In this document: piece after piece, positions 1 through 48,056 of the stretch
Numbering within the stretch: the first letter of the stretch is position 1
Layout of the letters: each line of letters starts with the position of its first letter
Virus record (IMG/VR): IMGVR_UViG_3300025314_000032
Location: 1-48,056 of that record
Direction: 5' to 3' (one strand)
Length of the DNA: 48,056 nucleotides
Source: a virus
Position numbers and translations under genes: made by a program
Notes under the pieces: model-generated
Told to the model about the DNA's origin: nothing
Seen by the model: only the letters and a program-made list of their open reading frames with translations
The model's database searches: none

Positions 1-1
1 T

Positions 2-295
2 ACATCCCTGTCAGCAGGTAAATATTACCGTTGCTGGAATTGCGGTTTCATTTGCGATGCTGACAGGGATGTAACAGGTGATGGAGACGGCAGGGCTTAT
101 ACGGATTTTACCGTCACATCACAAGGATCAGCAGATATGTCAGACCCTGTAAACGGCTTTGTAGTCTTAGATGGCATAAACGAAGGACACGTTGCATTAA
201 AAGAAATGGCAGATGGGACAACTGAAGTTATTACCCATAACTTCAAGGTTCAGGGTAATGGGTGCCCCAATTGCCATTCGCAAAATTATAAATGA
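2..295 (+). CDS. Zinc-ribbon protein, 3' part (gene split by the contig ends)
   Basis: This is the C-terminal part of a gene that starts at 47841. Joined across the terminal overlap it encodes about 123 residues. Two zinc-knuckle pairs are visible: CWNC near residues 37-40 and CPNC close to the C-terminus, which together would form one zinc ribbon. The bases before position 14 are probably not genuine. It sits between the scaffold gene and the head genes, so a virion or assembly role is plausible but not shown. I do not recognise the family. Confidence 0.8.
   Translation, partial: TSLSAGKYYRCWNCGFICDADRDVTGDGDGRAYTDFTVTSQGSADMSDPVNGFVVLDGINEGHVALKEMADGTTEVITHNFKVQGNGCPNCHSQNYK
14..139. repeat. 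Terminal direct overlap, left copy
   Basis: These 126 bases are identical to the last 126 bases of the window (47931-48056). The reading frame of a zinc-ribbon gene continues from the right copy into the sequence after the left copy. The overlap therefore marks a circular assembly, or a circularly permuted genome, cut inside that gene. The first 13 bases of the window lie outside the overlap and do not match the sequence before the right copy. Confidence 0.95.
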
Positions 296-310
296 TGGAG
301 GTGATATAAA

Positions 311-1099
311 ATGGGATTTAAGATAATTCACGGAAGTCAGCAGAAACTATGGGTTCCTGTACTATATCTGGATACTCTTTATGTTGGTCAGATTGTACAG
401 TGTCAAGGCAATGAAGGCGCAACTCCATTCGGTGCTGCATCAGGTGCAGTAGATACTACAGGTAAAAGTATGCCATTTGGCGTAGTAGTCGGTACAAATA
501 ACAAAAATCCGTTATTTAATGCTACATACAATACTCAGTACATTACCGATGCCACTCCACTTGCCGCAACTACGGAGTTCACGGGCGTAGAAGGGCCGTG
601 GAGTAAGGGCGAGCAAAGGGCAATGGTTGAAGTAGAGCTTATTACTCCTGAGACAATACTTAGGGGACAGATATTCAACAGTACCTTTGGTACGGCTATG
701 ACAGTTGGTACGGTAACTACTGGTGATACTAATGGCGTATCTTGTACAACCGGGACATTGGTTGCAAGCACTGCAAATCAGGCGACATTAAGTTTCAGGT
801 CAGGTGCAAACAAGGGTGCATACAGAATACTCGATAACACATCAGCTACTGCTCAAACATGGGATACCCCTACATACGCAGCAGTAGCAGTAGGTGACAC
901 CTGTGTCAAAGCTCCACTCAGATGTATTGGGCCGTCTTATGCAGATTTCGATTCAGAATCCATGTTTATAGATGCCGCAGCTACCTATGGCACAAATTAC
1001 CTGGTACTTGATGTAATCAGGCTTGATTTAAGCGTAGCCGGACAGGAGTATGTAGATTTCAAATTTAACATAGACCACTTTGCTCAGGCGAGAGCGTAA
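311..1099 (+). CDS. Putative capsid decoration / head structural protein
   Basis: A 262-residue protein rich in Thr, Gly, Ala and Val, apparently almost all beta-strand, with no enzyme motif. It lies directly between the scaffold/zinc-ribbon pair and the major capsid gene, the usual place for decoration or head-fibre proteins. Its start is preceded by GGAGGTGATATAAA, the same 14-base leader used by the capsid gene that follows, suggesting matched high expression. The decoration role is inferred from position and composition only. Confidence 0.6.
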   Translation: MGFKIIHGSQQKLWVPVLYLDTLYVGQIVQCQGNEGATPFGAASGAVDTTGKSMPFGVVVGTNNKNPLFNATYNTQYITDATPLAATTEFTGVEGPWSKGEQRAMVEVELITPETILRGQIFNSTFGTAMTVGTVTTGDTNGVSCTTGTLVASTANQATLSFRSGANKGAYRILDNTSATAQTWDTPTYAAVAVGDTCVKAPLRCIGPSYADFDSESMFIDAAATYGTNYLVLDVIRLDLSVAGQEYVDFKFNIDHFAQARA

Positions 1100-1115
1100 A
1101 GGGAGGTGATATAAA

Positions 1116-2042
1116 ATGGCGGACGTAACTACATCGTCTCAATTACAGAGACTACTCGATAAACGACTTCGTGAAGTCGCCGATTTCGATAAGTTGTATA
1201 AAGATTTAAACCCGATGATACCGACACTATTCAGGATGCTGGATTCAGATGCGGCATTTGAGGAGTTCTATTCAGTCGGGTCCTTACCAGACCATCAGAG
1301 GTTCACTGGCAAGATTCCGTTTGTTAACAGGAATCCAGGGTATCACATCAAAATTGAGCCTTACGAATATGCTCTCGGTCGTCAGTTGGAGCGAAAGTTC
1401 CTCGATGACAAGAAATATGGCGTATTCGATGATGAGGCCGTATCTCTGATAAACTCTGCCGGTCGAACAATGGAGAAAGAAGCTGCAGGAGTATTTACCG
1501 GAGCGTTTTCTACAGCGTTTCAGTATCAGAATAATGAGGAAGGTATTGCACTTTGCGGGTCTCATAAAACAAAGTCAGGGACTTCTACAGCGTCAGGGTT
1601 CTCAAACTCTGGCACATCGGCAATGAATAAAACATCAGTGGCGGCAACGAGGATACTGATGAGGCAGTTTAGGAACGATGTCTCGGAACGTATTGAGATG
1701 TCTGATAACTTTGCACTGATCCCCCCTGATGCACTTGCGGATGCAGCCTATGAGCTTGTCAATACCCCTAAAGGTATGGACTCCGCTGAAGGTAATGTCA
1801 ATCCACAGTATAAGAGATACAAGGTTATCCCTTATGCAAGACTGGATGATTCAGATACAAATAACTGGTTTATGGTTAACATGGATTTAATGAAAAAGGC
1901 ACTGGTCTTTATCAGCAGGATTAAACCTGAGACAAGGACACAGATAGATTTTCATACCCTTGTCACCATGATTTCCAGTTACATGCGGTTTGCTGTAGGA
2001 ACTACGGAGTGGCGTTGGATTTATGGACACAACGTAACTTAA
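1116..2042 (+). CDS. Major capsid protein (HK97-fold)
   Basis: A 308-residue protein following scaffold and decoration genes. It resembles Mu gpT-like/HK97-fold capsid proteins: a helical N-terminus (about 1-50), a segment around 60-130 with alternating charged strands suiting the E-loop/N-arm, a long central helix region, and a C-terminal domain ending in WRWIYGHNVT. It forms the icosahedral shell. A strong leader (GGGAGGTGATATAAA) precedes the ATG and a 12-bp hairpin follows the stop, both typical of a very highly expressed gene. Order, size and sequence style support the call; the exact family is less certain. Confidence 0.8.
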   Translation: MADVTTSSQLQRLLDKRLREVADFDKLYKDLNPMIPTLFRMLDSDAAFEEFYSVGSLPDHQRFTGKIPFVNRNPGYHIKIEPYEYALGRQLERKFLDDKKYGVFDDEAVSLINSAGRTMEKEAAGVFTGAFSTAFQYQNNEEGIALCGSHKTKSGTSTASGFSNSGTSAMNKTSVAATRILMRQFRNDVSERIEMSDNFALIPPDALADAAYELVNTPKGMDSAEGNVNPQYKRYKVIPYARLDDSDTNNWFMVNMDLMKKALVFISRIKPETRTQIDFHTLVTMISSYMRFAVGTTEWRWIYGHNVT

Positions 2043-2051
2043 TTTAACCCT

Positions 2052-2085
2052 CCTGCCGGCGGGGTAGAAATATCCCGCTGGCAGG
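2052..2085 (+). terminator. Stem-loop after the capsid gene
   Basis: A 12-bp stem (CCTGCCGGCGGG with CCCGCTGGCAGG, one G-U pair) with a 10-nt loop, starting 9 bases after the capsid stop. No T-run follows, so it is more likely a partial terminator or an mRNA 3'-end stabiliser that separates capsid from downstream expression. Confidence 0.6.
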
Positions 2086-2113
2086 TAACTATTTACTGGT
2101 TGGAGGTAAATAA

Positions 2114-3061
2114 ATGTCTAATTTTAATCATGGAGTAAAATCGTTTGGTGTGCCTGTACTCCCAGGCATAGGAGGCAATGTATACACTGGCAATGTATAT
2201 TTTGTCAGCAGCACAAGCACTACACGGTCAGATAGTCCATCGGCTGGCACAAAGGATGCGCCATTTGCATCAATTGATTATGCAGTAGGCAGGTGTACCG
2301 CAAGTAATGGCGATGTCATTATTGCTATGCCTGGACACATAGAGACTGTGGCTGTTAATGATGGTTTGGCGATAGATGTTGCAGGGATTACCTTTATCGG
2401 CGTTGGCAACGGGTCACTCAGGCCGACCATAAACGTTACTGTGACTACGGCAGACGTAGAAATATCCGCGGCCAATACGACCATGTGTAATTTCCTTATT
2501 ACGGGTGGTGTTGACGTCATTACCGGAGTTATCAATATAGCTGCCGCAGACTGCACATTACTTAACATTGAGACACGGGATGTTACCGGTCAGGCTACAG
2601 ACTTTATCGTAACCACCGCTGCTGCAGATAGGCTCAAGATAAGCGGCTGGATACATAACGGTGCTACCGCTGCCGGAGCGGATACCGCTCTTTCCATTGT
2701 CGGCGGAGATGGTATTGTCGTTGAGGACTTCTCTATTTTCGGTAATTTTGCAGTAGCGGCGATAGAGAATGTGACCACCGCAATGACCAATGCAACCATA
2801 GGCGGCGGGCCGGGTATTAACTATATTCAGAATGGTTTGGATTCCACTACACCTGTAGCCATTACTTTAGTAGCAACGTCTACCGGTCATGTCGGGCCGA
2901 ATATCAATATCCGTATCGGACTGGATTCTACATCCAATACCATAAACATTACAGAGGCAGTTGTAGGTGCAGCTATGCAGATGTTCCTACCTATCAATAT
3001 TTGTAACTTGGGTGGAGAAGTTGCTATGGCCACGAACATCGTTGCCAGCACGGATGCTTAG
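2114..3061 (+). CDS. Right-handed beta-helix virion protein
   Basis: 315 residues. After a short N-terminal segment there is a pectate-lyase-like opening (DAPFASIDYAVGRC, about residues 57-70), then repeated short strands with regularly spaced small residues (patterns such as ITFIGVGNGS and TLLNIETRDV). This is the look of a parallel beta-helix. Being next to the capsid gene rather than the tail genes, it could be a head fibre or decoration protein; a tail appendage is the alternative. GGAGGTAAATAA precedes the ATG. No catalytic residues are recognised. Confidence 0.55.
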   Translation: MSNFNHGVKSFGVPVLPGIGGNVYTGNVYFVSSTSTTRSDSPSAGTKDAPFASIDYAVGRCTASNGDVIIAMPGHIETVAVNDGLAIDVAGITFIGVGNGSLRPTINVTVTTADVEISAANTTMCNFLITGGVDVITGVINIAAADCTLLNIETRDVTGQATDFIVTTAAADRLKISGWIHNGATAAGADTALSIVGGDGIVVEDFSIFGNFAVAAIENVTTAMTNATIGGGPGINYIQNGLDSTTPVAITLVATSTGHVGPNINIRIGLDSTSNTINITEAVVGAAMQMFLPINICNLGGEVAMATNIVASTDA

Positions 3062-3079
3062 TAGTATGTAATTTATGTC

Positions 3080-3105
3080 AGGGGGTCTGTCTATGGCAGG
3101 CCCCT
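3080..3105 (+). terminator. Stem-loop between beta-helix gene and next gene
   Basis: A G/C-rich stem of about 9 bp (AGGGG...TCTG with CAGGCCCCT, one bulged G) with a short loop, 15 bases before the next ribosome binding site. There is no T-run. It is probably an attenuating or RNA-stabilising hairpin like the one after the capsid gene. Confidence 0.45.
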
Positions 3106-3126
3106 ATATTAAACAGGAGGTTTTTT

Positions 3127-3660
3127 ATGGCAACAGACAGTTTGGAGTTCTTCGGTAAGGTTGACAAAGACAAAGATGGCAATGTAGGCTCCCCATTTCC
3201 TGCATGGTATTTTGAGAGCAAGATAGATACCATGAAAGAGACTATACAGCAAAGGGAACGAGCATTGGAACGTGGAGATATACCGCCGGATTATATCTAC
3301 CAGACAAGGGAAGATTTAAAACGTGACAGGGAGCGGTTGGACAGTATTGAATCATCTAAACCAAAGTTAAATGATTCTCAGTCTGATTCACTTGGTAAGG
3401 CATACAAGAACCTGTCAGAAGGTATCAGCGAATCCATGTTTACCCGTGACGATATGCAAAGAGGTTTTGCCGATGCGCATGAGGAAGCACGCAGGATGGT
3501 AAAGCCTTGCATTAAGGTTGACCCTGAACTTGCAAGGAAATGCGGGATAGATACAAAGGATGGCATGGTTAGCCGTAACGATGCGTCAGTTATCTTAAAG
3601 ATTGTCGGTAAGTCGTTAGGTGAGGAAACCAATGTAGAACGACTCAGGAGAATTAAGTAA
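3127..3660 (+). CDS. Hypothetical head/connector-region protein
   Basis: 177 residues, highly charged and mostly helical, with a long Lys/Glu/Arg-rich stretch (about 35-85) likely to form a coiled coil. AACAGGAGG precedes the ATG, and the stop is directly followed by the TTG start of the adaptor gene. The position between capsid and adaptor suggests a small head-completion or minor virion protein, but I recognise no family. Confidence 0.6.
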   Translation: MATDSLEFFGKVDKDKDGNVGSPFPAWYFESKIDTMKETIQQRERALERGDIPPDYIYQTREDLKRDRERLDSIESSKPKLNDSQSDSLGKAYKNLSEGISESMFTRDDMQRGFADAHEEARRMVKPCIKVDPELARKCGIDTKDGMVSRNDASVILKIVGKSLGEETNVERLRRIK

Positions 3661-4587
3661 TTGGATGGGTACACCTTACTTAGAGAGCTTAGAGTCTTAT
3701 TGGGTGAGCCGTCAAACGGGTCATTCTTGGATGACAGGACTTCATATGATTGTCTGTATGAGGCGGCAAGAGAGTTATGTCAGAGAACAAGAGCGCTAAC
3801 TGCAACTCAAACGATAACCACAGTTGCCGAGCAGACGACTTACAATCTCAATCCTGATTTCCTGTCGTTATATCTTACTGATGATGAGAATGATTATATC
3901 ATAAAATATAATGACGGCTCATCCAATACATTTCTAAGGCATAGGGCTTATGACGCTATAATACTTGGCGATAATACTACATCTCAATCCGTCCCTGATC
4001 AGTTTACACTTGTAGACGCATCCGGCATATCTCAATTAACAGGCACAGCAACATCTACGGCAGCGGCATCTAATGGCGAGGCGACATTAACCGATACGGC
4101 AGCATCGTTCACCAATGTAGCCGCCGGTGATTATGTCCATAACTTAACTGATGGCAGTCATGGCGTAGTGGTATCAAAGACCTCTTCAACAGTCCTTGTG
4201 TGTGCATTATTCGATGGTACAAACAACGATTGGACATCGGCGGATTCGTATATCATCACATTTAATGGCAGGTTTGCTTTACTCCTTGACCCTCCTCCAT
4301 CTACTGCAAGCCATACGATTACGGTACAATATATTCAAATGCCGACACCTGTATATTCACCTTACAAGGCGTACAGGTTCGCTCCTGATTACAAGGAAGC
4401 ACTTGTCTACTATGCGGCATTTAAGTATAAGTACCGTGATCGTGAGCCTGATTTCGGCGATAGGTTATGGAAACATTTTGATGCAAGAGTTCGAGGTATT
4501 ACCAGAGATACCAGACAGGCAAAAGTTCAAGGTGGATACAGGGTAAACTTTATTAAGCCTGCAAACCGTTCAGGAACGAGGAGATAA
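3661..4587 (+). CDS. Head-tail adaptor (T7 gp11 tubular-A type)
   Basis: 308 residues starting at TTG, with AGGAG 10 bases upstream; the preceding stop abuts the start. The N-terminal helix-rich part (LLRELRVLLGEP, then an AARELCQRTRALTA helix) and C-terminal part (FAPDYKEALVYYAAFKYKYRD, followed by RLWKHFDARVR) match the pattern of podovirus adaptor proteins that dock the tail to the portal. Between them (about 125-205) lies a Thr/Ala-rich beta insertion. The order adaptor then nozzle matches T7-like phages. Confidence 0.65.
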   Translation: MDGYTLLRELRVLLGEPSNGSFLDDRTSYDCLYEAARELCQRTRALTATQTITTVAEQTTYNLNPDFLSLYLTDDENDYIIKYNDGSSNTFLRHRAYDAIILGDNTTSQSVPDQFTLVDASGISQLTGTATSTAAASNGEATLTDTAASFTNVAAGDYVHNLTDGSHGVVVSKTSSTVLVCALFDGTNNDWTSADSYIITFNGRFALLLDPPPSTASHTITVQYIQMPTPVYSPYKAYRFAPDYKEALVYYAAFKYKYRDREPDFGDRLWKHFDARVRGITRDTRQAKVQGGYRVNFIKPANRSGTRR

Positions 4588-4591
4588 TGTT

Positions 4592-7500
4592 GTGGCAGAT
4601 AAAGAACGTAATCCCGTTCCCATACCATTAACCGGCAGATGGCGGACGAGTGTAGACGGCACGCAGCTATCTGAAGGCGATTTTCAGGTACTCACCAATA
4701 TGCGTTATACCAATGCAGGCATAAGGTCTGTATCCGGTATGACGAAGATCAATACCACAGTTACTGCACTTAACTCATACCTATTATTCCGTGCAGGTCA
4801 TCATTTCACAAAAGATGAGCCTACTGAATCCCATGTACTGATTCAGGCATGGGATAGCGGGGAGACGGCATCTAAAATATACCGTAACGATACAGCTATT
4901 CCATCTCAGGGCAACTTCAATTCTACGGCATTATATACAGAAAGCACAGGCGCAGGTATAGGTACATTTTCCAATGCTCCCGATGGATGCGTAGCCTATT
5001 GTAACGGCAAGGAGTCTTTAATCTGGGGTGGCGATGAATACCGTTGCGGGGCGTTCTTTAACTTTAATCCCGATAACTCGTTTGTATATAATTATTCCGA
5101 GGCGGTAAGTAATACGCTGCAATCTACAGGTAATACGGCATTACTTAAAAGAGTGTCGGCGACACTTGATAGCAATACCATGCTGCTGCTTCATTTCGAT
5201 GGCAATTTCACGGATTCATCTCCCACTACTCCACATACGATAACCGGTAATGGCAGTATTGCCACAGATACAGGAACTAAGAAGTTTGGGACAGCTTCAT
5301 GTAAATTCGCAACCGGGGGAGGACAATATTTAACTATACCAGATGATGTAGACTTTGTTTTGTCCGATGGTACATGGGCAATAGATATGTGGGTTTATTT
5401 TAGTGATGTTGGTACAACGCAAACCTTGTATTATCAACAAACAGACATCAATAATTGTATGGCCGTATACCTTACAGGAGGGGCTTTAGGTAATATAAGA
5501 ATGGAGATAGTGGCCGCCACTGTTGTCGTTGTTGAGGTATATACGGCATATGAAATAACAATAAATCAATGGTATCATATTGAAGTTGTAGAAAATGGCG
5601 ATAATTTTTATATATTTATAGATGGAATTCAGAGAGCATATACAAGTGATACAAGTAGAGCGGTTGATTATACCGGCTTAATCTATATAGGCAGAAACCC
5701 TAATCAGACAATTTATGACTTAGGTGTCACATCTAATGCCTGGCTTGATGAATTCCGTGTATCCAACAACGCACGACACACGGCAAACTTTCTGCCTCCA
5801 CAGGGTGCATATGGTAATAATACCATTACGTATGTCTATATCGGCTCTACGAGGCCATTAGCAGGCATAAAGTTCTATATTAAAACCGCCAATGCCACAG
5901 CATCACCAGACGCCACAGTATCTTACTGGGATGGCACATCATGGACTACGGCAGGTAGTATTACAGATGGTACGGTATCATCTGGTAAGGCACTTGCAGT
6001 AACAGGTAGTCTGGCATTTACTTCAACGGTATCCACCGCAAAGCCTAAAATACTTTATAATATCGCCGCCTACTGGTATCTCGTAGCATGGACAAGTATA
6101 GACCAGAATGCGGAGATTTATTATACTACCCTTGACACCCCCATGCAGCCGATTGTAGATATATGGGATGGAATAAAAAGGCAGGCTTACGCCTTCTTTA
6201 AATATGTCGGTACTACTTATACAGACCATATCTTTAACATTATCGGGGATACATATATTGATGCTGATACGACTACGTATGTCGAGTTAGACTCTCTTGC
6301 GACATCGAGTTATGTATTAGCAGGATTCGCAGAGCCGATGATGGGGGTTCAATTACATCTTGTCCCTGGTCATGTGAACACTACCGCTAATACACTTGTT
6401 ACGGTTTCGTATTGGAGCGGTTCGGCATGGGTATCAGTCGGCACAGTGGATGATGGCACAAAAGGTACATCTCAGAGCTTAAACAAAAGTGGCAATATTA
6501 CATGGCAGGCTATTGCGAAGGGTACAGAGCAGACTACGACTATATCCACAAACGATACACCGCTGTACTACTATAAATTAGCTTTTAGTCAGGCATTATC
6601 GGCAGATGTGCAACTTTATTATGTCGGCGGCATACCGGCACAAAAACAAATATCTAATTATAAATTCCCGGTATCGTTTCACAACAGACTTTGGCTTTGT
6701 TCAGACCAGTCAGGGCAGAGAAATAAAATTACTCCATCAGGAACAAGTACCGTCAGTGTATTTAACGGTTCGGATACAGCAGATTTTTTCTTGGGTGACA
6801 ACACGGATATTATTGCCGGTGGATCGCTTTATACAAGGTTCGGTTCATCGTTATACGAAAACCTGATATTGTGTAAGGAACAGGAAACATGGCTAATTGA
6901 CGGCACATCCTTAAACACTTATGCACTGTATAAGATTTCAGACCAGTACGGTTGCGTGGCAAAGGATACGTTTAAGATCTGCAACATTGGCTTTGAGATT
7001 GCTCAGGGGATAAACAAACACGTGGCTATCTGGCAGGCCGCAGGAGCTATTGTTATATTCGATGGTTCAAGTGTTATGCCGATACATGTCGATATTGAAA
7101 ACGTATTTGACCCTACGAGTTCAACCACAATAAACACGGCAAAGATACATAAATCAACAGCTTTCTATGATGAGGCAAAACGTGAGTATCATTGGTTATG
7201 GGCAAGTGGCAGCAATACAACGCTTAATAAGGAATATGTCTTTGACCTTATGCGTCGTAAATGGTTCGAGATTGACAGAAGTACGGGTGAATATCTTCAA
7301 TTAGGTATCCCTGTCACAGATAGTAACGGTTACAAATACGTGTACGGCGCAATAGATACCGGATACTTGGAACGCTTAGAATATGGCACTACATTTGACG
7401 GCAATAATATCGTGTCGCAATTCCAGACACCTGACATACCTTTAGGCGGATGGAATAATGAGACCATGCTAAGAATTGTACGAATGATTGCTAAATCTAA

Positions 7501-7747
7501 GGCTACGACTGTAAATAGTATAGCAATGACACATTACGGCGATATGGCAAACACAGGTACGTCCATTGGGAGCTTTTCCGTTACTGATACAACTCATCGG
7601 GTGGTAAACAATATGAAGTCTATCAATACCGGCCCGCATACGTTCCATAGCTTCGCTTGCAGTATGACGACAAGTAATGAGAATGTAGGGTTTGAACCTA
7701 TTGGGTTAGAGGTGTTTTGGAAACACGTCAGAGAGAAGATATTATAA
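4592..7747 (+). CDS. Tail nozzle (tubular-B-like) protein with LamG insertion
   Basis: 1051 residues from a GTG start, with GAGGAG 8 bases upstream. The outer parts have the repeated beta-strand style of podovirus nozzle proteins: an N-terminal NMRYTNAGIRSVSGM segment and a C-terminal propeller-like region with FHNRLWLCSDQ and YENLILCKEQETWLIDG. A concanavalin/LamG-like domain sits at about residues 196-405 (LLLHFDGNFTDSS ... WLDEFRVSNNARHTA), a fold that usually binds carbohydrate. The protein would form the tail conduit and may contact host glycans. T7 gp12 is shorter (about 790 residues), and the extra length is roughly the LamG domain. Confidence 0.7.
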   Translation: MADKERNPVPIPLTGRWRTSVDGTQLSEGDFQVLTNMRYTNAGIRSVSGMTKINTTVTALNSYLLFRAGHHFTKDEPTESHVLIQAWDSGETASKIYRNDTAIPSQGNFNSTALYTESTGAGIGTFSNAPDGCVAYCNGKESLIWGGDEYRCGAFFNFNPDNSFVYNYSEAVSNTLQSTGNTALLKRVSATLDSNTMLLLHFDGNFTDSSPTTPHTITGNGSIATDTGTKKFGTASCKFATGGGQYLTIPDDVDFVLSDGTWAIDMWVYFSDVGTTQTLYYQQTDINNCMAVYLTGGALGNIRMEIVAATVVVVEVYTAYEITINQWYHIEVVENGDNFYIFIDGIQRAYTSDTSRAVDYTGLIYIGRNPNQTIYDLGVTSNAWLDEFRVSNNARHTANFLPPQGAYGNNTITYVYIGSTRPLAGIKFYIKTANATASPDATVSYWDGTSWTTAGSITDGTVSSGKALAVTGSLAFTSTVSTAKPKILYNIAAYWYLVAWTSIDQNAEIYYTTLDTPMQPIVDIWDGIKRQAYAFFKYVGTTYTDHIFNIIGDTYIDADTTTYVELDSLATSSYVLAGFAEPMMGVQLHLVPGHVNTTANTLVTVSYWSGSAWVSVGTVDDGTKGTSQSLNKSGNITWQAIAKGTEQTTTISTNDTPLYYYKLAFSQALSADVQLYYVGGIPAQKQISNYKFPVSFHNRLWLCSDQSGQRNKITPSGTSTVSVFNGSDTADFFLGDNTDIIAGGSLYTRFGSSLYENLILCKEQETWLIDGTSLNTYALYKISDQYGCVAKDTFKICNIGFEIAQGINKHVAIWQAAGAIVIFDGSSVMPIHVDIENVFDPTSSTTINTAKIHKSTAFYDEAKREYHWLWASGSNTTLNKEYVFDLMRRKWFEIDRSTGEYLQLGIPVTDSNGYKYVYGAIDTGYLERLEYGTTFDGNNIVSQFQTPDIPLGGWNNETMLRIVRMIAKSKATTVNSIAMTHYGDMANTGTSIGSFSVTDTTHRVVNNMKSINTGPHTFHSFACSMTTSNENVGFEPIGLEVFWKHVREKIL

Positions 7748-7756
7748 GGAGGCATT

Positions 7757-8476
7757 ATGGCAAACATAGCTGTGGATCCCTATTACTATTCAAGCAGAAT
7801 GAGGGAATTGTCAGGTCAGAAGGAGCTTACTACAGGTAGAGGGTTAACTCAGCCTGAACTGGAAGCGATACTCAATGCTGAACTATCTGCAAGGTATACG
7901 GCAGAGCAGGGCAGGCGGCAGCAGAAGATGCAGGAGCGAGCATTAGACATACAGGAGCAGTCTGCTGAGGATCAGGCGGAAGCGGCTAAATTAAGCGGAT
8001 ATGCGCAGTTGGGCGTAGCAGGTGCATATGTGGGAAGTAAGGTTCCAGCGATAGCTGACTATGGCAAGAAAGCAGTTAATTGGGTAACGGGTGCAACACC
8101 GGCAGTTACCGCAACGGAAATGGCGGCAACTAAGGGAGCATTGGCAAGCACGGCGGCAATAGACCCTGCTACAGGTCTTATGACCACTGGTTATGGCGGC
8201 ATGACTGGCCCCGCCCCAATTACGGCAGGTGGAGTTGCGTTAACGGGAGCTGCTGGTTATGCAGGCGGCAAAGCCGGAGAATATATCGTTAAGCAGACCC
8301 CGATAGAAGAAATAACCCCGTGGGGAGGCAAGAAGACTGAAAGCGTTATGGGAGGCATAGGCGGCGGAGCGGCGGCAGGAGCGGTGGCAGGTTCAATAAT
8401 TCCAGGAGTTGGTAACGTTGTTGGAGCAGTTATTGGTGGCATTGTCGGTGGATTAAGTTCTCTATTTGGATGGTAG
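7757..8476 (+). CDS. Putative ejection / internal virion protein with glycine zipper
   Basis: 239 residues. An N-terminal helical, Gln/Glu-rich part (about 30-75) is followed by a Gly/Ala-rich C-terminal half with glycine-zipper repeats (MGGIGGGAAAGAVAGSI, then VVGAVIGGIVGGL). Such segments insert into or span membranes. As the first of three consecutive genes after the nozzle gene, it fits the podovirus ejection-protein slot (T7 gp14/15/16 or P22 gp7/20/16 logic). No specific family recognised. Confidence 0.55.
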   Translation: MANIAVDPYYYSSRMRELSGQKELTTGRGLTQPELEAILNAELSARYTAEQGRRQQKMQERALDIQEQSAEDQAEAAKLSGYAQLGVAGAYVGSKVPAIADYGKKAVNWVTGATPAVTATEMAATKGALASTAAIDPATGLMTTGYGGMTGPAPITAGGVALTGAAGYAGGKAGEYIVKQTPIEEITPWGGKKTESVMGGIGGGAAAGAVAGSIIPGVGNVVGAVIGGIVGGLSSLFGW

Positions 8477-8491
8477 TAAGGAGGAATAATT

Positions 8492-9787
8492 ATGGGAAAC
8501 TTTGTTGAGGCATTGGGGCGGAGTCAGGCAATAACACAGGCCATTACAGGTATACAAGGGATACAGCAAAATGAGCTTGCTATACAAAATAGTAAAATGC
8601 AGCAGGCTATTAACGAACATACATACAAAAAGGCAATGGAAGCAGAAACAGAGGCCAACAGACTTGTTCCTATGGATCAGATATTAAATCAGTTAGAGCC
8701 AGAAGTTAAAGATTTCTGGATAAAATCATTACAACCGTATCTTAAAAATGGTGAAAGTGGTGGTCTTTACATACCGATGAAACACAGTGATCAGGTTAAA
8801 AATATCGTGCATGATGAAAATTTTAACATGCAAACTGATAAAATAACATTAGATGCTTTAATTAAAAAAGAAAAACTATTGCAGACTCAAAAAGCACAAA
8901 TGTTACAACCAGATACAGAAGGAAAAGCACAAAAACAAGACAAGGATGCTATGGTAGCAATAGAGCAACAAATAACTGACATTCAGAAACGAAAGACAGA
9001 ACTTGACCAGGCATTAGATGTATTCGGACGCAGGAAAAAGGAACGTGAAGACTTTACCTTGCAACAGGGAGAAAAAAGGTTCTCCGGTACAGGTACTGAA
9101 ATTGCTACTGGAGGAGTGAAGCCAACAGAATTGCCATATAAAATAGGCGGGCGACATACATTCACAGGTAAGGATGGTAAATCCTACGAGGGAACATTCA
9201 AGGGGCTTACGAATACCAATGAGCCGATTTTTGAGAATGCAACGGAAATAAAAGGTAAGCCTGTGCAAACAGAACTTAATCCTTATCAGAAATTCTCAGC
9301 AGGACATCAATTAAGGAATGAAATAAAAGCCAATCCATATATTAAGGATTATCAGGATGTATCGCAGAAATATACAGTCATGCAGAGAGCATTAAAAGAG
9401 TCTCAGACAAGCAAGACACTGGTGGCAGTTGATCAGGCATTAATCACGCTCTTTAATAAAATGACAGACCCGACATCCGTAGTAAGAGAAAGCGAATATG
9501 CAAGAACACCTGAAGATATGGCTATATATAACAGGATTCAAGGTAAGATAGATAAATTAAGAACTGGCGGCGCAGGCATGACAGCCGATGAGCGTAATGC
9601 ACTGGTTAGGATGGCGCAAAACTTCATGGAAGTTTATCAAGGCAATTACGACCAGACAATTACAGATTATGAGGAACTTGCAAATCAGTCAGGACTTGAC
9701 CCTAAAGTTATTGGAATACCATATGAGAGGAAAAATAAACAAATTCAGGTAAAAGATAAATTGAAACAAAAATATGGGTTGGAATAA
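8492..9787 (+). CDS. Putative ejection protein, coiled-coil rich
   Basis: 431 residues, Gln/Lys/Glu-rich, with long helices at about 20-60 and 125-195 that look like coiled coils, and another helical stretch in the last 130 residues. The composition and its place between two glycine-zipper proteins suggest an internal virion protein released with the DNA. AAGGAGGAATAATT precedes the ATG. Function is inferred from order only. Confidence 0.5.
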   Translation: MGNFVEALGRSQAITQAITGIQGIQQNELAIQNSKMQQAINEHTYKKAMEAETEANRLVPMDQILNQLEPEVKDFWIKSLQPYLKNGESGGLYIPMKHSDQVKNIVHDENFNMQTDKITLDALIKKEKLLQTQKAQMLQPDTEGKAQKQDKDAMVAIEQQITDIQKRKTELDQALDVFGRRKKEREDFTLQQGEKRFSGTGTEIATGGVKPTELPYKIGGRHTFTGKDGKSYEGTFKGLTNTNEPIFENATEIKGKPVQTELNPYQKFSAGHQLRNEIKANPYIKDYQDVSQKYTVMQRALKESQTSKTLVAVDQALITLFNKMTDPTSVVRESEYARTPEDMAIYNRIQGKIDKLRTGGAGMTADERNALVRMAQNFMEVYQGNYDQTITDYEELANQSGLDPKVIGIPYERKNKQIQVKDKLKQKYGLE

Positions 9788-9789
9788 TT

Positions 9790-12492
9790 ATGGCAGAACA
9801 AGATTTTCAAAAATGGTATAAAAATTGGTCATCTAAATTAGGTCTTAATCCAAACCCTGATGATCCTCGACATCAATATGATTATCGTGCAGCTTATAAA
9901 TCAGGCGCAATTCCTAATGAAAGTAATCATTGGCCATCAGAATTTAAAAAGGAAGGACATCCCAATAGGTTTGTGAATAGAATGGATACAATAACGGGTC
10001 AGTCAAGTCCAGATACTGCAAAAATAAAACGTAATATTGCAAAAATGATAGATGCTAATGCACCTGAATCAGATATTGATGCTTATGTGAAATCAGAAGG
10101 AATAACACCGCAACAATTACGGGATACAACGCAAGGCACACAAGAAACTAAGCCTGATAGTTTGGGCAAGAAAATATATCAGGGTGTCGTCAGTCCGGTG
10201 GTGGAAGCAGGTGGAGCTATAGCGGGTGGGATTGTAGGTTCAGGTGTTACCCCTATTGCTGGAACTGTTATCGGTGCAGGTTTAGGTTATGCAGGAGCAA
10301 GGAGACTTACTAAAGGCGGTGGAGTAATGTTGGGCTACGAAGAACCTGAAACGCCAACTGAAGCATTAACAGAATTTGCTAAAGATGTTCCTGTGGGGGC
10401 GGCTTATGAAATGGGTGGGCAAGTAATAGGTAAAATAGCTCAACCTATTGGTAAAGGTGCTAAATGGTTGGGCAGAAAAGCTGGTGAAACTGTAGGAATA
10501 TTGGAAAAACCTGCATCTGTCGCAAAAACCGGAATCATGCCTGAACCCTCTAAAAGATTAGCGGGTAAAGTATACGATCAATTCACAGGAGAATCACGGG
10601 GGACGGTATTAACACAACCTCAAATTGAACATAATATTAAGGTAGCTAAAGAATTGCAAGGGCGAATACCAGGGCTTAAATTTACTCAAGGGCAATTAAC
10701 CAATGATGCCTCGGCTATATCGTTAGAGCGTGCATTGGCTAAACATGGTGGGCAGGATTTAACACAGACACAAAGGGAAGTTGCTAACAAAGTATTGCGG
10801 AATTATTATGCTTCTAAAGTATCTGGCGCAGGTCAAGCCGGAGAATTTGCCAAACAGGTGAAGGTGACTCAAACTCATTTGGAAACAGCATCTAAAGAGG
10901 CAACGGATGCAGTGCAGTCTGAAGTAAATAGGCTATCTCAACACATGGATGAGCAAGTTATGGGGAAGACCATACACGGTACACTGTCAGCAGGTAAGCA
11001 GGCTGGTAGAGCTAAGGCTAAGGCATTGTATGATGCCATACCGGATGTGCAGGTAAAATCTGAAAACCTCGTACAGACCATAGATGATATTTACAAGGAT
11101 TTTGATCCTATCGTAGAAAAAGGCACAAATATTCCAGGGTCTTTACTTAAAGGTCTTAGGAGTAAATTAGTTGTAAAGGAAACAGGTGGAACGATACTGG
11201 ATGCTACTGGTAAGCCTATGCAGGGCGCAAGGGAGACAATCAAGCCTATCAGCTTTAGCGAATTACGGAAGCTACGTAGTCAGGTTATGGCAGAAGTAAG
11301 AACTGCACAAGGTTCTGCAACACCAAATGACCAATATGTCAGGCGGCTAAAAATGCTTCAGGATGGTATTGAAGATACCATAGATACATTATCTCAAAGA
11401 ACTGATAAGGCTGGTGAATTATACCGGCAAGCATCATCATTTTATAAGGAATATGCGGGGAAATTCAAGCAGGGGACTGTAGCGGATGTATTGGCTAAGG
11501 GCAGGCGTGGAGAAGAAACCCGGATTGCTATGGCGAACATAGCAAGTGAGTTTGATTCACTTGATGGTATAGATGCCTTCAGGCGTGCTGTGGGAAACAA
11601 TCAGACGGCGGCTACTGCCATGAAAGATTATTACAGTATAGATTTACTGAATAAGTCTAAAGACTCTTTAACGGGTGAAGTATCTGCCAAAAGAGCTATG
11701 GGGTGGCTTGCAAGAAATACCGGTAAACTGAAGAAATTAGGTATATATGATGAATTTAGCAATGTGGCTAAGATGAAGATAAAGGCTGATCAGAGTGTTA
11801 AATATTTAGATACCTACAATAAATCTGTGGCAGGTAAGATACTTAATGCCGACATTAATAATATGATAACTGAGGCTTTCAGTGGCAGTAAAAACTATGC
11901 TCAAAGTGCAGCTAAACTTATGGTATTGGCGAAGGGAAATAAAGCGGCTGAAGCTGGTTTAAAGAAGGCATTTGCGGATAATATTATTAAGCAATCAGAG
12001 ACTACGGCAACGGACTTTTTCCAAATGGGCGGGGAAACTGTATCGGATATAGAATTCACACGATCACTTGCTAAGCTCACAAACCAGATAAGAAAATATG
12101 CACCGGCAATGAAGGTCATATATAGAGATGAACCGGAAAAAATTAAAGCATTAATGGATGTCTGGAAGGCTTACAACACGATAGGCAGGACTGCTAAATC
12201 ACCTATTGGCGGCGGGTCTGATACGGCTGAATTATCTTTTAAAATAATAGATATTTTGGGAGGGGCTGCCCTACCTGGCAAATGGCAGATATTGCAAAAA
12301 GCAAGAAGCATAATAGATAGTCATGGTAAACATGGTGCTGAATTATTTTTACGTAGAGCCATGTTTGATCCTGATTATGCAATAGTGTTACAGAATATTG
12401 CTAAGGGTAAACCGTACAGTGTGAGTAATTTTGAAAGGCTCATAACTGGGGCATTGGTCACAATGGGAAATGATAACAAGGAGGCAAAATGA
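9790..12492 (+). CDS. Large putative ejection / internal virion protein
   Basis: 900 residues. A Gly-rich hydrophobic segment at about 135-172 (VVEAGGAIAGGIVGSGVTP and IGAGLGYAGAR) is flanked by long charged helical regions up to the C-terminus. T7 gp16-like ejection proteins share this plan of one large helical protein with membrane-active stretches. I see no lysozyme or transglycosylase motif. The stop overlaps the ATG of a truncated fibre-like reading frame (ATGA at 12489). Confidence 0.55.
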   Translation: MAEQDFQKWYKNWSSKLGLNPNPDDPRHQYDYRAAYKSGAIPNESNHWPSEFKKEGHPNRFVNRMDTITGQSSPDTAKIKRNIAKMIDANAPESDIDAYVKSEGITPQQLRDTTQGTQETKPDSLGKKIYQGVVSPVVEAGGAIAGGIVGSGVTPIAGTVIGAGLGYAGARRLTKGGGVMLGYEEPETPTEALTEFAKDVPVGAAYEMGGQVIGKIAQPIGKGAKWLGRKAGETVGILEKPASVAKTGIMPEPSKRLAGKVYDQFTGESRGTVLTQPQIEHNIKVAKELQGRIPGLKFTQGQLTNDASAISLERALAKHGGQDLTQTQREVANKVLRNYYASKVSGAGQAGEFAKQVKVTQTHLETASKEATDAVQSEVNRLSQHMDEQVMGKTIHGTLSAGKQAGRAKAKALYDAIPDVQVKSENLVQTIDDIYKDFDPIVEKGTNIPGSLLKGLRSKLVVKETGGTILDATGKPMQGARETIKPISFSELRKLRSQVMAEVRTAQGSATPNDQYVRRLKMLQDGIEDTIDTLSQRTDKAGELYRQASSFYKEYAGKFKQGTVADVLAKGRRGEETRIAMANIASEFDSLDGIDAFRRAVGNNQTAATAMKDYYSIDLLNKSKDSLTGEVSAKRAMGWLARNTGKLKKLGIYDEFSNVAKMKIKADQSVKYLDTYNKSVAGKILNADINNMITEAFSGSKNYAQSAAKLMVLAKGNKAAEAGLKKAFADNIIKQSETTATDFFQMGGETVSDIEFTRSLAKLTNQIRKYAPAMKVIYRDEPEKIKALMDVWKAYNTIGRTAKSPIGGGSDTAELSFKIIDILGGAALPGKWQILQKARSIIDSHGKHGAELFLRRAMFDPDYAIVLQNIAKGKPYSVSNFERLITGALVTMGNDNKEAK

Positions 12493-12545
12493 GATTCGCA
12501 TTTCAATCTGTAGCAAAAGACGGGCGTGAGATATGGGTTTCCTAA
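12489..12545 (+). pseudogene. Truncated 5' end of a tailspike-like gene
   Basis: GGAGGCAAA precedes an 18-codon frame reading MRFAFQSVAKDGREIWVS and then stop. Its start resembles that of the intact spike gene at 13339 (MRHIFQSHFKDGQG): M-R-x-x-F-Q-S-x-x-K-D-G is shared. The HNH gene begins inside it at 12533. This looks like the stump of an earlier spike gene displaced when the HNH gene and the present spike arrived. It could instead be a translated leader peptide. Confidence 0.6.
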
Positions 12546-13339
12546 AAGGTAATATACCGCACAATAAAGGAATTAAGGGAGTTATGGTTATATGGAATAA
12601 GGGAACTAAGGGAATTATGAAACCTAATAAAACTTCTATTAAAAAGGGAACGAGATTATCTCCTGCTACGGAATTCAAACAAAACGATATACCATGGAAT
12701 AAAGGCATGCCTGTTTCTGCTGAAACAAAAGAAAAATTATCAATAGCGCTTAAAGGAAGATCTTCATGGAATCGTATTAATTTATCTGGGAAAAAAATAG
12801 GAAGATTAAACGTTATTGAATGTGTCGGATATCATAAAACAGAGAATAAAAAAGATAAAAGATTACATTATAAATGTATATGTTCTTGTGGTAATGAAAT
12901 AATAGTATTAGGAACTAACTTAACAAATGGTGGTCAAGTTAGTTGTGGTTGTTTTAGTGCAGAACAAGCAAGAGATAGGTTGATTAAACCTCATGGAGAA
13001 GCATCTTTTAATTCACATTATTATAGATATAAAAGATGGGCAAAGAAAAGAAGTATTCAATTTTCCCTATCAATCACTGAATTTAAAGATATTATCATTA
13101 AGCCTTGTTATTATTGTGGTGATTTCCCTACAGAAAGAATAAGTAAAAGAAAGCACAATGGTTATTTTATTGGGCATGGCATTGATAGGGTTAATAATGA
13201 TATTGGTTATACAATAAGTAATAGCGTATCTTGTTGTAAACATTGTAATATAGCAAAATCCACCCTAAGCATAGGTGATTTTCTTACGTTAATAAAAAAT
13301 ATATATAGTAAACATATTTTATCAAAAGGAGGAGAATAA
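12533..13339 (+). CDS. Free-standing HNH homing endonuclease with NUMOD3-like motifs
   Basis: 268 residues. The N-terminus carries three spaced NKG motifs (residues 11-13, 22-24 and 56-58; PWNKGMPVSAETKEKLS is typical), as in the DNA-binding NUMOD3 repeats of homing endonucleases. A Cys-rich middle (CICSCGN, then CGC) precedes a zinc-bound HNH-type core (CYYCGD, then GIDRVNND, then CCKHCNIAK). It would cleave DNA to spread itself. The gene is visibly more A/T-rich than its neighbours, starts inside a spike stump and ends on the ATG of the intact spike. It is a mobile insertion in the late operon. Confidence 0.85.
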   Translation: MGFLKGNIPHNKGIKGVMVIWNKGTKGIMKPNKTSIKKGTRLSPATEFKQNDIPWNKGMPVSAETKEKLSIALKGRSSWNRINLSGKKIGRLNVIECVGYHKTENKKDKRLHYKCICSCGNEIIVLGTNLTNGGQVSCGCFSAEQARDRLIKPHGEASFNSHYYRYKRWAKKRSIQFSLSITEFKDIIIKPCYYCGDFPTERISKRKHNGYFIGHGIDRVNNDIGYTISNSVSCCKHCNIAKSTLSIGDFLTLIKNIYSKHILSKGGE

Positions 13340-15342
13340 TGCGCCATATTTTTCAATCACATTTTAAGGATGGCCAAGGACGTGTAATTTCGGGAGCAAC
13401 AGTTACTGTTTATCTTACTAATACGACAACGATTGCAACTATTTACAGTTCCTTAACAGGCGGCAGTCCTGTAACGAGTGTTACTACGGCAGCCGATGGA
13501 TCATTCGCTTTCTACGTCTCGGATTCGGATTTCAGTCTTAATCAAAAGTTTAAGATCACCCTTACAAAGACTGATTTCGCCACGAAGTCTTACGACAATA
13601 TCACTATCTTTGCACCTGTACCAACGGCCATATATTACGTGGATGCCAATGAAACAGATCAGGGAGCGGTTGGCAACGGCTATTCCCTCAAGGACATCAT
13701 AGATGCGGCAGGGTCAAACAATGTGACGATAAAGTTCAGGAACAGTTCCGGCTCTGCTACGACATCGTATACATTGACAACATCGGAGACTATACCGGCT
13801 ACTTGTGCCATAGAGTTAGAGCAGGGAGCTAAGATTGTTCAGGGTGGTACGGCCACACTTACTATCAACGGCCCTGTAGTTGGCAAACCGATGCACCAGT
13901 GGCTGAGTGGGTTTGCGGCGGATACAATAGTATTTAATGGAGGAATAATATGTCCTGAGTGGTTTGGAGCTAAAGGTGATGGGGATGGCATTGGAGGAGG
14001 AACAAACGACTATATAGCGCTGCAACTCGGATTAAATATAATCAATTTACGAGTAAACGCTACAACATTAAAATTTAATAAAAGAATATATAGATGTGAC
14101 TCCAAACTCACTATGATTAGTAGTGAAACTGGAGGCAACAGGCACACTAATGTACGTATTATTGAGGGCAATGGGGTAATTATTGATTTTTCTGCGTCTG
14201 GGTTGACTGGAACTATTAGCCAGACGTTTAGGAATATTTTATTAAATATAGGAACAGAAGTTAATATATCAGACCCAGCAAGTCCTGAGTGCATTATAGA
14301 ACAAGGGTTGCTAAAGGTGTCAGATTTGAAGATTATTGGGCCTGAAATACGTAGACCAGATACACCAGACGCAACTATTCCACTAACGGCTACTGTCGGT
14401 TTAAGATTACAACTTGCAAGTGATGTACAGCTAAATAATATAATAGTTACAGATTGCACCGCAGGATATGAAACTAAAGATAGCTTCCCAATTAATGCCA
14501 ATAATGTGATTGCACGTAATTGTTGGATAGGTAGATATATCTTAGGTGGTAGCACTATTGCACAGTGGATTGGTTTTTCCGCCGTGCAGTGCGCATATGC
14601 AACTATATTGCAATCATCAACTATCAGTACATCGCCTATATATGGATATGCCGCATCTATATCAGACCAAACTTTTTCCGGTGATAGGGTTGAGGATTGT
14701 TGGTATGCTTATGTTATTTATCCCCATGATGCAGCAATAAGAAATATACGTATACTTGACACTTATGGTGAAGGCACTTTATATGATTTTGCCATTAGTG
14801 GTTTTGCCTTTAATATTGACTATATTGGAGCACCAGCATCAACACTAACAACCCCTACATCAGTAATAGTAGATAGGTTGTTTATGTTTCCAGGAAAAGC
14901 GGCTTTTAATGGTGCCTCTGGGTCATATAAGTTATTACGAGTCCCGTTGAGTCCTGATGCAAACCACGCCCATTGCAAATTAACATTACCTGGGTTAACT
15001 TCTGATATTTCAGGAACTTTTTTAAAGTCTATTATTGAATTGATAGGTAATGACACAGGTAATGCAGGGGTAATTAATATTACTGATAATAGTGGCAATA
15101 ATGTAATGACTATAGACGCCTATAATCAGTATATTAGAACTAATAGGCTATATATAGACTCTGAGGGGAGTGGGATAACAGGAACAATATTATTAACCAA
15201 TACTACAGAAGATGCGGGTGGTGGGGCCTCTACATTACCTACATCAGATGCAACACATGGGCCTTCTAATGCTGTTGGCGATGGGTGGGTTAAACTATTC
15301 GTTGGAACCCAAACTGTTTGGGTTCCATACTGGAATGATTAG
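13339..15342 (+). CDS. Tailspike with pectate-lyase-type beta-helix
   Basis: 667 residues. The N-terminal domain (about 1-95; MRHIFQSHFKDGQGRVISG) has an Ig or carboxypeptidase-regulatory-like look. A beta-helix then opens with ICPEWFGAKGDG at about 205-216, the signature of pectate-lyase-superfamily tailspikes, and short strands follow to residue 600. The C-terminal 60 residues look like a trimerisation or head-binding end (GDGWVKLFVGTQTVWVPYW). It probably binds and may degrade host surface polysaccharide. GGAGGAGAATA precedes the ATG. Catalytic residues cannot be assigned by eye. Confidence 0.75.
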   Translation: MRHIFQSHFKDGQGRVISGATVTVYLTNTTTIATIYSSLTGGSPVTSVTTAADGSFAFYVSDSDFSLNQKFKITLTKTDFATKSYDNITIFAPVPTAIYYVDANETDQGAVGNGYSLKDIIDAAGSNNVTIKFRNSSGSATTSYTLTTSETIPATCAIELEQGAKIVQGGTATLTINGPVVGKPMHQWLSGFAADTIVFNGGIICPEWFGAKGDGDGIGGGTNDYIALQLGLNIINLRVNATTLKFNKRIYRCDSKLTMISSETGGNRHTNVRIIEGNGVIIDFSASGLTGTISQTFRNILLNIGTEVNISDPASPECIIEQGLLKVSDLKIIGPEIRRPDTPDATIPLTATVGLRLQLASDVQLNNIIVTDCTAGYETKDSFPINANNVIARNCWIGRYILGGSTIAQWIGFSAVQCAYATILQSSTISTSPIYGYAASISDQTFSGDRVEDCWYAYVIYPHDAAIRNIRILDTYGEGTLYDFAISGFAFNIDYIGAPASTLTTPTSVIVDRLFMFPGKAAFNGASGSYKLLRVPLSPDANHAHCKLTLPGLTSDISGTFLKSIIELIGNDTGNAGVINITDNSGNNVMTIDAYNQYIRTNRLYIDSEGSGITGTILLTNTTEDAGGGASTLPTSDATHGPSNAVGDGWVKLFVGTQTVWVPYWND

Positions 15343-15388
15343 TTAACTTAACACCCTTGTCAGCTATGGCGAAACATGATTTAATTTC

Positions 15389-15417
15389 TTGACAGGATTT
15401 CTCAGCAGGTGTAAAGT
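15389..15417 (+). promoter_or_regulatory. Early promoter 1 (TTGACA-N17-TAAAGT)
   Basis: A perfect -35 box at 15389-15394, a 17-base spacer and TAAAGT at 15412-15417 (4 of 6 matches). It lies in the non-coding gap after the spike gene and before the first early gene, so it should start the early operon and the leader RNA that follows. Confidence 0.7.
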
Positions 15418-15433
15418 TACAGCATAACTCAAC

Positions 15434-15545
15434 GGTAGAGGACGCTACCATCAACTTTAAACTTATACATAGCCCCCAAAGACAGCACGATACCCGTTGT
15501 GCCATACTGCGTCCTCAGTCGTCTTTTGGGGGCTTTTTATTATTT
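15434..15545 (+). ncRNA. Y-shaped leader RNA element 1 with kissing loops
   Basis: Leader hairpin GGTAG/CTACC at 15434-15449 has the 6-nt loop AGGACG (15439-15444). Then a closing stem AGCCCCCAAAGAC (15471-15483) pairs with GTCTTTTGGGGGCT (15521-15534), with one bulge. Inside are hairpin P2 (15485-15490 with 15497-15502) and P3 (ACTG/CAGT, 15506-15519). The P3 loop CGTCCT (15510-15515) is the exact complement of the leader loop. A T-rich run follows (15535-15545), so the element can also terminate the late operon. The ribosome site of the first early gene lies a few bases on. Confidence 0.7.
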
Positions 15546-15559
15546 TAAGGGAGGGACAA

Positions 15560-15868
15560 ATGTCTTTTAAAGCGATTTTAGATTCACCACGTCCGCTAAA
15601 GAGCGGGCTGGTAACAGTCACAATGACCTGCAAAAAATCAGATTTGCACAGTATAGTTGACCTTATGGGTTTAACGGTTACAGTTTACGGTGAAAACGAA
15701 GCGCAAATCACAGACGACAGGGCGGTATCCCTTGCACGTATCAGGAGCCTTGCCGAGCAGGTGGCGGAGGCTATTGACAAGGAGCTTCAGGCTAATGACG
15801 ATAGCGAGGCAAAATGGACTACGGGTTTAATGACAGCAATGGAGTTTGAGAAGGAGAGTGGAAAATGA
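15560..15868 (+). CDS. Hypothetical early protein
   Basis: 102 residues from the ATG at 15560, chosen because GGGAGGG lies 5 bases upstream; the frame stays open upstream but would enter the RNA element. It has an N-terminal beta part and a C-terminal acidic helix (AEQVAEAIDKELQANDDSEA). It is the first gene of the early operon, and its stop overlaps the ATG of the Sak4-like ATPase gene (ATGA), suggesting coupled translation. No family recognised. Confidence 0.7.
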   Translation: MSFKAILDSPRPLKSGLVTVTMTCKKSDLHSIVDLMGLTVTVYGENEAQITDDRAVSLARIRSLAEQVAEAIDKELQANDDSEAKWTTGLMTAMEFEKESGK

Positions 15869-16914
15869 TCGAACTATCAGAGCCGGAAACACCGGCATTT
15901 CTTAAAATGGGATTTTTCGGCAATACTGCAACAGGCAAGACCTTCACGGCGGCAAAGGTATTGTCACAGTTCATTAGGGATTTCTGTCCTGATAAACAGC
16001 TTTGTTTCTATGATACAGAACCTTCGGCGGGCTATATCAAGGACATGGTTTACGAGATTACCGGAAAGAAGCTTCTTGCCATTCACAGCCGGTCATTTTC
16101 AGACTTAGTGCAGTTCATGGACTTATGCAGGGACAAGGGACATGTGGCGTTAATTGACTCGATTACCCATCCGTGGCGGTCACTCGTTGAGGATTACCTC
16201 TCAGCGAAGCGTAGCAGGGTCGCAGGGGTCGGTGGCAATGCCGCTAATACAAAACTGTCCCTGAAGGACTGGGGGCCGTTAAAAGAGATGTGGGGCGTGT
16301 TCTCGTCTAAATTTGCATGGGATCCTATTCATGTCTGCATTGTCGGACGTGAAGGAGACGTATGGGAGTCTGAAGAAGACGAAGAAGGCCACTCAGAAAT
16401 GAAAAAGACTGGCGTTAAGATGAAGACGGAGACCGAAACAGGATTTGAACCGTCCTTATTAATACAAATGAAATTGATTAATAGTCAACATTTGGCATAT
16501 GTGGTCAAAGATAGGTTTAATGTACTCACTGGCAAAACTTCAGGCAATAACCCTGATATAGAATTCTTCATGCCTCATATTAAAAGGATCAACCTTGGCG
16601 GTCAAGGCTACACCGAAAACAAGCCGGAGCCGGTGTTCAAGAATACTTATGGATTAAGCCTTGAGACAATCAAGGTTCAGAGGGCAGCGATCTTAGAGAC
16701 CATCAAGGATGATATGATGCTGTTATATCCGGGTATGACGGCAGATGACAAGACTGGCAGGATAAAATTAATGCGAAAGGCTTTCGGGACATCAAGCTGG
16801 ACATCTTTGGAGGAGGATTACAAACAATTCCCGAAAGAAAAACTTGAGGCAGGGCTGGCAATAATCAAGGCTTTACAACCTAAAGAGGAGGAAACAGTAT
16901 GTCAAGAAACATAG
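15865..16914 (+). CDS. Sak4/RecA-like ATPase (phage recombination)
   Basis: 349 residues. The P-loop GNTATGKT is at 19-26 and a Walker B-like VALID at 94-98, on a RecA-type core with DTEP near 50-53. Phage Sak4-type single-strand annealing/recombination ATPases have this size and plan and are encoded with an SSB-like partner, here the next gene, which overlaps by 16 bases. It probably acts in recombination-dependent replication or repair. A general phage AAA_24 nucleotide-binding protein is the alternative name. Confidence 0.7.
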   Translation: MIELSEPETPAFLKMGFFGNTATGKTFTAAKVLSQFIRDFCPDKQLCFYDTEPSAGYIKDMVYEITGKKLLAIHSRSFSDLVQFMDLCRDKGHVALIDSITHPWRSLVEDYLSAKRSRVAGVGGNAANTKLSLKDWGPLKEMWGVFSSKFAWDPIHVCIVGREGDVWESEEDEEGHSEMKKTGVKMKTETETGFEPSLLIQMKLINSQHLAYVVKDRFNVLTGKTSGNNPDIEFFMPHIKRINLGGQGYTENKPEPVFKNTYGLSLETIKVQRAAILETIKDDMMLLYPGMTADDKTGRIKLMRKAFGTSSWTSLEEDYKQFPKEKLEAGLAIIKALQPKEEETVCQET

Positions 16915-17357
16915 ACGATATAGCAACCGGAGATTTTTCATTTCCCGAAGCTGGAAAGCATGGCTGTCGGTGTATGGGATGGAAAAAGGTGTTGGCAAAG
17001 AATTCAGGCAATAGCGGGATTGAACTCAGATGGGCTACCCATGACGGCGAGAGCAGCTTCACAGATACCCTGTGGCTGACCCCTAAAGCGATAGGAAGGC
17101 TTGCTTTGGTGGCAAAGAAGCTATGTTCAGGTGCAAGGGAGCTTGAACTGGACGATGACGATTCTAAGGCCATATGGCAGCTTGCAGAACTTATCGAGGA
17201 GACCATTGAGGGTGTCAATGCCATTGTGGAAATTGTAGCTTACAAGGAAACCTTTATACATGAGTCAGGTGACAAGATCGGGCAGAAGGAAACCAGGGAT
17301 AAGAAGCGAGTGGCATTTGCCGGATATGAAAGAGATGAGGCAGAGGATATTTTTTAA
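16899..17357 (+). CDS. DUF669-like / putative phage SSB
   Basis: 152 residues. The N-terminal two thirds show an alternating strand pattern (GIELRWATHDGESSFTDTLWL, a Pro/Lys turn, then a helix), as in DUF669 proteins thought to bind single-stranded DNA beside Sak4-type recombinases. The C-terminus is acidic and ends in EAEDIF, like the acidic aromatic-terminated tails of SSBs. It starts inside the ATPase gene and stops one base into the next gene. The SSB role is inferred from context and tail. Confidence 0.55.
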   Translation: MSRNIDDIATGDFSFPEAGKHGCRCMGWKKVLAKNSGNSGIELRWATHDGESSFTDTLWLTPKAIGRLALVAKKLCSGARELELDDDDSKAIWQLAELIEETIEGVNAIVEIVAYKETFIHESGDKIGQKETRDKKRVAFAGYERDEAEDIF

Positions 17358-17524
17358 TGGAAGTTAAGTGCAATAAAACTGGGAAATATACAAATACCTG
17401 TAAGGAGTGTAAACATAGCATAGCTCATCAGGCAGATAAATGTACGAAGTGGGATAATTGCGGGATTATAAGTGTCCGGTGCTGTAACGTGAAATTTAAC
17501 CTGAAATGCTGGGATAAAACTTAA
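17357..17524 (+). CDS. Small Cys-rich protein
   Basis: 55 residues with nine cysteines, including CKEC and RCCN, so at least one zinc site is likely. The ATG overlaps the stop of the previous gene (TAATG). It belongs with several other tiny Cys-rich proteins in this genome (18016, 24625, 27298, 33114). Function unknown. Confidence 0.65.
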   Translation: MEVKCNKTGKYTNTCKECKHSIAHQADKCTKWDNCGIISVRCCNVKFNLKCWDKT

Positions 17525-17539
17525 TCTAAAGGATGAACT

Positions 17540-18019
17540 ATGAAAACGTATGTAGGCATAGATAACGGTGTTTCTGGAACCATCAGCATTTTGACAGAGC
17601 AGAGCGTGTATCATTTCGACACGCCCGTAAAGAAGGAGCAATCTTATACCAAGACAAAGCAGATGATTAGCCGGATAGACTATGTAGGTCTCAGGGATGG
17701 CCTTATGGGACGCTTAATGGGCAATTCTGGCGTCTTCTGCCTTCTGGAAAGGCCGATGGTTAACCCTGGACGGTTTAAGGCCACAGCGTCAGCTCTGAGA
17801 GCTTTGGAGGCTACTTTGATTGTACTGGAGCGGCTCAATATTCCCTTCCAATACATAGACTCAAAGGAGTGGCAACGGTACTTGTTGCCTAAAGGAATTG
17901 AGAAGGATGAGTTGAAGAAGGCTGCCCTTGATGTTGCGAAACGGCTGTTTCCACAGGTGCAGACTAAGGATGCAGATTCATTATTAATCGCTGAGTATGC
18001 AAGGAGGATGAGATTATGA
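17540..18019 (+). CDS. RuvC-like Holliday-junction resolvase
   Basis: 159 residues. RuvC/RNase H-fold signatures are an N-terminal YVGIDNG with Asp8, a second acidic strand CLLERP, a helix-rich middle and a C-terminal acidic motif KDADSLLIAEYA. This is the expected set of four acidic residues of a RuvC family resolvase, at nearly the usual length (bacterial RuvC about 170). It would cut branched DNA produced by replication and recombination. A second junction/flap nuclease candidate lies at 20839. Confidence 0.75.
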   Translation: MKTYVGIDNGVSGTISILTEQSVYHFDTPVKKEQSYTKTKQMISRIDYVGLRDGLMGRLMGNSGVFCLLERPMVNPGRFKATASALRALEATLIVLERLNIPFQYIDSKEWQRYLLPKGIEKDELKKAALDVAKRLFPQVQTKDADSLLIAEYARRMRL

Positions 18020-18186
18020 CTTGTAAATCATGCGGCAAAGAAATTGTATGGCTGAAGACGAAAAATGGTAAAAACATGCCTGTGAACGCTAACACAATAC
18101 AGGGGAAAGAAACAATCTACGATCACAAGATTGGTCATATTAGCCACTTCAGCGATTGCAAGGATGCTGACAAGTTCAGGAAGTAG
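18016..18186 (+). CDS. Small zinc-ribbon-like protein
   Basis: 56 residues beginning MTCKSCGKEIVWLKTKNGK with MPVNA following, then an H-x-x-H-F-x-x-C segment. CxxC plus the His/Cys cluster near residues 41-48 would bind one zinc ion. Similar tiny proteins are common in phage replication regions; no function is established. Its ATG overlaps the resolvase stop. Confidence 0.7.
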   Translation: MTCKSCGKEIVWLKTKNGKNMPVNANTIQGKETIYDHKIGHISHFSDCKDADKFRK

Positions 18187-18203
18187 GAGGTTATAATTTT
18201 ATC

Positions 18204-18232
18204 TTGACAAGATTATGGCTACCTGGTACATT
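18204..18232 (+). promoter_or_regulatory. Early promoter 2 (TTGACA-N17-TACATT)
   Basis: Perfect -35 at 18204-18209, 17-base spacer, TACATT at 18227-18232 (4 of 6 matches). It lies in a 215-base gene-free gap and drives Y-element 2 and the replication genes. Confidence 0.65.
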
Positions 18233-18241
18233 GACGGGGTA

Positions 18242-18382
18242 ATACTGGAAAACGTAAATACAGTATGATAAACCCATTAACCCTATCAAGAAATAGTCCT
18301 CGGAAGTCAGGTTGCGTTAACATCCTGAGACCCACAAAATCCCATTTTGTCGGTTTACGTCTTCCGGGGACTGTTTGTTTTT
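18242..18382 (+). ncRNA. Y-shaped leader RNA element 2
   Basis: Leader hairpin ATACTG/CAGTAT (18242-18266) carries ACGTAAA in its loop (18252-18258). The 12-bp closing stem is AGTCCTCGGAAG (18295-18306) with CTTCCGGGGACT (18361-18372), one G-U pair. Inner hairpins are TCAGG/CCTGA (18307-18328) and ACAAAAT/ATTTTGT (18334-18350). TTTACGT (18354-18360), just before the 3' arm of the closing stem, complements the leader loop exactly. The tail GTTTGTTTTT and an AGGAAGGG ribosome site follow. Confidence 0.7.
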
Positions 18383-18401
18383 AGGAAGGGTATATCCATT
18401 C

Positions 18402-19148
18402 ATGTCTTCACCGTCTCGTAGATGGGTTAAGGTTTGGCACGAAATTTTATCCGATCATAAATTTCAGGATTTATCGTTAGAACAACAAGCAAGATTCTAT
18501 AATTTATTGGTATATATGTCTGTTCATGGGAATAAGGGAAACTTACAAATCAATCCTCCAGCACGATCTTTAATATCACTATTTCAATGTACTGATTTTG
18601 ACCATTTATTGGTATGTTTAAAAACATTACCAAATATCAAAATTGAAACGCCATGTGATAACGCTCAACTTGGCGTTACATTTATAAACTGGTCAAAATA
18701 TCAAATAGATTCAACCAGTTATGATAGGGTTCAAAGATACAGAGAAAAGCATAATGAAACGCTCCATGTAACGCCTATAGATAAGAGTAAGAATAAGAGT
18801 AAGAATAAGATAAGAAAAGAGAATACATTATATAGTCCGAACTCTGACGAGTTCCGACTTTCGGCTATTTTATTATCTTATATAAAAAACCGTGATACTA
18901 CATTCAAGTCACCTGATCTACAGTCATGGTCAAAACATATTGATCTCATGATTCGAGTTGATGGACGATTAGTTGCCGAAATTGAAGACGTTATTAAACT
19001 TTGTCAACAGGATAAATTCTGGCAAAACAATATTTTATCAACGGACAAATTACGTAAACATTTCGGTCAATTAAAGCTGAAATTATTAAACAAAACTGCA
19101 ACAACGGCCAACGATTTAGTAATGCAAGGGAAAATTCTACCATTATGA
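18402..19148 (+). CDS. Replication initiator-like protein
   Basis: 248 residues from the ATG at 18402, chosen for the AGGAAGGG upstream rather than the in-frame TTG at 18375. The first 100 residues (RRWVKVWHEIL ... QARFYNLLVYMSVHG) look like the winged-helix start of phage replication organisers. A basic linker with tandem KSKNK units (about 129-138) leads to a helical C-terminal domain. The layout resembles lambda O or DnaD-like loaders, and the helicase gene follows with a 4-base overlap. This block is more A/T-rich than 15.5-18.2 kb, suggesting a separately acquired module. Confidence 0.6.
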   Translation: MSSPSRRWVKVWHEILSDHKFQDLSLEQQARFYNLLVYMSVHGNKGNLQINPPARSLISLFQCTDFDHLLVCLKTLPNIKIETPCDNAQLGVTFINWSKYQIDSTSYDRVQRYREKHNETLHVTPIDKSKNKSKNKIRKENTLYSPNSDEFRLSAILLSYIKNRDTTFKSPDLQSWSKHIDLMIRVDGRLVAEIEDVIKLCQQDKFWQNNILSTDKLRKHFGQLKLKLLNKTATTANDLVMQGKILPL

Positions 19149-20842
19149 AAATATACGGTGATTATAAAATAGAACTGCAAGGCAGGACAGGGATTGAAGT
19201 AGCAACAACCTGTCCACAGTGTTCAGCAGTAAGAAAAAAGAAAAATAGTCGGTGTTTGTCAGTTAATACCGATAAAGGGGTATGGTATTGTCATCATTGT
19301 GGATGGGTTGGATCGTTAAAGTATGGGACGGAAAAACAACCGGAGAAACAACGGTATTATATTAAGCCGCAATATGCTGTCACTGGAAAACCATCGTCAA
19401 GCCTTTTTGAATGGTTTGGTAAACGCAAAATATCGAACGAAACAGTGCAAAGATATTCTATTTCTATACAGGAAGCATATATGCCTACTGTTGAAGGCAA
19501 TATACCTTGCATTGCTTTTCCATATATCAAGGCTGGAGAAGTTGTAAATATTAAATACAGGTCAAAGCAGAAAGACTTTAGACAAATAGCCGGAGCAGAA
19601 AAAATACTATTTGGTATTGACGATATTAAAAATGAATCATGGGCAATTATTGTTGAAGGTGAAATTGATAAATTGTCTTTTGCGGAAGCTGGTATTTATA
19701 ATGCTATATCTGTTCCAGATGGTGCGCCGCCTCCAGGATCAAAAAGCTCTGATATTAAATTTGAGTATCTTGAAAATTGTAAAGATTATCTGGATAAATT
19801 GGAGAAGATAATAATAGCAGTTGATAATGATCCTGCAGGGAAAACATTAGAACAGGAATTAATACGGCGATTAGGTATTGAAAGATGTTGGCGGGTTACA
19901 TGGCCTGAAGAATGTAAAGATGCCAATGATATTTTATTGCATTATGACAAGGATGAGTTGCATAGATTAATTAATGAAGCAAGACCATACCCGCTTGAAG
20001 GTGTTATTGAGCCGGATGATGTTATATTTGATGTATTAGCATTGTATCAGCAAGGGGTTAAATTGGGGGTGTCAACAGGATGGATAGGGCTTGATAGACA
20101 TTATACTGTAAGGCCAGGCGAAATGACTATAATTACGGGAGTGCCGTCTCATGGAAAATCGCAATTTCTTGATGCGATGATGGTTAATATAGCACTCGAA
20201 GAAGGATGGCGATTTGCCATTTGTAGTCCTGAGAATTTACCAGTTGAACGGCATATAGCAAAATTGATTGAGCAGTATTCAGGGTTTCCATTTCATGAAG
20301 GCTATAACATGAGGTTGCCCGCAGAAGAATTATCCAATTGCATGACATGGCTGAATAAATATTTCAAATTTATCGTACCCGAAGAAACCATGAGTATTGA
20401 GAAATTAATAGAAACAGCCAAAAAAGTTGTTAAGCGATATGGAATTACTGGACTTATTATTGACCCTTGGAATGAATTTGATCATACAAGGCCAAATGGA
20501 GTATCTGAAACAGAACACGTGTCAATATATCTTGGCAAGTTAAGAAGATTTGCACGAAACAATAAGGTTCATGTTTGGGTAGTAGCACATCCGCAAAAAT
20601 TATATCGTAATGCTGATGGTTCATATCCAGTGCCTACTCCATACGAGATTAGCGGTTCAGCACATTTTAGAAATAAAGCCGATAACTGTTTAACTGTATG
20701 GCGAGATGAACAGGAATATAATCGGGATGTTAAGATTTTTGTACAGAAAATCAGGTTTAAGGAAATAGGTAAAACCGGAGAAGTTACACTGCAATATAAT
20801 TCAGTGAATGGTAAATATAAAGATACGGGGGTATTAGCATGA
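19145..20842 (+). CDS. Primase-helicase (T7 gp4 / Twinkle type)
   Basis: 565 residues. An N-terminal zinc ribbon has CPQC at 23-26 and CHHC at 49-52. A Toprim domain follows with VEGEIDKLSFAEAG (Glu171) and AVDNDPAG (Asp227, Asp229). The C-terminal RecA-like DnaB helicase domain has Walker A GVPSHGKS at 332-339 and Walker B GLIID at 436-440. It would unwind DNA at the fork and prime the lagging strand. No DNA polymerase gene is seen, so host polymerase III is probably used. Confidence 0.9.
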   Translation: MKIYGDYKIELQGRTGIEVATTCPQCSAVRKKKNSRCLSVNTDKGVWYCHHCGWVGSLKYGTEKQPEKQRYYIKPQYAVTGKPSSSLFEWFGKRKISNETVQRYSISIQEAYMPTVEGNIPCIAFPYIKAGEVVNIKYRSKQKDFRQIAGAEKILFGIDDIKNESWAIIVEGEIDKLSFAEAGIYNAISVPDGAPPPGSKSSDIKFEYLENCKDYLDKLEKIIIAVDNDPAGKTLEQELIRRLGIERCWRVTWPEECKDANDILLHYDKDELHRLINEARPYPLEGVIEPDDVIFDVLALYQQGVKLGVSTGWIGLDRHYTVRPGEMTIITGVPSHGKSQFLDAMMVNIALEEGWRFAICSPENLPVERHIAKLIEQYSGFPFHEGYNMRLPAEELSNCMTWLNKYFKFIVPEETMSIEKLIETAKKVVKRYGITGLIIDPWNEFDHTRPNGVSETEHVSIYLGKLRRFARNNKVHVWVVAHPQKLYRNADGSYPVPTPYEISGSAHFRNKADNCLTVWRDEQEYNRDVKIFVQKIRFKEIGKTGEVTLQYNSVNGKYKDTGVLA

Positions 20843-21351
20843 AATATGATAGAAAAGCACACCCTTTAATTTATAAAGGGAGATTGTACAGAAGCACGTT
20901 AGAGGTTAAGTGGGCAGTGTTTTTTGATTATTTAGGATGGAAATTTGAATATGAACCTATGAGCTTCAATAATTGGATTCCTGATTTTGCATTATATGGG
21001 CATAATCAGATAATTTTGATTGAAGTAAAACCTATTTGTGAATTTGATAAAGAAGTTGCAGCAAAAATATTGACTGCATCAGGAGGTAAATATGAAATAT
21101 TATTGTTGGGATTAAAACCTGATTGGGAAACTAATCGTTTAGGATGGCTTTATGAAAAAGACTGGGGCATGGGTTGGGATGAGGGTTGGATAAATGCAAA
21201 TAAGAAATATGGTTTTTATCATTGTTCGGGTAGTTATAGAGACCGTATAACTGGTGAATATGATGGAGATAATCATTTGAGGACACCAATGCTGAATGAA
21301 ATAGAATTATTATGGAATGAAGCATGTAATAAAGTTCAATGGTTAAAATAA
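20839..21351 (+). CDS. PD-(D/E)XK nuclease, DUF1064/TnsA-like
   Basis: 170 residues. The first half shows a PD-(D/E)XK active site: a helix with YRSTLEVKWAVFF (Glu), then WIPDFAL (Asp) and ILIEVKP (Glu-x-Lys). This matches DUF1064-like phage nucleases and the TnsA endonuclease core. The second half, rich in Trp, Gly and Tyr, is not recognised. It follows the helicase with a 4-base overlap, so a replication or recombination nuclease is likely. Confidence 0.75.
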   Translation: MKYDRKAHPLIYKGRLYRSTLEVKWAVFFDYLGWKFEYEPMSFNNWIPDFALYGHNQIILIEVKPICEFDKEVAAKILTASGGKYEILLLGLKPDWETNRLGWLYEKDWGMGWDEGWINANKKYGFYHCSGSYRDRITGEYDGDNHLRTPMLNEIELLWNEACNKVQWLK

Positions 21352-21364
21352 CGAGGAGGGTATC

Positions 21365-21559
21365 ATGTCTGAGATAACTTTTATCGCAAGTTTACACAAG
21401 GTTCAAATTGACAGAGAGGGCGAGTCGAGGATCACGCTAACCATTCCGATGTCAGAACGGGAGGCGGTACTTGCTGTCAGTATGCTCACAGAGACGGCTT
21501 TGCGTGTTCTGGTAGCAGTTGACGGGGCTGGGAATACCGGAGGCAGGGCTGAGGGGTAA
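21365..21559 (+). CDS. Hypothetical small protein
   Basis: 64 residues, with an alternating strand pattern (ESRITLTIPM) then a helix and a Gly-rich tail. CGAGGAGGG precedes the ATG. G/C content is higher than in the upstream replication genes. No family recognised. Confidence 0.6.
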   Translation: MSEITFIASLHKVQIDREGESRITLTIPMSEREAVLAVSMLTETALRVLVAVDGAGNTGGRAEG

Positions 21560-21591
21560 GACGGGTTAAAACGGCAAATAGGGGGCTTAAA

Positions 21592-21939
21592 ATGGATTAT
21601 ATGGACTGGAAACAGGACAAGTTATACCAGAAATACCTGATATTGGGATATAAGGAATGGGAGTCTAAGGCACAGAAAACACTCAAGGGGACGCCGTATT
21701 TTGTGCAGAAAGGATTCATTGAGGGGAATACGATATTGTTTTTCATCACGGTGTATGTATATCTCCATGATGATGGCAAGATAGGGTATAGGCCTGAGAT
21801 ACAGTTTAGAACTAAGGACAAAAAATATATTGAAGTTATGGTCATCGAGGATAATGTCACCCCTACATGGCTGGAGAAATTCTGTATGAGGCTGTACCGG
21901 CAGATGGAATGTCTGCCGTATGGGAAAAAAGACTCTTGA
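21592..21939 (+). CDS. Hypothetical protein
   Basis: 115 residues, aromatic- and Lys-rich, with alternating strands in the middle (ILFFITVYVYLHDD, YRPEIQFRTKD). AGGGGGC lies near the ATG. The promoter for Y-element 3 begins in its last codons. No family recognised. Confidence 0.6.
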   Translation: MDYMDWKQDKLYQKYLILGYKEWESKAQKTLKGTPYFVQKGFIEGNTILFFITVYVYLHDDGKIGYRPEIQFRTKDKKYIEVMVIEDNVTPTWLEKFCMRLYRQMECLPYGKKDS

Positions 21940-21964
21940 CAGACATGTAATATTTTGGTATAGT
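21936..21964 (+). promoter_or_regulatory. Promoter 3 (TTGACA-N17-TATAGT)
   Basis: Perfect -35 at 21936-21941, 17-base spacer and TATAGT at 21959-21964 (5 of 6 matches): the best sigma70-type promoter in the window. It overlaps the end of the preceding gene and drives Y-element 3 and TnpB. Confidence 0.8.
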
Positions 21965-21969
21965 TCACA

Positions 21970-22099
21970 TTGTGAAATCTATGGTAGGAAAATCACACAC
22001 AATTAAACTACTAACCCATATGGGGGTTTTGGTGTCCGTCAGCAGTAATGCTATCGGGGGCGACTTACCACGCCTTTCACAACACCAAAATCCCCATAT
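21970..22099 (+). ncRNA. Y-shaped leader RNA element 3
   Basis: An 18-bp closing stem with one G-U pair joins 22018-22035 and 22082-22099. Inside are AGCA/TGCT and a GGCG/CGCC-based hairpin. TTGTGAAA (21970-21977), at the expected 5' end of the transcript, is the exact complement of TTTCACAA (22075-22082), just before and overlapping the 3' arm of the stem by one base. This is the same arrangement as in element 2. A GGAGGG ribosome site for tnpB follows 9 bases on. It could instead be the left end of the TnpB element. Confidence 0.65.
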
Positions 22100-22119
22100 T
22101 TGTTTGTGGAGGGACAAAG

Positions 22120-23313
22120 ATGCTTCGTGCCCATAAAATCAGACTATACCCTAACAATAAGCAAGAGACCCACTTATTGCAGTCTTGTGGTGTAGCTCGC
22201 TTTTCTTATAATTGGGCATTGGGTGAGTGGGGGCGGCAGTATAAAGAAGGCTTAAAACCGTCAGAGATGAGCCTACGGAAACAACTCAATGCCGTGAAAA
22301 GAGAGGAGTTCCCCTGGATGATGGATGTTTCCAAATGTGCGCCACAGGAAGCCATCATAAATCTCGGCATAGCCTTCAAAAACTTCTTTGCAGGACGGGC
22401 AAAGTATCCAAGATTCAAGAAGAAGGGGCGGAGAGATTCGTTTAAGCTGACCGTTGGACAGTTTGAGGTTAAGAATTTTAAAATCCGGATTCCCAAAATC
22501 GGATTGGTTAAGATGCGTGAAGCTCTTAGATTCTCAGGCCGTCCAGTAAGTGTAACAATCTCTCGTATAGCTGATGAGTGGTATGCCTCTATTGCTGTTG
22601 AGACCAATGATTTACCTGCCAAGTGCGAAAACCAAGCTGCGGTAGGAGTTGATCTCGGTATCAAGATGCTTGCCACGTTTTCAGATGACAGACAGAGTAT
22701 AGAGGGTGCAAAAGCATTCAAAGTTTTATTGCCAAGGTTACGCCGCTTGTCTCGTTCTGTCAGTAGAAAAGTAAAAGGTTCGTGCAATAGAAAGAAAGCT
22801 GTTCTCAAACTGGCGAAACTCCATGCTCGCATTGCCAATGTTCGCAACGATAGTATCCACAAGCTCACAACCATGCTCACTTCCAGTTATGCGTGGATTG
22901 CTATTGAGGACTTGAATGTCAAAGGCATGATGAGTAATGGTAAGCTGGCACGGCATATTGCAGACGGCGCCTTTTCAGAAGTACGCCGCCAGTTGGAATA
23001 CAAGGCCAAGATGAGAGAAAACCATGTGGCCGTTGTCAGTAGATGGTTTCCTTCATCGAAAACCTGTAACGTATGTGGGTGTATCAACAAATTCCTCACT
23101 CTTGCAGACAGGGAATGGACATGTTTAGGATGCGGAGCAGTTCACGACAGAGACAAAAATGCAGCAAAGAACATACTTGCCGTGAGTTGCACGGTGACGG
23201 CCTGTGGAGGGAACGGCGCTGGCTCCGGTCGAAAGACTGGAACGAAACTGTCCCCCGTGAAGCAGGAATATAGCAGCAAATCCACATTTAATCAGATTTG
23301 CGTAGGTCTATAG
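22120..23313 (+). CDS. tnpB: TnpB RNA-guided nuclease (IS605/IS1341 OrfB)
   Basis: 397 residues from the ATG at 22120, chosen for GGAGGG 6 bases upstream. The RuvC-like active site appears intact: VGVDLG (Asp178), AIEDLN (Glu263) and HDRDKNAAKNIL (Asp343/345). A zinc finger CNVCG ... CLGCG (316-338) lies between the last two. TnpB is guided by an omega RNA from the 3' end of its element to cut the donor or target site. No tnpA is nearby, so it is a stand-alone copy that would need a transposase in trans or has become a phage gene. It is controlled by a phage-type promoter-leader-ribosome-site unit. Confidence 0.93.
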   Translation: MLRAHKIRLYPNNKQETHLLQSCGVARFSYNWALGEWGRQYKEGLKPSEMSLRKQLNAVKREEFPWMMDVSKCAPQEAIINLGIAFKNFFAGRAKYPRFKKKGRRDSFKLTVGQFEVKNFKIRIPKIGLVKMREALRFSGRPVSVTISRIADEWYASIAVETNDLPAKCENQAAVGVDLGIKMLATFSDDRQSIEGAKAFKVLLPRLRRLSRSVSRKVKGSCNRKKAVLKLAKLHARIANVRNDSIHKLTTMLTSSYAWIAIEDLNVKGMMSNGKLARHIADGAFSEVRRQLEYKAKMRENHVAVVSRWFPSSKTCNVCGCINKFLTLADREWTCLGCGAVHDRDKNAAKNILAVSCTVTACGGNGAGSGRKTGTKLSPVKQEYSSKSTFNQICVGL

Positions 23314-23415
23314 GAACGGTTGGCTCAGAAAGCAGTCCCGTAGCCGGACGAGGAGAACATTGACGGTATGGGTAGCGTCAGGGGCTATCAGGAGCAGGAA
23401 GGCAGGGAATATATA
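23314..23415 (+). other. tnpB 3' flank, candidate omega-RNA / right-end region
   Basis: This G/C-rich, gene-free stretch after tnpB contains short inverted repeats (GACG/CGTC at 23360-23380 and GTAGC/GCTAT nearby). In IS605-type elements the guide-carrying omega RNA is read from the end of tnpB into the right-end hairpin, so it should lie here. I cannot fix the exact element end or guide by eye. Confidence 0.4.
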
Positions 23416-23874
23416 ATGCTATTTAAGTCTACCATATCAGGTTACGAGGTTACATATTGCAATGTCACAGGGATTTATCAGGTGCTTGACGGGGAAGCTG
23501 TATTGAAGGAATCTAAGAGTTTTAATGTTATAGAGAAATATATAGAGACTGACGGTAGCAGCGAAAAGAAGGAGAAGAAGCAGAGGTTAGAGAAAAAAAT
23601 GATATTTTACGGATATGGCAAATATGAAGAGGGAACAATCACCAGTATGGCAGAGGAAAGCAGGTATGGTTCAGGGTCTCAAGTATGGCTCATGATTGAC
23701 GGCAAAAGACAGAAAGAACTATTAAGGGATTGCCTTGATTATAATAAGGAAAATTTGAATAAGATTGCTGAAATTAAGTTACTGGAGAAACAGAGAGAAA
23801 TATTAGGTAAAAATATTACAACGATACATAATTCGCTAACCAAGGTCACATTGGCAATGTTGGTGCAAGAATGA
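23416..23874 (+). CDS. Hypothetical protein
   Basis: 152 residues from the ATG at 23416, which has AGGAAGG upstream; an in-frame ATG at 23368 would lie in the tnpB flank. A basic/acidic helical middle (SSEKKEKKQRLEKKM) leads to a beta part and a C-terminal helix (LLEKQREILGKNI). It is the first phage gene after the TnpB insertion. No family recognised. Confidence 0.6.
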   Translation: MLFKSTISGYEVTYCNVTGIYQVLDGEAVLKESKSFNVIEKYIETDGSSEKKEKKQRLEKKMIFYGYGKYEEGTITSMAEESRYGSGSQVWLMIDGKRQKELLRDCLDYNKENLNKIAEIKLLEKQREILGKNITTIHNSLTKVTLAMLVQE

Positions 23875-24077
23875 CCTGTCCTGTAGACAACGATAATAAG
23901 GATCAGGCATATATAGGCAAAAAGTCATGTGGATGTGTTGTCGCAATTACGACGGGTAGCAAAAAGGAGATGGCTAAGGATGTACGAGGATACCTTATGT
24001 CAGGGTATGACGTGGAATTGACAACCATAAAAGATGGGAAAAGTAGGCTGAAGAGATGTGTTCACGATAAGAAATAA
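23871..24077 (+). CDS. Small Cys/His protein
   Basis: 68 residues with a GKKSCGCVVAITTG segment and a C-terminal RCVHDKK, giving C-x-C and C-x-H pairs that could hold a metal. Its ATG overlaps the previous stop. The end of the gene provides the upstream part of Y-element 4. Function unknown. Confidence 0.65.
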   Translation: MTCPVDNDNKDQAYIGKKSCGCVVAITTGSKKEMAKDVRGYLMSGYDVELTTIKDGKSRLKRCVHDKK

Positions 24078-24172
24078 GGTAGCGGGAGCGATGGTATCTA
24101 AGAACACTACGGATACCCTAAGACGCTGAAAGAATATCGGTAGATATACCGACGGTCGCCTCCCGCTAAGGA
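24058..24172 (+). ncRNA. Y-shaped RNA element 4
   Basis: Closing stem TAGCGGGAGCGA (24080-24091) pairs with TCGCCTCCCGCTA (24156-24168), with one bulged C. Inner hairpins are GGTATC/GATACC (24093-24117) and TCGGTA/TACCGA with a GATA loop (24137-24152). The first inner loop holds GAACAC (24102-24107), complementary to GTGTTC upstream (24058-24063). The AGGAG ribosome site of the next gene touches the foot of the stem. No good promoter of its own is seen. Confidence 0.6.
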
Positions 24173-24180
24173 GAAAAATC

Positions 24181-24402
24181 ATGACGACAGAAAACAAAGA
24201 CACGGTAATAGAAGCGTTAATAGAACGGTTCGGAAAGCCTGTAATGTATGCGGGATATTGCATAATAGGAATGTCTGAAGCTCAGCAAAATACAGACCTT
24301 ATTCGTGCCTCCTGTGAGAACATTTACCAGTCTGGATATTTGCAGGGTAAGTACGATGCGCTGGAGGAGTTCCTGAAGGCGTGTAAGGGAGAGAAAATAT
24401 GA
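24181..24402 (+). CDS. Hypothetical protein
   Basis: 73 residues, mostly helical, with an AGGAG site directly at the foot of Y-element 4. That makes it the gene most likely to be controlled translationally by the element. Its stop overlaps the next ATG. No family recognised. Confidence 0.65.
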   Translation: MTTENKDTVIEALIERFGKPVMYAGYCIIGMSEAQQNTDLIRASCENIYQSGYLQGKYDALEEFLKACKGEKI

Positions 24403-24467
24403 AAATCGGCGATAAAGTAAAATTAATTTATGACGGACGACCATTAACGAGGATTATACATGTATGA
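24399..24467 (+). CDS. Tiny hypothetical protein
   Basis: 22 residues (MKIGDKVKLIYDG, then a basic end). GGGAGAG lies upstream and both ends overlap neighbouring genes by 4 bases, the pattern of a translated gene in a tight operon. It may be a remnant of a longer small-barrel protein. Confidence 0.45.
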   Translation: MKIGDKVKLIYDGRPLTRIIHV

Positions 24468-24634
24468 GTGTACACAAATATGACTGGTTCGGCTGGTTAA
24501 TATTGACGGCATTTATATTTACCGGCCTTGGTTACGCCTGGCGATATGGACAGGAGCGAGGTATACAGGAGCGTAGTTACGAGGCCGCTGCTGAGGAGTT
24601 GTCGGCGGTAGTCAGAGAGGATATATGCAGATAA
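24464..24634 (+). CDS. Small single-pass membrane protein
   Basis: 56 residues. One hydrophobic segment at about 9-26 (WFGWLILTAFIFTGLGYAW) is followed by a charged helical tail. It overlaps the genes on both sides. No family recognised; the form resembles phage membrane proteins of unknown role. Confidence 0.6.
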   Translation: MSVHKYDWFGWLILTAFIFTGLGYAWRYGQERGIQERSYEAAAEELSAVVREDICR

Positions 24635-24756
24635 TAAATGCTTGTAGTAACTGTAAGTGGTGGGATAAAGATTCAAGGTGTCAAGTATCCACATACGCCG
24701 GAGTAATGACAGAAGGTTCCTTTTGGTGTTTACATTACTCTAAGGGGGAAGTATAG
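24625..24756 (+). CDS. Small Cys-rich protein
   Basis: 43 residues with CSNCKWWD near the start and two later cysteines, a four-Cys zinc knuckle pattern common in tiny phage proteins. It overlaps the membrane-protein gene by 10 bases. Function unknown. Confidence 0.6.
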   Translation: MQIINACSNCKWWDKDSRCQVSTYAGVMTEGSFWCLHYSKGEV

Positions 24757-24758
24757 AA

Positions 24759-24980
24759 ATGAACGATAAAAATGAACACATACCTACATCAGAAATCAGA
24801 CAAGATATTTTAGATACAGAAAACGAGATAATACAAATGACGAGGGAAAAGCAAGCGTTTGAATTATTAGGGGATAGAATATCTTTTATGAAAGCACATG
24901 CACGTCAGACTGGAATAAAAGAACGTCAGGAATTTATTTTAAGATTACAAGAGATATTGAAGTTAAGGGGAGAGAAATGA
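24759..24980 (+). CDS. Hypothetical helical protein
   Basis: 73 charged residues, probably a coiled coil throughout (ENEIIQMTREKQAFELLGD). GGGGGAA lies upstream, and the stop overlaps the next ATG. No family recognised. Confidence 0.6.
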   Translation: MNDKNEHIPTSEIRQDILDTENEIIQMTREKQAFELLGDRISFMKAHARQTGIKERQEFILRLQEILKLRGEK

Positions 24981-25231
24981 GGGAGTATATTTCGGAAGAA
25001 GGCAAGATATTCGAATTCTATAAAAAGATATATTCGGAGAAAACGATATATACTGAATATATTGAAATAAAGTATAACAGAAGATTAGAAAAATACGAGA
25101 TAACTCATACAAGTAGTTGGTCTGATGGATCTGCTCAAGGACATGGTTATCTGGTTGGCATAGAGGAACTATTATCGCTCCAGAAGGCGGTTAGATGGGC
25201 AATAAAACATCATGAGGGAGTTGTACTATGA
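24977..25231 (+). CDS. Hypothetical protein
   Basis: 84 residues, Glu/Lys/Tyr-rich with alternating strands in the first half and a helix at the end. It is packed between neighbours with 4-base overlaps, and GGGGAGAG precedes the ATG. No family recognised. Confidence 0.6.
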   Translation: MREYISEEGKIFEFYKKIYSEKTIYTEYIEIKYNRRLEKYEITHTSSWSDGSAQGHGYLVGIEELLSLQKAVRWAIKHHEGVVL

Positions 25232-25533
25232 AAAAGCATATTTCAGAAGTAGAGATATGTGATGACACGAAACCTAATCATAGGTTTGGTAGTAGTTGTG
25301 AAAACTACCACAAAGACGATTTTTGCCTCCTCTGCGGCTATTTCATGGAGGGTGACAGGCTCTATCTTGAAATACACGGCTCTAACGGTGCGTTGAACCG
25401 TGTCAAGGATATAGATAGCAGTCAACCATATGTTTGTATGAAGTGTGCGGAGCAGTTTCGAGCGTTTCCACTTAAGAATTATCATGTACACCCCAACAAA
25501 CTAACTGACTTTATCAAGGAGGGAAAGAAATGA
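25228..25533 (+). CDS. Cys-rich putative zinc-binding protein
   Basis: 101 residues with FCLLCGYFMEGDRL and a later YVCMKCAEQF, two CxxC knuckles that would make one zinc ribbon around residues 33-74. It overlaps both neighbours. The pattern resembles small regulators or nucleic-acid-binding proteins, but no function can be named. Confidence 0.65.
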   Translation: MKKHISEVEICDDTKPNHRFGSSCENYHKDDFCLLCGYFMEGDRLYLEIHGSNGALNRVKDIDSSQPYVCMKCAEQFRAFPLKNYHVHPNKLTDFIKEGKK

Positions 25534-25751
25534 AAATAGAATTAAACGAAGAATCAGCGTGGGCTGTAAGTATTATCGCTATTGGTTTGGCTACAGCGTT
25601 AACGGTGTCGTTATTACTTAGCTATTACCGCCTTAAAGTAGAAAAACTTACCGAGATAGTGAAGGCCGGAGCGAATCCTGTAGTTGTAAGATGTGCCTTA
25701 TACCAGTCCTGTCCGGCAACAGGGCTAATAGTTGTGGAGAAACAGCCATGA
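25530..25751 (+). CDS. Small membrane protein
   Basis: 73 residues with one hydrophobic segment at about 11-32 (AVSIIAIGLATALTVSLLL) and a positively charged stretch after it. GGAGGG precedes the ATG. The next gene also encodes a tiny membrane protein, so the two may form a pair. No spanin lipobox or coiled-coil is evident. Confidence 0.6.
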   Translation: MKIELNEESAWAVSIIAIGLATALTVSLLLSYYRLKVEKLTEIVKAGANPVVVRCALYQSCPATGLIVVEKQP

Positions 25752-25849
25752 TTAATTTTCTGATAGGATTTTTCACCTGTGCAACAATAGCCTGTGCGCT
25801 GTTTGTGTATGTTAAGGTAGCGAATGCAGAAAGGAGGAAATATCCATGA
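25748..25849 (+). CDS. Tiny membrane protein
   Basis: 33 residues with a hydrophobic core (FLIGFFTCATIACALFVYV) and a basic end. It overlaps the genes on both sides by 4 bases. Probably a single-pass inner-membrane peptide; function unknown. Confidence 0.55.
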   Translation: MINFLIGFFTCATIACALFVYVKVANAERRKYP

Positions 25850-26136
25850 CAGATGAGCAAGAGCAAGTTAACAAGCGTCTCCATGAGATTGTTGGGTTAT
25901 GTTGGCGTGGTAGTTTTATTGAGTTAGGATTTCAGAAGTATACTCGTACTGATTTTGTCAACACGTGGGAAGGCTTCGGTATCCTGTGGGAGTTTATGCG
26001 GAAACATGAACGGTGGGAGAAATTTGAAGCTGAGAACGGTGGTTATAGTTTACACAATGAAGGATATGTAGCTGTTAGTTTAATAGCTCCCAATATCCTT
26101 GCAAAAGCAGTGGTGGAGTTCTTTGAGGAGAAATAA
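25846..26136 (+). CDS. Phage ABA-sandwich-like hypothetical protein
   Basis: 96 residues, with helix-strand-helix features and an aromatic-rich centre (FGILWEFMRKHERWEKFEAE). The pattern recalls small phage ABA-sandwich proteins that measure substrate or item counts in unknown pathways, but the match is by eye only. AGGAGG precedes the ATG. Confidence 0.55.
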   Translation: MTDEQEQVNKRLHEIVGLCWRGSFIELGFQKYTRTDFVNTWEGFGILWEFMRKHERWEKFEAENGGYSLHNEGYVAVSLIAPNILAKAVVEFFEEK

Positions 26137-26137
26137 C

Positions 26138-26281
26138 ATGATTAACCGGCTTTTATGCCTACTGTTTGGACACGGATTTGACGAGAAGGACAAATTCCAT
26201 GCCTGTGTCTGTATCCCATCCCGACCAGCGGAGTTATGGTGGTGCAACAGGTGTAAGGTTTACTACAATGATGAGGAATAA
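26138..26281 (+). CDS. Small Cys-rich protein
   Basis: 47 residues starting MINRLLCLLFGHGFDEKDK, with CVC and WWCNRCK later; a zinc knuckle is likely. The start at 26138 is preferred to the longer in-frame start at 26099 inside the previous gene. Function unknown. Confidence 0.55.
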   Translation: MINRLLCLLFGHGFDEKDKFHACVCIPSRPAELWWCNRCKVYYNDEE

Positions 26282-26294
26282 CAAAGGAGGATTT

Positions 26295-26588
26295 ATGGAA
26301 AAAATAGATAGAAAATACCAAATATCAGCGGTTTCAGTAGAACACAGGCATTCTCACAGCGAGTTTGATTCCGTATTGTTTCTTGCTAAAGACAAGGCTT
26401 TAGTTCCAACTCTACAGTTTTACTATGGGGAATGTATTAGACAGGGAGCTGATAATAATCAATTGCTTGGCATCACTCTTCTAATAGAGCGTGTTCAAAG
26501 ATGGCAATTAGAGAATGTGGATAAATTAAAGGTCGCTGATATAGATTTACCTGCGGGGAGATCTATTATAGAACCCAATAGGCAATAA
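26295..26588 (+). CDS. Hypothetical protein
   Basis: 97 residues from the ATG at 26295, chosen for AAAGGAGG 8 bases upstream; the frame is open further back only across the preceding gene. Mixed helix and strand, no recognised motif. Confidence 0.6.
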   Translation: MEKIDRKYQISAVSVEHRHSHSEFDSVLFLAKDKALVPTLQFYYGECIRQGADNNQLLGITLLIERVQRWQLENVDKLKVADIDLPAGRSIIEPNRQ

Positions 26589-26609
26589 CAAACAGCGGGA
26601 GTGCTGGAT

Positions 26610-26690
26610 ATGAAAAAATGTAGAATTTGTAATGAAATTAAACCCCTAATGAAAGGAGAAAGTAATGAAAGAATTAGATTCAAATGCTGA
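26610..26690 (+). CDS. Tiny Cys-containing protein, possibly a fragment
   Basis: 26 residues opening MKKCRICNEIKP, which looks like the first zinc knuckle of an HNH or zinc-ribbon protein, and ending in KC. It may be the stump of an HNH endonuclease. A second 14-codon frame with its own AAAGGAG starts inside it at 26665. Confidence 0.4.
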   Translation: MKKCRICNEIKPLMKGESNERIRFKC

Positions 26691-26712
26691 AAATTTGAAT
26701 GGAGGATAGAAA

Positions 26713-26973
26713 ATGATTACTGAAGATGAGCTTGGTCACTTGCAGCACATGCTCGGAGTAGGCATCCATATCTCTAAACGGAATTGGGGCTATAGAAATT
26801 ATTTTTGTGCATCCCCTGAACAAGAAAAAGAATTCTTGAATTTAATGCGGAATGGGTTTGTTCAGATCGGTAATAGATCTAATTTATATGTATATTATCA
26901 TGCCACAGAATTGGGGTGTGTTGTCGTAGGATTAAACAAAAAGCAAACAAATAGAGCACTGCGGAGGCCATAA
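26713..26973 (+). CDS. Hypothetical phage protein
   Basis: 86 residues, with a GVGIHISKRNWGYRNYFCA segment and a C-terminal basic tail. GGAGGATAG precedes the ATG. It looks like small accessory proteins frequent in phage early regions; no function known to me. Confidence 0.6.
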   Translation: MITEDELGHLQHMLGVGIHISKRNWGYRNYFCASPEQEKEFLNLMRNGFVQIGNRSNLYVYYHATELGCVVVGLNKKQTNRALRRP

Positions 26974-27137
26974 TGTTAAAACACATAACAGTACCGATAA
27001 TCATTGACGACCATGAGCTGGAGAAATGCGGTAAGTGTGAATTTTTAAACATATGGGGCGTTAGCGATTGTGTACTATTTAGTAAGCCTATAATTAATCA
27101 TAACCGTTGCCAGCAATGTATGGAGGAGGCAAAATAA
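26973..27137 (+). CDS. Small Cys-rich protein
   Basis: 54 residues with KCGKCEFL, a middle Cys and CQQC near the end, giving a four-to-five-Cys zinc site. Both ends overlap neighbouring genes by a few bases. Function unknown. Confidence 0.6.
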   Translation: MLKHITVPIIIDDHELEKCGKCEFLNIWGVSDCVLFSKPIINHNRCQQCMEEAK

Positions 27138-27310
27138 TGGAAACAGTAACAATATCAAAAGAGGAATATGAAAAGTTATTGAAAAAAAGTAGAAAATTAC
27201 GTGCTCTCGAAAATGGTGGTGTGGATAACTGGGAGTGGTATGATGAGTCTTTGACCAAATATTATGATGATGAGGAACGTAGGGAGAGTGAGGGTAAATG
27301 CCAAACATAG
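27137..27310 (+). CDS. Hypothetical acidic helical protein
   Basis: 57 residues from the ATG at 27137, chosen for GGAGGAGGC upstream (a longer frame starts at 27107 inside the previous gene). Opens METVTISKEEYEKLLKKSRK, a coiled-coil start common in small phage proteins, then an acidic tail. No function known. Confidence 0.6.
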   Translation: METVTISKEEYEKLLKKSRKLRALENGGVDNWEWYDESLTKYYDDEERRESEGKCQT

Positions 27311-27345
27311 ACAAGACATGCACGACATGTTCAAATAGACCATAA
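27298..27345 (+). pseudogene. Stump of a small Cys-rich gene
   Basis: 15 codons reading MPNIDKTCTTCSNRP then stop. The CxxC start resembles the N-termini of the other tiny Cys-rich proteins here. It ends exactly where the HNH/AP2 remnant begins, so it was probably cut by that insertion. Confidence 0.4.
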
Positions 27346-27625
27346 GAATGGAAATGGATTAGATAATCGTATGGAAAATTTAAGATTTACAGATTTATCA
27401 CATAATTTGGCTAACAGACCCAAGAGAATTAACGGAACATCTGAATTTAAAGGTGTTTCTTATCATAAAATACATAAAAAATGGCAAGCAAGAGTAGGGC
27501 ATAATGGGAAAGCATTTTTAGGTTATTTTGGCACTGAGGAAGCCGCTGCATTGGCATATAATCAAGCTGCTATAAAGATTTATGGTGAATTTGCTTATCT
27601 TAATCAAGTGGAAAGGAAAGATTAA
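27311..27625 (+). pseudogene. Remnant of an HNH homing endonuclease with AP2 domain
   Basis: After a stop at 27308-27310 the frame reads through QIDHKNGNGLDNRMENLRF, the second half of an HNH site, and then an AP2 DNA-binding domain (FKGVSYHKIHKKWQARVG, then LGYFGTEEAAALAYNQAA). Everything before the H of the HNH core is missing. The first in-frame ATG (27371) lies after the catalytic His, so any protein made would keep only the DNA-binding part. It is a decayed mobile endonuclease, A/T-rich like the two intact HNH genes. Confidence 0.75.
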
Positions 27626-27626
27626 A

Positions 27627-27770
27627 ATGCGACAATGTATAAGTCATCATGTGTGTCAGTGCATACAGGCACGCCTCGACAGGATTGAGGCGGTATGGCA
27701 GATGTATAAGCATGCTACAAGTGACCGGATAATCCGTGACCTTTGGCAGACTATACGGAGGGAGGAGTAA
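27627..27770 (+). CDS. Small hypothetical protein
   Basis: 47 residues, MRQCISHHVCQCIQARLDR, then a helix. Three Cys and two His near the N-terminus could bind metal. It overlaps the possible TTG start of the methyltransferase gene. Function unknown. Confidence 0.55.
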   Translation: MRQCISHHVCQCIQARLDRIEAVWQMYKHATSDRIIRDLWQTIRREE

Positions 27771-28786
27771 TTAATTATCTTGATTTGTTCTCAGGTATAG
27801 GTGGCTTCCATAAAGGTTTGATTAATGTAGGATTTCATTTTGATTGGTGTGGGTTCAGTGAAATCGATAAGTATGCCAGGCAGATATATCAAAAGCACTT
27901 TTCGGAAAGTGAGGATTTAGGAGATGTTAGAACAATTACAGTTGATAGACTGCCCCAAATTGACTTTATCACTTTCGGATTTCCTTGCCAAGATGTGTCT
28001 ATTGCTGGAAAGCGAGGAGGTATCACAGCATCACGAAGTTGCTTATTTTTTGAAGCAATGCGAATCATTAGGGCTACAAGACCCCGTTATTTTATCTTTG
28101 AAAATGTCAAAGGTCTTTTCTCAAGCAACGAAGGACGGGACTGGCTTGCCGTCTTGCGAGAGGTTGCCGACTCTGGGTATGATGGTCAATGGCAATTACT
28201 TAATACAAGGTGGGTATTGCCCCAAAATAGAGAGCGTATATTCTTTGTTGGACATATTAGAGGACAAGGCAGACCAGAAATATTTCCTATCGGAGAAGGC
28301 ATTACAGAGGTTCCAAAGAAGGGGAATGGGAAAGATATTGCAGGATGCTTAAACACAAAAAATCAGTCAGGGCAAGCTCAATTTGATGGAAGCACAACCT
28401 TGATTGCGGTGAATAATAACAGGGGTAATTTGTCCGAGTCAGATGTAATAAATAATCTTGACAGAAATTATCATAAAGGGATGGATAATTATGGTCAAAG
28501 GACTTTGATTCAGGTGGGAACCAAGCGAGGCAGGGATGTAGATGGACAACGAATATATGATGAAAATGGTATTTATTCGGCATTGAAGGGTATCGGGGAA
28601 CCGAATTTAATCCAATCACAAAATAGGATTCGGCGTCTTACACCTCTTGAATGTGAGCGTCTTCAGGGCTTTCCTGAAAATTGGACTGATTCTGTTAGTG
28701 ATAGTCAAAAATATAAATGTTTGGGCAATTCCGTAACTGTCCCGATAATAGAATTGATAGGCAAGAAATTAAAGGAATTACTGTGA
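27743..28786 (+). CDS. C5 cytosine DNA methyltransferase (orphan)
   Basis: Up to 347 residues with the ordered C5-methyltransferase motifs: I DLFSGIGGF (14-22), IV FGFPCQDVS with catalytic Cys82, VI ENV (120-122), VIII QNRER (161-165), IX RRLTPLECERLQGFP and X LGNSVTVPII. It methylates cytosine using S-adenosylmethionine. No restriction endonuclease is adjacent, so it probably protects phage DNA from host restriction. The start is odd: TTG at 27743 has no ribosome site, while GGAGGGAGGAG (27759-27769) lies just before an ATT (27770) from which the conserved protein would begin. The target-recognition region is short. Confidence 0.93.
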   Translation: MADYTEGGVINYLDLFSGIGGFHKGLINVGFHFDWCGFSEIDKYARQIYQKHFSESEDLGDVRTITVDRLPQIDFITFGFPCQDVSIAGKRGGITASRSCLFFEAMRIIRATRPRYFIFENVKGLFSSNEGRDWLAVLREVADSGYDGQWQLLNTRWVLPQNRERIFFVGHIRGQGRPEIFPIGEGITEVPKKGNGKDIAGCLNTKNQSGQAQFDGSTTLIAVNNNRGNLSESDVINNLDRNYHKGMDNYGQRTLIQVGTKRGRDVDGQRIYDENGIYSALKGIGEPNLIQSQNRIRRLTPLECERLQGFPENWTDSVSDSQKYKCLGNSVTVPIIELIGKKLKELL

Positions 28787-28974
28787 TGGCAGACACATAT
28801 CTCAGGGGGCCTAAACGCAAGGTCACTCCGCTGGACTACGATGACAGGCGATGTGAGACTATGATCACGGTCAATGGCAAGCCAATGAGCATTGAGCAGT
28901 TTAGAGCACTCAAGGCCAAAGGCAAGAAGAAAAATCATGTCGGGATGGGCATATGGGTGACGAAGAAGGCATGA
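28786..28974 (+). CDS. Small basic protein
   Basis: 62 residues, Lys/Arg-rich, from the ATG that overlaps the methyltransferase stop (TGATG). It carries TMITVNGKPMSIEQFRALKAK, a pattern repeatedly seen in small phage proteins of unknown function. It is translationally coupled to the methyltransferase. Confidence 0.6.
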   Translation: MADTYLRGPKRKVTPLDYDDRRCETMITVNGKPMSIEQFRALKAKGKKKNHVGMGIWVTKKA

Positions 28975-29924
28975 TATCACAGGAACAAGCAGATCAAATA
29001 TTAAACATGCTGGCTGAATTTGTCATAGAGCATTACCCTACATCAAACCAAATACTAAAGGATTATTATAGGCACATTGGCTTGCCGGCTGAGATTATAC
29101 AAAGAATTAGGATAGATACTTGCAGATTTACCGACATCCCGGTTACGTCTGTCAGAATTAGTTTGTATGAGTATAGTAAGAGAATAGAGATGACTGATTC
29201 ATTTTTAGAAGACAGGCGGTGCAGGACAAGCAGGGATAACCAGCCAAGGGAAACGTATAACCAGATTATTAACCGCAACGACTACCTGCGACCTATCAAC
29301 CTTGGGCCTGAATGGTGGGGATTAGATTGCCAGTATCCACCAACAAATGAGCCTGTCAAGCTTCACCCCGACTATCCATTAATCGGCATTGAGTGGGAGC
29401 CGCAACTGACATTGCTCAATTATGCAGGCAAGGAAGTATATGTCCATATGTCCAAAAACCTTCAAACTAATATTGTTAACAACAATGAAAAGTGTGTCGT
29501 AATATTTTTATCCAACAAATACTCAGGCTACATTGACAAGGCCGTTGAGAACATCGAACTTAGAACCGACCCGGTTAAACTCGAAGATCTAAACACCGAG
29601 ATACAGAAGTGTCAGAAGGTTATGGAGGATATAGTCAAGGACATCGCTAAAGTTGCCAGGCCAGTAGGAATATTCCTCCCGGCGTATCCTTGTACCAAAC
29701 ATGTTAATGTGTCGTTCAAGAATGTAAATAACAAATATGCTTCCATATGTCCCTTGAAGGGAGGCGATTATGGATTCAGGCATCACGTTAAGGTTCCTTA
29801 CAACTTTATGGATTATAAATCCCTTCTCAATCCATGCGGCAACTTTGCTCCCCTGATAGAGCCAATTTTATTAGGGTACAGTTACACAGGGGAGGTATAT
29901 ACTTCCATGCGGGAGTTATTTTAA
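28953..29924 (+). CDS. Hypothetical protein, 323 residues
   Basis: A 323-residue protein with an N-terminal helical region (about 1-60), a central part with many Tyr, Asn and Pro residues and a helical stretch at about 205-245 (KLEDLNTEIQKCQKVMEDI). No signal, membrane segment or enzyme motif recognised. It overlaps the previous gene by 22 bases and is the last rightward gene before the minus-strand cluster. Confidence 0.65.
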   Translation: MGDEEGMISQEQADQILNMLAEFVIEHYPTSNQILKDYYRHIGLPAEIIQRIRIDTCRFTDIPVTSVRISLYEYSKRIEMTDSFLEDRRCRTSRDNQPRETYNQIINRNDYLRPINLGPEWWGLDCQYPPTNEPVKLHPDYPLIGIEWEPQLTLLNYAGKEVYVHMSKNLQTNIVNNNEKCVVIFLSNKYSGYIDKAVENIELRTDPVKLEDLNTEIQKCQKVMEDIVKDIAKVARPVGIFLPAYPCTKHVNVSFKNVNNKYASICPLKGGDYGFRHHVKVPYNFMDYKSLLNPCGNFAPLIEPILLGYSYTGEVYTSMRELF

Positions 29925-29949
29925 GCCCCTGACGTGTGAGGCCAGGGGC
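29925..29949. terminator. Stem-loop between converging genes
   Basis: GCCCCTG (29925-29931) pairs with CAGGGGC (29943-29949) directly after the stop of the rightward gene and 10 bases before the end of the leftward cluster. Read leftward it is followed by TTAAAATAA, so it may end the minus-strand transcript. Confidence 0.5.
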
Positions 29950-29958
29950 GGGGTGAAG

Positions 29959-30192
29959 TTATAAGGTAGGTTCTACTGTTGATAGTTTCATTTTAGCCTG
30001 AAGCTCCGGCCACCACCCTTCAACATAATGAAATTTATTCATCGCTTCTACCTCGTCCGGGAAGCCCAACGCAAGCCTTGCCCGATTATCCATATCTGCC
30101 CTGCAGATAGCCACTGCAAGGGCGGCCATGAAGTCACCAAGCATTCCGTATTGCCAGAAATATATAAACCGTTCACCTTTACTTATTTTCAT
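29959..30192 (-). CDS. Hypothetical protein
   Basis: 77 residues, aromatic-rich N-terminus (RFIYFWQYGMLGDFMAAL), then a charged C-terminal half. Last gene of the five-gene minus-strand cluster; its ATG overlaps the stop of the gene before it. No family recognised. Confidence 0.6.
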   Translation of the reverse strand: MKISKGERFIYFWQYGMLGDFMAALAVAICRADMDNRARLALGFPDEVEAMNKFHYVEGWWPELQAKMKLSTVEPTL

Positions 30193-30332
30193 TTCAATCC
30201 CTCCTGTATTATAATCTCACTCCAATAATCCAGCCTGCAAAGCCAATACTGTACAGCCCTTGTATTCTTAGCTATCCTTGCCATTACCAGCCGGTGCATG
30301 GCTAATTCCGCGTGTTCAGTAGCGGTCATCAT
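30189..30332 (-). CDS. Small helical protein
   Basis: 47 residues (MMTATEHAELAMHRLVMARI, then an aromatic helix). It overlaps both neighbours in the cluster by 4 bases, which supports translation. No family recognised. Confidence 0.6.
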   Translation of the reverse strand: MMTATEHAELAMHRLVMARIAKNTRAVQYWLCRLDYWSEIIIQEGLK

Positions 30333-30793
30333 AGTAACCCTTTATCGGCGAAGCTAACATAACTATTATCTCCGATAATTACATGATCTAATATTTTGAT
30401 CCCTAAAATATCTCCGCCGGCCACAAGTCTTTTCGTTACCTCGATATCTTCAGGAGACGGATTAGCATCCCCCGAAGGGTGATTGTGACAGAGTATCAAT
30501 GCTACCGCATTCTCAAGTATAGCTGCCTTAAAAACCTCTCTGGGATGCACTATTGAGGATGTGAGGCAGCCTACCGACACCGAGTGTATGAACTGCATCT
30601 TATTCTTGCCGTCCAGCCCAATAATGACAAATTCCTCCCTGTCGTGACCGCCGAAATATGCTTGCAAAGTATTTATGGCAAGATTATATATATCTTTCGA
30701 TGATGTTATCCGATATCTGGTAATATTATCTCTACCACCATCCCGAACCAACATCAGCTTCATCCATGATATTTTCTGTTTATATTCCATCAC
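30329..30793 (-). CDS. radC: RadC-like JAB/MPN domain protein
   Basis: 154 residues (or one fewer from the ATG at 30790). The JAMM metal site is present: a Glu in HDREEFVIIGLD, then LCHNHPSGDANPSPED with the two His and the Asp. Only the JAB domain is present; the N-terminal helix-hairpin-helix of chromosomal RadC is absent. Such short RadC proteins are common in plasmids, integrative elements and phages, with no settled function. It is a probable metalloprotease-like or DNA-associated accessory protein. Confidence 0.85.
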   Translation of the reverse strand: MMEYKQKISWMKLMLVRDGGRDNITRYRITSSKDIYNLAINTLQAYFGGHDREEFVIIGLDGKNKMQFIHSVSVGCLTSSIVHPREVFKAAILENAVALILCHNHPSGDANPSPEDIEVTKRLVAGGDILGIKILDHVIIGDNSYVSFADKGLL

Positions 30794-30930
30794 TTCCCCC
30801 TTCCTGCGGCCAGGTACATTTCCAATGCCGCAATTACAAGATCCTTAATCTTTATATCTCTGAGGGCCGCCGTAACCTTTATGGCCTTAGCCAAGTCCGG
30901 CGGCAGGCCCTTGATAAATAGGTTTTTCAT
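30790..30930 (-). CDS. Small ribbon-helix-helix DNA-binding protein
   Basis: 46 residues. An N-terminal strand KNLFIKGLP is followed by two helices, the plan of Arc/MetJ-type repressors. It is clearly related to the first 45 residues of the 32558 gene (MKSLFIKNVP there), which lies on the other side of the control region. Probably a dimeric repressor of the divergent promoters. Overlaps the RadC-like gene. Confidence 0.65.
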   Translation of the reverse strand: MKNLFIKGLPPDLAKAIKVTAALRDIKIKDLVIAALEMYLAAGRGK

Positions 30931-31130
30931 TTGGACACCTGATGTGCTTTCTTGTTGCTGATAAATGGCTTATCGTATTCCAATTCGTATGCTTCCATAA
31001 ATTCAACTTGTGCGTCAAGTCGTGTGTTGCCATATACGCATAGCCCATATCCGTCACACTTCCAAGCATATGCAGTGCCATATGGTGTGTCACAAAATAC
31101 TATTTCTGGCATTGGTAATATTCTTGTCAT
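30927..31130 (-). CDS. Hypothetical protein
   Basis: 67 residues with a beta-rich centre (YAWKCDGYGLCVYGN) and an acidic helical end. GGGGGTGG lies upstream. It is the first gene after the minus-strand promoter. No family recognised. Confidence 0.6.
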   Translation of the reverse strand: MTRILPMPEIVFCDTPYGTAYAWKCDGYGLCVYGNTRLDAQVEFMEAYELEYDKPFISNKKAHQVSK

Positions 31131-31173
31131 TTTCCACCCCCTTGTTCAGCCGGCTTAATTGCCAACTGTCTAA

Positions 31174-31201
31174 AGTATATCATATTAATATATATTGTCA
31201 A
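31174..31201 (-). promoter_or_regulatory. Promoter of the minus-strand cluster
   Basis: Read leftward: TTGACA (31201-31196), a 16-base A/T spacer, then TATACT (31179-31174), 5 of 6 consensus positions. It points at the gene starting at 31130 and lies beside several palindromes, so it is probably regulated. Confidence 0.75.
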
Positions 31202-31232
31202 GTAAAATATATTATACATTATCTGCTACAAT

Positions 31233-31389
31233 GTCAAATCTTTGACTACAACCTATTGTAATTGTTGCAATTTGTAACACTTGTCTATCCTATACCATTG
31301 TCAACCTGTAAACCTAATATTAGGTTTACGATAGTTTTGGTCGGATATAAGGGATTATATATTGAGTAGACATTGCTACATTATTGTAG
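31233..31389. promoter_or_regulatory. Cluster of distinct palindromes in the divergent control region
   Basis: Four inverted repeats of different sequence: GTCAAA-TC-TTTGAC (31233-31246), AATTG-TTG-CAATT (31260-31272), a perfect 22-bp palindrome with half GTAAACCTAAT (31308-31329) and CTACA-TTAT-TGTAG (31376-31389). No gene is seen here. They suit operators for dimeric regulators such as the flanking ribbon-helix-helix proteins, or recombination/replication sites. Confidence 0.65.
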
Positions 31390-31440
31390 GGATTCACCTG
31401 CCACATCCGGCATTACTTATATAGTTTACATAATCTGTAC

Positions 31441-31468
31441 TGTTGATAAGTTATGGCAGTTATCCACA
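31441..31468. promoter_or_regulatory. DnaA-type boxes, candidate origin
   Basis: TTATCCACA at 31460-31468 is a perfect consensus DnaA box. TGTTGATAA at 31441-31449 is its inverted near-match (TTATCAACA). They lie in a 770-base gene-free region about 440 bases upstream of a RepL-like initiator gene. This makes an origin of plasmid-style replication plausible. Confidence 0.6.
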
Positions 31469-31527
31469 GGCAAGCCCTCATTTCCCTCCACCGTCCGGTC
31501 AGTGGAAAGATAAATGCCACCGGATAC

Positions 31528-31757
31528 CCCTATATGTAGGGATTGCTTGCTCCTGGTACTGTGGAGACCGTACTTGCTACCATGATTCCCATCCTTTGCC
31601 CTCTACCTGGAGGGGTGGGGAGGGAGCGGGGACTGACCGACTCGGTTGATGTAATAATCTACTTTACACCGACACACTAAATGGTAATTAAGGTAAGATA
31701 TTCATTTCCTCCATCTCATTTTTCAATGACCCTTAAAAACCTTGTATAGATGAGATG
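31528..31757. repeat. Further inverted repeats in the control region
   Basis: CCCTA-TATG-TAGGG (31528-31541), ACCGA-C-TCGGT (31636-31646) and CATCTCAT/ATGAGATG spanning 31722-31757. TGTAGGGATT occurs twice (31385-31394 and 31535-31544). No gene is apparent from 31131 to 31905. Role unknown: origin, operator or resolvase sites. Confidence 0.5.
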
Positions 31758-31873
31758 AGAGCGAACGATGTAAGTTGTTGATTCTAAAGGGGGTAGTTGA
31801 TACCTGAATATAGCCACAGCTAAACTTGGTTAATCCCCAGTGATATTTGGGTATCTATTTTTGATATTTAGTG

Positions 31874-31879
31874 TATAAT
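31874..31879 (+). promoter_or_regulatory. -10 box upstream of the RepL-like gene
   Basis: A perfect TATAAT 26 bases before the ATG, without a good -35 at 16-18 bases. An activator-dependent or weak promoter is likely. GGGAGGG lies between it and the start codon. Confidence 0.5.
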
Positions 31880-31905
31880 AATGGGTTAAAGGGAGGGTTA
31901 TATTT

Positions 31906-32343
31906 ATGGTTAAAAGGGTTATACATAAAAGTGAGGAGCGAGTAGATAGTGAGACTGGGGAGATAGTACGAACGGGGTATGCGATAATTGTTGATCGTTC
32001 GAAGGGTGATACAAATTTCGTGAAGGTGTTTAAGTGTTTTACGCAGAAGGTGCTGGATGATCTTGAGATTGAGAGTGGAAAGGCCAAGTTACTCTTCTGG
32101 TTTATAGATCAGGTACAAGGGATGAGAATAAATCAGGAGCCTGTTATTGTTGCTACGGTGGAGATGATAAGTGATGATTTAGGATGTGCTGAAATATCTG
32201 CACGGAAATGGTTAGCGGTGTTAATAGAGAAGGGATACGTTAAGAAATGCTTAACACCTAAAGGTAAGGTATTGCATAATATGTATATTATTAATCCGGG
32301 TTTTGTGATTAAGGGGAAATTATCTGACATTGAAAATGATTAA
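31906..32343 (+). CDS. RepL-like plasmid replication initiator
   Basis: 145 residues. The N-terminal DSETGEIV and the F-x-K-V-F segment, a central region leading to a winged helix (EMISDDLGCAEISARKWLAVL), and a C-terminal NMYIINPGFVIKGK ending match the layout of small RepL-type plasmid initiators. It would bind the nearby origin and start replication of a circular element. If correct, the phage can persist as a plasmid. A winged-helix transcription regulator is the alternative. Family assignment is by eye. Confidence 0.65.
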   Translation: MVKRVIHKSEERVDSETGEIVRTGYAIIVDRSKGDTNFVKVFKCFTQKVLDDLEIESGKAKLLFWFIDQVQGMRINQEPVIVATVEMISDDLGCAEISARKWLAVLIEKGYVKKCLTPKGKVLHNMYIINPGFVIKGKLSDIEND

Positions 32344-32348
32344 CTTGT

Positions 32349-32377
32349 TTGACATTCTTTACATTCCATGATAAGGT
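32349..32377 (+). promoter_or_regulatory. Candidate promoter TTGACA-N17-TAAGGT
   Basis: Perfect -35 (32349-32354) with the same 17-base spacing used elsewhere and a weak -10 (3 of 6). It lies between repL and the ribbon-helix-helix genes. Confidence 0.4.
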
Positions 32378-32387
32378 TATTGCCATA

Positions 32388-32561
32388 ATGGAGCGAATAG
32401 TGAAGCGAATGTTTAACATCAGGGATTTTCCCGATGAGTGGCGTATCCAGTTGAAGGTTGAGGCGGCTATTCAGGGTGTGACGATTGGTAAGTTACTGAT
32501 AGAGATACTTGATTATTATTTCAGGAATCATAAGGATAAGGTAAAGGATACAAGTAGATGA
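32388..32561 (+). CDS. Ribbon-helix-helix protein
   Basis: 57 residues from the ATG at 32388 (an in-frame TTG at 32349 is part of a candidate -35 box). A strand-like MFNIRDFP is followed by helices QLKVEAAIQG and IGKLLIEILDYYF, the Arc-type fold. Likely a repressor or copy-control protein near the origin. Its stop overlaps the next ATG. Confidence 0.6.
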   Translation: MERIVKRMFNIRDFPDEWRIQLKVEAAIQGVTIGKLLIEILDYYFRNHKDKVKDTSR

Positions 32562-33097
32562 AGTCATTATTTATTAAGAACGTCCCGTCTGAGTTAGGGA
32601 GAAGGTTAAAGGTGGCATCTATTGAGGGTGGGGTCAGTATGCGGGATATGGTGCTTGTGGCTGTAGAGGAATATTTGGATCGCATGGGTGGTATTATAGA
32701 AGTGAAAAAGCCGATAGTAGATAGTGATGCATTATCTTCGGATTCATTTATTAAAGCAAGAGAAATGATGAAAATAGGTGAATTAGTGCCTAATACGATT
32801 TTAATGTCAGAGGAGTTTAAACCGAAGAACATGCCGTTGCCATCTCCTTCAGTTATAAAATTAATACAGGAAAGAGACACAGGAAATATGCTTCCCGGTG
32901 GTATTGTGGACTCTCTGCCTACGGATCCAGTGATTGAAGTATCAGCGCCGGAAGATGAAACTAAAGCTCACGATGATACAGCACCGCTTAAAGTATATGC
33001 AATCCTTAAGGGACCGGACGGTGTTGATATAGAAGTTCCTATAGATAATTTTACCAGGATGGGGAATACCAGGAAGGGATTTAAAAGGACGTGGTAA
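32558..33097 (+). CDS. Ribbon-helix-helix protein with long C-terminal tail
   Basis: 179 residues. Residues 1-45 form a ribbon-helix-helix (KSLFIKNVPSELG strand, then VSMRDMVLVAVEEYL) closely similar to the 46-residue minus-strand protein at 30790. The rest is Pro/Asp/Lys-rich and probably flexible, ending in a small beta-like segment (PLKVYAILKGPDGVDIEV). Likely a DNA-binding regulator or a segregation adaptor of the phage-plasmid. No ParA partner is seen. Confidence 0.6.
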   Translation: MKSLFIKNVPSELGRRLKVASIEGGVSMRDMVLVAVEEYLDRMGGIIEVKKPIVDSDALSSDSFIKAREMMKIGELVPNTILMSEEFKPKNMPLPSPSVIKLIQERDTGNMLPGGIVDSLPTDPVIEVSAPEDETKAHDDTAPLKVYAILKGPDGVDIEVPIDNFTRMGNTRKGFKRTW

Positions 33098-33113
33098 GGT
33101 AGGAGTTGAAATT

Positions 33114-33263
33114 ATGATAGATAGAAGTAAAATAATATGCTTTAGATGCAGTAATTGTTTGGAATCTGTAGATATACATGAAGAAGTTGACTTCTGGTGC
33201 TTATTAATGATGAGATATATCCATATTATTGTTAAGTGCAATAAATTTCAAATCAGAGATTAG
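33114..33263 (+). CDS. Small Cys-containing protein
   Basis: 49 residues with ICFRCSNCLES near the start and two later cysteines, so a zinc knuckle is possible. AGGAGTTGAAATT precedes the ATG. It adds to the set of tiny Cys-rich proteins. Function unknown. Confidence 0.5.
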   Translation: MIDRSKIICFRCSNCLESVDIHEEVDFWCLLMMRYIHIIVKCNKFQIRD

Positions 33264-33267
33264 AGAT

Positions 33268-33552
33268 ATGGTGAAATATGCCGAAATAAGAATAAATCGC
33301 GAAGCGTTCGCATATGATACTTTATTGCATATAAGATTAAGACAATTTCTTGAGGCTAACAGGGGTTGGTCTAAACAAGAAGATTTTAATACCCTTGAAA
33401 CAATCATTCAATTTATATCGCCTGAAACATTTAAGCAATTCCTTATTGAGTTTGCTGAAAGCGATAAAGAGCAGGCCATGACAAAGCATGAAGCACAAGA
33501 ATATTTAAAAGAAAAGGGTATATTAGTATCTATTGGGGGACAAGTAAAATGA
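33268..33552 (+). CDS. Hypothetical protein
   Basis: 94 residues, largely helical, ending in a strand (GILVSIGGQV). The start at 33268 is chosen over the upstream alternative because it follows the stop of the previous gene. Its stop overlaps the recombinase ATG, so the two are probably cotranslated. Confidence 0.55.
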   Translation: MVKYAEIRINREAFAYDTLLHIRLRQFLEANRGWSKQEDFNTLETIIQFISPETFKQFLIEFAESDKEQAMTKHEAQEYLKEKGILVSIGGQVK

Positions 33553-34241
33553 GTATATCCATGATTGCTTATGTAAGGGTATCAACAGACAAGCAGGCCG
33601 AGGAAGGTATGTCAATTGCCGCTCAATCAGAACAGATAGCCAAATACGCTGCCTTATATGACCTTGAGATTATAGATACCATCATTGACGATGGATATAG
33701 TGCAAGTAACCTTGACAGGCCCGGACTGAAGCGTGTCTTTGCCATACTTGATGCCTCTATAGCTCAGGGTGTGATCATCACAAAGTTAGATAGGCTCACC
33801 CGAAGCGTATTTGACTTAGGCTATCTTCTTAAAAACTACATGGATAAATACAGGTTCATGTCAGTCTATGACAAGTTTGATACTGATACCGCCAGTGGCC
33901 GGATGATCCTATCCATCCTTACAACTGTATCCCAGTGGGAACGTGAAGTCATCTCAGAACGTACAAAGGCCGTCCTTGCCTACAAGAAGAGTAAGGGCGA
34001 ACGAGTGGGTAATATTCCTTTTGGCTATAAATTGACTTCTGATGGTGTTCATCTTGAATATAACCCCCATGAGCAAAAAATAATCCGTGCAATTTCAAAT
34101 TGGAGAGATGATGGTAAGACATTAGGTGGAATAGCAAAATCTTTGTCATTATGGGGATATGTAACAAGGAGAGGGAAACCATTTTCAACATCTGCCATTC
34201 ACCGTATAATGAAAAATAAATACCCTGTACCATTTGAATAG
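33549..34241 (+). CDS. Serine recombinase (resolvase/invertase type)
   Basis: 230 residues. The catalytic domain begins AYVRVSTDKQ with nucleophile Ser12, followed by YSASNLDRPGLKR and the conserved KLDRLTRS. The E-helix region (SILTTVSQWERE) and a short recombinase domain with a helix-turn-helix end (SAIHRIMKNKY) follow. It is shorter than large serine integrases (over 400 residues) and closer to resolvases. It could resolve multimers of the circular genome or integrate it. Candidate sites are the palindromes at 31.2-31.8 kb. Confidence 0.88.
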   Translation: MSISMIAYVRVSTDKQAEEGMSIAAQSEQIAKYAALYDLEIIDTIIDDGYSASNLDRPGLKRVFAILDASIAQGVIITKLDRLTRSVFDLGYLLKNYMDKYRFMSVYDKFDTDTASGRMILSILTTVSQWEREVISERTKAVLAYKKSKGERVGNIPFGYKLTSDGVHLEYNPHEQKIIRAISNWRDDGKTLGGIAKSLSLWGYVTRRGKPFSTSAIHRIMKNKYPVPFE

Positions 34242-34262
34242 CCAATATTTAAAGGAGTAACA

Positions 34263-34817
34263 ATGAAGATTAAGATAAGATTGACAGAGCCGATGCTGGG
34301 TACAGTGCCTAAAGACCCTGAAGTTTACAAAAGTTATATTGAAACAAAAAAACCTGAAGGTGAGAATGAACAAGAATATTTGACAGTGGAGAAGATAGAA
34401 GAAAAGGGTTGGACAGGGTTTCATAAGGATGATAAGGGATTGTTTATTTATGATTACATGATACGTGGTTTCTTAAAGAATGCTGGGAATATCCTCAAGG
34501 AAGTTGTGGGCATTAAGAATATCAAGAGTAAGATTGATAATGTGGTATTTGTATTTCCTCGCAGGATATATCTTGGAAAAATTATACCAGACGGTGTAAT
34601 TGAAAGACCGCTAAGGGCCATGACCATGCAGGGGCCGAGAGTTACACTGGCCCGATCTGAATATGTAGATGCTGGTGTAGAGATGGAGATAGAGATTAAG
34701 ATAATACCAAACAAGGAGATTACGGAATCTGTCCTGATGTCATTGTTTGAATATGGTCAACTGTGTGGGTTAGGCCAATTCAGAAATGGCAGCTATGGCC
34801 GATTTGAAGTTATGTAA
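34263..34817 (+). CDS. Phage protein with RAMP-like C-terminal glycine loop
   Basis: 184 residues. It opens MKIKIRLTEPMLGTVPKDP with a strand, has a helix YDYMIRGFLKNAGNIL (about 60-75), a strand with FVFPRRIYL, a conserved-looking TMQGPRVTLARSEYVDAG stretch, and ends YGQLCGLGQFRNGSYGRFEVM. The final G-x-G-x-x-R-x-G-x-x-G-R-F pattern is like the glycine-rich loop of RAMP (Cas5/6/7-type) RNA-binding proteins. I know the opening motif only as a hypothetical phage family. AAAGGAG precedes the ATG. A repeat array starts right after the stop. Confidence 0.6.
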   Translation: MKIKIRLTEPMLGTVPKDPEVYKSYIETKKPEGENEQEYLTVEKIEEKGWTGFHKDDKGLFIYDYMIRGFLKNAGNILKEVVGIKNIKSKIDNVVFVFPRRIYLGKIIPDGVIERPLRAMTMQGPRVTLARSEYVDAGVEMEIEIKIIPNKEITESVLMSLFEYGQLCGLGQFRNGSYGRFEVM

Positions 34818-34821
34818 AGGT

Positions 34822-35000
34822 ATGGTAGTGTATGGTCATGTTCAGTGAAGTCATGGTAGTGTATTGTGGCGTAAAGCGCTGTTGGGGTGTGGTTATGTTT
34901 TGTGATGTGAGGTTATGGTAATGTATGATGGAGTGAAGTGATGGTAAGGCATAGTTGAGTGATGTGAAGCAATGGTAATGTATAGTGCCATAACTTGAGT
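34822..35000 (+). repeat. Degenerate 31-bp G/T-rich tandem repeats
   Basis: ATGGTA-headed units start at 34822, 34853, 34915, 34941 and 34972, with a decayed unit at 34884: spacings of 31, 31, 31, 26 and 31. The shared core is about GTGAAG-NN-ATGGTA(A/G)TGTAT. The plus strand is almost free of C. The array fills the gap between the RAMP-like gene and the late promoter. It could be a packaging/TerS-binding site, a 3' RNA structure or a target of the neighbouring protein. Confidence 0.75.
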
Positions 35001-35062
35001 TGCATAGCAAAGTATAATGCTATACATAGGTCGGGTTCACCTATAATAGCCAATATAATACC

Positions 35063-35091
35063 TTGACAATCCAGTAAATCCCTGATATATG
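35063..35091 (+). promoter_or_regulatory. Late promoter (TTGACA-N17-TATATG)
   Basis: Perfect -35 at 35063-35068, 17-base spacer, -10 TATATG at 35086-35091. It precedes the whole rightward late block (TerS candidate, lysis, fibres, TerL, capsid). Operator-like repeats overlap and follow the -10 box. Confidence 0.65.
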
Positions 35092-35679
35092 TTTCGAAGT
35101 GAAACGTTAACGTTAACCTTTGGATACATATTGGGAACCAAAACCGAACACAGTAATCCATTGACCATCGAAGAGAAGGCTGAAGCCATTGCCATGTATG
35201 TGGCTGGCTATAATCAGACTGACATTGGTAAGCGGTTTAATCGTCACCAGAATACCATATCACGTATCTTCGCCAAAGAAGACATCAAAGAACACATAAC
35301 GTCTGCCCAAAAAGAGTTAACTATCCGGTGCTTAACTCCTGTCCTTGAAAATATAGGCTGGTTAGTCAGAAGCTATAGGGATGTAGCAAGAAGTCCTGAC
35401 GGTAATCCCAAATTAGATAAAAATGGTCAGACGATCCCGATGCTCAATAAGGAACAGCTAAATCACGCATGGGATGCCCATAAAGAGATATTAAAAGCCG
35501 CCGGTATAACTCCATACCCTACCGACTCAAAGCTCGTCCAATACATATACCAGGATAACAGGCAGGTGTTTATGTCACCTGTCATGGCAGTGGCACTGAA
35601 GAAGTTTGGCGAATCCCTGAAGTTAACCAAAGACGAAGACGTGATTAATATTAACCCACAGGAGGCAACAAATGTTTAA
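35089..35679 (+). CDS. Helix-turn-helix protein, TerS candidate
   Basis: Up to 196 residues. A helix-turn-helix lies at about 27-62 (AIAMYVAGYNQTDIGKRF, then NTISRIFAKE), followed by a helical body that would suit oligomerisation. Terminase small subunits have this size and plan, and it heads the late block beside a repeat array. The start is uncertain: the ATG at 35089 overlaps the -10 box, so TTG at 35131 or 35161 may be used, although no clear ribosome site is seen. A transcription regulator is the alternative. Confidence 0.5.
   Translation: MFRSETLTLTFGYILGTKTEHSNPLTIEEKAEAIAMYVAGYNQTDIGKRFNRHQNTISRIFAKEDIKEHITSAQKELTIRCLTPVLENIGWLVRSYRDVARSPDGNPKLDKNGQTIPMLNKEQLNHAWDAHKEILKAAGITPYPTDSKLVQYIYQDNRQVFMSPVMAVALKKFGESLKLTKDEDVININPQEATNV
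35091..35117 (+). promoter_or_regulatory. Operator-like repeats at the late promoter
   Basis: GTTTC-GAAGT-GAAAC (35091-35105) is an inverted repeat whose half-sites and spacing recur at 46879-46893. It is followed directly by the perfect palindrome GTTAACGTTAAC (35106-35117). Placed on and just after the -10 box, a bound repressor would block the late promoter. Confidence 0.6.
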
Positions 35680-36082
35680 AAAACTTATCTTAGCACTAAT
35701 GTTGTTCGTATTCTTAGGCGTGTTCTCAGTACCGGCAATGTCCGCAAGCCTTACATGGTCATCCGACTACGCCATGAAGGACAATATCAACATGATTGCA
35801 GGTTCAGATAATATGAACGGTTCCGCAGGTGTCTTCATTGGCACAATAGGCGAAGTAAAGCTCGAATCCGGCAAGAAATTATTAGGCTTAGGCGGAGCAT
35901 CATTTCATGTCGGCGATACCTCAAGCCTCGTATTCACGGCAGTACCATTGACATTATTTGATGATGTAGTTCAGTTAGGTGTATCGGCAGACCTGAGTGA
36001 TTTCAGGTTTAATGACCCGGAAGACTATCTATTTAGTATAGGATTCTCGGCAAGCGGATTGGTTGCGAAGCTCTGGAAATGA
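35672..36082 (+). CDS. Secreted protein of unknown function
   Basis: 136 residues with a clear Sec signal peptide: MFKK, a hydrophobic core (LILALMLFVFLGVF) and an AMSA/SL cleavage site near residue 25. The mature part has amphipathic beta-strands (KLLGLGGASFHVGD, VQLGVSADLSDF), resembling half of a small outer-membrane barrel. It overlaps the previous gene by 8 bases; GGAGGC precedes the ATG. Export to the envelope suggests host-surface modification, superinfection exclusion or lysis support. Confidence 0.65.
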   Translation: MFKKLILALMLFVFLGVFSVPAMSASLTWSSDYAMKDNINMIAGSDNMNGSAGVFIGTIGEVKLESGKKLLGLGGASFHVGDTSSLVFTAVPLTLFDDVVQLGVSADLSDFRFNDPEDYLFSIGFSASGLVAKLWK

Positions 36083-36087
36083 CTTGA

Positions 36088-36166
36088 TGCGGGGTGGCTG
36101 GAGTTGGCCCCAGTGCCAGTCTCATAAGCTGGAAAGACGTGGGTTCGAGTCCCACCCCCGCTACCA
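36088..36166 (+). tRNA. tRNA with CAU anticodon (Met or Ile2), CCA encoded
   Basis: A full cloverleaf: acceptor TGCGGGG/CCCCGCT with a T-T mismatch at the first pair, D stem GCTGG/CCAGT, anticodon stem CCAGT/GCTGG with loop CTCATAA (CAT at 36123-36125), T arm GTGGG-TTCGAGT-CCCAC, then A and CCA (36164-36166). The unpaired 1-72 position recalls initiator tRNAs, but the anticodon stem lacks their three G-C pairs. Elongator Met or lysidine-modified Ile2 are the alternatives. Confidence 0.93.
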
Positions 36167-36186
36167 ATAAGGGAAGTAAGTACGAG

Positions 36187-36202
36187 TTAGCCATAGGGCT
36201 AA
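36187..36202 (+). terminator. Short hairpin after the tRNA
   Basis: TTAGCC-ATAG-GGCTAA followed by ATTTAG. It may mark the 3' end of the tRNA precursor; a weak terminator at best. Confidence 0.35.
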
Positions 36203-36313
36203 ATTTAGTAACAGGACTTAATATGAGGTCATATGCCATTAACATGGTTAGAGAAGCACTTGCTGGGTGGGATAATAAAGTATATCGCTAAACGAACACG
36301 GAGGAATCCAATT

Positions 36314-36484
36314 ATGAAAAATGTAATAACTTCGACAATAGGCACAATAGGGGCAATAGTCAATGCGGCGTATCCATTGATTACAAATGGCGATATACCG
36401 CCGGAGACGATCATCATATCGGTGATCATGGCACTACTTGGCTTCTTTGCAAAGGACTTCACCAAAACCGGCACGGGGATGTAG
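36314..36484 (+). CDS. Putative holin, small two-helix membrane protein
   Basis: 56 residues from the ATG at 36314, chosen for GGAGG 9 bases upstream; an in-frame ATG at 36233 would add 27 mostly basic residues. Two hydrophobic segments (ITSTIGTIGAIVNAAYPL and TIIISVIMALLGFFA) are separated by a short Asn/Gly/Asp/Pro turn. Placed four genes before the endolysin, it fits a holin that lets the enzyme cross the inner membrane. Confidence 0.6.
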   Translation: MKNVITSTIGTIGAIVNAAYPLITNGDIPPETIIISVIMALLGFFAKDFTKTGTGM

Positions 36485-36487
36485 GCC

Positions 36488-36718
36488 ATGATAGACCGCT
36501 TCATAGAATACATCCCATTTCTTGCGATGACACATACGGGAGGGAGGCCGCACTTGAACTTCTCACGGATAGTAGAAGCGGTGATTATAGCGATAGTGGC
36601 AGGCGGCCTTTCTGCATACATCACCGTACAGAAGATAGAGTTGAAGTTGACATACTTAGAGCAAAAAGTTGATAAGATTTATACAGATGTATATGCGCCG
36701 AAATGGGAGAGACACTGA
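36488..36718 (+). CDS. Single-TM coiled-coil protein of the lysis cassette
   Basis: 76 residues. One transmembrane segment (IVEAVIIAIVAGGLSAYITV, about 28-47) is followed by a coiled coil (KLTYLEQKVDKIYTDVY). This resembles small holin-associated or inner-membrane lysis proteins. It is 3 bases after the putative holin gene. Confidence 0.55.
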   Translation: MIDRFIEYIPFLAMTHTGGRPHLNFSRIVEAVIIAIVAGGLSAYITVQKIELKLTYLEQKVDKIYTDVYAPKWERH

Positions 36719-37098
36719 AGCCGATAACAGCCAAAGACCACGATTTACCAAAGTTACGCAGAGCAAACGAACCCGAGCCGACATCGGCGGAGAGTGATAA
36801 GATGACAGATGAGGAATATGTCAAAGCTATGACTGGATTAAAAGAGGTATGGGAACAACAGTTAAGTCCGGTAAGTTTGTCGCAAGCTGAGAAAATAGAA
36901 CGTGACATACTTGACGAACTCTCCACGCTGAGGCAGAAAGTATTAGACATGGAGACGGCAAAAGCATTTCAAGTATCTATATTTGATAACCTCACTGAAC
37001 GATTAGGTAAAGCTGAGGATTCACTACAGAAAACAGGTAAATTACTTGAGCGGATACTTGAGCTACAAGAAATGCACGGACGGGGTGGGAGATCGTGA
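36703..37098 (+). CDS. Hypothetical coiled-coil protein
   Basis: 131 residues, acidic, with long heptad-like helices in the second half (KIERDILDELSTLRQKVLDM and later LGKAEDSLQKTGKLLERILE). It overlaps the previous gene by 16 bases. It may be a structural or lysis-associated coiled coil; no family recognised. Confidence 0.55.
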   Translation: MGETLKPITAKDHDLPKLRRANEPEPTSAESDKMTDEEYVKAMTGLKEVWEQQLSPVSLSQAEKIERDILDELSTLRQKVLDMETAKAFQVSIFDNLTERLGKAEDSLQKTGKLLERILELQEMHGRGGRS

Positions 37099-37331
37099 TA
37101 TTGACTGAAAAAATAGACGAGATTGCCAAAGATTGCTCAACTCAAGGTTGGGATGGCTACGATGGCAAACCTATATCTCAGGGGACGGCAGAGTTGGCTA
37201 AGTTGATTGCAGGTATACTATCGTTGCGTTCTGATGACAAGTGGGATGCAGTCCCTTGTCCGGGCGGCGAGATAGATATCATAAACGAGGGAGAACGGAA
37301 ATTGATAAGCGTAATCGAGTTTGACAGATGA
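37095..37331 (+). CDS. Hypothetical protein
   Basis: 78 residues starting at GTG; GGGGTGGGAG lies upstream and both ends overlap neighbours. It contains QGWDGYDGKPIS and GEIDIINEGERKLISVIEF, a pattern seen in small phage or toxin-antitoxin-adjacent proteins of unknown role. Confidence 0.55.
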   Translation: MILTEKIDEIAKDCSTQGWDGYDGKPISQGTAELAKLIAGILSLRSDDKWDAVPCPGGEIDIINEGERKLISVIEFDR

Positions 37332-37486
37332 CAGCAATTGAATGGATTGAGCTTGCGCAGGATAGAATCAGGGATGCCAAAGTTACTGGCTACAGATGGA
37401 ACAACATTGATAATATAGACAAAGCGTTGAAGTATCTGAATGAAGCGAAGGTGTTAATAATAGAGGAATCGTTAAAGACAACATGA
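37328..37486 (+). CDS. Small helical protein
   Basis: 52 residues, MTAIEWIELAQDRIRDAKV and then a second helix. It overlaps the genes on both sides by 4 bases, which supports translation. Function unknown. Confidence 0.6.
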   Translation: MTAIEWIELAQDRIRDAKVTGYRWNNIDNIDKALKYLNEAKVLIIEESLKTT

Positions 37487-37911
37487 GTGGAGGCATAACA
37501 GGATCAGATATGCTGACTTGGAATGACGTTAGATGGTTCAAGCCGGAAGAGTTCGATGACTCTCATGGTAAAAACCTTGGTAAGGACATGGATATGGAGA
37601 CTGTCCACAGGTTAGACTCCCTTCGTGGCTGGATAGCCTGCCCGATTATTATCACGGCAGGTTACGACTCACAGGGACACTCTTCAGATTCATATCATTA
37701 CAAGGGTAAGGCTGTTGATATTATCATCTGCTCGGACATGACCATGAGGGAGCAATGGCAATATATCAAGATAAGCGGCTTCAACGGTGTCGGTGTATAT
37801 CCTGACTGGAAGTATAAAGACTTTAGGGGAGGCTGGCACTGTGACAGTAGGGATGTACCTCAACTCTGGCGTGAAGTCAGCAAGGGAGAATATTTCTACT
37901 TACTGCCATAA
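37483..37911 (+). CDS. M15-type peptidase endolysin
   Basis: 142 residues. Zinc ligands of the D-Ala-D-Ala carboxypeptidase/L-Ala-D-Glu peptidase fold are visible: SYHYKGKAVDI (His72, Asp79) and GGWHCD (His119). It would cleave peptidoglycan stem peptides or cross-links at the end of infection. No signal peptide or cell-wall-binding domain is present, so release depends on a holin, for which the small membrane proteins upstream are candidates. Confidence 0.88.
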   Translation: MSGGITGSDMLTWNDVRWFKPEEFDDSHGKNLGKDMDMETVHRLDSLRGWIACPIIITAGYDSQGHSSDSYHYKGKAVDIIICSDMTMREQWQYIKISGFNGVGVYPDWKYKDFRGGWHCDSRDVPQLWREVSKGEYFYLLP

Positions 37912-37922
37912 GGAGGGTTTAG

Positions 37923-37970
37923 ATGTATAAAAAGAAGGCAAGTCCACCTAAAACATTGGGGATACAGTAA
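37923..37970 (+). CDS. Tiny basic peptide
   Basis: 15 residues, MYKKKASPPKTLGIQ, with GGAGGG 4 bases before the ATG and the next gene starting right after the stop. It may be a real micro-protein or a leader; low confidence. Confidence 0.35.
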   Translation: MYKKKASPPKTLGIQ

Positions 37971-38207
37971 ATGGACGTGACAGTAAAAATAAATGGCTTT
38001 TGTGCCTCTGGTGGCCATATCAATTTAACTGCTACAGTTGGTAGTAAGAGTAGGAATTTTACTTTGAATAAAAGTGATTTCCAGCTTGAACCAGAAGACT
38101 ATGAGACTGCACTTGTTATTATACTCAGAAACTTTGTTAAAGAATCTGGTCTTACAAACTGGGCGCAGATTAAGACTGATATAGAAGGGAAAGTATTTAA
38201 ACTTTAA
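37971..38207 (+). CDS. Hypothetical small protein
   Basis: 78 residues, beta-rich N-terminus (GHINLTATVGSKSRNFTLNK) and helical C-terminus. The stop overlaps the next ATG. Located at the beginning of the fibre genes, so possibly virion-associated. Confidence 0.55.
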   Translation: MDVTVKINGFCASGGHINLTATVGSKSRNFTLNKSDFQLEPEDYETALVIILRNFVKESGLTNWAQIKTDIEGKVFKL

Positions 38208-39289
38208 TGGCACAACCTTTACTTGGATATACTTATTTCCCAACTTTGTGGCCTGGGATTAATGCAGGCATTAGTAATCAGACCTCTGCATCTACATTAG
38301 ATGCTACAGGTGAAAAAGCTGCAATAATCTTTAAAATACCTGCTGATGGAAATATTACTAAACTTGGTTTTAGAACATCAACAGTTACAACTGGTGATAC
38401 TTTAAAGGTAGGTTTATATACAGTAGATGCTTCAGGAGACCCAACCGCTACTGCCTACAAGGGTATGGTAGCAGGGACTCAGGCCATATTAGCAACAGAG
38501 GATAATACTTACTTTAATGTGACTCTTGGTACTCAGGCAACAAGTGTAGTCAAGGATGACATAGTTGCATTGGTTATAGAATATGATTCTTATGTTGCCG
38601 GGAATATGGTCATAACAGGATTGGGGTCTACAAATACTGCATTCGTAGGTATCCCTTATGGGGACTTATATACAACATTATGGACTAAACAAAATAGTCT
38701 ATTTTTTGCTACTATCGAGTATACCGGTGGCGTTTATTACCCCACATTGGGTATATTTCCGGTTGCTTCAGGAGGGGCAAGCAGTATTGCTTATAATGTA
38801 AACACAGCAACCTTTGATGAGTATGGTATCCACATAAATATACCTGTACCAGCAAGGGCTGTTGGAATATGGGTAATCCTTGCTGTAGCAGTAGGTGCAG
38901 ATTTTGAAGCTATCCTCTATGAAGGAACTACTGCCTTAAAAACTATCACCCATGATGGAGATTATGCGGTAAGTACAATTGCAAGACCGTTTTTTCTTTT
39001 CTTTCCAACTACACAAGACTTAACAGCCAATACTGATTATTATATTGCTATCAGACCAACAACTGTAAATAGTGTAACTTTTTATTTCTTTACTGCTCCT
39101 TCAGTGGCAGCAGCCGCACAATTTCATGGTGGCGCTGGTGCTTATAGGGTCAAGAGATTAGACCAGGGTGCATGGACTACTTCTGAGACAACAATTATAG
39201 GCCAGATGGGAATTATACTTGATGCTTTTAGTGATGGTGTAGGCGGTGGCGGGATGCCTATTTTACGTGGTTCTGTGGTAGGAGGGTAG
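38207..39289 (+). CDS. Fibre-like beta-sandwich virion protein
   Basis: 360 residues, Thr/Ala/Gly/Val/Tyr-rich with repeated jelly-roll-like strands. Two similar halves (about 20-170 and 190-340) each carry a KLG/KTI-type strand pair, suggesting two beta-sandwich domains of a carbohydrate-binding type. The lack of enzyme motifs and its place before similar proteins suggest a side fibre or adhesin. Confidence 0.55.
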   Translation: MAQPLLGYTYFPTLWPGINAGISNQTSASTLDATGEKAAIIFKIPADGNITKLGFRTSTVTTGDTLKVGLYTVDASGDPTATAYKGMVAGTQAILATEDNTYFNVTLGTQATSVVKDDIVALVIEYDSYVAGNMVITGLGSTNTAFVGIPYGDLYTTLWTKQNSLFFATIEYTGGVYYPTLGIFPVASGGASSIAYNVNTATFDEYGIHINIPVPARAVGIWVILAVAVGADFEAILYEGTTALKTITHDGDYAVSTIARPFFLFFPTTQDLTANTDYYIAIRPTTVNSVTFYFFTAPSVAAAAQFHGGAGAYRVKRLDQGAWTTSETTIIGQMGIILDAFSDGVGGGGMPILRGSVVGG

Positions 39290-39290
39290 A

Positions 39291-40475
39291 ATGTATTTAG
39301 GTGAGTATAGAATTGACGATTATGTAACTCTCATAGCCACTACTCATAGGTTTAGTTCTGGAGCAGTGTATGCGCCGACAGCTATTACATACAGGGTCTA
39401 TGAGGACGCTACTGCTGTAGAGATAGTTGCAGACACTGCAATGACTAATTTCGATACTGAAACTGGGTTTTATCTTGATAGGATACAGTGTACGGCGGTG
39501 TTAGGTTATGAGGTAGGAAAAACTTACACGGCTTTAATTAAGGCTACCGTAGACAGTGTAGCGGCAATTACTGCTTATACTTGGAGAGTATTGACTCCTC
39601 CGGTTAATGTTACCCAGGTAGCTGGCACTGCTCAGACGGCGGGAGACCTTAAAGCAAGTATTACTACGGTTAATGATAAAACATCTCAGCTTAACTTTAC
39701 AGCAGCGACTTATGTGATGGCAGATGTAACAGCTATATCCACTGATACAACAGCAGCAGATAGATTAGAGACAATGCTTGATGGTACTGGGGGTAACACT
39801 TTAACGGCAACTATTTCAGGAGATGTTTCAGGTAATGTAACTGGTTCAATAGGCAGTCTTGGTGCCACAGCAAAAACCGATGTCAATACAGAAGTAGATA
39901 CAGCCCTTGCAGATATTAACCTTGACCATATAGCAGGCACGGCAACAGCCATTCCAGCAATCGTAGCAGGCACATACATTGATCAGATGATGGATGATGG
40001 TACAGCGGTATATGATAGGACTACTGACTCTCTGCAAGCTATAAGGGATAAGGAAACTGATATTGAAACCGATACTGCCGTAATAGGGGCAGCCGGAGCA
40101 GGTTTAACAGCAGTTGCTATAGGCATCGGAGGTATAGCATCTACTTCTTTTGCTGCCGGTGCGATGGATTTGGGTGCTACCGCCGCTGATTTCCCATCTG
40201 GTATAAAGAAAAATACTGCCCTTGCTAATTTTATGTTCTTGATGGTTGATTCCACTGATCACCTGACACCTAAAACAGGATTAACAATTACGGCAACAAG
40301 GTCTATTGACGGAGCGGCTTTCGGAGCATGTGCCAATGCCGCCGCTGAAGTAGCTTCTGGGATGTATAAGATAAGTTTAGCGGCTGCTGATTTAAACGGC
40401 GATGTAATTACATTAAGATTTACATCTGCCACTGCAGACGATAGATTAATCACAATAATAACGACAACGACATGA
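39291..40475 (+). CDS. Fibre/baseplate-type protein with repetitive shaft
   Basis: 394 residues. The N-terminal about 110 residues look like an Ig/BppU-like domain (YVTLIATTHRFSSG ... YTALIKATVDS). A low-complexity shaft (about 115-290) is rich in Thr, Ala, Asp and Gly, and a C-terminal domain follows (RSIDGAAFGACANAAAEV). It probably extends from the tail as an appendage. GGAGGG precedes the ATG. Confidence 0.6.
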   Translation: MYLGEYRIDDYVTLIATTHRFSSGAVYAPTAITYRVYEDATAVEIVADTAMTNFDTETGFYLDRIQCTAVLGYEVGKTYTALIKATVDSVAAITAYTWRVLTPPVNVTQVAGTAQTAGDLKASITTVNDKTSQLNFTAATYVMADVTAISTDTTAADRLETMLDGTGGNTLTATISGDVSGNVTGSIGSLGATAKTDVNTEVDTALADINLDHIAGTATAIPAIVAGTYIDQMMDDGTAVYDRTTDSLQAIRDKETDIETDTAVIGAAGAGLTAVAIGIGGIASTSFAAGAMDLGATAADFPSGIKKNTALANFMFLMVDSTDHLTPKTGLTITATRSIDGAAFGACANAAAEVASGMYKISLAAADLNGDVITLRFTSATADDRLITIITTTT

Positions 40476-40482
40476 GGACAAC

Positions 40483-40650
40483 ATGATAATTGATTGGTCA
40501 AACATTTATACAGGTAAACAGGAGATGTATTACGGAGTAAATTCAGAGAAATCCTTTAATTGGATTATCTTACTCGTTACATCGGCATTTCCGTTTACTT
40601 ATTATTTTAACAGAAATAGTAAATGGGGGAGGTCTTCGGCTAATGTTTAA
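40483..40650 (+). CDS. Small membrane protein
   Basis: 55 residues with one hydrophobic segment (NWIILLVTSAFPFTYYF, about 26-42). It lies between fibre genes and overlaps the next gene by 8 bases. Function unknown; it could be a second lysis- or envelope-active peptide. Confidence 0.5.
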   Translation: MIIDWSNIYTGKQEMYYGVNSEKSFNWIILLVTSAFPFTYYFNRNSKWGRSSANV

Positions 40651-40906
40651 TAAGATATTAATTCAGATAGGATTAAAACTTCTTTTTTGGGGAGCATACA
40701 AGATATTACCACAAGCAAACATCGTCCCTGACAAGGTAATAACTTTTGCCCAAATCTTTTGCGATAAGTACGAAGCGGTCACTGATGTCAGCGGTGAATG
40801 GAAAAGACATCAGGCATATTCGGCACTTATCAAGAAATTTCCATTAGTTAAAAAAAGGGTTCTTGCTCTGGCAATAGAACTTGAAATAAACAAGAGGATG
40901 GATTGA
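40643..40906 (+). CDS. Hypothetical protein
   Basis: 87 residues with an amphipathic or weakly hydrophobic N-terminus (ILIQIGLKLLFWGAYKIL) and basic helices after it. GGGGGAGG precedes the ATG. No family recognised. Confidence 0.55.
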   Translation: MFNKILIQIGLKLLFWGAYKILPQANIVPDKVITFAQIFCDKYEAVTDVSGEWKRHQAYSALIKKFPLVKKRVLALAIELEINKRMD

Positions 40907-40907
40907 A

Positions 40908-41783
40908 ATGAAAATAGTTAATGAAGGCTTTGAAGGAATTGGTTATGAAGAATCCTGGACGGAAACCGTGTCTGGCGGTAACACCCTCGATGAGGATTCA
41001 ACCACTATTGCTTGTCTCGGTGCACAAAGTCTAAAAGCGATAACTACTTCTGTAGCTGCACCATCCGCCTATGCAACAAGAACATTCGGCGATGTAAATG
41101 CAGTATATCTCAGAGCATGGGTTTATGTATCTGAAAACGGTTTAACCGTAGCTTCTGAAATAGCTAATATTCTCGATATTAGAAATTCCGCCGGAACAAG
41201 TGCGGCAAGGATTGAATTAAGAAATAATGCTGGAACTTTTCAGATGAGATTTATTTATTATTCGGATGGCGGTGAAGTAGCAACTGCCGGAGTAACAGTT
41301 GTTGTTAATACCTGGTATCTGATTGAATTTAGGTACGATACAAACATTATGTTATGGGGTTGGATATTGAATAATGTTGTTCAAAATAACGGTCACTTAA
41401 CAGGTGCAGTCCTCACTCCAAACCGTCTCGTGGCAGGCATTGTCGGTTATACCGGTACTGCACAATCAACTGTTCATATAGATAGCATAGCAATAGATAC
41501 CGATCAATATCCATCCCTTATTGACAGTTCAGACCCCATCATCCTTGAAGTGCCGAGTACAACGATATTATTTGCTTCAAGGATTTACATTAAGGAAATT
41601 CGGTGGGTTGGAGCAACAACTGCCGGACATACAACAGTTCTTCAAAATAGGAATGGTAGGACTTTATGGGCATCGGAGGCTGCCGGAGCCAATTTTGTTG
41701 ACAGTTTTTTATATGAAGGATGGGTAGAGGGGCTTTCTATTCCTACCCTTGCTTCAGGGAAAGTATATATTCAAATAGGATAA
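40908..41783 (+). CDS. LamG-like adhesin with a duplicated C-terminal domain
   Basis: 291 residues. Residues 1-200 form a concanavalin/LamG-like jelly roll (EGFEGIGYEESW ... VYLRAWVYVS ... WYLIEFRYDTN ... VHIDSIAIDTD). The last 90 residues (IRWVGATTAGHT ... PTLASGKVYIQIG) are a second small beta domain encoded again as the separate next gene. Probably a carbohydrate-binding virion appendage. Confidence 0.6.
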   Translation: MKIVNEGFEGIGYEESWTETVSGGNTLDEDSTTIACLGAQSLKAITTSVAAPSAYATRTFGDVNAVYLRAWVYVSENGLTVASEIANILDIRNSAGTSAARIELRNNAGTFQMRFIYYSDGGEVATAGVTVVVNTWYLIEFRYDTNIMLWGWILNNVVQNNGHLTGAVLTPNRLVAGIVGYTGTAQSTVHIDSIAIDTDQYPSLIDSSDPIILEVPSTTILFASRIYIKEIRWVGATTAGHTTVLQNRNGRTLWASEAAGANFVDSFLYEGWVEGLSIPTLASGKVYIQIG

Positions 41784-41798
41784 CAGGAGGGAATAAAA

Positions 41799-42071
41799 AT
41801 GGCGAATGACCTTACTCAAGACCCCTTAATTATAGATACCGCAGCAGCAACGGTACTTTCTACTAACAATCTTTATATCAAATCAATTCGCTGGGTAGGC
41901 GCTACCACTGCTGGGCATACGGCAATTATCCATGATCAGGCAAGTAACGTAATATGGTCTTCAGTTGCATCGGGGGCTAATTATGTGGAGGCTGAAATCG
42001 TAGAGCAATGGGTAAATGGGTTGATCGTCCCGACACTTGCATCAGGGGTTTTATATATCCAGATTGGATAA
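41799..42071 (+). CDS. Stand-alone copy of the adhesin's C-terminal domain
   Basis: 90 residues matching the C-terminal 90 of the previous gene throughout (SIRWVGATTAGHT, SGANYVE, PTLASGVLYIQIG). AGGAGGG precedes the ATG. A tandem duplication with one copy fused to a LamG domain. It may form a capping or multimer partner of the larger protein. Confidence 0.65.
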   Translation: MANDLTQDPLIIDTAAATVLSTNNLYIKSIRWVGATTAGHTAIIHDQASNVIWSSVASGANYVEAEIVEQWVNGLIVPTLASGVLYIQIG

Positions 42072-42086
42072 GAACAGGGGGAATAA

Positions 42087-42284
42087 ATGTCTATATTCAA
42101 TAAGAAAGATAAAGTAAAGCCGGAGTCAAGCGAACCTAATTTAATTGACCAGTTAACGTTAAGAATAACGGCATTGGAAGATAAGTTTGCTCAGCATTCT
42201 CATGTCAGCCGGAATCCGATAGCTATAAAAGAAACGTCACCATATCCCGTTCTAAGAATTGAGGGGAAGGATAATAAGTCTTAA
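42087..42284 (+). CDS. Small hypothetical protein
   Basis: 65 residues, with a central coiled-coil-like helix (LIDQLTLRITALEDKFAQH) and basic ends. Its stop overlaps the TerL ATG, so the two are probably cotranslated. Function unknown. Confidence 0.55.
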   Translation: MSIFNKKDKVKPESSEPNLIDQLTLRITALEDKFAQHSHVSRNPIAIKETSPYPVLRIEGKDNKS

Positions 42285-43915
42285 TGCAAGAATGTACCGA
42301 ACTACAGCAGATGCAGGCCATAGATGCAGGCATAATTGACAAGGATACGTTTTTTGAAGGCTTCTGGTCATTTAAGCCAACATGGATATTTCAGCAGTTT
42401 ATCAATAGGCCGGAGAAAATTATCTGTCTTTTCAGCGGGAACCAGTATGGAAAAACCAGTACCGTAGCATATTCCTATGTCTTACGTATAATGGGTATGC
42501 ACCCCATAGAGAAAAAGAATATGAGGCCGGATAATCCTATTCGGACGTATCGTTTCGCATCTGAATCGCTTCCCTCAGATTCGGAAGGAGGCGAAGTCAG
42601 GAATACTCAGTACCCTGAATTTATGAAATGGCTGCCGAAACATCTTATCAAAAAAGATATTACGGTAAGGCGTCCGGTAGTAGATATATACGACCCTCAA
42701 GGTGGGCCGGATATTCATATAGACTTTACTTCTTTTGGGCAGACTACTCAATCTCAGGCCGGCCAGAAAAGATGTTCAGTGTGGATTGATGAGGGCGCCT
42801 CTAAAGAATTCTATGAGGAACAACTTCCCCGCTTACTTGCTGCTGATGGAGACTTAATCTACACATTAACACCTGCTGAATATGTCGGGTTTGAATTTGA
42901 CGAGTTCTTTGAGCAGGCTTCCTTTTATGTCAGAACGGAAGCAGTAAGAGATAGAATGAAGAAAAGATACAATAAAATTGTACCAGAAATAGAGACTCGT
43001 GATGGTAAAGATATTGCTGTTCTTATGGCAGCTACAGACGATAATCCGATATTAATCAAGAAAGATATAGATGCAATGTTTGATTTATTGGCAGATGAAG
43101 ATACTATAGACATACGCCGGTACGGATTATTCAGGCAAGCATCTGGTCAGATATTTAAAGACTTCGATGTTCGTACTCACGTTATATCATCAAACCAGTA
43201 TTTTCCCGAATGGGTTCCACATGGTTGGATGCACGCAAGGGCGATAGATTACCATGAGCATGTACCTTGGGCGTGTTTGTTTGCAACAATGAGTCAGCAA
43301 AATGAAGTATTTATTTACGATGAACTTAACCCATCGCCTGAAACAATGGTGACATTACAGATTGCGCATGTACTTGCAGGTAAAAGCAGGGATTACAAGT
43401 ATTACTTGAACCTTATTGACCCATTGGCGGCAAAGAAACAGAGTAATACAGGGCTATCAACTATTGACGATTTAAACAGGATGTTTAGTCAATTCAGGAA
43501 AGAAGGCACATGTACCGGCGGTTATTGGCAATCGTGGGATACTAAATCTACAAGAGGCAGAGAAGAGATACGGAATCGTCTCAGGAACTCAAAACTATGT
43601 GGCAAGCCGTTTAATAATAGGGTAATAAAGGACGGCATAGCGACATATCTGCCAACATTATGGATACTGGATAATTGTCATAAGACAAAGGAATCGTTCA
43701 AAAACTGGCGGAAAGAGGAGTGGAATAGCAGAGAGGCACTATTGACAAAGGATGAGAAGGATAGACCACAGCAACGGTTCTCTCATTTCCCGATGGCAGT
43801 AGAAGCGTTATTTAAGCATCCGGCATTCTCTGCTGGCAGATATAAGGAACAACTTTTAAAGGATAGGGATACACAGCATAAACATTACTTCCAGAGGGAG
43901 GCGCATGGAAGATAA
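42284..43915 (+). CDS. terL: Terminase large subunit
   Basis: 543 residues. The ATPase domain has the Walker A-like SGNQYGKT at 51-58 and Walker B SVWIDE at 165-170. The C-terminal RNase H-like nuclease shows AIDYHEH (Asp322) and LIDPLA (Asp379), with more acidic residues near 465. It powers DNA packaging into the prohead and cuts the concatemer. The putative TerS is 6.6 kb away rather than adjacent. An HNH gene starts inside its last codons. Confidence 0.9.
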   Translation: MQECTELQQMQAIDAGIIDKDTFFEGFWSFKPTWIFQQFINRPEKIICLFSGNQYGKTSTVAYSYVLRIMGMHPIEKKNMRPDNPIRTYRFASESLPSDSEGGEVRNTQYPEFMKWLPKHLIKKDITVRRPVVDIYDPQGGPDIHIDFTSFGQTTQSQAGQKRCSVWIDEGASKEFYEEQLPRLLAADGDLIYTLTPAEYVGFEFDEFFEQASFYVRTEAVRDRMKKRYNKIVPEIETRDGKDIAVLMAATDDNPILIKKDIDAMFDLLADEDTIDIRRYGLFRQASGQIFKDFDVRTHVISSNQYFPEWVPHGWMHARAIDYHEHVPWACLFATMSQQNEVFIYDELNPSPETMVTLQIAHVLAGKSRDYKYYLNLIDPLAAKKQSNTGLSTIDDLNRMFSQFRKEGTCTGGYWQSWDTKSTRGREEIRNRLRNSKLCGKPFNNRVIKDGIATYLPTLWILDNCHKTKESFKNWRKEEWNSREALLTKDEKDRPQQRFSHFPMAVEALFKHPAFSAGRYKEQLLKDRDTQHKHYFQREAHGR

Positions 43916-44654
43916 ACAGTGTAGTATATGTGGCGATATTAAAGCTATATCTGCTTACTATGAAAGACATAGTAGCCTTGATGGATATAGGAATGAATGT
44001 AAGATATGTCTTAGCGAAAGAAGTAAAACAAGATACAAAAATAATTCTGAACATTCAAAACAAAAAGCCATGGAATGGTATATGAATAATAAAGCAATAT
44101 CGCATCAACTCAGTAAGGAATGGGTTAAGGCAAATCCAGAGAAGAGAAAGGAAATTCAAAGAAAACATTATTCTGCGAACAAAGAAAATAAGAAGATATA
44201 TCAAAGATTGTGGGCTAAGAATAATCCTGACAAAGTAAAGATAATAAAAGAAAAGGAGAGGAAAAAGCATATAGAAATATATAGGGAATACCATAAAAAG
44301 TTACATTGTAGGAGATATAAAACAGATAATAAATATAGATTAAACCATTTAATTAGAGGGGCAATTCATGCAAGTTTAAAAGGGAAAAAGGAAGGTAGAC
44401 ATTGGGAGGATATAGTTGGATATACCTTGAGTCAATTGATGGTACATTTAGAAAATAATTTCAAAGATGGAATGAACTGGGATAATCAAGGTAAATGGCA
44501 TATAGACCATAAAAAACCAATATCATCATTTAAGTATCATTCATACGATGATGATGAATTTAGAAAATGTTGGACATTAACTAATCTTCAACCATTGTGG
44601 GCACATGATAACTTAACCAAACATGCCAAAATAATTGAGGTCAATAATGGATGA
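43905..44654 (+). CDS. HNH homing endonuclease between terL and portal
   Basis: 249 residues. Opens KQCSICGDIKAISAYYERH with further CKICLSERSK (a zinc finger), then a very basic helical stretch (about 45-145) and a C-terminal HNH core (WHIDHKKPISSFKYHS, then WTLTNLQPLWAHDNLTKHAK). It overlaps terL by 11 bases and the portal start by 8 (from ATG 44647), and is much richer in A/T than both. It is a homing endonuclease that probably entered with its own ribosome site (GGGAGG). Confidence 0.88.
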   Translation: MEDKQCSICGDIKAISAYYERHSSLDGYRNECKICLSERSKTRYKNNSEHSKQKAMEWYMNNKAISHQLSKEWVKANPEKRKEIQRKHYSANKENKKIYQRLWAKNNPDKVKIIKEKERKKHIEIYREYHKKLHCRRYKTDNKYRLNHLIRGAIHASLKGKKEGRHWEDIVGYTLSQLMVHLENNFKDGMNWDNQGKWHIDHKKPISSFKYHSYDDDEFRKCWTLTNLQPLWAHDNLTKHAKIIEVNNG

Positions 44655-46572
44655 CAAACACTTTTATGATATTAATATAGAAAATCACTTAGCATCTATT
44701 ATTATTGATAATGAGTATAAGGCATCAAGTAACAATAAAGTTGTTGAAAATAACGACTTTGACGCCGCGATAGATATGTTAGAGTGCGTCAGAAGTGAAA
44801 AGTCGGTAGATTGGGTCAGTGACATATTTCTACCTGAATTTCCATCTATCCTTATGACTGCTGCCGGTGGTTGGGCGAACCAATATTTCAAGACCCGTGA
44901 CTTTATCGAAGTGAAACTCGAAGGAGATAACCCTAAAGACATAGTGAAAGCGCGTGGCGCAAAGAAGTTAATCAATAAGACCTTGAATCAGAAAGATATA
45001 TTTCATTACCATAAATACATCAGAGGGCGACTTATCAATGCCCTTGCCGGCCAGGTGTATGCGGTTTGCTGGTGGGATCAGGAAGTAAAGCAAGTCATTA
45101 CCGGCTATCAGTCTTCATATAGTCAGGATGAAAATGGCAACCTCATTACTTCACCTAAACCTATTTATGGCGAGAAGATTGTAAAGGACAGATTCAATTA
45201 CGAGATAATTGATCCCCGGAATGTCTTTACTACAAACGAGTATTCATACTCGATACAGGAGAAAAACGCTGTCATTATCAGGTCTGAGAAAACTTATGAG
45301 GATTTACTTGCAAAGGCAGATGCCAACAACTATATCAACCTTGATGTTGTCAAAGAGTTACTCAAAGGTAATGGTTCAGCACAGGAGACACAAACATCTC
45401 AGGAAACATATAACAAAGATGATAAGAAACAGAAAGATGGTAAACCCGTATCGAAACAGTTTGATGTATTGGAACGATTTGGTAAGATGTGGTGTAAGGT
45501 GACGGAACGTGACGAGAATGGCGATCCAATATCAGTCAAACCTGCATACGATACCTTGAACATGTTATCTGACGATGCGGTACTACTTGAAACTATTATA
45601 ACATTTGCCGTAATCGGTACAACCAGAGTCATGGTACGTTTTCAGTTATGCCCTTACAAGGATGCAAAAGGGAATCATTATAGGCCGGTTATTAGAGGTT
45701 GGTGCTACATCCATCCTACAAAGGATAGCGGCTTATCAGATGGCAAGTATCTGAGAGAATTGCAGATTGCCTTAAATGATACATTCAACTTATCCAATGA
45801 CAGAGTTAAACTTGCCACTATGCCGACATTGATAGGCCGTAAATATGCGATGGAAGATAATCAGACCATATACTTCGAGCCTGAGCATGTCATGGAAGTA
45901 GAAGACCCTGCATCTGATTTACGAGAACTCCTCATTAAGGACGATATAGGTGGGGCACTGAATCAGATAGCAATGATAAAGAACTCCATGCACCAGATTT
46001 CAGCTAAATTCCCTACGACTATGGGTGATGTGCCGGAGAACTCGTCTACCACAGCTACGGCAGTTGTAGGGGCTGATAACAGGGCAAACCTAAGAGATAA
46101 CTTCACTGACCTTACATTTGAATACACATTCCTCATAGACTTATATCAGATGATACTCAATATGTCATATCAATACATGAGACCGGAAACGGCGTTACAG
46201 GTTATGGGTGAGGATGCCTATGAGTTCGACTCGGAAGCGGATTATTCTTATACACCATTGTCACAGAATATTGAAACAGATTACAATAAATACCGCAAAA
46301 TTGCTTTGATTGACCAAATGCTTGGAAGAGTTTCCAATGTGCCGAATCCTCGCACGGCAGCTTTACTGAATTATTTGTTATCGAAAGCGTTTGACTTGCT
46401 GGGTGATAATTTCCCTGATTATAAAAATTATCTGCTGGATGAGAAGTATGTACCACCGGAGCAGGGAGGCTTAACATCGGGTAATCAGCCGACAGACATG
46501 AGGAATGCACCGACATCGAATCAATCCGGTATGCCTATGAGCAATATGGAACAGTACACGAGGGGGATGTAA
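44647..46572 (+). CDS. Portal protein
   Basis: 641 residues from the ATG at 44647; an in-frame ATG-like start at 44635 lies in the HNH gene. The long helical and mixed domains with LRELQIALNDTFNLSND, IRGWCYIHPTKDSG and an extended C-terminus rich in Asn, Gln and Met are typical of podovirus/P22-like portals, and it follows terL. It forms the dodecameric DNA gate at the head vertex. Identified by size, order and sequence style. Confidence 0.75.
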   Translation: MDDKHFYDINIENHLASIIIDNEYKASSNNKVVENNDFDAAIDMLECVRSEKSVDWVSDIFLPEFPSILMTAAGGWANQYFKTRDFIEVKLEGDNPKDIVKARGAKKLINKTLNQKDIFHYHKYIRGRLINALAGQVYAVCWWDQEVKQVITGYQSSYSQDENGNLITSPKPIYGEKIVKDRFNYEIIDPRNVFTTNEYSYSIQEKNAVIIRSEKTYEDLLAKADANNYINLDVVKELLKGNGSAQETQTSQETYNKDDKKQKDGKPVSKQFDVLERFGKMWCKVTERDENGDPISVKPAYDTLNMLSDDAVLLETIITFAVIGTTRVMVRFQLCPYKDAKGNHYRPVIRGWCYIHPTKDSGLSDGKYLRELQIALNDTFNLSNDRVKLATMPTLIGRKYAMEDNQTIYFEPEHVMEVEDPASDLRELLIKDDIGGALNQIAMIKNSMHQISAKFPTTMGDVPENSSTTATAVVGADNRANLRDNFTDLTFEYTFLIDLYQMILNMSYQYMRPETALQVMGEDAYEFDSEADYSYTPLSQNIETDYNKYRKIALIDQMLGRVSNVPNPRTAALLNYLLSKAFDLLGDNFPDYKNYLLDEKYVPPEQGGLTSGNQPTDMRNAPTSNQSGMPMSNMEQYTRGM

Positions 46573-46866
46573 ATGCCAACACCGTTAGAAGACATTGCAG
46601 GGTTCCTATCAAAAACAGGTAAACGAGGCGCTCAGACCCTTGACATCTTAGGTAAGTACCACCCATTTGTCACTGCCGTATCATCTACGTTAGGATGGGA
46701 GTTATTAAAGGACGATATTCAGCGGCACGAGGAGCTTTTAGAGAAGATCTACAATGAGCAGGCTGACCCGCAGGAATTGGCGGAGTTCAGGTATTTAAAG
46801 TTAAGGTTAAGAAAAGTATCGGAAAGGGTAACTATTTACCTTGACAAAATGAAAGAAATCAAGTAG
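46573..46866 (+). CDS. Hypothetical head-region protein
   Basis: 97 residues, amphipathic helical (ELLKDDIQRHEELLEKIYNEQ, then EFRYLKLRLRKVSERVTIYL). It starts directly after the portal stop, with GAGGGGG upstream. Possibly a minor assembly factor. No family recognised. Confidence 0.55.
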   Translation: MPTPLEDIAGFLSKTGKRGAQTLDILGKYHPFVTAVSSTLGWELLKDDIQRHEELLEKIYNEQADPQELAEFRYLKLRLRKVSERVTIYLDKMKEIK

Positions 46867-46869
46867 ATA
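46841..46869 (+). promoter_or_regulatory. Candidate promoter TTGACA-N17-TAGATA
   Basis: Perfect -35 (46841-46846) with the usual 17-base spacing and a weak -10 (3 of 6). It sits in the last codons of the preceding gene and ahead of the GTTTC-N5-GAAAC repeat, suggesting a second regulated late promoter for scaffold and capsid. Confidence 0.4.
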
Positions 46870-46878
46870 TAAGTCAAC

Positions 46879-46893
46879 GTTTCAAAATGAAAC
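46879..46893 (+). promoter_or_regulatory. Operator-like inverted repeat
   Basis: GTTTC-AAAAT-GAAAC, the same half-sites and spacing as at 35091-35105. Both copies lie just after a TTGACA-N17 candidate promoter and overlap an ATG, so the same regulator may act at both. Confidence 0.55.
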
Positions 46894-47000
46894 ATATAGC
46901 AGATATAAATGATATACGGAAGGTGATAATAGATGCGTTGCGGCAACTGAAAGGACTTGAGACTAAACTTAAAGAAGTGTTAGATACCATAAAAGCCTAA
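46887..47000 (+). CDS. Small helical protein
   Basis: 37 residues, MKHIADINDIRKVIIDALRQ then a heptad-like helix. The ATG lies within the inverted repeat and there is no strong ribosome site, so expression is doubtful. It could be an early-terminated leader peptide before the terminator. Confidence 0.4.
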   Translation: MKHIADINDIRKVIIDALRQLKGLETKLKEVLDTIKA

Positions 47001-47025
47001 GTTATAAGTAACACGTATTAACCAG

Positions 47026-47065
47026 AGGCCATATTGAGGGCAGAACCCTTGATATGGCCTTTTTT
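47026..47065 (+). terminator. Intrinsic terminator before the scaffold gene
   Basis: A 15-bp stem, AGGCCATATTGAGGG with CCCTTGATATGGCCT (two G-U pairs), a 5-nt loop CAGAA and six T residues. This is the clearest rho-independent terminator in the window. It separates the packaging genes from the scaffold/capsid genes. Confidence 0.9.
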
Positions 47066-47085
47066 CGTTTCAATGGAGGATTCAC

Positions 47086-47844
47086 ATGGAAGATAACAAC
47101 GCAACAAAGGGCATTGCGGGAGATGCTACCGTTACTGAACCTTCAGTAACCGATGAAGCGTTAACTGCCGCTCTTGAAGGCAAAGAGACTTCCGAACCAG
47201 AGGTCACTGCAAAGGCAGCAGAGGCCGAATCTGAAGGGCAGGATGAGCAGGGTGAAGATCACGCGGAGAAGACACGTCTTGGCCGGAAGGTTAAAAAGCT
47301 CGAAGATGTAATGGTCACAAAGGCAGAGTTTAGTCAGTTAATGAATAAACTCGATACCCTTATGGCTAAACCTGCCGAGCAGGTAAGCACTGACAAGGTA
47401 GAGATGCCGGAATATGTTACCACCCCTGATGATGTGGAAAAGGTCATCCAGGCACGTGAGCAACGTATGAGGACAGATCAGGAGACTTACCAGAAAGCCT
47501 ATGTATCAACAATGGTATCTATGGGGAACGGTAACGAGCAACATGATGATGTGGTCAAAGAGATGATGACTAATTTCAATGTGCGCAGAACCGGCAACCC
47601 TCAGATAGATGCCGAACTTAATTATGCCAAAGCTCAGGCAGCAGTATTGTCAAGAGGAGCAACTAAGACAGTGCCGGTAAAAGGCGAGAAACCAGCAGCC
47701 GCAGGAGTTACTGTCGGAAATACGAATACGCAGCGTAAAGTGACGTTGCCGAAACTATCTGCCGAAGCGGAAAGTTTTGCGGCTTACATGATTCGCAATG
47801 GCATGTCAGAGGAAAGCATAGCGGAGGCACTTGCTGATAAATGA
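47086..47844 (+). CDS. Putative scaffold protein
   Basis: 252 residues. The first about 60 are very acidic (Glu/Asp/Ala/Thr-rich), a predicted coiled coil lies near 65-95 (KVKKLEDVMVTKAEFSQLM), and the C-terminus is helical (SFAAYMIRNGMSEESIAEAL). Capsid scaffolds have this acidic helical style and lie just before the major capsid gene. GGAGGATTCAC precedes the ATG. No protease gene is seen, so the scaffold may leave the prohead uncleaved. Confidence 0.7.
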   Translation: MEDNNATKGIAGDATVTEPSVTDEALTAALEGKETSEPEVTAKAAEAESEGQDEQGEDHAEKTRLGRKVKKLEDVMVTKAEFSQLMNKLDTLMAKPAEQVSTDKVEMPEYVTTPDDVEKVIQAREQRMRTDQETYQKAYVSTMVSMGNGNEQHDDVVKEMMTNFNVRRTGNPQIDAELNYAKAQAAVLSRGATKTVPVKGEKPAAAGVTVGNTNTQRKVTLPKLSAEAESFAAYMIRNGMSEESIAEALADK

Positions 47845-48056
47845 GAGAAGGGTCTCGTCATGTCAGGTATAGTCAGCGTCGTATCAGGGGTGAGAAGCGT
47901 ACACTCCCCATGTACGGCGAAGGCGATGACGCAGGTAAATATTACCGTTGCTGGAATTGCGGTTTCATTTGCGATGCTGACAGGGATGTAACAGGTGATG
48001 GAGACGGCAGGGCTTATACGGATTTTACCGTCACATCACAAGGATCAGCAGATATG
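47841..48056 (+). CDS. Zinc-ribbon protein, 5' part (continues at position 14)
   Basis: This part has 72 codons; the ATG overlaps the scaffold stop (ATGA). A basic N-terminus (REGSRHVRYSQRRIRGEK) leads to CWNCGFICD, and the rest of the gene lies at 14-295. It is translationally coupled to the scaffold gene. Confidence 0.8.
   Translation, partial: MREGSRHVRYSQRRIRGEKRTLPMYGEGDDAGKYYRCWNCGFICDADRDVTGDGDGRAYTDFTVTSQGSADM
47931..48056. repeat. Terminal direct overlap, right copy
   Basis: 126 bases identical to 14-139; see the left copy. The coding frame across the overlap shows that it belongs to one continuous gene. Confidence 0.95.

What the first reader, a model, noticed from the sequence alone, without database searches (positions are those of the whole stretch)
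15389..24172. Four Y-shaped RNA elements with the same plan but unrelated sequences
Seen in sequence: elements at 15434-15545, 18242-18382, 21970-22099 and 24058-24172 each have a 12-18 bp closing stem, two inner hairpins and, 0-14 bases after the stem, a ribosome binding site. Each also has an upstream segment complementary to a place inside the Y: 15438-15445 with 15509-15516, 18252-18258 with 18354-18360, 21970-21977 with 22075-22082, and 24058-24063 with 24102-24107. The first three start from TTGACA-N17-TANNNT promoters. A shared fold with different bases in every helix is what selection on structure produces. Inference: a phage leader-RNA family controlling early genes by attenuation, antitermination (HK022 put-like) or gating of the ribosome site. 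I know no named RNA class with this layout.
Basis: partly seen in the sequence, partly recalled or inferred. Interest (0 to 1): 0.85.

Follow-up and report, generated by a model that had tools for sequence, protein, structure and literature searches.

The report
Repeated structured leader RNA in phage
An uncultivated bacterial virus, like its only known relative with this region, carries a similarly folded RNA segment right after each of its three early promoters, each copy with its own sequence, which probably acts as a switch for the genes behind it.

Summary
Three of the four elements (E1, E2, E3) are real and promoter-linked; the fourth (E4) does not belong with them. A relative (L020/L062, 88-91% identical over the longest matching stretches) keeps E1 and E3 with compensatory stem changes. 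In place of E2 it has E2b, with the same plan and unrelated sequence. A covariance model built only from E1 and its orthologue finds E2 and E2b as its best two other sites (weak E-values, 0.5-0.6 in 488 kb) and nothing in a further 1.37 Mb. The upstream segment pairs with the loop of hairpin 2 in E1 (6x6-nt loops), E2b (7x7) and E3 (7-8 bp); in E2 the pairing is at chance level. Predicted folding of growing transcripts favours the upstream:loop pairing until the 3' arm of the closing stem emerges; then the Y wins. The Y ends in a U-rich tail and abuts the ribosome site. I read these as cis-acting attenuator-type leaders of early replication operons. The structure is well supported, the mechanism is inference, and the trigger is unknown. 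Rfam has no match.

The parts
15389..15417 (+). E1 promoter TTGACA-N17-TAAAGT
   Evidence: kept in L020:1697-1725
15434..15449 (+). E1 hairpin 0, GGTAG[AGGACG]CTACC, loop complementary to loop of hairpin 2
15471..15534 (+). E1 Y: closing stem arms 15471-15483 and 15521-15534, hairpin 1 15485-15502, hairpin 2 15506-15519 ACTG[CGTCCT]CAGT
15534..15555 (+). E1 U-rich tail 15534-15546 and ribosome site AAGGGAGGG 15547-15555; basal helix pairs 15455-15461 with the tail end and first bases of the ribosome site
18204..18232 (+). E2 promoter TTGACA-N17-TACATT
18242..18266 (+). E2 hairpin 0, ATACTG...CAGTAT, with ACGTAAA 18252-18258 (pairing with 18354-18360 is at chance level)
18291..18376 (+). E2 Y: closing arms 18291-18306 and 18361-18376, hairpin 1 18307-18328, hairpin 2 18334-18350
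18373..18390 (+). E2 U-rich tail and ribosome site GGAAGGG
21936..21964 (+). E3 promoter TTGACA-N17-TATAGT
   Evidence: orthologue L020:6067-6095
21982..21988 (+). E3 upstream segment TGGTAGG, pairs with CTTACCA 22064-22070 in the loop of hairpin 2
22018..22099 (+). E3 Y: closing arms 22018-22035 and 22082-22099, hairpin 1 22036-22057, hairpin 2 22059-22074; basal helix 22008-22015 with 22101-22109
22099..22113 (+). E3 U-rich tail TTTGTTTG and ribosome site GGAGGG
24075..24173 (+). E4 palindromic hairpin element between TAAGG repeats; judged not a member
   Evidence: absent in L020 and L200; no promoter

Best explanation
E1, E2 and E3 are 5' leader RNAs of three early operons of this phage, built on one plan: promoter, an upstream segment (in E1 and E2b the loop of a small hairpin), an A-rich flank, a long closing stem, hairpin 1, hairpin 2 whose loop is complementary to the upstream segment, the 3' arm, a U-rich tail and the ribosome site. 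As RNA polymerase copies the leader, the upstream segment first pairs with loop 2 (an anti-fold). When the 3' arm emerges, the Y takes over. The Y resembles a leaky intrinsic terminator, and its basal helix pairs the U-rich tail and the edge of the ribosome site. The balance between the folds sets read-through or translation of the genes behind. Shown computationally: the fold, its conservation through compensatory change, the promoter link, and the predicted order of folds. Inferred: that transcripts start there, that termination or translation is controlled, and that there is a trigger (protein, polymerase speed or another signal).
For: z-scores -3.3 to -5.0 for E1-E3 and their orthologues. 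Compensatory changes: three both-sided pairs in E3 and 98.9% of cells paired against 38-52% for slid partners; two both-sided pairs, no broken pair and two base pairs lost from both arms together in E1. Swapping arms between orthologues costs 7-13 kcal/mol. E1 hairpin 0 and hairpin 2 are unchanged while stems vary. E2b in the relative: same plan, unrelated sequence, same place. The E1-only covariance model finds E2 and E2b as its top other sites and nothing in a further 1.37 Mb. Upstream:loop 2 pairing p = 5e-4 (E1), 5e-4 (E2b), 0.035 and 0.0035 (E3 and orthologue). This pairing is the minimum-energy fold of growing transcripts before the 3' arm is made in E1, E1b, E2b, E3 (partly) and E3b. 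E3 is kept although the gene behind it differs, TnpB against HNH.
Against: Only two viruses carry it. E2 does not show the upstream pairing beyond chance nor the early anti-fold. The covariance hits on E2 and E2b are weak one by one (E 0.5-0.6), and the E3 model does not find E1 or E2. The terminator character is good only in E1; the U-rich tails of E2 and E3 are partly paired. No expression data. The two pairings could coexist as a kissing complex instead of excluding each other.
Confidence: 0.45

Rival explanations
1. RNA antitermination elements that work like HK022 put: the folded leader binds RNA polymerase and makes it ignore later terminators.
For: Directly behind early promoters, as putL is (PMC9378689); all three strong + strand early promoters carry one.
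Against: Different size and plan, no shared sequence among copies, while putRNAs share sequence. Few intrinsic terminators are seen in the early region apart from the elements themselves.
Confidence: 0.12
2. RNase III processing sites or 5' stabilisers, as in T7 early messengers: the long irregular duplex beside the ribosome site is cut or protects the 5' end.
For: Long imperfect duplex ending at the ribosome site in all copies; unrelated sequences would be tolerated by RNase III.
Against: Does not explain the upstream segment matching loop 2 nor the unchanged hairpins 0 and 2.
Confidence: 0.15
3. Independent small RNAs that end at the Y, with the ribosome site served by transcripts from further upstream.
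For: Own promoter, strong fold and U-rich tail; E3 is kept while the gene behind it changes.
Against: In every copy the ribosome site lies 0-14 nt behind the Y and its edge is paired by the basal helix.
Confidence: 0.1
4. Sites bound by a phage or host protein that represses translation, with the fold only as a scaffold and no switching.
For: Unchanged loops in orthologues, varying stems.
Against: Loop sequences differ completely between copies in one genome, so one protein would have to read shape alone.
Confidence: 0.1
5. Chance: strong but unrelated hairpin structures near promoters, without a common function.
For: Y folds are common in this DNA and E2's upstream pairing is at chance level.
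Against: Exact full-loop complementarity in two unrelated elements, compensatory changes, and the covariance model result.
Confidence: 0.08

Closest known systems
Transcription attenuators with mutually exclusive antiterminator and terminator (for example the B. subtilis rplJL leader, PMC4538822, listed)
   Same: Promoter-proximal leader, early-forming pairing that competes with a terminator-like stem with a U-rich tail.
   Different: Here the competing pairing is with the loop of the second hairpin of a three-way junction, the plan is repeated in several operons with unrelated sequence, and no ligand, ribosome or protein signal is known.
HK022 putRNA (PMC9378689)
   Same: Structured RNA behind phage early promoters, acting in cis.
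   Different: putRNA is ~70 nt, a V of two stem-loops, with sequence shared between copies; no closing stem, U-rich tail or adjacent ribosome site.
T7-type RNase III sites of early messengers (general knowledge)
   Same: Irregular duplexes next to ribosome sites in phage early messengers.
   Different: No upstream pairing partner is part of that plan, and those sites lie between genes.
conAn antitermination of pLS20 conjugation operons (PMC8955417)
   Same: RNA element at the start of an operon of a mobile element.
   Different: conAn is a pair of an RNA and a protein reading through more than 20 terminators; neither was found here.

Membership tests
Attenuator leader | Promoter directly upstream, leader ahead of the first gene | tested here: met
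Attenuator leader | Two mutually exclusive folds, one forming earlier | tested here: inconclusive
   predicted for E1, E1b, E2b, E3, E3b, not for E2; a kissing complex is not excluded
Attenuator leader | Intrinsic terminator in the late fold | tested here: inconclusive
   GC-rich stem with strong U-rich tail in E1, weaker tails in E2, E2b and E3
Attenuator leader | Regulated read-through | not testable with these tools
   needs transcription assays
HK022 put | Two stem-loops of ~70 nt with sequence shared between copies | tested here: not met
   closing stem and no shared sequence between E1, E2, E3
HK022 put | Binding to the beta' zinc-binding domain of RNA polymerase | not testable with these tools
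   needs biochemistry
Any Rfam family | Match to one of 4227 covariance models | tested here: not met
   only a tRNA at 36088; none in 15300-24300 up to E 5
T7-type RNase III site | Cleavage by RNase III | not testable with these tools
   needs an enzyme assay
E1 structural family (defined here) | Hit by the covariance model of E1 and its orthologue | tested here: met
   E2 and E2b are the top other hits, weak E-values
E1 structural family (defined here) | E3 hit by the same model | tested here: not met
   E3 shares the plan by fold only

The most novel reading that the evidence does not exclude
A new class of phage leader RNA: a three-way-junction switch gated by pairing of an upstream loop with loop 2, placed after each early promoter, each copy with its own private pairing code so that copies do not cross-talk.
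Probability: 0.35. Interest if true: 0.75.

Novelty: new variant of a known kind. Interest (0 to 1): 0.55.

Why it matters
If right, it shows a phage tying several early operons to one RNA-fold logic instead of one sequence motif, which sequence searches would miss. It also gives small leader switches with predictable pairing codes that can be tested in simple reporters.

Tried and rejected
Pattern scans of viral contigs for conserved pieces of E1 and E3 returned only this virus and L020 as true copies. Scans of bacterial genomes with the AAA protein and the terminase found no relatives, so the host is unknown. Phage records have no close match. A promoter-plus-Y screen of about 2.7 Mb of viral DNA gave one weak look-alike, L151:9510-9665 (6-nt loop match, not found by the E1 model); an intercistronic Y with U-rich tail and ribosome site in L074:3965-4068 has no loop match. 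Neither is counted. The gap census missed E1 and E3 of the window because chance ORFs overlap them, so it rests on L020 copies. The random-mutation control for E3 is mixed: with the same number of changes at random places 0.8% keep the observed energy, but random bases at the observed places do so in 40%; the weight therefore rests on pair counts and arm swaps. The 500-shuffle control on the E3 pair counts is modest (54/500), as only two sequences exist. E3 as an insertion-sequence end of the TnpB gene was rejected, because the relative has E3 without TnpB. Paper searches gave no description of such a class.

Full report
Setting. The window is a 48,056-base virus record. Contig L064 runs across its end and start, so the record is circular or terminally repeated. 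The region 15.3-24.2 kb holds replication and recombination genes on the + strand: a 102-aa protein, an ATPase of phrog_1366, a Holliday junction resolvase, a DnaD-like helicase loader, a primase-helicase and a TnpB. Phage records hold no close relative. One viral contig, IMGVR_UViG_3300025319_000125 (L020/L062), matches in stretches of 73-95% identity, 88-91% over the longest ones.

The observation. E1, E2 and E3 each start from TTGACA-N17-TANNNT and fold as a Y with a closing stem of 13, 16 or 18 bp. All have folding energies well below shuffles (z -3.3, -4.7, -5.0). Y shapes as such are common, so the shape alone is not evidence. E4 has no such promoter and the weakest z-score, and is absent in L020 and L200, where the site reads TAAGG once instead of TAAGG-palindrome-TAAGG. 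I treat it as an insertion, not a member.

Conservation. E1 and E3 are present in L020 behind the same promoters. In E3, 98.9% of cells pair, three pairs of the closing helix changed on both sides and one is broken; slid controls pair 38-52%. In E1 a hand alignment gives 31 unchanged pairs, 2 changed on both sides, 4 on one side, none broken, and two base pairs lost from both arms together. Swapping arms between orthologues costs 7-13 kcal/mol. In E1, hairpin 0 with its linker (21 nt) and hairpin 2 with its linker (17 nt) are unchanged; all differences lie elsewhere.

A further element. At the place of E2, L020 has another promoter (4359-4387) and another Y (E2b, 4423-4517) with unrelated sequence, again ahead of a replication-type gene, but of another family (Phg_2220_C, against DnaD-like). 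Hairpin 0 TGGATG[GTGCGAT]CATTCA and hairpin 2 AAGG[ATCGCAC]CCTT have exactly complementary 7-nt loops. In E1 the 6-nt loops AGGACG and CGTCCT are exactly complementary. In E3 the segment TGGTAGG pairs with CTTACCA in loop 2; in L020 TGGTAAGG pairs with CCTTACCA. Shuffling the leader gives p = 5e-4 (E1), 5e-4 (E2b), 0.035 (E3) and 0.0035 (its orthologue). In a census of 569 Y folds in non-coding gaps of viral DNA held here, the two longest loop 2 matches, 9 and 8 nt, are E2b and the E1 orthologue. For E2 the match is at chance level and lies outside the loop.

One family by model. A covariance model of E1 and its orthologue alone, searched over 488 kb, finds after itself and its complementary strand E2 (16.0 bits, E 0.51) and E2b (15.8 bits, E 0.57). 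A further 1.37 Mb gives nothing at E <= 5. Each E-value is weak, but both best hits fall on places named before the search. The match rests mainly on basal helix, closing stem, U-rich tail and ribosome site. The E3 model finds only E3 and its orthologue, so E3 joins by plan, not by model.

How it may work. In predicted folds of growing transcripts, the upstream:loop 2 pairing is part of the minimum-energy fold until the 3' arm of the closing stem is made, clearly in E1, E1b, E2b and E3b and in part in E3; at full length the Y is better by 10-16 kcal/mol. E2 does not show it. This is the layout of a leader switch. The Y has a U-rich tail (strong in E1, weak in E3), and its basal helix pairs that tail and the first bases of the ribosome site. 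Whether it stops transcription, gates translation or both is open, and the two pairings may instead coexist as a kissing complex. E3 is kept while the gene behind it is TnpB in one phage and an HNH nuclease in the other, so the leader does not depend on the gene it serves.

Verdict. Structure real: about 0.9. Leader of early transcripts: about 0.8. Switch by competing pairings: 0.45. Nothing in Rfam matches. HK022 put differs in size, plan and sharing of sequence. The finding is a repeated attenuator-like leader of an unusual plan, known so far from two uncultivated viruses with unknown host.

Noticed in passing
window 22120-23313; L020:6247-6894: Directly behind E3 lies a TnpB gene without TnpA in the window and an HNH nuclease gene in the relative: two different nuclease genes at the same place behind a conserved leader.
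   Followed up: partly
window 24075-24173: E4: a palindromic hairpin of about 95 nt between TAAGG repeats that duplicate a stop codon and part of a ribosome site; absent in the relative, no other copy found.
   Followed up: partly
L020:7300-7690: A long run of short tandem repeats (GGGATTCTGTC / GGGGCTTCTGTC units) inside a gene of a DUF6745 protein.
   Followed up: no
window 1-73 and 2050-2086: Strong inverted repeats near gene starts in the structural region (for example CCTGCCGGCGGG...CCCGCTGGCAGG).
   Followed up: no
window 14-139 and 47931-48056: The first and last roughly 126 bases match the same stretch of contig L064, that is, the record has a direct terminal repeat or is circular.
   Followed up: no
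L151:9510-9665 and L074:3965-4068: Y-shaped folds with U-rich tails and ribosome sites in unrelated viruses, one behind a TTGACT-N17-TATGAT promoter; possible look-alikes, not supported by the model.
   Followed up: partly
window 31799-31845 and L062:14012-14058: A 47-nt stretch that also matches the relative in inverted orientation within a 600-nt collinear match, pointing to an inverted repeat.
   Followed up: no
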